In this document: in pieces, positions 1 to 41,736 of the stretch
Numbering within the stretch: position 1 is the first letter of the stretch
Layout: each line of letters begins with the position of its first letter
From: Bacteroidota bacterium
GTDB taxonomy: Bacteria; Bacteroidota; Bacteroidia; Sphingobacteriales; Sphingobacteriaceae
Reading direction: 5' to 3'
DNA length: 41,736 nt
NCBI GenBank assembly: GCA_030830805.1
Contig: JAURMH010000072.1
Coordinates: 1 to 41,736, forward strand
The notes under the pieces: model-generated
What the model saw: the letters and a program-made list of their open reading frames with translations, nothing else
The model's database searches: none
Told to the model about the DNA's origin: nothing
Made by a program: the position numbers and the translations under genes

Positions 1-588
1 AATAAGTATATTTCTAGGTTTACTAAATCGCTTCATATACCTAGCTACTTGTTGGGTTTCAGCGGCTCTAGTTGCTGCTTCTGCCGAACCATTTCCAGCT
101 TTCAAATGCAAAACAATTACCGTAAAGAAAATAGTATCTTTTGTTTTAACAAGATTTGAATCTATATAAAATAAATTAAAGGCAGTAATTTCTCGTTGCA
201 CTTTTGAAACGGTATCTTGAGAAATAAGTTCAAACTTTTTTGAATTATAAAATAGCGTATTGGTTAATGAAGCATCAACACCGGCCTTAGAGAGTTTTGC
301 TCTTTTCCATTTGGTTTCCCCATTTATATTTAAGGCACCTGTTAAAACGTTTTGCGCATAATCGGCTGTAGCAGAAAGTTCGTTACATCCAATTATGTCT
401 GGCTTGACATAATTGATAATGGTCGAAAGTAAAGGGTTTTTGGTACTAGGTGGTTGATTTGATTCACCATAACGAAGTAGATTATATTGCATCACCCTTA
501 TGGTGTCTTGGGCAAATAAATTAATATTCATTAAAACAAGACAAAACCCTGTCAAATAGAGTGTTTTAAACAAAAAAGTTTTTCTCAT
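1..588 (-). CDS. Endonuclease/exonuclease/phosphatase-family secreted protein (C-terminus cut off by window edge)
   Basis: Open frame from ATG at 588 to the window edge, not in ORF track; translation MRKTFLFKTLYLTGFCLVLMNINLFAQDTIRVMQYNLLRYGES...VKPDIIGCNEL has a signal peptide and EEP-like 'MQYNLL' and 'DIIGCNE' motifs. Confidence 0.7.
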   Translation of the reverse strand, partial: MRKTFLFKTLYLTGFCLVLMNINLFAQDTIRVMQYNLLRYGESNQPPSTKNPLLSTIINYVKPDIIGCNELSATADYAQNVLTGALNINGETKWKRAKLSKAGVDASLTNTLFYNSKKFELISQDTVSKVQREITAFNLFYIDSNLVKTKDTIFFTVIVLHLKAGNGSAEAATRAAETQQVARYMKRFSKPRNILI

Positions 589-642
589 TTTATTCCTATA
601 AATCAGCCTGTAAATGTACATATAAATATATGCTATACAATG

Positions 643-650
643 CAAAAATA
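643..650 (-). promoter_or_regulatory. Bacteroidota -7 element TATTTTTG with an upstream TTTG (~22 nt spacer), for the EEP-family gene
   Basis: Minus strand reads TTTG-CGTTAACTCTCGGGCATTCGCC-TATTTTTG; fits TTTG/TAnnTTTG consensus, ~55 nt before ATG. Confidence 0.5.
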
Positions 651-763
651 GGCGAATGCCCGAGAGTTAACGCAAATTTGACAGGATGTTTAATTTGGAA
701 ATAAAATGTAAGTCAAATTAATTTTAACTAATTGTATATCAAAAACTTAGTAAAAAAGCTATA

Positions 764-1771
764 TTAATTTAATTGATCCGTTAGTAACCTCATCTCTATT
801 AATGGAGAAATATTTTCATATAAAACAGCAAAAACGGCCCTACATATAGGCATCTCCACTTTATACTGTCGATTGATTTCATGAATACATTTAACCGCAT
901 AATAGCCTTCTGCAATCATACCCATTTCAAATTGGGCTGATTTTACAGAATATCCCTTCCCTACCATATTGCCAAAAGTCCGGTTCCTCGAAAATTGAGA
1001 ATAGGCTGTGACTAATAAATCGCCTAAATATGCAGATTCTTTGATATCCCTATTAATTGGATGAACAGCTGCAAGAAAGCGTTCCATTTCTCTGATGGCA
1101 TTGGAGATTAATACCGATTGAAAATTATCGCCATAACCCAAACCATGAAAAATACCCGCTGCGATTGCGTATATATTTTTAAGCACGGCTCCGTATTCTG
1201 TTCCATAAATATCATCGCTGGTGACGGTGCGGATGTATCGATTATTTAAAATAGTAGCGAATGCATCTGCATGATTTTGCTGTAAACATGAAATTGTTAG
1301 ATAAGATAATTTCTCTAAGGCCACTTCCTCTGCATGACAAGGCCCGCTTATAACTAAGACCTGTGCCAATGGTAATTTAAAATAACTATTAAAGTATTCT
1401 CCGATGATTAAATTAAATTCAGGAACAATGCCTTTTATTGCACTGCAAATAAATTTTCCAGCAAAATCTGCTGGACTCAATGACGATAAACTAGTATGTA
1501 AAAAGGCTGCAGGAACTGCCAAAATAATTATATCTGCAGCGGCGATGGTGGCTTTTATATCTGTGCTTACACGTTCTTTCGAAATGTTAATTTCTGCCGA
1601 TGATAAATAATGAGGGTTTCTACCGAAGTTACGAATGTGTGCAACCGCCTCTTCATTTCTCATCCACCAGGTTACATCTGCTTGGTTGTCGCAAAGAATC
1701 TTTACTAAGGCTGTAGCCCAACTTCCACCACCAATTACGGCAATCTTAGCTTCTTTATTAATTAGCTTCAT
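764..1771 (-). CDS. gpsA: NAD(P)H-dependent glycerol-3-phosphate dehydrogenase
   Basis: IAVIGGGSWATALVKIL N-terminal Rossmann motif, ISGPCHAEEVA, KNIYAIAAG; 335 aa, typical GpsA. Confidence 0.93.
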   Translation of the reverse strand: MKLINKEAKIAVIGGGSWATALVKILCDNQADVTWWMRNEEAVAHIRNFGRNPHYLSSAEINISKERVSTDIKATIAAADIIILAVPAAFLHTSLSSLSPADFAGKFICSAIKGIVPEFNLIIGEYFNSYFKLPLAQVLVISGPCHAEEVALEKLSYLTISCLQQNHADAFATILNNRYIRTVTSDDIYGTEYGAVLKNIYAIAAGIFHGLGYGDNFQSVLISNAIREMERFLAAVHPINRDIKESAYLGDLLVTAYSQFSRNRTFGNMVGKGYSVKSAQFEMGMIAEGYYAVKCIHEINRQYKVEMPICRAVFAVLYENISPLIEMRLLTDQLN

Positions 1772-1825
1772 AATCTACAATAAGCACGAAAATACCAAAA
1801 TTGAAATAGAAAGCCAAAAACTAAA

Positions 1826-3124
1826 CTACTTCTTCTCGTCTGAAGTATATAAATCTTCTTTGGAAGCAATTTCTATTTGCATTCCATCTTTTAACATTTT
1901 GGAGATTGCTAAATAAGGCGCAACTACTACTTCTTGTCCTTCTTTTAAACCCTCTTTAATTTCAATGTACATATCGTCTTGAATACCGGTTTTAACAGGA
2001 AGCTTAATTACTTTGTTATTTTCTATTATAAAAACAAATTCTTTCATACCCGAAGCATTTGCCTTAACGGCTGTTGTGGAAGTGCTTTTATCTTCTACAG
2101 AATCTTCTCTTGTAGTAACAGATTGAATGGGAACTGTTAAAATATTAATTGTTTTTTCGGTTTGAATTTCTACTGTTGCAGATAATCCTGGTCTTAAAGG
2201 TGAAGCTAAGTTTTTGTCTTTGCTATTTAATTTTGCGTATGATTCACTCAAAATTCTAATCTTTACTGGAAAATTGGTAACCTGGTCTGCGCTAGCACCT
2301 ACAACACTTGCAGAGTTTGCAATTTCTGTAACTACACCTTTAAATGACTGATCAAGAAACGCATCTACTTCTACTATAGCAGTATCACCAATAGACAATC
2401 TATTGATATCGTTTTCGTTCACATCTACACTTACTTCCATAGAATTTAAATTAGCAATTCGCATAATTTCGGTACCCGTCATTTGAGAAGTTCCTAAAAC
2501 ACGCTCTCCTAATTCTACATTCAATTTAGAAACGGTTCCGTCTACCGGAGAAAAAACAGTAGTTTTAAATAAATTATCTTTTGCTTCTTTTACCGATGCC
2601 TCTGCACTTTTAACATTAAATTTTGCTGCTTGCACATCTGCTCTTGCCGATAAATAATTACTTTTTATTAGTTCAAAATCTGCCTCAGAAATAATTTTAT
2701 CTTTTATAAGTTTAGCGTTCCTGTCGTATGCTTGTTCGGTTTGAATAAATCTAGCTTCTGCATTTGACAAATTCGCTTTTGAAGTATTCAAAGCAGCCGA
2801 AGCTCTGTCTAGATAAGATTCATAGATATCCGGTCTGATTTTGCAAAGTAGTTGTCCGCGCTTTACTTTTTGGCCCTCTTTAACCATTAAAGAAACTATT
2901 TCGCCAGAAACATCAGAAGATATTTTCACTTCTATTTCTGGTTGAATTTTTCCACTTGCAGAAACGGTTTCTACAATTGTTCTAAGCGCTACTTTTTCAA
3001 CTGCTACTTTTTGATTAGCCACACCGCCAATCCAACCCATTTTTTTACCTGTAATTGCAAATGCGACTAATACTATCACGGCAATTATCAAATATTTAAT
3101 TAAATTATTTTTTTTGTTCAACAT
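1826..3124 (-). CDS. HlyD/MacA-family efflux periplasmic adaptor subunit
   Basis: N-terminal TM helix, biotinyl-lipoyl-like halves (VSGEIVSLMVKEGQKVKRGQLLCKI ... VFSPVDGTVSKLNVELGERV), coiled-coil hairpin. Confidence 0.88.
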   Translation of the reverse strand: MLNKKNNLIKYLIIAVIVLVAFAITGKKMGWIGGVANQKVAVEKVALRTIVETVSASGKIQPEIEVKISSDVSGEIVSLMVKEGQKVKRGQLLCKIRPDIYESYLDRASAALNTSKANLSNAEARFIQTEQAYDRNAKLIKDKIISEADFELIKSNYLSARADVQAAKFNVKSAEASVKEAKDNLFKTTVFSPVDGTVSKLNVELGERVLGTSQMTGTEIMRIANLNSMEVSVDVNENDINRLSIGDTAIVEVDAFLDQSFKGVVTEIANSASVVGASADQVTNFPVKIRILSESYAKLNSKDKNLASPLRPGLSATVEIQTEKTINILTVPIQSVTTREDSVEDKSTSTTAVKANASGMKEFVFIIENNKVIKLPVKTGIQDDMYIEIKEGLKEGQEVVVAPYLAISKMLKDGMQIEIASKEDLYTSDEKK

Positions 3125-3135
3125 GTTTTTATGTT

Positions 3136-4464
3136 TTAAAATGACAATGGTATTCCTAAATAAAAATCAACAAGCTTTTGTCTGAGTATTAACTCATATA
3201 ATGCTTGTACACGATCAGCCTCAGACTTTGCTAAGTTATTTTTTGATATAATAAAATCAACTGCATTAATTAATCCAACTTCGAATTTTTGTTGATTATA
3301 TTTAAAAGATTCTTTGAGCGCAATATTACTATTTACAGTAGACTCATATTTTTTTTCAGCAGCCTTTAAATCTGTTAACGCTTGTGCAATCGATTTACTT
3401 AAATTTAGCCTTGCAGTTTGCGTATTAATATTGGCATTGGCTAAATTAATTTTCGCTCTTTTTAAATTAGCATTTGCATTTCTACTGTTGAAAATGGGCA
3501 CATTCAAACTAAATCCCCAATACTGCCCAAAGTTGTCTTGCAATTGACCTTTAAATGTTTCTCGTGCCAATGAAACATAATTTGAATTGATGCCTGCACC
3601 AAAACTTAAACTAGGAAATAAAACTGCTTTACTGATTGCTACATTTTTAGCCGCAGATTGAAACCTAAAATCGAAGAGCTTTACATCTGGTAGTTTTTCG
3701 GCCGCTGACTGATACACCGAACTAAATTGATACTGCTCACTTTTATCTAAGGCAGGGATTAAATTTGCTGGCTTTTCAATTAGCATTTCTTCTGCAGGAT
3801 CTCTATCTAATAACTGCAATAAATTTAGCCTTGCAATCGCTAATTGATTTTCTGCATTAGTTAAATTTAATTGGTCTCTTGCTAATTGCGCTTTGCTTTC
3901 TAATAAATCACCTTGTGTGCTATTACCTACTTCAAAGTTTTTGTTCGCCCTTTCGAATTGTTGTAAACTTATTTTTAATTGCTCTTGCGCAACAAGCGTA
4001 AGGTCTTGATTATACAATACATTTAAATAATTATTGATTACTGTAAGTGTAATGTCGTTTTTGATTTTAGCTAAACTCGCCACCTCTGCAGCTAAATCGA
4101 AAGTCTGTGCTTGGTAATTATATAGTTTTTGTCCAGCACCAAAAATGGTGACCTGCGAATTAACACCTGTTGAGAAAGAACTGAAGCTTTGGAATTCAGA
4201 CGAACTTGTTACTGGGTTAACAGACAAGCCATAGTTTTTTGAATTAGATGCACTTGCATTAAAAGATGGCAATAGCGCATTTTTACTTTGGGATAAATCA
4301 ATCGATGCCAAATCAACATTCAACTTGTATTGCTTGATGGTTAAATTATTTTCGAGTGCATAACTAATGCAATTTTCTAAAGACCAAACTTGGCTTTGGG
4401 CTTGCAATTGGGCAAAGCCTAATCCAAAACAGGAAGTCCATATGAGTAATATCGTTTTTTTCAT
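3136..4464 (-). CDS. TolC family outer membrane efflux protein
   Basis: Signal peptide, WSLENCISYALENNLTIKQ, repeated TolC coiled-coil halves; 11 nt upstream of the HlyD-family gene. Confidence 0.9.
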   Translation of the reverse strand: MKKTILLIWTSCFGLGFAQLQAQSQVWSLENCISYALENNLTIKQYKLNVDLASIDLSQSKNALLPSFNASASNSKNYGLSVNPVTSSSEFQSFSSFSTGVNSQVTIFGAGQKLYNYQAQTFDLAAEVASLAKIKNDITLTVINNYLNVLYNQDLTLVAQEQLKISLQQFERANKNFEVGNSTQGDLLESKAQLARDQLNLTNAENQLAIARLNLLQLLDRDPAEEMLIEKPANLIPALDKSEQYQFSSVYQSAAEKLPDVKLFDFRFQSAAKNVAISKAVLFPSLSFGAGINSNYVSLARETFKGQLQDNFGQYWGFSLNVPIFNSRNANANLKRAKINLANANINTQTARLNLSKSIAQALTDLKAAEKKYESTVNSNIALKESFKYNQQKFEVGLINAVDFIISKNNLAKSEADRVQALYELILRQKLVDFYLGIPLSF

Positions 4465-4474
4465 ATTTCAGAAA

Positions 4475-4502
4475 CAAAAATATAATTTGAACTGCAAAAA
4501 TA
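4475..4502 (-). promoter_or_regulatory. Two tandem TATTTTTG (-7-like) elements upstream of the TolC gene
   Basis: CAAAAATA on + strand at 4475-4482 and 4495-4502, just before ATG at 4464. Confidence 0.4.
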
Positions 4503-4563
4503 TAGTAATTTAGCTCCATATCCTTAATAAATTGCTAAATTACCGTAACATTTTTTTTACTTG

Positions 4564-5175
4564 ATGTACCTCAGCAAAACACCCAAATTACTAAAAGCAT
4601 TATATCCCAATCTTATTTGGGATTATCGCACGCATAAAGGGGTGGTATATTTGACTTTCGATGATGGCCCAATTCCCGAAGTAACACCCTATGTTTTGGA
4701 AGTGCTAGCTAAATACCAAATCAAAGCGACATTTTTTTGTATTGGGGATAATGTTCAAAAACACCCTGGCGTTTTTGAAGAAATAATAAAAGCTGGACAC
4801 GCTATTGGAAACCATACGTTTAACCATTTAAATGGTTGGAAAACAGATAAAAACAATTATCACCAGAATACACTTGCTTGCGAGCCTTATTTTAAAACAA
4901 ATTTATTTCGCCCTCCTTATGGCAGAATTAAAAGAAGCCAAATAAAACTACTTCAAGAAAAGTTCAAAATTGTGATGTATGATGTATTAAGTGGCGATTT
5001 TGACCAAAAAAGTAGCCCCGAAAAGTGCTATCAAAATGTACTCAAACATTCAAGCGATGGCGCTATTATTGTTTTTCACGATAGCCTGAAAGCATATGCT
5101 AATCTCAAAGAATCATTGCCAAGATCAATAGAAGCGCTATTAAACAAAGGTTTTCGATTCGAAACAATCAAATAA
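4564..5175 (+). CDS. Polysaccharide deacetylase family protein (NodB homology domain)
   Basis: VVYLTFDDGP, ATFFCIGDNV, GNHTFNH, FRPPYG, VFHDS motifs of carbohydrate esterase family 4. ATG at 4564 preferred over track TTG at 4561. Confidence 0.9.
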   Translation: MYLSKTPKLLKALYPNLIWDYRTHKGVVYLTFDDGPIPEVTPYVLEVLAKYQIKATFFCIGDNVQKHPGVFEEIIKAGHAIGNHTFNHLNGWKTDKNNYHQNTLACEPYFKTNLFRPPYGRIKRSQIKLLQEKFKIVMYDVLSGDFDQKSSPEKCYQNVLKHSSDGAIIVFHDSLKAYANLKESLPRSIEALLNKGFRFETIK

Positions 5176-5241
5176 ACAAATGCAAAATTGATCGAAAAAA
5201 ATAATAATTTATCCTAAATTCGCGGTAGAAAATAAATTATT

Positions 5242-7503
5242 ATGGCATTTGATATAGAAATGATTGAAAAGGTTTATGCAAACCTTGACGCGAAAGTTAA
5301 CGCTGCTCGCAAAATTGTTAACAAACCCCTCACTTTAACCGAAAAAATATTATACGCCCATTTATGGGAAAGTGCTACAGAAGCCTATAGTAGAGGTAAG
5401 TCTTATGTAGATTTTGCACCAGATAGAGTGGCGATGCAAGATGCAACTGCTCAAATGGCTTTATTGCAATTTATGCAAGCAGGCAGAGCAAAAGTAGCGG
5501 TTCCTTCTACTGCTCATTGCGACCATTTAATTCAAGCAAAAGAAGGTGCAACCGCCGACTTAGCAACTGCAAATTTACAGAACAAAGAAGTTTTCGATTT
5601 CTTAGCTTCTGTTTCTAATAAATATGGTATTGGTTTTTGGAAACCAGGTGCTGGAATTATTCATCAAGTTGTCCTAGAAAATTATGCGTTCCCTGGAGGC
5701 ATGATGATTGGTACAGACTCCCACACAGTTAATGCTGGTGGCTTAGGTATGATTGCGATAGGTGTTGGCGGTGCAGATGCTTGTGATGTAATGGCTGGCT
5801 TACCTTGGGAATTAAAATTTCCAAAATTAATTGGTATAAAATTAACAGGTAAATTATCTGGTTGGACTTCTGCAAAAGATGTAATATTAAAAGTAGCCGG
5901 AATTTTAACTGTAAAAGGTGGAACAGGTGCAATTGTAGAATATTTTGGAGAAGGCGCGCTATCATTATCTTGTACGGGAAAAGGGACTATTTGTAATATG
6001 GGTGCAGAGATTGGTGCTACCACTTCTATTTTTGGTTACGATGAAAAAATGGCCGCTTATTTAAGAGGCACAGATCGTGCTGACATAGCTGATCTAGCAG
6101 ACAAAGTAGCACATCATTTAACTGGCGATGCAGAAGTATATGCCAACCCTGAAAATTATTTTGATGAATTAATTGAAATTGATTTATCAACTTTAGAGCC
6201 CCAAATTAACGGACCATTTACACCAGACTTAGCTTGGCCGATTTCTAAATTTGCTGCAGCAGTAAAAGAAAATAATTGGCCAACAAAATTAGAAGTTGGA
6301 TTAATTGGTTCTTGTACCAATTCTTCTTACGAAGATATTTCTAGGGCAGCATCTATTGCGCAACAAGCAGTAGATAAACACTTACAAGCAAAATCAGAAT
6401 ATACCATTACACCGGGTTCCGAACAAGTGCGCTATACCGTAGACAGAGATGGCTACTTAGCCACTTTTACTGCAATGGGTGGTGTGGTGCTTGCCAATGC
6501 TTGCGGACCATGTATTGGACAATGGGCTCGACATGGTGCAGAAAAACAAGAAAGAAATGCAATCATTACTTCCTTCAATAGAAATTTTGCCAAACGCGCA
6601 GATGGCAATCCGAATACTTTTGCATTTGTTGCGTCGCCAGAAATTGTAACCGCGCTAGCAATTGCAGGTGACTTAACTTTTAATCCATTAACAGACACGC
6701 TAATTAATTCAAAAGGCGAACAAGTTAAATTAGATGAGCCTAAAGGAATTGAATTACCAATAAAAGGATTTGCCGTTAAAGACGCAGGATACCAAGCTCC
6801 CGCAGCAGATGGAAGTAAAGTAACTGTGCTGGTAGCAGAAAATTCTAGCAGATTACAATTGTTAGCGCCATTTGCTGCTTGGGAAAAACAAGATATCAAA
6901 GGCTTAAAATTATTAATTAAAGCTAAAGGAAAATGTACTACCGATCATATTTCTATGGCTGGTCCATGGTTAAAATTCCGCGGACACTTAGATAATATTT
7001 CGAACAATATGTTGATTGGTGCCATTAACTTTTTCAACGATACGGCAGATACGGTAAAGAATCAATTAACTGGTGAATATGGCGCAGTTCCTGCCACACA
7101 GCGCGCTTATAAAGCAGCTGGAATCGGATCTATTGTTGTTGGAGACGAAAACTATGGTGAAGGATCTTCAAGAGAGCACGCAGCTATGGAACCTCGTCAT
7201 TTAGGCGTTCGTGCAATTTTGGTAAAATCATTTGCTAGAATTCACGAAACAAATTTAAAGAAACAAGGTATGCTTGCATTGACTTTTGCAAACAATACTG
7301 ATTACGATAAAATTTTAGAAGATGATACCATTGACATTAATGGATTGAACGAATTTGCGCCAGGCAAACAACTAAGTATTTGTTTAAACCATGCAGATGG
7401 AAGTAATGAAACAATTATGGTTAACCATACTTATAACCAACAACAAATTGAGTGGTTTAAGGCTGGAGGTGCATTAAATATTATACGCGCAAGCGTTAAC
7501 TAA
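5242..7503 (+). CDS. Aconitate hydratase (mitochondrial-type)
   Basis: 753 aa; [63 protein letters not shown]. Confidence 0.95.
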
Positions 7504-7505
7504 TT

Positions 7506-7534
7506 AAAAAAAAAGGGTTCAGCCCTTTTTTTTT
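7506..7534 (+). terminator. Intrinsic terminator after aconitase
   Basis: AAAAAAAAAGGG-TTCAG-CCCTTTTTTTTT hairpin with U-tract. Confidence 0.75.
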
Positions 7535-7551
7535 GCCCAAAAATTACGCGG

Positions 7552-8025
7552 ATGAAAATTACACTTTTAGTTGTTGGAAAAACAAATGATGCTTATTTAA
7601 TTGAAGGCGTAGAAAAATATGCTAAACGATTAATACATTATTGTAAGTTTCAATTAATTGAAATTCCTGAATTAAAAAACACTAAAAGCTTAAGCGAAGA
7701 ACAACAAAAAGAAAAAGAAGCGGAATTAATATTAAATAAAATTAGCAATACCGATTTAGTCATGCTTTTAGATGAAACCGGAAAACAATTTAGTTCTATA
7801 GATTTTAGTAAACAAATTAACAACTGGCAAATTCAATCAGTAGGCGCCGTAGTCTTTGTCGTAGGCGGGCCTTATGGTTTTGATCAAAAAATAAAAGCGA
7901 GAGCAAATGGAGAAATTTCACTTTCTAAAATGACTTTCTCTCATCAAATGGTACGCTTGTTTTTTGTAGAACAAATTTATCGGGCATTTAGCATTTTAAA
8001 AGGAGAACCTTATCATCATGCTTAA
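7552..8025 (+). CDS. rlmH: 23S rRNA (pseudouridine1915-N3)-methyltransferase
   Basis: MKITLLVVGKTND, FVVGGPYGFD, LSKMTFSHQMVRLFFVEQIYRAFSILKGEPYHH; 157 aa, diagnostic of RlmH. Confidence 0.96.
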   Translation: MKITLLVVGKTNDAYLIEGVEKYAKRLIHYCKFQLIEIPELKNTKSLSEEQQKEKEAELILNKISNTDLVMLLDETGKQFSSIDFSKQINNWQIQSVGAVVFVVGGPYGFDQKIKARANGEISLSKMTFSHQMVRLFFVEQIYRAFSILKGEPYHHA

Positions 8026-8036
8026 AATATAGAAAT

Positions 8037-8068
8037 AAAAAAACCCAAATTTTCATTTGGGTTTTTTT
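8037..8068. terminator. Bidirectional terminator between convergent rlmH and DUF5606 genes
   Basis: AAAAAAACCCAAAT-TTTC-ATTTGGGTTTTTTT, perfect 14-bp inverted repeat. Confidence 0.85.
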
Positions 8069-8082
8069 AATGCTGTGGTAAA

Positions 8083-8511
8083 TTACGATGCTGGTTCAGC
8101 TTCTTCGTTTGCTACTGGAGCTTCCTCATCAAACAAGGGTAAGGTTGCAAGAAACACATACCACGAAATAATTTTTTTAATATCTGAAGCGTAAACCCTT
8201 TCCACATCGTGGTTAGGAACTATGCTAGTGAAATAATTACGCAATATTTTATTGTCTGCTTTTGGATCTGGCACTGTATTAGTAGCAGCAGAAGCTTTCA
8301 TTTTCTCTAAAATACTGATCAAGGTAATGTCCTCTTCTTGGTCTCCAAAAACAGTAATATCCTCTAAAGTTGCAAGCTTTGTACTTGCATTGGTAATTAA
8401 TTTATTTTTTAAACCATCCATGGTTTCTAAAATAAAGCCCGCTTTATTTTGACCAATTACACGATACAAACCTGGCTTGCCAGTTACCGAAACAATTCCT
8501 CTTAAATTCAT
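8083..8511 (-). CDS. DUF5606 domain-containing protein
   Basis: MNLRGIVSVTGKPGLYRVIGQNKAGFILETMDG, N-terminal pattern of the Bacteroidota DUF5606 family. Confidence 0.75.
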   Translation of the reverse strand: MNLRGIVSVTGKPGLYRVIGQNKAGFILETMDGLKNKLITNASTKLATLEDITVFGDQEEDITLISILEKMKASAATNTVPDPKADNKILRNYFTSIVPNHDVERVYASDIKKIISWYVFLATLPLFDEEAPVANEEAEPAS

Positions 8512-8515
8512 ATAA

Positions 8516-8974
8516 TTATTCAGTTACTGTTATACCAATAATAGCATCACCTTGTGCAATTGCATCTACTAGGTCTACATTTTCTATTACTTTACCAAAT
8601 ACGGTATGGTTTCTATCTAAATGTGCAGTGTTTGCACGGCTATGGCAAATAAAGAATTGCGATCCGCCAGTATTTCTACCTGCATGCGCCATCGATAATA
8701 CCCCTCTATCATGAAATTGGTTTTCACCAGTTAATTCACAATCAATCATGTAACCTGGCCCACCCGAACCTGCTTTAAAAGCGGTTGCTTCTGATTTTGA
8801 ATAAGGGCAACCTGCCTGAACCACAAAATCAGGAATGACACGATGAAAAGTGATTCCATCATAAAAACCTTCTTTCGCTAATTTAATGAAATTTGCAACC
8901 GTGTTTGGTGCATCTTTTTCGAAGAACTCAATCTTTAAGTCTCCTTTTGCTGTTTTTAATATTGCAGTGCTCAT
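8516..8974 (-). CDS. Cyclophilin-type peptidyl-prolyl cis-trans isomerase
   Basis: [36 protein letters not shown]; start [18 protein letters not shown] at 8974 preferred over track start 9127. Confidence 0.93.
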
Positions 8975-8993
8975 GTTATTTTTTTGTTCGCAA

Positions 8994-9001
8994 CAAAAGT
9001 A
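8994..9001 (-). promoter_or_regulatory. -7-like element TACTTTTG upstream of the cyclophilin gene
   Basis: CAAAAGTA on + strand; 19 nt from ATG at 8974 in a 58-bp divergent intergenic gap. Confidence 0.5.
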
Positions 9002-9032
9002 GAAAAATGTTTTAGTATTTTTACGATAAGAA

Positions 9033-10289
9033 ATGAAAAAAACAATTCTACTTCTATTCTTAATAAGCTGCGTTACAATAGGTAGGGCAACATCTATTAT
9101 TATTCCAATGGATGACAAACAAAGCAATCATTTGAAAGCTTATGGCGTCGCTTATTGGGTACTCAAGCAAGATGTGTCGATGTGGTGGCTGCTGAATTAT
9201 AAAGGGGGTAGTTTTTTAATTCCTTACGCGCAGAGTATCGAAGCAGAATGTCGCATCAGAAATGTTTCTTACGATCTTATTGCCGATGTGCAAGCCAGTG
9301 CAATTTTAGCAGAAATTGCCGTACCCGAAACAAACATGGATGCCGTAAAATTAGATAAGGCTCCAAAAATGGCGGTGTATTCGCCTAAAAATAAATTACC
9401 CTGGGACGACGCCGTTACCATGGTTTTAACTTATGCCGAAATTCCATACGATCTTATTTACGATGAAGAAGTAATCAAAGGAATGTTACCTAATTACGAT
9501 TGGCTTCATTTGCATCATGAAGATTTTACCGGACAATATGGACGATTTTATGCTGCCTATCGTAATGCAGCTTGGTACCAAAACGATGTTCAACAAAATG
9601 AACAAACCGCGGCAAAACTTGGATTTAAAAAAGTTTCCGAATTAAAGCTAGCAGTAGCAACAGCTATTAAAAACTTCACTATAGGTGGCGGATTTTTATT
9701 TGCCATGTGTTCTGGTACCGACAGCTATGATATTGCATTAGCTTCTGCAGGCATAGACATTTGCGAATCGATGTTTGATGGCGATAATGCTGATCCGAAT
9801 GCCCAAGCAAAATTAAATTTTCAACAAACATTTGCTTTTAAAAATTTCAAAATAGACAATAACCCTTATAACTACGAGTTTTCGGATATTGATAATACCA
9901 ACAATCGAAATTTAAAAGAGCAAAACGACTATTTTAGTTTATTTGATTTTTCTGCCAAATGGGACCCTGTTCCTAGTATGCTTACACAGAATCACGAAAA
10001 AGTGATCAAAGGATTTATGGGTCAAACGACCGCTTTCAAAAAAAGCTTAGTGAAGCCGGATGTATTGGTTTTGGGCGAAACTAGTATCGCAGGAGAAGTG
10101 AGATATATTCATGGTGAAATAGGCAAAGGCACTTGGACATTTTACGGAGGCCACGACCCCGAAGATTACCAACATTTAGTGAGCGATCCTCCTACCGATT
10201 TAAGTTTACATCCCAATTCCCCAGGATATAGACTCATCTTAAATAATGTATTATTTCCGGCGGCAAAAAAGAAGAAACAAAAAACCTAA
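9033..10289 (+). CDS. Conserved secreted Bacteroidota protein of the type often labelled 'asparagine synthetase B'; true function unclear
   Basis: Signal peptide, [109 protein letters not shown]. Label from memory, not a search. Confidence 0.65.
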
Positions 10290-10318
10290 TCGCGCCCCTG
10301 TTTTTGAGTTTCCGCGGC

Positions 10319-12199
10319 TTAATCGTAGAAATTCCAAAGCAAGCCAAGCTTAAATGTTCTAGGGGCAATTGGATAATTAGATACCATCATTTCGCCATAA
10401 CTATTTAATAAATTATTGGCGTGTTCTAATTTAAATAGCAATACCGCGCGTTTCAATTTTGCGGTCACAAAAACATCTACTATAGGAAAGCCTCCTAAAT
10501 TTTTGGTGCCTAAATGAAACATCATGTTAGCTGGCGAATATGCATAAGCTTGATAGGCCGAATAATATCGTGTATCTAAACCCGCTCTTAGTTTTAAAGC
10601 CGCTTTAAATATTGGCAATTGCACATAGGTAGAATTATATATATGAAAGCTAGGCTGAGGCAATATTTGTTGATTCGAGCTTTGTTGTAAATAAATATAA
10701 TTATCAAAATGTAAGGCGCGCCAAGTTATTTGCTTTGAAAAACAAATAGTATTTAAACTGATATTACTTGACAGTTGCTGAGGCGCAAATTGCGTATCAA
10801 AATAAACATAATTGGAAATCTGTTGATGCATAAATTTTATACTGGCGGCGATAGATTTAATATCGAGCTGCAAGTAAGCCTTTTGATTTTGAACAGAGAC
10901 AAATTGATTGGCCCATTGATAATGATTGTTATGGGCCTGAAGTGCATTAAAAACAGGGCTTTGGCTCGAAGTACTGAAACCCAATTTTGCAATAAGTTTA
11001 CTTTGAAACAAATTGTAAGTCAAAACAGAATGGAAAAAATAATTTGATTTAAAAATACCTGCAAAAATATAATCGGCACTAGCTGTATAAGTTATTTTAG
11101 GCGCTAGCTGAAATTCCGAGGTAGCAATTAGGTGATGCTCAGAAAGTGTGGTATCAAAATTATTGTTTTGAAAAAGCACCAATTGATTTTTCAAACTAAT
11201 AGTAAAACTCTTTAATTGGCTTTTTGCTAAATGCTCCTGATTATAATACTCATAGCTTAGCAAGGAAGAAAACTTTTTTAATTGTGTGTAATCGGCTGTG
11301 CGCGTAGTATCTATGTATGCATTGGCATAATACCCAGAATCTATTTTACTTTCATTAAAATTAATCACCTTGTTGAGGTAATTAAAGGCGTGGGAAAACC
11401 GGTACTTATTTTCCACTTTGTCGATAGAGATTGAATCTAAACTTAGCTTATAGGTTTTTCCGAAAGCATAACTTTGTTTGAAATAGATTTCGGTTTGTCT
11501 TAATTGATTGCTTGCTGCACTTAATTTAACTGGCTCAAATAGCGGATCGTATATAGGATTTGAATTAAAAACAGAATCGCTTTTTACACCTCCATTTTCC
11601 TTAGCAGTTAAATTATTTGACATGGCTGCAAACCAAAATTTATAGCGATTATTTTTAGAAGTATACCAAATAGAGGCATCTAAATTTAAGTGGTCAGTTT
11701 TTTGCAACTGATAGTCGCCGACAGAAACTAGCCTGGTATAATTAACCGCGTAGTTTAATCGAGGTGAAATATTTTGTGCAAATGTAAAAGCAAATAGCTG
11801 TTCTTGTTTTCTATTCCAAAAATATTTAAGCTGTGTATAAGGAGAGGCCGTTCGATAATACTTTATTTTTTCTGCAGATGTTAAATAATGATTGAAAGCA
11901 GACCAACCCTCTTGAAAGCCAATTAGATCAGTGTTTTCAAAAAATAGCGGTTGAGTTGCAGTACCTAAATTTCCTAAATTAAGAAAAGGTATATTTTGGG
12001 TTGAAGCAGGATGAAAATTTTGAAAGCCAATATAATTGGTATCAATAGATTCAAAAAAAAGGGTGTCTGCTGTTTGGGCCGAAAGCGTTATAAAACGAAC
12101 TGTATTTGGACCGTATTTATTTACACTATCAATTCCAACGGCAACACCCCATTTGCTAATTAAAATAAAAAGTAAAATGCTGTAAATTTTTTTTGTCAT
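10319..12199 (-). CDS. Putative porin / outer-membrane beta-barrel protein (Porin_10-like)
   Basis: Signal peptide, many alternating aromatic/polar beta strands, C-terminal FKLGLLWNFYD ending. Confidence 0.65.
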   Translation of the reverse strand: MTKKIYSILLFILISKWGVAVGIDSVNKYGPNTVRFITLSAQTADTLFFESIDTNYIGFQNFHPASTQNIPFLNLGNLGTATQPLFFENTDLIGFQEGWSAFNHYLTSAEKIKYYRTASPYTQLKYFWNRKQEQLFAFTFAQNISPRLNYAVNYTRLVSVGDYQLQKTDHLNLDASIWYTSKNNRYKFWFAAMSNNLTAKENGGVKSDSVFNSNPIYDPLFEPVKLSAASNQLRQTEIYFKQSYAFGKTYKLSLDSISIDKVENKYRFSHAFNYLNKVINFNESKIDSGYYANAYIDTTRTADYTQLKKFSSLLSYEYYNQEHLAKSQLKSFTISLKNQLVLFQNNNFDTTLSEHHLIATSEFQLAPKITYTASADYIFAGIFKSNYFFHSVLTYNLFQSKLIAKLGFSTSSQSPVFNALQAHNNHYQWANQFVSVQNQKAYLQLDIKSIAASIKFMHQQISNYVYFDTQFAPQQLSSNISLNTICFSKQITWRALHFDNYIYLQQSSNQQILPQPSFHIYNSTYVQLPIFKAALKLRAGLDTRYYSAYQAYAYSPANMMFHLGTKNLGGFPIVDVFVTAKLKRAVLLFKLEHANNLLNSYGEMMVSNYPIAPRTFKLGLLWNFYD

Positions 12200-12205
12200 T
12201 TTAAT

Positions 12206-13021
12206 TTAGGCAAGGGCAATTAATTTTTTAATAATTTTGGTCATCTTAGGTTCCGCCTTTTGCGCAATTGCAACAATTTCGGCTAAAGATACAGGCTTTA
12301 ATATTTCCGGGAATCCTTCGTCTGTAATAACTGAAATGGCAAAGACTGGAATTTGCATATGATTGGCTACTATCACTTCGGGTACGGTAGACATTCCTAC
12401 TACATCAGCCCCAATTATTCTTAAAAATTTATACTCTGCTTTGGTTTCTAAATTTGGCCCATTCACACTCACATACACACCCGAATGAATGGTTATATTT
12501 TCCTGTTCGGCAATTGCCATCGCTTTACTATTCATTGCTAAGTCATAGGGACTACTCATATCTGGAAATCTTGGACCAAAGCTGTCGTAATTTCTTCCCC
12601 TTAAAGGATTATCATTTTGCAGATTGATATGGTCTTCAATCACCATTAAATCACCTTTTTTAAATGCTGGGTTTAAGCTTCCCGATGCGTTAGAAATGAT
12701 GATTTTCTGAATGCCCAGTAATTTCATCACCCTTACCGGAAAGGTAATTTCTTTCATCGAATAACCTTCGTAATAATGGAAACGGCCGTTCATCGCAACA
12801 ATATTTTTACCTGCCAAGGTTCCGAAAATTAATTTGCCTGTATGAAATTCAACAGTGGCAATCGGAAAGTCTGGAATCATCGAATACAACAGTTCATATT
12901 TAACTTCCATTTCTTTTACTAAACCGCCAAGGCCAGTGCCTAAAATTATACCAATTTCGGGCTCAAATTCGCCGATAATTCGCTTGATATACTCCGTCGT
13001 ATTTTTAACTTGTTCTAACAT
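12206..13021 (-). CDS. Purine-nucleoside phosphorylase (trimeric class)
   Basis: IGIILGTGLGGLV, GRFHYYEGYSMKEITFPVRVMKLLGI, NASGSLNP, GADVVGMSTVPEVIVANH. Confidence 0.95.
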   Translation of the reverse strand: MLEQVKNTTEYIKRIIGEFEPEIGIILGTGLGGLVKEMEVKYELLYSMIPDFPIATVEFHTGKLIFGTLAGKNIVAMNGRFHYYEGYSMKEITFPVRVMKLLGIQKIIISNASGSLNPAFKKGDLMVIEDHINLQNDNPLRGRNYDSFGPRFPDMSSPYDLAMNSKAMAIAEQENITIHSGVYVSVNGPNLETKAEYKFLRIIGADVVGMSTVPEVIVANHMQIPVFAISVITDEGFPEILKPVSLAEIVAIAQKAEPKMTKIIKKLIALA

Positions 13022-14060
13022 ATTTTAAAATTAATTGATCAAATTTTATTTTATCTTGTTCGTGCATTTCGGCCTCAATAGGAATATAAAAAATGGGCAA
13101 TTCCTCGATCATTGCACGGTGCTTCGAATACTTTAATCGCATCGCATCTTTTTCTGTTGTTAATATAATTTTTTGCACTGAACTGATTTCTGCAAATACT
13201 TTTTTAATTTTTTGAAAATCTTTTTCAGAAAAATCGTGGTGATCTGGAAAAGAAAATGGGATGATATTTTTATAGTTTTTAGCTGAAATGTGATTCAAAA
13301 ATAGTGCAGGATTGGCTATGCCTGTTAAGGCTAGAACGACTGTATTTGTTGACGAAAAGCCTGCATCTGCGAAAGATTGTTCGCTATTTAAAGACACTGG
13401 ATTGCTATAATTCAAATACGAAAAAAACAAGTGCTGCTTTGAATTGGTTTTAAAAGAAGAAAGCACCCTTCTTCTTTCCATCGGAGAAAAAAGCTTAGGT
13501 GTTTTAGTAATTAAAAAAATATCAGCTCTATCTTTTGAAGAAATTGGTTCGCGCATATTTCCCATTGGCAATAACCAGTCTTTTTGAAACAAAGTGTTAT
13601 AATCAAATAATAAAATTGATAAGCCTAGTTTCACTTTTCTGTGTTGAAATGCATCATCTAATAAAACTACCTGCGTATCATTTGCCAAATGTTCCATACC
13701 TAACTGTCTATTTTCAGATACAAGTACATTGACCAATGGAAATTTTTGTTTGAATTGCGTAGGCTCGTCGCCAATTTCAATTGGACTAGAAAACTCATTT
13801 GCTTGAATATACCCTTTTGTTTTTCTTCCATAACCCCTACTTAATGTGGCTACTTTAAAAGTTGGAGATAACAATCGAATAAGGTATTCTATGGTTGGGC
13901 TTTTGCCAGTGCCACCTGCTACTAAGTTACCAACTCCAATGGTGGGTATCGTATATTTTTTGGAAGACAAAAAACCTAAATCATATAGCTTGTTCCTACA
14001 CCACACCACTAGGTAATAAAGCAGGGTAAAAGGAAAAGTGCTATATCTCAAAAAATTCAT
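13005..14060 (-). CDS. lpxK: Tetraacyldisaccharide 4'-kinase
   Basis: TIGVGNLVAGGTGKSPTIEYL P-loop-like motif, LSRGYGRKTKG, LLDDAFQHRK; start MNFLRYSTFPFTLLYY at 14060. Overlaps the PNP start by 17 nt. Confidence 0.93.
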   Translation of the reverse strand: MNFLRYSTFPFTLLYYLVVWCRNKLYDLGFLSSKKYTIPTIGVGNLVAGGTGKSPTIEYLIRLLSPTFKVATLSRGYGRKTKGYIQANEFSSPIEIGDEPTQFKQKFPLVNVLVSENRQLGMEHLANDTQVVLLDDAFQHRKVKLGLSILLFDYNTLFQKDWLLPMGNMREPISSKDRADIFLITKTPKLFSPMERRRVLSSFKTNSKQHLFFSYLNYSNPVSLNSEQSFADAGFSSTNTVVLALTGIANPALFLNHISAKNYKNIIPFSFPDHHDFSEKDFQKIKKVFAEISSVQKIILTTEKDAMRLKYSKHRAMIEELPIFYIPIEAEMHEQDKIKFDQLILKYVRTS

Positions 14061-14086
14061 AAATCTAAGGTAGTAAAAAAGGATTG

Positions 14087-14851
14087 CTAATTCTTCAGGC
14101 AACGAATCGAATAACCCCTCGACTTAAGAAAATTATTACGGCCCACGGATGATTCATCATAATATATATAACGATACCAAGCTTTTGAAATTGTATTGGG
14201 ATTGTTAGTTGCTGTCCACCAATAACCAATATTACCTTCGTTATTAAAGGTGCCGTCTTCTAGTCGATAACCACCAGGCAATGCATCGAATCCAGTTTTG
14301 TTTCTTAAGCTTGGGTAGTCTACATTACCTACCGCGCCTGCTACTACAGAGCTAGACCAAAAAACTTTTGCCGCCAAAGATTTTGCAAAATCATTACTGG
14401 TTTTGCTTGAGTTAAAATTATAATTATTCGCTTTTAAATAATTTTCTAATACAGACCAATCCGAATCGCTTGGTATTCTCCATCCCTTAGGTGCTAATTT
14501 TCCAGAGCTAATGGCATACCAATTATACATTGCGCCATATTTTGTTCTAAAAAACACAGAATCATTATTGTACCAACAATAGCCTGGCGTTTTTAAATTT
14601 TTCCAGTCATTGTTTGAAGTGACCATAGGAATTGGCTTCCCATCATTATACTTGGTAGTGCGTAAATTTTCTGCCATCCAAGTTTGTGTGCCAATTTTTA
14701 CGGTAACATATTCTACACCGTCGGTGTCTTTAAGTTTTGAAAATGGCTGAGATGCTTCTATATCTATTAATTGAGGTTTCTCACATGCAATAAACAAGCT
14801 CAAAAACAGACAAAATAAGGTAGGAAAGAACAAATGAAGCCTCTTTTTCAT
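14087..14851 (-). CDS. FISUMP domain-containing lipoprotein
   Basis: Lipobox-like LSLFIACEKP; VKIGTQTWMAENLRTTKYNDG, GAMYNWYAI, GWRIPSDSDWSVLENYL, TGFDALPGGYR, WWTAT, GYSIRCLKN. Confidence 0.9.
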   Translation of the reverse strand: MKKRLHLFFPTLFCLFLSLFIACEKPQLIDIEASQPFSKLKDTDGVEYVTVKIGTQTWMAENLRTTKYNDGKPIPMVTSNNDWKNLKTPGYCWYNNDSVFFRTKYGAMYNWYAISSGKLAPKGWRIPSDSDWSVLENYLKANNYNFNSSKTSNDFAKSLAAKVFWSSSVVAGAVGNVDYPSLRNKTGFDALPGGYRLEDGTFNNEGNIGYWWTATNNPNTISKAWYRYIYYDESSVGRNNFLKSRGYSIRCLKN

Positions 14852-14855
14852 TAAG

Positions 14856-14863
14856 CAAAAATA
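14856..14863 (-). promoter_or_regulatory. -7-like element TATTTTTG very close to the FISUMP start codon
   Basis: CAAAAATA on + strand; a TTG lies 15 nt upstream of it on the minus strand. Confidence 0.35.
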
Positions 14864-15010
14864 TATAAATTAAGTTCGCAATTAGGCGAATTTTAAAGAA
14901 TTCAAAATACTAAATTATAAAAAATTGCTCGGCATCTTTATAAGCTGCTATAAATTCAAAAAAAATAAGCCAAAAACTACGCTAATACACCCAATATACC
15001 GATTTTTAGC

Positions 15011-15041
15011 TTGTATAAAACCCTTATAATGGGTATGTTTG
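15011..15041 (+). promoter_or_regulatory. Bacteroidota-type promoter for pruA: TTG-N20-TATGTTTG
   Basis: TTG at 15011-15013, 20-nt spacer, TATGTTTG at 15034-15041, 17 nt before ATG at 15059. Confidence 0.6.
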
Positions 15042-15058
15042 TTCAAAACAACTATACT

Positions 15059-16690
15059 ATGTCAAACGGATTTTTTGTGGTTCCAAAACCAGTAAACGAA
15101 CCTATTTATAATTATGCTCCTGGAAGTCCAGAGAGAGCCGCTTTGAAAAAAGCAATCGAACATGCACGCGCTACACAAGTAGACATTCCAATGTACATTG
15201 GTGGACAAGAGGTTCGCAGTGGAAACAAAGAAACCATTACGCCTCCGCATGATCACCAACATGTACTAGGGCACTTTCATAAAGGAGAGGCAAAACATGT
15301 GAGCCAAGCAATTGATGCTGCATTAAAAGCAAAAAAAGCTTGGGCTGCATTAGCCTGGGAACAACGTGCCGCTATATTTTTAAAAGCAGCCGATTTAATT
15401 GCTGGACCCTACAGATATAAATTAAATGCAGCCACTATGTTGGGGCAATCTAAAAATGCATTTCAAGCAGAGATAGACGCGGCTTGCGAAATCATTGATT
15501 TTTTAAGATACAATGTGGCGTATATGTCTGAAATTTACGGACAACAGGTTGGCTCTGGAAAGGGCATGTGGAACCGCATTGAGCAAAGACCCCTCGAAGG
15601 TTTTGTATTTGCATTAACACCATTTAACTTTACTGCTATTGCAGGAAATTTACCAACTTCTGCTGCCATGATGGGAAATGTAGTGGTATGGAAACCCTCG
15701 AACACTCAAATTTATTCTGCTAATGTTTTAATGGAAATTTTTAAAGAAGCAGGTGTGCCCGATGGTGTAATAAATTTAGTTTATGTTTCTGGTCCGCAGG
15801 CAGGTGAAGTGATTTTTAAACACCCCGATTTTGCAGGCATTCACTTCACTGGATCAACTGCAGTTTTTCAAGACATTTGGAAAAGTATAGGAAACAACAT
15901 TCATCAATACAAAACCTACCCTCGCATTGTAGGCGAAACAGGTGGTAAAGATTTTATCGTAGTACACGAGTCGGCAGATGTAGCTGCAGCCAGTGTAGCC
16001 ATTATGCGTGGGGCATTTGAATACCAAGGACAAAAATGTTCTGCGGCATCTCGCGTTTATATTTCAAGTAAAGTTTGGCCGGCAATAAAAGAAAGAATAT
16101 TGCACGATATGGCTACTTTTAAAATGGGTGGCACAGAAAATTTTGAAAACTTTATCAATGCAGTTATCGACGAAAAATCATTCAATAAGTTAGCATCTTA
16201 TATCGATGCAGCAAAACAAGATAAAAGTGTAGAAATTATAGCCGGAGGAAACTACGATAAATCTGTTGGCTATTTTATCGAACCAACTATTATTGTTGCG
16301 CAAGATCCAAGATACGTAACCATGTGCGAAGAATTATTCGGACCTGTATTAACTATTCATGTTTTTGATGATGTCAAATTCGAAGAAACTTTAGACATCG
16401 TAGACACTACTTCTATCTATGCTTTAACTGGTGCTATCATTGCACAGGATCGTTATGCGATTGAATTAGCTACTAGAAAATTAGAAAATGCGGCAGGTAA
16501 TTTTTATATCAATGATAAATGCACTGGCGCTGTTGTTGGTCAACAGCCCTTTGGTGGCGCAAGAGGTTCGGGTACAAACGACAAAGCAGGTTCGATGATT
16601 AATTTATTGAGATGGGTTTCTCCTAGAACCATCAAAGAAACATTTGATCCAGCAAAAGATTACCGTTATCCCTTTATGGATAAAGAATAA
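15059..16690 (+). CDS. pruA: L-glutamate gamma-semialdehyde dehydrogenase (1-pyrroline-5-carboxylate dehydrogenase)
   Basis: FALTPFNFTAIAGNLP, HFTGSTAVF, YPRIVGETGGKDF, EYQGQKCSAASRVY, QPFGGARGSGTNDKAG. Start MSNGFFVVPKPVNEP at 15059 preferred over track TTG at 15011. Confidence 0.93.
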   Translation: MSNGFFVVPKPVNEPIYNYAPGSPERAALKKAIEHARATQVDIPMYIGGQEVRSGNKETITPPHDHQHVLGHFHKGEAKHVSQAIDAALKAKKAWAALAWEQRAAIFLKAADLIAGPYRYKLNAATMLGQSKNAFQAEIDAACEIIDFLRYNVAYMSEIYGQQVGSGKGMWNRIEQRPLEGFVFALTPFNFTAIAGNLPTSAAMMGNVVVWKPSNTQIYSANVLMEIFKEAGVPDGVINLVYVSGPQAGEVIFKHPDFAGIHFTGSTAVFQDIWKSIGNNIHQYKTYPRIVGETGGKDFIVVHESADVAAASVAIMRGAFEYQGQKCSAASRVYISSKVWPAIKERILHDMATFKMGGTENFENFINAVIDEKSFNKLASYIDAAKQDKSVEIIAGGNYDKSVGYFIEPTIIVAQDPRYVTMCEELFGPVLTIHVFDDVKFEETLDIVDTTSIYALTGAIIAQDRYAIELATRKLENAAGNFYINDKCTGAVVGQQPFGGARGSGTNDKAGSMINLLRWVSPRTIKETFDPAKDYRYPFMDKE

Positions 16691-16714
16691 TTAATTTTTA
16701 ATCAAAAAAATTAA

Positions 16715-18256
16715 ATGGAAAAGAAATTAGCATTACTAAACGAAAAAAAAGCGGCTGCACTTTTAGGTGGAGGTCAAGCGAGAATTGATGCCCAACATAA
16801 AAAAGGAAAACTAACCGCTAGAGAGCGTATTCACTTTTTAGTAGACGAAGGTTCTTTCGAAGAAATTGGCATGATGGTAACCCATCGTTCTAAAGATTTT
16901 GGATTAGAAAATGAGCAGTACTTAGGCGATGGCGTAGTAACTGGATACGGTACTATTAATGGCCGTACCACTTATATATTCTCTCAAGACTTTACGGTTT
17001 TTGGTGGTTCACTTTCTGAAACACATGCCGAAAAAATTTGTCGCATTATGGATTTGGCCTTACAAAATGGTGCACCATTAATTGGCTTGAACGATTCGGG
17101 AGGCGCTAGAATCCAAGAAGGTGTTGTGTCTTTAGGTGGCTATGCAGATATTTTTTATCGCAATACTATGGCTTCGGGAGTAATCCCTCAGCTATCTGGC
17201 ATCATGGGCCCTTGCGCCGGAGGTGCAGTGTATTCTCCTGCCATCACCGATTTTATTTTAATGGTCGAAAACACTTCTTATATGTTTGTTACCGGACCAA
17301 ATGTGGTGAAAACAGTTACTCATGAAGAAGTAAGTGCCGAAGAATTAGGTGGAGCATCTTCGCATTCTACAAAATCTGGCGTTACTCAATTTGCTTGTGC
17401 TAATGAAATAGAATGTATTGAGCACATCAAAAAATTGTTGAGCTTTATGCCGCAAAATTGCGACGAAGCAGCTCCTTCAATTCCATACGAAGCTGCAAAC
17501 GAAACTAGAGCGAAACTAAATAACATCATTCCAGAAAACGCCAATCAACCATACGATATTCGCGAAGTAATTGCAGAGGTAATTGATGCGGATTCTTTTT
17601 TAGAAGTACATAAAAATTACGCTGAAAATATTGTGGTTGGTTTTGGTCGCTTAGCCGGTAAAAGCATTGGTATAGTTGCCAATCAGCCTATGTTCTTAGC
17701 AGGCGTACTCGATAACAACGCTTCAATAAAAGCAGCAAGATTTGTTAGATTTTGCGATTGCTTTAATATTCCATTATTGGTGTTTGAAGATGTACCCGGT
17801 TTTTTACCAGGCACCGATCAAGAATGGAACGCCATTATCACCAATGGCGCCAAACTATTATATGCATTTTGCGAAGCCACCGTTCCTCGCATTACAGTGA
17901 TTACTAGGAAAGCCTATGGTGGCGCTTACGATGTAATGAATTCGAAGCATATTGGAGCAGACATGAATTATGCTTGGCCGAGTGCAGAAATTGCAGTGAT
18001 GGGCGCAAAAGGTGCAGCAGAAATTATTTTCAAAAAAGAAATTTCGGAAGCAAGCGATTCGCAAGCAAAATGGTTAGAAAAAGAAAAGCAATATTCAGAC
18101 CTCTTTGCAAACCCATACAGAGCAGCAGAAAGAGGCTTTGTAGACGAAGTAATTGAACCTGCTGAAACCAGAAACAAATTAATTAAAGCATTTAAAATGC
18201 TAGAAAATAAAGCCGTTAAAAACCCAAGAAAAAAACATGGAAATATTCCATTGTAA
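16715..18256 (+). CDS. Acyl-CoA carboxylase carboxyltransferase beta subunit (propionyl-CoA carboxylase-like)
   Basis: KLTARERIHFLVDEGSFEEIGM, SGGARIQEGV, GPCAGGAVYSPA, LVFEDVPGFLPGTDQE, AYGGAYDVMNSKHIGAD. Confidence 0.93.
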   Translation: MEKKLALLNEKKAAALLGGGQARIDAQHKKGKLTARERIHFLVDEGSFEEIGMMVTHRSKDFGLENEQYLGDGVVTGYGTINGRTTYIFSQDFTVFGGSLSETHAEKICRIMDLALQNGAPLIGLNDSGGARIQEGVVSLGGYADIFYRNTMASGVIPQLSGIMGPCAGGAVYSPAITDFILMVENTSYMFVTGPNVVKTVTHEEVSAEELGGASSHSTKSGVTQFACANEIECIEHIKKLLSFMPQNCDEAAPSIPYEAANETRAKLNNIIPENANQPYDIREVIAEVIDADSFLEVHKNYAENIVVGFGRLAGKSIGIVANQPMFLAGVLDNNASIKAARFVRFCDCFNIPLLVFEDVPGFLPGTDQEWNAIITNGAKLLYAFCEATVPRITVITRKAYGGAYDVMNSKHIGADMNYAWPSAEIAVMGAKGAAEIIFKKEISEASDSQAKWLEKEKQYSDLFANPYRAAERGFVDEVIEPAETRNKLIKAFKMLENKAVKNPRKKHGNIPL

Positions 18257-18270
18257 AAAATAAATTCCTC

Positions 18271-19401
18271 ATGGCAAAAAAAACTACCGCTAAGCCTGTA
18301 GCAAAAACGGCAAGCAAAACAAAAGTTGTAACGACTCCAAAGTCGATTGCATTTTTCGAAAAATACATCAACAATGCTTCCCCTACTTCTTACGAAAAAA
18401 GCGGTCAAAAAATTTGGCTAGATTATATTCGCCCATTAGTAGACGAAACTTATGTAGATAATTATGGAACTGCTGTTGGAATTATAAACCCAAAAGCACC
18501 TTACAAAGTAGTCATCGAAGCACATGCCGACGAAATTTCTTGGTATGTTAATTACATCACCAGCGATGGTTTAATTTATGTGATTCGCAATGGTGGTTCA
18601 GATCACCAGATTGCTCCTTCTATGCGTGTAAACATTCATACAGACAATGGCATTGTAAACGGCGTATTCGGCTGGCCAGCAATTCATACCAGAAGTGGCG
18701 AAAAAGAAGAAGCCCCTTCTTTGAAAAATATTTTTATTGATTGCGGTTGCATTAGTAAAGAAGAAGTAGAAAAAAAAGGTATACATGTTGGTTGCGTAGT
18801 AACTTTCGTAGACGAATTCATGACACTAAACAATCGTTATTATGTGGGAAGGGCTTTAGACAACAGAGCAGGTGGATTTATGATTGCAGAAGTAGCCAGG
18901 TTATTAAAAGATAACAAAAAGAAATTACCATTCGGTTTATATATTGTTAATTCTGTTCAAGAAGAAATAGGATTGCGTGGCGCCGAAATGATTGCACACA
19001 AAATTAAACCAAATGTAGCCATCGTTACTGATGTGACACACGATACCAGCACGCCAATGATTAGTAAAATTACCCAAGGCGATTTGGCCTGTGGTAAAGG
19101 GCCTGTAGTGTCTTATGCACCTGCGGTACAATTAAATTTAAATAAATTAATCATTGATACTGCCGAAAAAAATAATATTCCTTTTCAACGACAAGCCTCT
19201 TCGAGGTCTACCGGAACCGATACCGATGCCTTTGCTTATTCAAACGACGGCGTGGTATCTGCATTGATTTCATTGCCTTTAAGATACATGCACACTACCG
19301 TAGAAATGATTCATAAAGAAGACGTAGAAAATGTGATCCAATTAATTTATGAATCGTTATTGGTGATAAAAAATGGCCAAGACTTTAAATATTTAAAATA
19401 A
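18271..19401 (+). CDS. M42 family metallopeptidase
   Basis: EAHADEI, GRALDNRAGG, NSVQEEIGLRGAEM, TDVTHDT metal-ligand motifs; Lys/Ala/Thr-rich N-terminal extension. Confidence 0.9.
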   Translation: MAKKTTAKPVAKTASKTKVVTTPKSIAFFEKYINNASPTSYEKSGQKIWLDYIRPLVDETYVDNYGTAVGIINPKAPYKVVIEAHADEISWYVNYITSDGLIYVIRNGGSDHQIAPSMRVNIHTDNGIVNGVFGWPAIHTRSGEKEEAPSLKNIFIDCGCISKEEVEKKGIHVGCVVTFVDEFMTLNNRYYVGRALDNRAGGFMIAEVARLLKDNKKKLPFGLYIVNSVQEEIGLRGAEMIAHKIKPNVAIVTDVTHDTSTPMISKITQGDLACGKGPVVSYAPAVQLNLNKLIIDTAEKNNIPFQRQASSRSTGTDTDAFAYSNDGVVSALISLPLRYMHTTVEMIHKEDVENVIQLIYESLLVIKNGQDFKYLK

Positions 19402-19405
19402 TCTT

Positions 19406-21436
19406 ATGAAAAAAATAATATTCGCAGCGAGTGTTTTACTTGTGAGTGCTTGTTCTCAAAAGACAATCGATAAAGCATCAGATCCAATTGTCAATCATAT
19501 AGACAGCAGCACAACTGCTGGCGAAAACTTTTTCCTTTATGCCAATAACAATTGGTTTAAAAATAATCCTATTCCTAGTACCGAAAATAGTAACGGTATT
19601 TTCAGAACCATTCAAGATACGATTAACAGTGCTGTTTTTGCTATCTGCCAAAAAGCAGCGGCAACAAAAGACGCAGCCGAAGGTAGCAATGAACAAAAAA
19701 TAGGCGATTTCTATTCAAGTGGCATGGATACCCTTACGATTGAAAAACTTGGCGTTCAACCATTACAAGAAGAATTAAATCAAATTGCAGCCATTAAAGA
19801 TCTGAACGGCTTGATGCAAAATATTGCCAACCTCAATAAGATTGGTGTTTCGCCTTTGTTTAATTTATTTGTAGGCAGAGACGATAAAAAATCGAGTCAA
19901 TATGCGGTGTCTTTATATCAAGGCGGAATAGGCCTTCCAGACCGCGACTATTATTTTAACAGCGATGCCAGAACGGTAAATATTCGTAACGAATACCAAA
20001 AGCACATTACCAATATATTTGTATTGATAGGCGAAAACCAAAACAATGCAACCAAAAAAACGAATGCTGTTTTTCAAATTGAAACGGCCTTAGCTAAAGC
20101 GAGCAGAAAATTAGCCGACACCCGCGACCCATACAAAAACTACAATAAAATGTCGGTGGCACAACTAAGCAAGTTGAGTAAAAACATTTCTTTTGAAAAT
20201 ATTTTAAGTATCTATGGTTTAAAAAATGTTGATAGTGTTATTGTTGGACAACCAGAATTTGTAAGTGCCCTTGGAGAAACCTTAACTAAATTTACCATTG
20301 CAGATTGGCAAGCTTATTTAACTTGGAATGTCATCAATAATTATGCGTCTTATTTGAACAAAGATTTCGAAACAGCTAATTTTAATTTTTATAGCAAAAC
20401 CATGTCTGGCACTAAAAGCCAAAAGCCTCGCTACAAAAGAATTGTAGAGCAAACCGATGGTGCATTGGGCGAATTAGTTGGGCAAATTTATGTAGCTAAT
20501 TACTTACCAAAAGGCACCAAAGAAAAACTGCTAGAAATTGGTGAAAACATCCGAACTGTTTATGCAGAACACATTAAAAATCTTACTTGGATGTCGGCAG
20601 AAACAAAAACAAAAGCCTTGAGTAAATTAGCAAAAGTAAGTATGAAGGTTGGTTATCCAGATAAATGGAAAGATCTTTCGACTGTGAAAATTACACGCGA
20701 TGCTTATTTAACAAATATCAAAAACATTAACCAATGGTCTTTCGAAAGAAGCATTCAAAAATATGGTAAGCCGGTAGACAAAACAGAATGGGAAATGACA
20801 CCACAAACATACAATGCCTATTACAATCCAGTAGACAACGAGATTGTGGTGCCTGCTTGTAATATTATTGTACCAGGATTTGAAGGGCAAATGCCCGATG
20901 ATGCTGTTTTGTATGGCATTATTGGAGGTTCTACTTTTGGACACGAAATTACGCATGGCTTTGATGACCAAGGCAGTCAATATGACGAAGATGGAAACCT
21001 AAAAGACTGGTGGACCAAAGAAGATCGCAAAAAATTTACCGAAAAAACAAAAGCCATTGTGGCGCAATACAGTGCTTATGTAGTGTTAGATAGCATGCAT
21101 GTAAATGGCGAAGCTACACAAGGCGAAAACATTGCCGATTTAGGTGGTGTGGTAATGGGGTACGAAGCATTCAAAAAAACCAAACAAGGCAAAAATAACG
21201 AAATGATTAATGGCTTAACTGCAGATCAGCGTTACTTCTTAGCCTATGGTTATGCTTGGATGGTCAATAGACGCCCCGAAAATTTAGCAAGACAAATTAT
21301 GAGCGATGTACATTCACCTAGCGAATTTAGAGTGAATGGACCCGTCGTGAATATTGATGAATTTTATAAAGCATTTAATATTCAAAAAGGAGATAAACTT
21401 TGGCGAGACGAAAGTCAACGCATTAAAATTTGGTAA
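19406..21436 (+). CDS. M13 family (neprilysin/PepO-like) metallopeptidase lipoprotein
   Basis: Lipobox VLLVSACS, zinc motif HEITH in TFGHEITHGFDDQG, GENIADLGG, VHSPSEFRVNGPVVN. Confidence 0.95.
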   Translation: MKKIIFAASVLLVSACSQKTIDKASDPIVNHIDSSTTAGENFFLYANNNWFKNNPIPSTENSNGIFRTIQDTINSAVFAICQKAAATKDAAEGSNEQKIGDFYSSGMDTLTIEKLGVQPLQEELNQIAAIKDLNGLMQNIANLNKIGVSPLFNLFVGRDDKKSSQYAVSLYQGGIGLPDRDYYFNSDARTVNIRNEYQKHITNIFVLIGENQNNATKKTNAVFQIETALAKASRKLADTRDPYKNYNKMSVAQLSKLSKNISFENILSIYGLKNVDSVIVGQPEFVSALGETLTKFTIADWQAYLTWNVINNYASYLNKDFETANFNFYSKTMSGTKSQKPRYKRIVEQTDGALGELVGQIYVANYLPKGTKEKLLEIGENIRTVYAEHIKNLTWMSAETKTKALSKLAKVSMKVGYPDKWKDLSTVKITRDAYLTNIKNINQWSFERSIQKYGKPVDKTEWEMTPQTYNAYYNPVDNEIVVPACNIIVPGFEGQMPDDAVLYGIIGGSTFGHEITHGFDDQGSQYDEDGNLKDWWTKEDRKKFTEKTKAIVAQYSAYVVLDSMHVNGEATQGENIADLGGVVMGYEAFKKTKQGKNNEMINGLTADQRYFLAYGYAWMVNRRPENLARQIMSDVHSPSEFRVNGPVVNIDEFYKAFNIQKGDKLWRDESQRIKIW

Positions 21437-21437
21437 C

Positions 21438-21471
21438 AAAAAAAGCCTCCGAAAATTCGGAGGCTTTTTTT
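21438..21471. terminator. Bidirectional terminator between convergent M13 peptidase and dnaK
   Basis: AAAAAAAGCCTCCGAAAATTCGGAGGCTTTTTTT. Confidence 0.85.
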
Positions 21472-21490
21472 ATGTTATTGTTGATGCAAA

Positions 21491-23401
21491 TTATTTTGCT
21501 TCGTCTTCTTTTACTTCTTCGAAATTTACATCTTGAACATTGTCATCCGCGCTAGCTTCTGGACCTGCTCCTGGATTTTCTCCAGCTGCTCCCGCTTCTT
21601 GCGTTGCTTTATACAATTCTTCTGAAGCTGCTGTCCAAGCTGCGTTTAAAGCTTCTTGTGCTGTTGCTAACTCTTCGAAATTTTTAGCAGTATGTGCTTC
21701 TTTTAATTTGGCAAGTGCCGCTTCAATCGCTTCTTTGTTAGGAGCCGATAATTTATCACCGTATTCTTTCAATTGTTTTTCTGTTGTGAAAATCAATGAA
21801 TCGGCTGCGTTGATTGCATCTGCTTCTTCTTTTGCTTTACGATCTACTTCTGCATTTTCTTCTGCTTCGCGTTTCATTTTTTGGATATCTTCATCAGATA
21901 ATCCAGAACTTGCTTCGATGCGAATTTTTTGCTCTTTGCCTGTTCCTTTATCTTTCGCGCTTACATTTAAAATACCGTTTGCATCAATATCAAAAGTAAC
22001 TTCTACCTGAGGCACGCCTCTTGGTGCTGGCGGAATTCCATCTAAATGGAAACGACCAATTGTTCTATTTTGATTTGCCATAGGGCGCTCTCCTTGTAAT
22101 ACATGGATTTCTACCGATGGTTGTTGATCTGATGCAGTTGAAAATACTTCCGATTTTTTAGAAGGGATTGTGGTATTAGATTCAATTAATCTAGTAAATA
22201 CTCCACCCATAGTTTCGATACCTAAAGAAAGCGGAGTAACGTCTAATAACAAGACATCTTTTACATCACCGGTTAATACACCACCTTGAATAGCCGCGCC
22301 AATAGCAACCACTTCGTCTGGATTTACTCCTTTAGAAGGTGCTTTGCCAAAGAACTTTTCTACCGCTTCTTGAATCGCAGGAATACGCGTTGAACCTCCA
22401 ACTAAAATCACTTCATCAATATCCGAAGTTGATAAACCGGCATTTTTCAAAGCAGATTTACAAGGTTCAATGGTACGCTTGATTAATGAATCAGCAAGTG
22501 ATTCGAATTTTGCTCTTGTTAAAGTACGCACTAAATGTTTAGGCACACCGTCTACAGCGGTAACATATGGTAAATTAATTTCTGATTGCGTAGTAGATGA
22601 TAATTCAATCTTCGCTTTTTCAGCTGCTTCTTTTAAGCGTTGTAATGCCATCGGATCTTTTGTCAAGTCGATGTTTTCTTCTGCTTTAAATTCTGCTGCT
22701 AACCAATCAATAATCACATGGTCAAAGTCATCACCACCTAAGTGTGTATCACCGTCGGTAGATTTTACTTCAAAAACGCCACCACCTAATTCTAATACCG
22801 ACACATCGTGTGTTCCACCACCACAGTCGAACACTACAATTTTCATGTCTTTTTGTGATTTATCAAAACCGTAAGCCAATGCTGCTGCAGTAGGTTCGTT
22901 GATAATTCTACGAACATTTAAACCTGCGATTTCGCCTGCTTCTTTGGTTGCTTGTCTTTGCGCATCATTGAAATAAGCTGGCACGGTTACCACTGCTTCT
23001 TTCACTTCGTAGCCTAAATAATCTTCGGCTGTTTTTTTCATCTTCTGCAAAATCATAGCAGACAATTCTTGAGGCGTATACATGCGGTCATCAATTTGTA
23101 CACGCGGTGTATTGTTCTCTCCTTTAACTACTGCATAAGGAACTCTTTCCAATTCCTTGGTAACTTCTGAAAATGAATTACCCATAAAACGTTTAATTGA
23201 ATAAATCGTTTTACGTGGATTTGTAATCGCTTGCCTTTTTGCAGGATCACCAATTTTACGCTCCCCATTATCTGCAAATGACACGATAGATGGTGTTGTT
23301 CTTTTTCCTTCTGAATTTGGAATTACTACTGGCTCATTTCCTTCCATTACGGCAACGCATGAGTTGGTTGTTCCTAAATCGATTCCGATAATTTTTGACA
23401 T
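21491..23401 (-). CDS. dnaK: Molecular chaperone DnaK (Hsp70)
   Basis: [21 protein letters not shown], full-length 636 aa, [23 protein letters not shown]. Confidence 0.98.
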
Positions 23402-23437
23402 ATACTTGAATTTATTTTGTTCAATTTCCTATTGATA

Positions 23438-23454
23438 TACAATGCTTGTGCCAA
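23438..23454 (-). promoter_or_regulatory. Sigma-54-like -24/-12 motif upstream of dnaK
   Basis: Minus strand TTGGCACAAGCATTGTA versus consensus TGGCACRNNNNTTGCW (one mismatch, TTGT for TTGC); 36-nt gap to the ATG. Confidence 0.45.
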
Positions 23455-23501
23455 TCCTAAAAACTGACTGTTTTACCGATATCATTGGCTTATAAATGAA
23501 A

Positions 23502-23527
23502 AAAACGACATTTTTCGATGTCGTTTT
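23502..23527 (-). terminator. Terminator downstream of the 23560-24639 lipoprotein gene
   Basis: AAAACGACAT-CGAAAA-ATGTCGTTTTTTTC on minus strand. Confidence 0.75.
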
Positions 23528-23559
23528 GTCATAAATTGAATGCCATTGGCATTAAATGC

Positions 23560-24639
23560 TTACCTAAAGCCTAAGTCGTTTGCGGTTCCGGCTCCGCGAC
23601 CCGTAATGTCACCTTCTTTTAAGGCATAAATGGCATCTTGACTTAAATTCGTTTGCTTTAATTGGTTAAACAATTTGCCCATGCGACTAGAGAAAATACC
23701 TAATCCGCCTTCTACGTTGCTATAATCTGGACGAATATCATTTAAGCCACCCGAACCATTATTAATTTCTATGTATTTAGTCAATTCCTCGCCCGCTACG
23801 TTAAAACAAATCTCAAGTGGTGCAATGTACTCTCTGCGAGCAGAAGAGCTTGTGAGCGGGTCTAATTCAGCTTGTAAATAAGTAAAGAACGCTTCTCCTG
23901 ACAAGGTATAAGAAATCTTTGAAGTACCGATTGAATTACTTGTTTTGATATTTTCAAACATCGGCATGTCTACATATTTATCTACGGAGGTGCCAGCTAA
24001 ATCGTCCACTTCTCTAAACTTGAATCGTAAAAAAGTAGTATACATTTTTCCATTGATAGCGCCATTCCAATTGAAGGTATGGTTCAAATAAATTTTAGTG
24101 AAACGATTATATAATTTTACTTCGTTTTGCGTGCCACTAAATAAAAAATCTGCGACAATGGGTGTGCGTGACTTAGCAATTAATTTACCATCTGATTTTC
24201 TTCTGACTACAATTTGATAGTTAGCCCAAGTAGTGTCTCTGTTAATGATTGCATATTTAACTTTAAAGCCAGCAGGTGTTTTATAAAAAATATTATTGGC
24301 ATTGAAACTACCCGCCTCTTTATTTAAATGAACGGTGTCTAACACCACACTGTCAATGTATTTAATGTTCGCATCTGTTATTGGAGTATAAGTTGCGAAA
24401 AGTTTAGCTTCAATTGGATAAGGATAAATATTTGAATCGGGCACCGAACCTGCAATGATCGCACTTCCTTCGTCGTTCAAATAAGCCTTATTGATTTTTA
24501 TATATTGAACGGATTCGTCTTTGTTGAGGATTCCGAAAATTACTGGTATTTCTTTATAAGGTGCCGTTACATCAAAGTCTGTCGAACATGCTGAAAGAAG
24601 CATGGCAATCGGAGCAAAAAAGCGTATGATGCGGTTCAT
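23560..24639 (-). CDS. Hypothetical lipoprotein, possibly DUF4249-related
   Basis: Signal peptide with lipobox MLLSACS; VIFGILNKDESVQYIKINKAYL; beta-rich. Family not certain. Confidence 0.6.
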   Translation of the reverse strand: MNRIIRFFAPIAMLLSACSTDFDVTAPYKEIPVIFGILNKDESVQYIKINKAYLNDEGSAIIAGSVPDSNIYPYPIEAKLFATYTPITDANIKYIDSVVLDTVHLNKEAGSFNANNIFYKTPAGFKVKYAIINRDTTWANYQIVVRRKSDGKLIAKSRTPIVADFLFSGTQNEVKLYNRFTKIYLNHTFNWNGAINGKMYTTFLRFKFREVDDLAGTSVDKYVDMPMFENIKTSNSIGTSKISYTLSGEAFFTYLQAELDPLTSSSARREYIAPLEICFNVAGEELTKYIEINNGSGGLNDIRPDYSNVEGGLGIFSSRMGKLFNQLKQTNLSQDAIYALKEGDITGRGAGTANDLGFR

Positions 24640-24724
24640 TTATTGTTTTATAAGTAAAAATTAAAAATGCGATTAAGAAATGAATAAAAAAAATTATTCC
24701 TCTCAAATATTTCATTTAAATATC

Positions 24725-24755
24725 AAAAAAAAAGCCGCGAAGGTATCGCGGCTTT
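24725..24755 (-). terminator. Terminator at the end of the ribosomal-protein (alpha) operon
   Basis: Minus strand AAAGCCGCGA-TACCT-TCGCGGCTTTTTTTTT, perfect stem plus U-tract, directly after rplQ. Confidence 0.85.
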
Positions 24756-24772
24756 ATAATTATTTTGAAGGA

Positions 24773-25300
24773 TTATTCTTCTGTTGAGGTTGACTCTTCA
24801 GCTGCAGGTGCAATTTCTTCTGCTGGAGCATCTGCTACAACTGGAGCTGCTACTGCCGCTGGCTCATCTGCTTTTTTCTTAGCGCGACCACGACGAGTGG
24901 TTGCTTTTTCAGTTTTACCTGCTTTAGATGAAAGCATTAATTCGTTATAATCAACCAATTCAATAAAACACATGTCTGCATTATCACCAATTCTATTACC
25001 CGTTTTAATGATACGCGTATATCCTCCTGGTCTATCTGCAATTTTCACTGCGATCTCTCTAAACAAAGTAGTAATAGCGTCTTTGTCTTGTAAGTAGCTA
25101 AATACAACTCTTCTAGAGTTTGTGCTATCGTCTTTTGATTTTGTCAACAAAGGCTCTACATAAGTACGCAACGCTTTTGCTTTTGCAACTGTTGTTGTAA
25201 TGCGTTTATGTAAAATTAAAGAACAAGCCATATTTGCAAGCATTGCTTTTCTATGTGGTGTTGTTCTGCCTAAGTGATTAATTTTCTTACCGTGTCTCAT
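24773..25300 (-). CDS. rplQ: 50S ribosomal protein L17 with acidic/Ala-rich C-terminal extension
   Basis: [37 protein letters not shown]. Confidence 0.97.
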
Positions 25301-25393
25301 TTTCTTTTTATTGCTGCATACCGTTCCGTCTGAGCGGAGGATTTATGCATAGTTAACATTTAGTTAAATCGAACTTGCGTTCGACCGGAATTT

Positions 25394-26386
25394 TTATTCT
25401 TCGTCTAATTTAAATTTCGAAAGGTTCATGCCGAAAGACAATCCTTTTGATTTTACTAACTCTTGAATTTCAGTCAATGATTTTTTACCAAAGTTTCTGA
25501 ATTTCAACATGTCAGCAACATCATAAGTTACTAAATCAGCCAAAGTGCGAATATCAGCAGCTTTCAAGCAATTCAATGCTCTTACCGATAAATCCATATC
25601 TACTAATTCAGTTTTAAGAATCTTACGCATGTGTAAAATTTCTTCGTCTACTTCATTTGTTTGCTCTTTCGCTTGCGTCTCTAACATGATACGCTCATCT
25701 GAGAACAACATAAAGTGTTGAATCAAAATTTTAGCTGCTTCTTTTAATGCTTCTTCTGGATGAATAGATCCATCAGTCGAAATATCAATGATCAGTTTTT
25801 CGTAATCTGTTTTTTGCTCTACACGGTAATTTTCAATGCTGTATTTAACATTTTTAATTGGTGTGTAAATTGAATCGATTGCGATTACACCTACATTGGC
25901 ATTTTCGTTTTTATTTTCTTCTGCAGCGATGTATCCTCTACCTTTTGAAACAGAAATTTCCATTTCTAAAGTAACACTTGGATTCATATTGCAAACAACC
26001 AATTCAGGATTTAAAACTGTAAAGTTGTTAGAAAACTTAGTGATGTCGCCTGCATTGAAAGCGTCTTGTCCTTTAATAACAACGAATATTTTTTCAGAGT
26101 CGCCGCTATCGCCAGTTTTTTTGAAACGTACTTGTTTCAAGTTAAGGATAATGTCTGTAACATCTTCTACTACACCTTTAATGGTAGAGAACTCATGAGA
26201 AACTCCTGAGAACTTTACTGATGTAATAGCGTAACCCTCAAGCGAAGAAAGTAAAATTCTTCTTAATGCATTACCGATAGTTATACCGAAACCTGGCTCC
26301 AATGGACGAAATTCAAACGATCCATCGAAATCTGTTGATTTCTGCATAATTACTCTATCCGGTTTTTGGAATGCTAATATTGCCAT
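25394..26386 (-). CDS. rpoA: DNA-directed RNA polymerase subunit alpha
   Basis: [28 protein letters not shown]-terminal [15 protein letters not shown]...[12 protein letters not shown]. Confidence 0.98.
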
Positions 26387-26460
26387 TAATTTATATTTAA
26401 ATGTTATATTATTATTTTTATTTGCTTAGCCTTTAGGGCTATTATTAATTCTATAAGGAA

Positions 26461-27069
26461 TTATTTAGAGTACAACTCGACAATTAATTGTTCTTTGATG
26501 TTCTCTGGAATATCCGCTCGATCAGGCATTGAAAGGAAAGTTCCTGACATTGCTGCACTATCAAATGCTAACCAAGTATACTTAGCTACTCTAGTAGTTG
26601 CTACTGCTTCGTTGATTGCTTCTAATGCTTTAGATTTTTCTCTAACAGAAACAACATCACCTGGACGCAAAGTGTACGATGGAATATTTACAATATCACC
26701 ATTCACTAAAACGTGCTTATGAGAAACTAATTGACGAGCTGCACGACGAGAACCTGCAATACCTAAACGATAAACAGTGTTATCTAAACGAGCTTCCAAA
26801 AATTTCAATAAGTTTTCACCGGTAATACCATGCTTACGATGTGCTTTTCCGAATAAGTTTTCGAACTGTTTTTCTAATACACCATAGATGTATTTAGCTT
26901 TTTGCTTTTCCATTAACTGGATAGCATATTCAGATTGCTTTCCACGTTTCTTAGACAAACCGTGTTGTCCTGGTGGATAATTTTTTCTTTCTAATGCTTT
27001 GTCTGGTCCGTAAATTGCTTCACGAAACTTACGAGCGATTTTCGATTTTGGTCCTGTGTATCTTGCCAT
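26461..27069 (-). CDS. rpsD: 30S ribosomal protein S4
   Basis: [46 protein letters not shown]. Confidence 0.98.
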
Positions 27070-27094
27070 TGTTTGTTGTTTTAGTTAATCTTAG

Positions 27095-27177
27095 CTGAAC
27101 ACCACCTCGGTGTTCAGTATAACTATATTATCTTTTTAAATAAACAAAATGTGATGTCCTTTCGAATACCACATTTT
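27095..27177 (-). ncRNA. Candidate structured leader RNA upstream of rpsD (two hairpins)
   Basis: 27095-27117 CTGAACACC-GAGGT-GGTGTTCAG (9-bp perfect stem); 27146-27177 AAAATGTGGT...ATCACATTTT (10-bp stem with one G-U). Confidence 0.5.
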
Positions 27178-27188
27178 ATTGTAATTAA

Positions 27189-27581
27189 TTATACTCTTCT
27201 CTTTTTCGGAGGACGACATCCATTATGTGGAAGTGGAGTGATGTCTTTGATAAGCGTCACTTCTATTCCAGAGTTTTGAATGGTGCGGATAGCCGACTCA
27301 CGTCCCGAACCTGGTCCTTTTACAAAAACCTCTACTTTTCTTAAGCCAAGATCATGTGCCGTTTTAGCACATTCGCCTGCTGCCATTTGGGCTGCATAAG
27401 GAGTGTTTTTCTTTGAACCTTTGAATCCCATTTTACCAGCAGATGCCCAAGAAATAACTTGACCTTGTGTGTTGGTTAATGAAATAATGATATTGTTAAA
27501 AGTAGCGCTAATGTGAGCTTCACCAATTGGTTCAACCACTACTACTCTTTTTTTAGTAACTTTTTTACCTGTCTTTGCCAT
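27189..27581 (-). CDS. rpsK: 30S ribosomal protein S11
   Basis: [41 protein letters not shown]. Confidence 0.98.
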
Positions 27582-27593
27582 AATTAATTACGA

Positions 27594-27971
27594 TTACTTA
27601 GTTGCTTTTTTCTTACCTGCAACTGTCTTACGTTTACCTTTACGAGTTCTTGAATTGTTCTTAGTTCTTTGACCACGAACTGGAAGTCCTTTTCTGTGAC
27701 GTAAACCTCTATAACATCCAATATCCATCAAACGCTTAATGTTCAATTGAACTTCTGAACGAAGTGCACCTTCCACTTTAATTTGATCATTGATGATATT
27801 ACGAATAGCCGTCAATTGATCATCCGACCATTCTTGAACCTTAGTATTGAAATCAATACCTGCTTCTTTCAAAATACGTTGTGCAGTAGAACGGCCAACA
27901 CCATAAATGTATGTTAAACCTATTTCTCCTCTTTTGTTTTTTGGTAAATCAATACCTGCGATCCTTGCCAT
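27594..27971 (-). CDS. rpsM: 30S ribosomal protein S13
   Basis: [52 protein letters not shown]. Confidence 0.98.
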
Positions 27972-28023
27972 TTGTTAATTTATATTTCTTAGCGACCTAT
28001 TTTATTTTTTTTCAATTAATGGA

Positions 28024-28140
28024 TTAACCCTGACGTTGTTTGTACTTAGGGTTCTTCTTGTTTATCACGTAAAGCTTTCCATTGCGTCTAATGATTTTAC
28101 AATCTACGCTTCTCTTTTTGATTGATGCTTTAACTTTCAT
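28024..28140 (-). CDS. rpmJ: 50S ribosomal protein L36
   Basis: Below ORF-track size cutoff; translates to [38 protein letters not shown] (38 aa). Confidence 0.97.
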
Positions 28141-28195
28141 CTTTAGCTATTTTATAATTTTTTAATCCTTTTATTTTTTGCTATTGCTAGCTTAA

Positions 28196-28414
28196 TTATT
28201 TGTATCGATAAGTAATTCTGCCTTTCGATAAATCGTATGGCGATAACTCCAACTTTACTTTATCTCCAGGAAGAATTTTAATATAATTCATTCTCATTTT
28301 TCCTGAAATGTGTGCAATTATTTCGTGTCCGTTTTCCAACTCAACCCTAAACATTGCGTTTGACAATGCTTCTCTAATTACACCATCTTGTTCTATGGAG
28401 GCTTGTTTCGCCAT
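28196..28414 (-). CDS. infA: Translation initiation factor IF-1
   Basis: [53 protein letters not shown]. Confidence 0.98.
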
Positions 28415-28419
28415 TAATT

Positions 28420-29196
28420 TTATTTTTTATTTAATACTTCTTCTACAAACTCAAATGAGGAAAGTATATCTGCTTTTCCTTTTTTAACTGCTACTGTATG
28501 CTCAAAATGAGCGGATACTTTACCGTCTTTTGTTCTTATTGTCCATCCATCATTATCCTGAAAAATGGGTGCTTTTCCTAAATTAATCATGGGTTCAATA
28601 GCAATCACTAAACCTTCGATCAATTTTATACCAGCGCCTCTTTTTCCATAATTCGGAACTTCTGGTTTTTCATGCAAGTTTTTTCCTATTCCGTGACCGA
28701 CCATTTCTCGTACAACCCCGTAACCAAATTTTTCTGCATGTTCTTGAACAGCGAATCCAACATCCCCAATTCTCATTCCCTCAATCGCCTTTTCAATTCC
28801 TTTGTATAAACTTTCCTTTGTTACCATTAACAACTGCTTTATTGCAGCTGGTACTTCACCGATTTCAAATGTATAAGCTGAATCACCATAATATCCATTT
28901 TTCAATACACCACAATCAACAGAAACAATGTCGCCGTCGATAAGTGCTTTTGAAGAAGGGATTCCGTGAACAACTACATCGTTCAATGAAATACATAATG
29001 TATTTGGAAAATCTCCGTAACCTTTAAATGCTGGGATTGCATTTGAATCGCGGATAAACTCTTCCGCTCTTCTATCTAATTCTAAAGGTGTAATACCTGG
29101 TCGAATTATTTTTGCAACCTCTGCTAAGGCTTTGCCAACAAGTAAAGAACTCTCTCTAATTAATTCAATTTCTTCTGCGCTTTTGTAAGTAATCAT
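28420..29196 (-). CDS. map: Type I methionyl aminopeptidase
   Basis: [58 protein letters not shown]. Confidence 0.97.
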
Positions 29197-29211
29197 ACAA
29201 TTACGCGGATA

Positions 29212-30540
29212 TTATATAGCTGCTGCACCCGCTGGTGTGCGACCTTTAATTCTTCCTGTTTTCATTAATCCATCATAATGACGCATTAATAAATGACTTT
29301 CAATTTGTTGTAAAGTATCTAATACTACACCAACCATAATCAACAAAGATGTTCCGCCATAAAAATTTGCGAACTGACTGTTGATTCCAACCATCACTGC
29401 GATCGAAGGCATAATAGCCACAATTGCTAAGAAGATAGATCCTGGTAAAGTAATATGAGAAATAACTCCGTCGATAAATTCACCTGTTTTTCTGCCTGGT
29501 TTAATACCGGGAACAAAGCCACCATTACGTTTCATATCATCTGCCATTTGCGTAGGATTTACAGTAATTGCAGTGTAGAAATAAGTGAAAGCGATGATTA
29601 AAAACGCGAATAATAAATTATAAGATAATGACATAGGGTTACCTAAATTAGGACCCATCCATTGTGCAAAACTTGATTCTGGTAAGAAAGATGCCATTGT
29701 TCCTGGAATGAACATAATAGCTTGTGCAAAAATGATTGGCATTACACCAGCCGCATTTACTTTTAGGGGAATGTATTGACGAACACCACCGTATTGTTTA
29801 TTTCCAACAATTCTTTTAGCGTATTGAACAGGAATTTTTCTTGTTCCTTGCACTAATAATATCACTAAAATAACTACGAATGCTAATGCTGCTAATTCAA
29901 TAATAAAAGGAATTAAGCCACCCCCATTTACACCCATTCTTGAAACTAATTCAGAAGAAAATGCTAAAGGCAATTGTGCAATAATACCAATCATGATGAT
30001 TAAAGAAATACCATTTCCTAAACCTTTATCTGTAATTCTTTCACCTAACCACATCACGAACATAGTTCCTGTAGTTAATACTAAAATAGAAGATAAAGAG
30101 AACAAGAATGAATCAAGCATAATAGCCTCTGGTGGTACTTGTGTTTTAACATAACCGATTGCTTGACCAGCAGTAATAAAGATGGTTAAGTATCTGGTAA
30201 TTTGATTTACTTTTTTTCTACCGCTTTCACCTTCTTTTTGTAAGCGTTGGAAGTAAGGAATTACAATTCCAAACAACTGAACTACAATGGAAGCAGAGAT
30301 ATATGGCATTACACCCAATGCAAAAACAGAGGCACGAGAAAACGAACCTCCAGCAAACATATTTAATAAACCTAAAATACCGTCTTGCGTTTTTGTTACC
30401 ATTAGCGTAGGATCAACTCCTGGCAATACGATAAAAGAACCTACACGGTAAATCAATAACAAAAGAATTGTATTAATAATACGAACTCTTAAGTCTTCGA
30501 TTTTAAAAATATTAGTTAATGTAGCTATAAATCTCTTCAT
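29212..30540 (-). CDS. secY: Preprotein translocase subunit SecY
   Basis: 442 aa, ~10 TM segments, LGVMPYISASIVVQL, GLGNGISLIIMIGI, GGFVPGIKPG. Confidence 0.98.
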   Translation of the reverse strand: MKRFIATLTNIFKIEDLRVRIINTILLLLIYRVGSFIVLPGVDPTLMVTKTQDGILGLLNMFAGGSFSRASVFALGVMPYISASIVVQLFGIVIPYFQRLQKEGESGRKKVNQITRYLTIFITAGQAIGYVKTQVPPEAIMLDSFLFSLSSILVLTTGTMFVMWLGERITDKGLGNGISLIIMIGIIAQLPLAFSSELVSRMGVNGGGLIPFIIELAALAFVVILVILLVQGTRKIPVQYAKRIVGNKQYGGVRQYIPLKVNAAGVMPIIFAQAIMFIPGTMASFLPESSFAQWMGPNLGNPMSLSYNLLFAFLIIAFTYFYTAITVNPTQMADDMKRNGGFVPGIKPGRKTGEFIDGVISHITLPGSIFLAIVAIMPSIAVMVGINSQFANFYGGTSLLIMVGVVLDTLQQIESHLLMRHYDGLMKTGRIKGRTPAGAAAI

Positions 30541-30544
30541 GAAT

Positions 30545-30991
30545 TTAGATAGTTACGATTGATCCACCTGCTGCTTCGATTGCTGCTTTTGCAGTTGCTG
30601 TAAATGCGTGTGCTTTTACTTCAACTTTTGCTTTTAATTCTCCGCGACCTAAAATTTTAACTAAATCAGATTTAGATGCAAGACCATACTGTCTTAAAAC
30701 TTCTAAATCAATCACCGTTAAATTATATTTTTCAATCAAACCTTGTAAAACATCAAGGTTAACACCTGTATGCTCTATGCGGTTGATATTTTTGAATCCA
30801 AACTTAGGAATACGACGTTGTAATGGCATTTGACCACCTTCGAAACCAACCTTACTTGAATTTCCTGAACGAGATCCAGCACCTTTATGTCCACGCGTTG
30901 AGGTTCCACCTCTTCCAGATCCTGTTCCTCTACCAATACGCTTGCTGCTTTTTACTGCCCCTATAGCTGGTTTTAAATTATTTAATTTCAT
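30545..30991 (-). CDS. rplO: 50S ribosomal protein L15
   Basis: KRIGRGTGSGRGGTSTRGHKGAGSRSG, GFEGGQMPLQRRIPKFGF. Confidence 0.98.
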   Translation of the reverse strand: MKLNNLKPAIGAVKSSKRIGRGTGSGRGGTSTRGHKGAGSRSGNSSKVGFEGGQMPLQRRIPKFGFKNINRIEHTGVNLDVLQGLIEKYNLTVIDLEVLRQYGLASKSDLVKILGRGELKAKVEVKAHAFTATAKAAIEAAGGSIVTI

Positions 30992-31024
30992 TTTCGTTGA
31001 ATCTATGCCTAATGGCTAAAACAA

Positions 31025-31204
31025 TTAACTATTTTCTACTTTGATCAGATGATTAACTTTTGCAACCATTCCTAAAATTTGAGGAGTTGCTTCTACTTCA
31101 ACAGTCTGATTCATTTTTCTTAAACCTAAAGCAAACATTGTTTTCTTTTGTCTAAGGCTTCTGTCTATGACACTTTTGGTCTGTGTAATTTTTATCTTCG
31201 ACAT
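31025..31204 (-). CDS. rpmD: 50S ribosomal protein L30
   Basis: Just below ORF-track cutoff; translates to MSKIKITQTKSVIDRSLRQKKTMFALGLRKMNQTVEVEATPQILGMVAKVNHLIKVENS (59 aa). Confidence 0.96.
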   Translation of the reverse strand: MSKIKITQTKSVIDRSLRQKKTMFALGLRKMNQTVEVEATPQILGMVAKVNHLIKVENS

Positions 31205-31210
31205 AATTTC

Positions 31211-31729
31211 TTAACCGTTAAATACTTTATTTAAAGAAACACCTCTATGTTGAGCTACTGTAATTGCATCTCTCATATTAGCTAATGCAGCAACCGTTGC
31301 TTTTACCACGTTATGTGGATTTGAAGAACCTTTTGACTTAGCCAAAACGTCTGTAACGCCAGCACTTTCTAAAACTGCACGCATTGCACCACCCGCAATT
31401 ACACCTGTTCCATGTGATGCTGGTTTCAAGAATACGTATCCACCAGAATATTTACCATATTGCTCGTGAGGTACAGTACCTTTGTGAATTGGCACTTTTA
31501 TTAAATTCTTTTTAGCATCGTCGATACCTTTAGCAATTGCTTCGGTTACTTCTTTCGCTTTTCCTAAACCAAATCCTACTACTCCATTTTCATCTCCAAC
31601 CACAACGATTGCAGAAAAACTGAATGTACGACCACCTTTAGTAACTTTAGCTACACGCTGAATACTTACTAATTTGTCTTTTAATTCAATATCAGTAGTT
31701 TTTACTCTTTTTATATTTGCTGTTGACAT
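31211..31729 (-). CDS. rpsE: 30S ribosomal protein S5
   Basis: [42 protein letters not shown]; start MSTANIKRV at 31729 rather than 31768. Confidence 0.97.
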
Positions 31730-31739
31730 TTTCTGATTT

Positions 31740-32093
31740 TTAGAATTGTAAACCACCTTCTCTAGCACCTTCTGCTAAAGATTTAATTCTTCCGTGATAT
31801 AAATAACCGTTTCTGTCGAAAACAACTTTTTCTATACCAGCAGCTTTTGCTTTTTCTGCAATTAATATGCCTACCGCTTTTGATTGGTCAACTTTGTTTA
31901 AGTCTGCAGCTACCGCGTTTTTCGCGCTAGATGCAAATGCTAAAGTTTTTCCGTTTAAATCATCAATTACTTGAGCGTAAATTGCTTTATTACTTCTGTA
32001 CACAGAAAGTCTAGGCATTTCAGGTGTACCACTGATGGCAATTCTGATACCTTTTTTAATTCTTAATCTTCTTGAAGACTTATTTTTTCCCAT
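31740..32093 (-). CDS. rplR: 50S ribosomal protein L18
   Basis: [46 protein letters not shown]. Confidence 0.97.
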
Positions 32094-32105
32094 GACTCTT
32101 CTTAA

Positions 32106-32663
32106 TTATTTTTTAGCTGCTGACTTACCTGCTTTTCTTCTCAATACCTCACCAGCAAATTTAATACCTTTACCTTTGTATGGTTCTGGAGCTCTTAAAG
32201 ATCTGATCTTAGCGGCAACTTGACCAATTAACTGCTTGTCTATACTTTCTAAAATAATAGTTGGGTTTTGCCCTTTTTCTGCAGTAGTAGTAACTTTAAT
32301 TTCTTTAGGTAATTCGAACACAAAATGGTGAGAATAACCTAATACCATATCCAAAGTGTTGCCTTGGTTGGTAGCACGGTAACCTACACCTACTAATTCT
32401 TGCGTTACTTTATACCCTTGCGTTACTCCAACAACCATGTTGTTTACTAGAGAACGGTATAAACCATGCAATGCTTTATGTCTCTTTTGTTCAGTTGGAC
32501 GAGCAACAATGATATGTCCCTCTTCAACTTTAACAATGATATCTTTATCTACTTCTTGCGTTAATGATCCTTTAGGACCTTTAACAGTTACTACATTTTC
32601 AGGAGAAACTGTTAATTCTACACCTTGTGGCAAGGCTATAGGTAATTTTCCAATTCTTGACAT
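32106..32663 (-). CDS. rplF: 50S ribosomal protein L6
   Basis: MSRIGKLPIALPQGVELTV, RSLRAPEPYKGKGIKFAGEVLRRKAGKSAAKK. Confidence 0.98.
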   Translation of the reverse strand: MSRIGKLPIALPQGVELTVSPENVVTVKGPKGSLTQEVDKDIIVKVEEGHIIVARPTEQKRHKALHGLYRSLVNNMVVGVTQGYKVTQELVGVGYRATNQGNTLDMVLGYSHHFVFELPKEIKVTTTAEKGQNPTIILESIDKQLIGQVAAKIRSLRAPEPYKGKGIKFAGEVLRRKAGKSAAKK

Positions 32664-32670
32664 TTTTTCG

Positions 32671-32677
32671 TCCTCCT
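32671..32677 (-). promoter_or_regulatory. Strong Shine-Dalgarno AGGAGGA for rplF
   Basis: Minus strand AGGAGGA-CGAAAAA-ATG, 7-nt spacing. Confidence 0.75.
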
Positions 32678-32679
32678 AA

Positions 32680-33078
32680 TTAATATATGTAACATAATAC
32701 TTCGCCACCAACATTTTGAAGTCTTGCTTCTTTGTCAGACATCACACCTTTTGAGGTAGAGATGATTGCGATTCCTAAACCATTCAATACTCTTGGCATC
32801 GTTGCGGTACCAGAATATGATCTTAAACCAGGTTTACTGATTCTTTGGAGTTTCCTGATTGCCGAAGTTTTAGTAATCGGATGGTATTTTAAAGCAATTT
32901 TAATGCTGCTGTCAATACCTGCATCTTCAAACTTGTAATTCGCAATATATCCTTTATCAAAAAGCACTTTCGTGATTTCCTTTTTGATATTAGATGCAGG
33001 AATTTCGACAACCCGATGGTTGGCCTTGATGGCATTCCTTACTCTTGTAAGATAATCTGCTATTGGATCTGTAGTCAT
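32680..33078 (-). CDS. rpsH: 30S ribosomal protein S8
   Basis: MTTDPIADYLTRVRNAI, GLGIAIISTSKGVMSDKEARLQNVGGEVLCYIY. Confidence 0.98.
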   Translation of the reverse strand: MTTDPIADYLTRVRNAIKANHRVVEIPASNIKKEITKVLFDKGYIANYKFEDAGIDSSIKIALKYHPITKTSAIRKLQRISKPGLRSYSGTATMPRVLNGLGIAIISTSKGVMSDKEARLQNVGGEVLCYIY

Positions 33079-33118
33079 TTTATTTTTAATTCTACTTATT
33101 TAATTTTAAATTTTTAGC

Positions 33119-33166
33119 GGAGGGCAAAGATATGAATATTTTTGACCTATCCCTATAATTTGCTCC
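33119..33166 (-). promoter_or_regulatory. Imperfect hairpin plus TATCTTTG -7-like element in the rpsN-rpsH gap
   Basis: GGA/TCC and GCAAA/TTTGC pairing separated by a 2-nt bulge; TATCTTTG on minus strand at 33125-33132. No clear -33 TTG. Confidence 0.35.
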
Positions 33167-33176
33167 TTTTTATTGC

Positions 33177-33446
33177 TTACCAGCTAGATTTTGTCACTCC
33201 TGGGATCTTTCCAGCTAGTGCCATTTCTCTAAAAGTAACCCTTGAAATACCAAATTGACGCATATAACCTCTTGGACGACCAGTTAATTTACAACGGTTG
33301 TGTAAACGAACAGGGCTAGAGTTTTTTGGCAATTTATCCAATCCTTGGAAATCTCCGGCAGCCTTCAAATCAGCTCTTTTTTGAGCATATTTATCAACTA
33401 ATCTCTGACGCTTTGCTTCGCGCGCTTTTAAACCTTCTTTAGCCAT
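33177..33446 (-). CDS. rpsN: 30S ribosomal protein S14 (long, zinc-independent type)
   Basis: 89 aa; [46 protein letters not shown]; no CXXC pairs. Confidence 0.97.
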
Positions 33447-33451
33447 TTTAC

Positions 33452-34012
33452 TTAGTTATTATTTTGATTTTTAAATGGTAAACCAAACTCTTTTAATAAT
33501 TCTAAAGCTTCTTTATCTGTTTCCGCATTGGTAACGAATGTAATATCCATACCTGTAATCTTATTGATTTTATCAATATCGATCTCTGGGAAGATGATTT
33601 GCTCAGTAACACCTAAAGTGTAGTTACCGCGTCCATCAAAACCTTTATCATTGATACCTTTGAAATCACGGATACGAGGCAAAGCAACAGAGATTAATCT
33701 GTCTAGGAACTCATACATTTGATTATCACGAAGTGTTACACGAACACCAACTGGTACAGCTTTACGCAATTTAAAGTTCGAGATATCTTTCTTTGACTTG
33801 GTTGCAACTGCGCGTTGACCAGTAATCATCGTAATTTCCTCTACTGCGTTATCAATTAATTTTTTATCTGAAACGGCAGCACCAACACCTTGGTTGATAC
33901 AGATTTTCATCAATTTCGGTACTTGCATAATGCTTTTGTACTGAAATTTATCTTTCAAAGAAGCAATAATATCCTTCTTGTAAGCCGCTTTTAATCTTGG
34001 TTCGTAAGCCAT
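33452..34012 (-). CDS. rplE: 50S ribosomal protein L5
   Basis: [48 protein letters not shown]. Confidence 0.98.
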
Positions 34013-34353
34013 TATTTTATCACCTCCCCTGATTTTTTTGCAAATCTTTCTAGTTTTCCTTCTGCGTTTGCTTTTCTTCCAACTCTAGTAGGTTTACCAG
34101 ATGCAGGATCTACGAGCATTACATTAGATACGTTTACTGGAGCTTCCATTTTTACGATGCCACCTTCTGTATTTTTTGCATTTGGTTTAGTATGTTTAGA
34201 TACCATGTTGATGCCTTCTACAATAACAGTGTTTTTCGCTAAGCTCACACTTAATACTTTTCCTGATTGACCTTTTGAATCTCCAGCGATAACTTTTACA
34301 GTATCCCCTTTACGGATTTTCAATTTAGTCTGAGTGTTATATTTTCTTTCCAT
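34012..34353 (-). CDS. rplX: 50S ribosomal protein L24
   Basis: [41 protein letters not shown] overlap with rplE start. Confidence 0.97.
34020..34029 (-). promoter_or_regulatory. Strong Shine-Dalgarno GGGGAGGTGA for rplE
   Basis: Minus strand GGGGAGGTGATAAAATAATG, inside the 3' end of rplX. Confidence 0.75.
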
Positions 34354-34355
34354 GA

Positions 34356-34724
34356 TTATAATACCTCCGGTGCTAATGAAACAATTTTCATGAATTGTTT
34401 TTCACGCAATTCTCTAGCTACTGGGCCAAAAATACGTGTACCCCTTGGTTCGTCGTTTGCATTTAATAACACAGCTGCGTTATCATCGAAACGAATATAT
34501 GAACCATCTTTGCGACGTACTTCTTTTTTAGTCCTAACAATTACTGCTTTGGAAACTGTTCCTTTCTTGATATTTCCAGAAGGAATTGCATGTTTTACAG
34601 TAACAACGATCTTATCGCCTACTGATGCGTATCTCTTACCTGTTCCACCTAATACACGGATGCATAATACTTCTTTAGCTCCGCTATTATCTGCTACTGT
34701 AAGTCTTGATTCTTGCTGTATCAT
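34356..34724 (-). CDS. rplN: 50S ribosomal protein L14
   Basis: [28 protein letters not shown]. Confidence 0.98.
34363..34368 (-). promoter_or_regulatory. Strong Shine-Dalgarno GGAGGT for rplX
   Basis: Minus strand CCGGAGGTATTATAATCATG, inside the 3' end of rplN. Confidence 0.75.
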
Positions 34725-34726
34725 GA

Positions 34727-34999
34727 TTATTTAGCCCTTTCTAAAATTTCAACTACTCTCCAACGCTTGTTTTTACTAAGCGGACGAACTTCCATAATGC
34801 TAACCGTATCACCGATATTACATTCGTTTTTCTCGTCATGAGCCATAAATTTGTTCGTAGTTTTTACGAACTTGCCATAGATCGGGTGTTTCACCTTACG
34901 CTCGATTGCTACTGTAACAGATTTCTCCATTTTGTTGCTAACCACTTGCCCGATTCTCGTTTTTCTTAATTTTCTTGTTTCTTCCATTTCCTGAGACAT
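34727..34999 (-). CDS. rpsQ: 30S ribosomal protein S17
   Basis: [37 protein letters not shown]. Confidence 0.98.
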
Positions 35000-35008
35000 T
35001 TTACAAAA

Positions 35009-35212
35009 TTATTCTGCGCTTGTTGTTAACTCGCGTTGTTTCAATTCTGTATTTAATTGAGCGATTGTTTTTCTTAAAGTACGAATAACCATAGGGTTTT
35101 CAACTGCTGATACAGCATGGCTGAATTTCAACTTTGTTAAATTTCCCTTTTCTTCTTGTATCCTTACTTTAATCTCTTCTATTGAGAGTTCTTTTATTTC
35201 TGCGTATTTCAT
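35009..35212 (-). CDS. rpmC: 50S ribosomal protein L29
   Basis: MKYAEIKELSIEEIKVRIQEEKGNLTKLKFSHAVSAVENPMVIRTLRKTIAQLNTELKQRE. Confidence 0.96.
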   Translation of the reverse strand: MKYAEIKELSIEEIKVRIQEEKGNLTKLKFSHAVSAVENPMVIRTLRKTIAQLNTELKQRELTTSAE

Positions 35213-35235
35213 CTCTTTTTGTTTTTATTTCAGCG

Positions 35236-35256
35236 GGAATCCTGAGCCAAGATTCC
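35236..35256 (-). other. Intergenic hairpin between rplP and rpmC
   Basis: GGAATC-TTGGCTCAG-GATTCC, perfect 6-bp stem on minus strand. Confidence 0.35.
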
Positions 35257-35268
35257 ATGAATTGCTAA

Positions 35269-35691
35269 TTATGCTTCTGTATAATCTCTTCTAACGACAA
35301 ACTTAGTTGCAACAGGAAGTTTTTGTGCAGCAAGACGCAAAGCCTCTTTTGCAACTTCCAATGAAACGCCTTCTGCTTCGAAGATCATGCGTCCTGGTTT
35401 TACTACTGCTACCCAATATTCTGGAGCACCTTTACCTTTACCCATACGTACTTCAGCTGGTTTTTTAGTTACTGGTTTGTCTGGGAAGATACGGATCCAT
35501 ACTTGACCCTCTCTTTTCATGAAACGTGTAACCGCAATACGAGCCGCTTCAATTTGACGACTTGTAATCCAGCAATCTTCTAACGATTTGATTCCGAATG
35601 AACCGAATGCAAGTGTAGCACCTCTTTTGGCGTTACCTTTCATTCTGCCCTTCTGCATCTTTCTAAATTTCGTTCTTTTTGGTTGTAACAT
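35269..35691 (-). CDS. rplP: 50S ribosomal protein L16
   Basis: [58 protein letters not shown]. Confidence 0.98.
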
Positions 35692-35727
35692 AACTTTACC
35701 TTTTTATTCCCTTTAAGAATCCTCTAA

Positions 35728-36546
35728 TTATTTACTATTAGTTCTTTTTGTTGCACCGCCTCTGTTTCCAGCTGCTCCACCTCTTCTATCACCAGAACCT
35801 CTATTATCGCGTTTGTCGCCACCTCTATTATCTCTTCTGTCTGGACGATCGCCGCCAGCACCACCTTCTGTTCTTGATTTAGTATTTGCTGAAGATCCAA
35901 TGTTTGGAGAAAGATCACGCTTACCGTAAACTTCACCTTTACAAATCCACACTTTAATACCAATCTTACCGTAAGTAGTCAAAGCTTCTGCTAATGCATA
36001 ATCAATGTCTGCTCTTAAAGTATGCAAAGGCACTCTTCCGTCTTTATATTGTTCGCTACGAGCCATCTCTGCTCCACCTAAACGACCAGAAGTCATGATT
36101 TTGATACCTTCAGCGCCCATACGCATGGTAGATGCAATTGATGTTTTCATTGCACGACGGAAAGAGATTCTTGCCTCTAATTGTTTTGCAACGCCATCTG
36201 CTACTAACTGTGCGTCTAATTCTGGACGTTTAATTTCGAAGATGTTAATTTGAACATCTTTTTTGGTAATTTTCTTTAACTCTTCTTTGATCTTATCCAC
36301 TTCTTGTCCGCCTTTACCGATAACGATACCTGGACGTGCAGTGTGAATGGTAATGGTGATGCGTTTTAAAGTACGCTCAATTACGATCTTAGCAATACCT
36401 CCCTTGGAGATACGAGCCATAATATATTTACGAATCTTTTCGTCTTCAACTAATTTATCAGCATAGTGATTTCCACCGAACCAATTAGAATCCCAACCTT
36501 TAATGATTCCTAATCTATATCCTATTGGATTTACTTTTTGTCCCAT
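35728..36546 (-). CDS. rpsC: 30S ribosomal protein S3 with G/R/D-rich C-terminal tail
   Basis: [27 protein letters not shown] domain [21 protein letters not shown]; low-complexity tail. Confidence 0.98.
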
Positions 36547-36552
36547 TTCTAG

Positions 36553-36912
36553 TTAGTTCTTGGTTTCTGATATTTTACTGTCTACAACTAATGTTACGTG
36601 ATTTGATCTTTTACGGATACGGTATCCTCTTCCTTGCGGAGCAGGGCGTAATCTTTTCAATTGACGACCACCGTCAACCATAACAGATTTCACATATAAT
36701 TCGCTTTCTTCCATACGAACACCTTCGTTTTTTGCTTGCCAATTTGCAATGGCAGAAAGCAAAAGTTTCTCCACGCGTTGTGAAGCTTCTTTAGTGTTGT
36801 ACTTTAGAATATGTAAAGCATTTTCTACTTTTTGTCCTCTGATTAAATCTACAACCAAACGCATTTTACGTGGTGAGGTTGGACAATCATTTAATTTTGC
36901 GATAGCTTCCAT
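36553..36912 (-). CDS. rplV: 50S ribosomal protein L22
   Basis: [45 protein letters not shown]. Confidence 0.98.
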
Positions 36913-36920
36913 GTTACTTC

Positions 36921-37190
36921 TTATTTCTTTTTATCACCTGAATGTCCTCTGAATGTACGGGTTGGGGAGAATTCTCCTAATTTATGTCCAACCATGTTTT
37001 CAGTTACGTAAACAGGAATAAATTTATTACCATTATGAACTGCAAATGTATGTCCCACAAAATCTGGTGAGATCATTGATCTTCTTGACCAAGTTTTAAT
37101 TACTGATTTCTTGCTAGCGTCGTTCATAACAACAACTTTTTTCTCAAGATTAAAATCAATATAAGGTCCTTTTTTAACTGAACGAGCCAT
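36921..37190 (-). CDS. rpsS: 30S ribosomal protein S19
   Basis: [51 protein letters not shown]. Confidence 0.98.
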
Positions 37191-38014
37191 TATTTCTTCC
37201 TTCTTTCAATGATGTAACGATTCGATGATTTCTTTTTGTAGCGAGTTTTGTAACCTTTCGCTAACACACCTGTTCTAGAACGTGGGTGACCTCCAGAAGC
37301 TCTACCTTCACCACCACCCATAGGGTGATCGACTGGGTTCATCGCTACTGGTCTTGTTCTTGGACGGCGACCCAACCAACGGTTTCTTCCTGCTTTACCT
37401 AATCTTTCGATTTGGTGATCAGAATTTGAAGATTTTCCGATAGTTGCAATACACTCTGATAAAATCATACGAGTTTCACCTGAAGGCATTTTAATGATCG
37501 CATACTTACCGTCACGCGCTGCTAATTGAGCGTATGTACCAGCACCTCTTGCGATCTTACCACCTTGACCAGGTTTCATTTCGATGTTGTGAATCAATGT
37601 ACCTAATGGAATATTCTTTAATGGAAGTGCATTACCAATTTCTGGTGCAGAACCTTCTCCACTTTGAATTTTCATTCCAACTGTTAAACCTTCTGGAGAA
37701 AGAATGTATCTTTTTTCTCCGTCTGCATAATGCAATAATGCAATACGAGATGTTCTGTTTGGATCATACTCGATGGTTGCTACCACTGCTGGAATACCAT
37801 GTTTATCTCTTTTGAAATCGATCAAACGATATGATTTCTTATGACCACCGCCAATATAACGCATAGTCATTTTTCCCGAATGGTTACGTCCGCCTGATCT
37901 CTTATGAGAAACCACGAGCGATTTTTCAGGAACGTTAGTTGTAATGTCTGAAGTATCAGCACTTACTCTAAATCGTTGTCCCGGCGTAGTCGGTTTATAT
38001 CTTTTAACTGCCAT
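37190..38014 (-). CDS. rplB: 50S ribosomal protein L2
   Basis: [38 protein letters not shown]. Confidence 0.98.
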
Positions 38015-38021
38015 AACCTAA

Positions 38022-38312
38022 TTAGATGTTATTATAAAAGTCAATAGTGCTACCTTCTGCTAATGAAACGATCGCTTTTTTCACACGACCTGTAGTTCCA
38101 GAAACAACTCCTGTTTTTGTACCACGAGATTTGAATTTCCCTGGTGCAATCATAGTGTTAACTGCAATTACTGTAACATTGAACATTGCTTCAACAGCAT
38201 TCTTGATTTGTATTTTATTTGCTTTTCTATCTACCACAAATGCATAGCGATTAAACTTCTCGCCCATTGCAGCTACTTTCTCTGTAAGTATTGGTTTTTT
38301 TAGTATTTCCAT
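38022..38312 (-). CDS. rplW: 50S ribosomal protein L23
   Basis: ILKKPILTEKVAAMGEKFNRYAFVVDRKANKIQIKNAVEAMFNVTV. Confidence 0.97.
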   Translation of the reverse strand: MEILKKPILTEKVAAMGEKFNRYAFVVDRKANKIQIKNAVEAMFNVTVIAVNTMIAPGKFKSRGTKTGVVSGTTGRVKKAIVSLAEGSTIDFYNNI

Positions 38313-38316
38313 CGTC

Positions 38317-38946
38317 TTACTTACTTAATGATTCTTCAATTGATTTAACTGAACCTGAAGTCAATACTAATTTATCTGCATTTAACAAATCGTAAGTATT
38401 GATGTCTGAAGCAGAAACAACTTTTGCTTTTTGCAAGTTTCTGCTTGACAAATAAATTGCCTCACTCATGCCTGCTAAAACTAATAATGATTTCTTATCA
38501 GAAATTTTCAAGTTATTCATAATGTTCACAAAGTTTTTAGTTTTTGGAGATTCCATTTGGAAATCTTCCAAAATAACGATGTCATTATTTTTTGCTTTGT
38601 AAGTCAATGCTGACATACGCGCCAAAGCTTTTAACTTCTTATTTAATTTGAAGCTGTAATCTCTTGGTTGCGGACCAAAAACACGTCCACCACCTTTAAA
38701 CATTGGACTCTTGATGCTACCTTTACGGGATCCACCAGTACCTTTTTGTTTATGTAATTTTCTAGTTGAACCAGAAATTTCGTTACGTTGCTTCGATTTG
38801 TGTGTTCCTTGACGTTGATTCGCTAAATATTGTTTAACATCTAAATAAATAGCGTGATCATTTGGTTCAATACCGAAAATGGCGTCGGAAAGGGTAACCT
38901 TGTTACCTGTCTCTTTTCCTTCAATGTTTACTACCTTAAATTCCAT
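38317..38946 (-). CDS. rplD: 50S ribosomal protein L4
   Basis: [58 protein letters not shown]. Confidence 0.98.
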
Positions 38947-38949
38947 CGC

Positions 38950-39567
38950 TTATTTTTCCAATATTACATATGAACCTTTTGCACCAGGGATAGAACCACT
39001 TACTACTAATAAGTTTTGTTCTGGGTACACTTTTAATACTTGCAAGTTTTGAATTTTCACGCGGTCTCCACCCATTCTGCCTGCCATACGCATTCCTTTG
39101 AATACTTTTGACGGCCAAGAAGAAGCTCCTAATGAACCTGGCGCTCTTAATCGGTTATGCTGACCGTGAGTTTGACCACCCACACCAGCAAATCCATGAC
39201 GCTTTACAACACCTTGAAATCCTTTACCTTTTGAGGTTCCTACCACATCGATAAGATCACCTTCTACGAAAAGCTCTGCAGTAATTACTTCGCCGATTGA
39301 TTTTGCATCATTAAACTTCTTGAATTCAACAAGTTTCTTTTTTGCAGTCGTATTTGCTTTCGCAAAATGACCTTTCATCGGTTTAGAAGTGTTCTTGTCC
39401 TTCTTTTCGTCATACGCTAACTGTACAGAAGCGTAACCGTCTGTTTCAACGGTTTTTACTTGCGTTACTACGCAAGGACCGGCTTGTATAACTGTACATG
39501 GGATGTTTTTACCCTCCGCATTGTACACGCTAGTCATTCCTACTTTTTTACCAATTATTCCTGACAT
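38950..39567 (-). CDS. rplC: 50S ribosomal protein L3
   Basis: [52 protein letters not shown]. Confidence 0.98.
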
Positions 39568-39581
39568 TTGTTTTTGTTTTT

Positions 39582-39618
39582 ACATCCATCGTAGTGTAGG
39601 CCACTTCGTTCAAGATGT
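39582..39618 (-). ncRNA. Candidate structured leader element between rpsJ and rplC
   Basis: Minus strand ACATC-TTGAA-CGAAGTG-GCCTA-CACTACG-ATG-GATGT: outer 5-bp stem enclosing a 7-position stem with one A-A mismatch. Confidence 0.4.
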
Positions 39619-39639
39619 GTGTATATTATATTTAATTTA

Positions 39640-39945
39640 TCAAACTTTAATTTCCACTTCTACTCCTGAAGGCAACTCTAATTTCATTAAAGCGTCAACA
39701 GTTTTTGAAGTTGAGCTATAGATATCCAATAGTCTTTTGTAAGAACATAATTGGAATTGCTCTCTAGCTTTTTTGTTTACGTGCGGTGAACGCAATACCG
39801 TAAAAATTTTCTTTTCTGTAGGCAATGGAATTGGTCCACTCACCACGGCATTTGTTGCCTTTACAGTCTTCACGATTTTCTCAGCAGATTTATCTACTAA
39901 GTTGTAATCGTAAGATTTTAATTTAATTCTAATTCTTTGGCTCAT
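39640..39945 (-). CDS. rpsJ: 30S ribosomal protein S10
   Basis: [64 protein letters not shown]. Confidence 0.98.
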
Positions 39946-39960
39946 TTTTTATTTATTTAG

Positions 39961-39990
39961 ATCGATGTAAGAGCTATTAGTTACAACGAT
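39961..39990 (-). other. Intergenic hairpin between fusA and rpsJ
   Basis: Minus strand ATCG-T-TGTAA-CTAATAGCTC-TTACA-T-CGAT: 9 bp interrupted by one T-T mismatch. Confidence 0.45.
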
Positions 39991-40002
39991 TGATTTATTT
40001 AA

Positions 40003-41736
40003 TTACTCTTTTGATTTACCTTTTACTTTTGCAATTACTTCATCTTGCACGTTTCTAGGTGCTTCTGCATAATGATCAAATTCCATTGTTGATGTTGCAC
40101 GACCAGAGGTAATGGTACGTAATTGTGTAACATAACCGAACATTTCTGAAAGTGGCACCAATGCTTTGATTACTTGTGAACCAGCACGTGTATCCATACC
40201 TTGTAATTGACCACGACGACGGTTCATGTCACCGATAACATCACCCATGTTTTCTTCTGGTGTTAAAATTTCCACCTTCATGATTGGCTCCATTAATACT
40301 GGTTTAGCCTTAGGTAATGCTTCACGGAAAGCAGAACGCGCTGCAATTTCAAAAGATAAAGCATCTGAATCGACTGCGTGGAATGAACCATCAATCAATC
40401 TTACTTTCATGCTTGGCAATGGATAACCAGCTAATACGCCATTTACCATTGCTGCTGCAAATCCTTTTTCTACTGATGGAATAAATTCACGAGGAATAGA
40501 ACCACCAGAAATTTCGTTTACGAATTGTAATCCGCCTTTTTCGTAATCTGCATCAATTGGAGAAATGATTACTTGAATATCTGCAAACTTTCCACGACCA
40601 CCTGTTTGTTTCTTATAAGTTTCTCTATGTTGAACAGTACCTGTGATTGCTTCTTTATATGCTACTTGAGGTGCACCTTGGTTAACTTCTACTTTAAATT
40701 CACGCTTTAAACGATCCATTAAAATATCTAAGTGTAACTCACCCATTCCAGAAATAACTGTTTGACCAGTTTCTTGATCTGTATTTACACGGAATGTTGG
40801 ATCTTCTTCTGCTAATTTACCTAATGCAATACCTAATTTATCAACGTCTGCTTGAGTTTTAGGCTCAATCGCTAAACCAATTACTGGCTCAGGGAAATTC
40901 ATTGACTCTAAAATAATTGGATTTTTCTCGTCACAAAGTGTATCTCCTGTTTTGATATCCTTGAAACCTACTACTGCAGCAATATCTCCAGCTCCAACAT
41001 TTGGAATTGGGTTTTGCTTGTTCGCATGCATTTGGAAAATTCTTGAGATACGCTCTTTGTTTCCTGAACGTGTATTGTATACGTAAGAACCTGCCTCTAA
41101 ATTACCCGAGTAAACGCGGATAAAGCATAGACGACCTACGAAAGGATCTGTTGCGATTTTGAAAGCTAAAGCCGCGAAAGGCTCTTGCTCATTTGGCTTA
41201 CGAAGAATTTCTGCGTCTGTATCTGGGTGATGACCGATGATACCTTCAACATCCATTGGAGAAGGCAATAATTCCATCACATAATCCAACATGGTTTGAA
41301 CACCTTTGTTTTTGAAAGATGAACCACAAACCATAGGAACAATTTTAGCATCTAATACTGCTTGACGCAATGCATCTAAAACTTCTCTTTCTGTAATTGT
41401 TTCAGGCGCTTCGAAGAATTTAGCCATTAAATTCTCGTCGTATTCTGCGACTGATTCTAATAATTTCTCTCTCCACTCCGCAACCTCATCTAGCATATCT
41501 GCTGGAATTGGAACCTCTGTGAAAGTCATACCTTTATCATGCTCATTCCAAACAATACCACGATTGTTGATTAAATCAACAACACCTTGGAAACCATCTT
41601 CGGCACCAATTGGCAATTGCAATGGAACAGCATTACTGCCTAACATGTCTTTTACTTGCTTAACTACTTTTAAGAAGTCTGCACCAGCACGGTCCATTTT
41701 GTTAACGAAACCGATACGAGCTACTTCGTAATTATT
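40003..41736 (-). CDS. fusA: Translation elongation factor G (N-terminus beyond window edge)
   Basis: Frame continues to 41736 ([21 protein letters not shown]...); [29 protein letters not shown]. Track start at 41697 is an internal Met. Confidence 0.97.

Follow-up and report, generated by a model that had tools for sequence, protein, structure and literature searches.

The question raised by this locus is what occupies the long gap between rpsK and rpsD in a ribosomal protein operon of a member of the Bacteroidota. The operon lies on the minus strand of the window, by which we mean the whole stretch of 41,736 nt that was analysed, and reads rpsM, rpsK, a 119-nt gap, rpsD and rpoA (Table 1). 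As an earlier note had pointed out, this gap is much longer than most in the operon; its neighbours measure 12 nt (rpsM-rpsK) and 74 nt (rpsD-rpoA). The same note described two hairpins within it and suggested that they might form a Bacteroidota leader RNA for ribosomal protein S4, or else a processing or attenuation element. In published descriptions (PMC7247131, PMC10931766) the E. coli S4 leader is a pseudoknot preceding rpsM, and that of Bacillus carries a GUAA mimic of rRNA. The text of Eckert and Weinberg (2020; PMC7247131) adds two S4 leaders, "Bacteroidia" and "Flavobacteria", which lie upstream of rpsD-rpoA-rplQ and are unlike one another.

Folded as mRNA (minus strand), the gap reaches -30.9 kcal/mol, against -15.0 kcal/mol for dinucleotide shuffles (z -5.2; 0 of 200 shuffles). 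Both hairpins are real on this strand and stand out when folded singly (Table 1). The one proximal to rpsD contains a perfect 9-bp stem, CUGAACACC-GAGGU-GGUGUUCAG, and the upstream one pairs AAAAUGUGGU...AUCACAUUUU over 10 bp, including one G-U pair. The notion that these are chance folds in an A+T-rich gap is refuted by the z score together with the conservation and compensatory change described below, and can be given practically no weight. The proximal structure is larger than its 9-bp stem. A further helix, UAGUUA/UAACUA, belongs to it, and a bulged core that is conserved separates this helix from the stem; these features, and the probable circular permutation discussed below, had escaped the earlier note.

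Table 1. Features of the rpsK-rpsD region, in window coordinates
Feature	Position	Strand	Remarks
rpsK	27189-27581	-	upstream flank of gap
rpsK-rpsD gap	27070-27188	-	119 nt
Upstream hairpin, genus-specific	27143-27180	-	fold z -4.5
Whole conserved structure, permuted S4-leader candidate (model R2)	27079-27127	-	R2; fold z -4.7
Outer (open) helix, 5' arm UAGUUA	27120-27125	-	pairs with 27082-27087
Core strand B, AUAC	27117-27120	-	identical in every collected canonical and permuted leader
Capped helix, 5' arm CUGAACACC	27109-27117	-	perfect 9 bp with 27095-27103
Hairpin loop GAGGU	27104-27108	-	differs between genera
Capped helix, 3' arm GGUGUUCAG	27095-27103	-	as 5' arm
Core strand A, GCUAAGAUU	27087-27095	-	predicted bulges C (27094) and AGAU (27088-27091)
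Outer (open) helix, 3' arm UAACUA	27082-27087	-	pairing, fold
A-rich 12-nt spacer before rpsD start codon (27069-27067)	27070-27081	-	unpaired in fold; canonical-like spacing
rpsD (ribosomal protein S4; presumed controlled gene and presumed ligand)	26461-27069	-	202-aa S4
rpoA	25394-26386	-	downstream of rpsD

No known RNA family was matched by this structure. A search of the whole window with Rfam 15 gave no gathering-level match, and around the gap only noise up to E 10. Membership in the Flavobacteria class (RF03141) or the Bacteroidia class (RF03139) was rejected, neither model matching in the window, and neither matched in 17 loci of the window's family and two Sphingobacterium loci (19 in all). 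Because the same search recovered RF03141 in three Flavobacteriaceae loci (L072, L073, L088) and RF03139 in two Bacteroidales loci (L082, L105), it is able to detect both families. Our comparison with these leaders rests on the Rfam models and the text of the paper (PMC7247131). RF03141 resembles the window element in being an internal-loop hairpin a few nucleotides before rpsD-rpoA-rplQ in Bacteroidota, with S4 as presumed ligand, but its core is GAUUAUCGAAGGA...CCUUAAUUCAUAAUC, other than that of the window. RF03139 shares the gene position and presumed ligand but has another sequence and structure. The leaders of the E. coli alpha operon and Bacillus rpsD share the regulator and the operon, and one relative (G122, below) has a copy at the rpsM position, but their structures are unrelated and have no Rfam match in the window. 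The element belongs to neither of the two published Bacteroidota classes and would be an addition to the S4 leaders described in that text.

What the gap does hold can be read from its relatives. Most of their rpsK-rpsD gaps carry the pattern UUUAAAG-CUAAGAUUC-(variable stem)-GAUAC-UUUAAA, which we call the canonical leader; its layout is helix 1, core strand A, a capped helix 2, core strand B, and the other side of helix 1. A covariance model of this order, R1, was built from 27 sequences and matches 284 of 301 genomes of the family, nearly all in single copy. The distance from the leader to the start codon of S4, measured in 78 loci, is 10-17 nt with a median of 13. Across 72 distinct sequences 97.3% of cells are paired, and 8 of 15 pairs change on both sides, values that 0 of 500 shuffles reach; the signal collapses when the partners are slid by one column. 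RNAalifold offered an alternative helix register for the canonical form, resembling the base of 16S h18, which was dropped; the two-helix register was kept because it holds in both the canonical and the permuted form, while the pairs of the RNAalifold register break in the latter. Among 395 genomes drawn from the class, R1 matched in members of the Sphingobacteriaceae alone, this being the name we take for the family since named Sphingobacterium loci fall inside the canonical group in our tree. Judged from its sequences, the family has an S4-leader candidate of its own, apparently undescribed so far. Neither an S4 leader of Sphingobacteriaceae nor a permuted leader was found in the open-access literature searched.

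Two genomes carry the canonical leader twice. In G122 one copy precedes rpsD and the other immediately precedes rpsM, where the operon starts (locus L168, 396-444 and 1252-1300); in G279 (L183, L196) there are two copies with the same spacing. Natural doubling of this kind is rare and could help to test the ligand. In several other loci (L009, L014, L015, L020, L024, L028) the stretch before rpsM is taken up by short AATCGTAAATC-type repeats.

The gap of the window has no R1 match, and the canonical order (A, capped helix, B) scores 12.4 bits there at best. In the window's genus and in two further genomes, G027 and G028, which represent two sister genera, the place of the canonical leader is taken by AGUUAUAC-variable stem-AGCUAAGAUUAACU. 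The layout is now helix 2, B, a capped helix 1, A, helix 2, so that AUACU comes first, then a variable stem, then AGCUAAGAUU. When a weight matrix derived from canonical leaders only was applied in this swapped order, the core scored 26.7 bits, the maximum possible, in all three permuted genera. In 15,000 dinucleotide shuffles, 5,000 for each genus, this value was never reached, and elsewhere in the 41.7-kb window the score did not exceed 14.3 bits. As in the canonical leaders, AGCUAAGAUU and AUACU in the window lie opposite one another with a helix on either side, at 10-17 nt from rpsD. A model of the permuted order, R2, gives the window element 79.2 bits, a score for a member of its own training set. 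The permuted sample is small, with 7 distinct sequences from 3 genera, and L008 and L007 are likewise among the R2 training sequences. Across these 7 sequences both partners have changed in 5 pairs of the capped helix, more than in shuffles, and the inner four pairs of the outer helix are invariant. Covariation in the proximal hairpin, whose absence from relatives the earlier note would have counted against a leader, is therefore present in both forms.

Two other candidates in the window were set aside. The closest thing to a canonical leader elsewhere is a short palindrome at 10591-10611 (E 0.04, on both strands), which we took as noise, and a second copy before rpsM amounts to the word GCUAAGA without a hairpin. 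Upstream of rpsM, positions 27972-27997 (minus strand) read GGTCGCTAAGAAATATAAATTAACAA, a stretch that is kept in the genus, shares GCTAAGA with the leader core and has no hairpin.

The two forms share more than a general outline. In the permuted form the core strands, AGCUAAGAUU and AUACU, are at full consensus over 10 + 5 positions, and the consensus of strand A in the window is identical to that of 73 distinct canonical leaders. Even a T/G alternative within strand A recurs in both (8 of 73 canonical, 3 of 7 permuted). Minimum-energy folds give an identical bulged core in a canonical locus (L009) and in the window, with the strand order differing. Whichever form is considered, the open helix close to the AUG is A+U-rich and conserved in sequence, and the capped helix is variable. 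Pair 3 of helix 1, which all 73 canonical leaders have as A-U, becomes C-G or U-A when that helix is capped in the permuted form; at pair 4, A-U gives way to U-A or G-C; and at pair 2 of helix 2, the second from the core, C-G gives way to A-U. Both helices are supported, since each near-invariant helix varies with compensation in the other form or between forms; the core's own pairs are invariant and carry no covariation evidence. All permuted loci place the leader 13-17 nt before rpsD, in the same gap and with the same spacing as the canonical one. The best explanation of the window leader probably includes its being a circularly permuted form of the Sphingobacteriaceae rpsD leader.

Natural circular permutations have been listed for the hammerhead and twister ribozymes, 5S rRNA, group II introns and other stable RNAs (PMC10085705). 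The present pair resembles them in keeping one core while the 5' and 3' parts are swapped and a different helix is closed by a loop. The listed cases are ribozymes and stable RNAs, however, and that list names no protein-binding mRNA leader. We lean, with somewhat less assurance, toward the view that these are two circularly permuted forms of one ribosomal-protein leader, at the same gene and within one family, possibly the first among protein-binding mRNA leaders.

R2 matches 8 of the 301 family genomes, training sequences included: six from the window's genus, plus G027 and G028. None of the 301 has both forms, and R2 found no match in other families among the 395 genomes of the class. The 9 that remain are two genomes of another genus, g8, and seven assemblies that yielded no rpsD. 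Relatives of the window's S4, at 60-100% identity, are present in 58 of 60 genomes. In genus g8 (L021, L155, L171, L172) the rpsK-rpsD gap shrinks to about 27-30 nt, and a leader was found neither in it nor before rpsM. The genus appears to have lost the leader, and since it retains S4, control by the leader is dispensable, a point that tells somewhat against the role proposed below.

A tree of S13, S11, S4 and RpoA groups the permuted genomes in a single clade (support 100/99), whose sister group holds the canonical genomes and genus g8. A single change is therefore enough to account for the permuted form. The outgroups carry neither form, so that the change may have run either way, and no intermediate was seen. 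Such a permutation would result if a leader were duplicated in tandem and the outer halves were then lost. It is also conceivable, though on balance doubtful, that the two forms converged on a small S4-binding core from different starting hairpins. The core spans only about 13 nt, unrelated S4 leaders at the rpsD locus across Bacteroidota lineages indicate that turnover is common, and the topology of the tree, with sister groups, outgroups lacking both forms and nothing in between, is as convergence would have it. The 15 full-consensus positions, the shared T/G alternative in strand A, and the identity of gap and spacing argue against convergence, yet all such likenesses could be functional constraint. 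Were the forms convergent, they would still be one core in two topologies.

The sequences themselves show conservation, position, covariation, spacing and the mutual exclusion of the two forms among genomes. We infer that S4 is the ligand and that it represses at the translational level; on that footing the proximal structure is probably an S4-responsive, circularly permuted leader of rpsD-rpoA-rplQ. Its most likely role would be to let S4 bind the bulged core and repress translation of rpsD (and of rpoA and rplQ). The functional unit would be the two-strand bulged core, A = G-(C/A)-UA-AGA(U/G)-U and B = AUAC, flanked by two helices; most Sphingobacteriaceae have it as A, capped helix, B, and the window's clade as B, capped helix, A, with the loop on the other helix and the core unchanged. 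S4 in excess over 16S rRNA would bind the core and stabilise the weak, A+U-rich outer helix. Translation in Bacteroidota does not rely on Shine-Dalgarno pairing (PMC10931766), and the locked helix, ending 12 nt before the AUG, would hinder loading of the 30S subunit on an mRNA that lacks a Shine-Dalgarno sequence. With S4 scarce, the outer helix would open and rpsD would be translated.

A resemblance to 16S rRNA is no more than suggestive. In each of three Sphingobacteriaceae 16S rRNAs, strand A matches best at the h17/h18 junction, to AUAAG(G/C)AUC, which ranks first among about 1,520 positions; the site was first noticed by eye, and its pairing context differs. This junction belongs to the five-way junction bound by S4. 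Published S4 leaders occupy the rpsM and rpsD positions, according to the text of PMC7247131, and the positions seen here, before rpsD and, where doubled, before rpsM, match them and so fit S4 as ligand. S4 is assigned here from position only, and S11 is encoded just upstream, so one could imagine that S11, S13, RNA polymerase alpha or a general RNA-binding protein controls the element, acting only on rpsD. We regard this as unlikely: the leader follows rpsK and precedes rpsD, the doubled copy stands before rpsM, S4 is the known regulator both of this operon in E. coli and of B. subtilis rpsD, and four published, unrelated leaders at such positions have also been assigned to S4, by the same kind of reasoning.

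The upstream hairpin has a different history. It is kept in all six genomes of the window's genus and absent from other genera, and sister genera have unrelated structures in its place. It was rejected as part of the conserved leader, being absent outside the genus, and as a dispersed repeat, being single-copy in the genome. The earlier suggestion of a Bacteroidota S4 leader therefore survives for the proximal hairpin, where position, conservation, covariation and the rpsM copy in one genome favour it, and probably fails for the genus-restricted upstream one.

It is improbable that both hairpins serve transcript processing, stability or attenuation and have no particular protein as ligand. The upstream hairpin behaves as such structures are expected to, being lineage-specific and of variable kind. 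The proximal one keeps an unpaired core unchanged through two topologies, something that a pure stability hairpin does not need. Also against this reading, a terminator scan gave no match at either hairpin, and no T-run follows either. A processing or stability role fits the upstream hairpin better than the proximal one, and its best reading is probably that of a lineage-specific stability or processing element outside the S4 element. G027 (L007, L031) has a near-palindrome of about 90 nt, rich in TTAATATGTTAATG repeats, between rpsK and the leader, and the gap of G028 (L008) between rpsK and rpsD starts with a strong, terminator-like hairpin, TGAAGATG...CATCTTCA, and a T-run after it.

If the S4 reading is right, the Sphingobacteriaceae element would be a further S4 leader class for the Bacteroidota, one missing from Rfam 15, and its two forms would amount to a natural experiment with one core, one gene and two topologies. 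Comparing the two reduces the likely recognition element to some 13 nt, shows which helix parts are free to vary, and makes it possible to test directly whether S4 recognises an internal-loop motif in either strand order; if it does, the protein would read only the two-strand bulged core, whichever strand comes first. There is a practical side too: permuted relatives escape an ordinary covariance-model search, and by the canonical model the window's genus counts as leaderless.

The Bacteroidales may hold more of the same kind. Rfam gave no match on one Tidjanibacter locus, L078, which shares with a second, L090, the motif GUAAUUGGC(A/G)CG and, later, GGAUA near rpsD (gaps of 119 and 105 nt, respectively). 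To judge by sequence, this motif is possibly a further S4 leader class.
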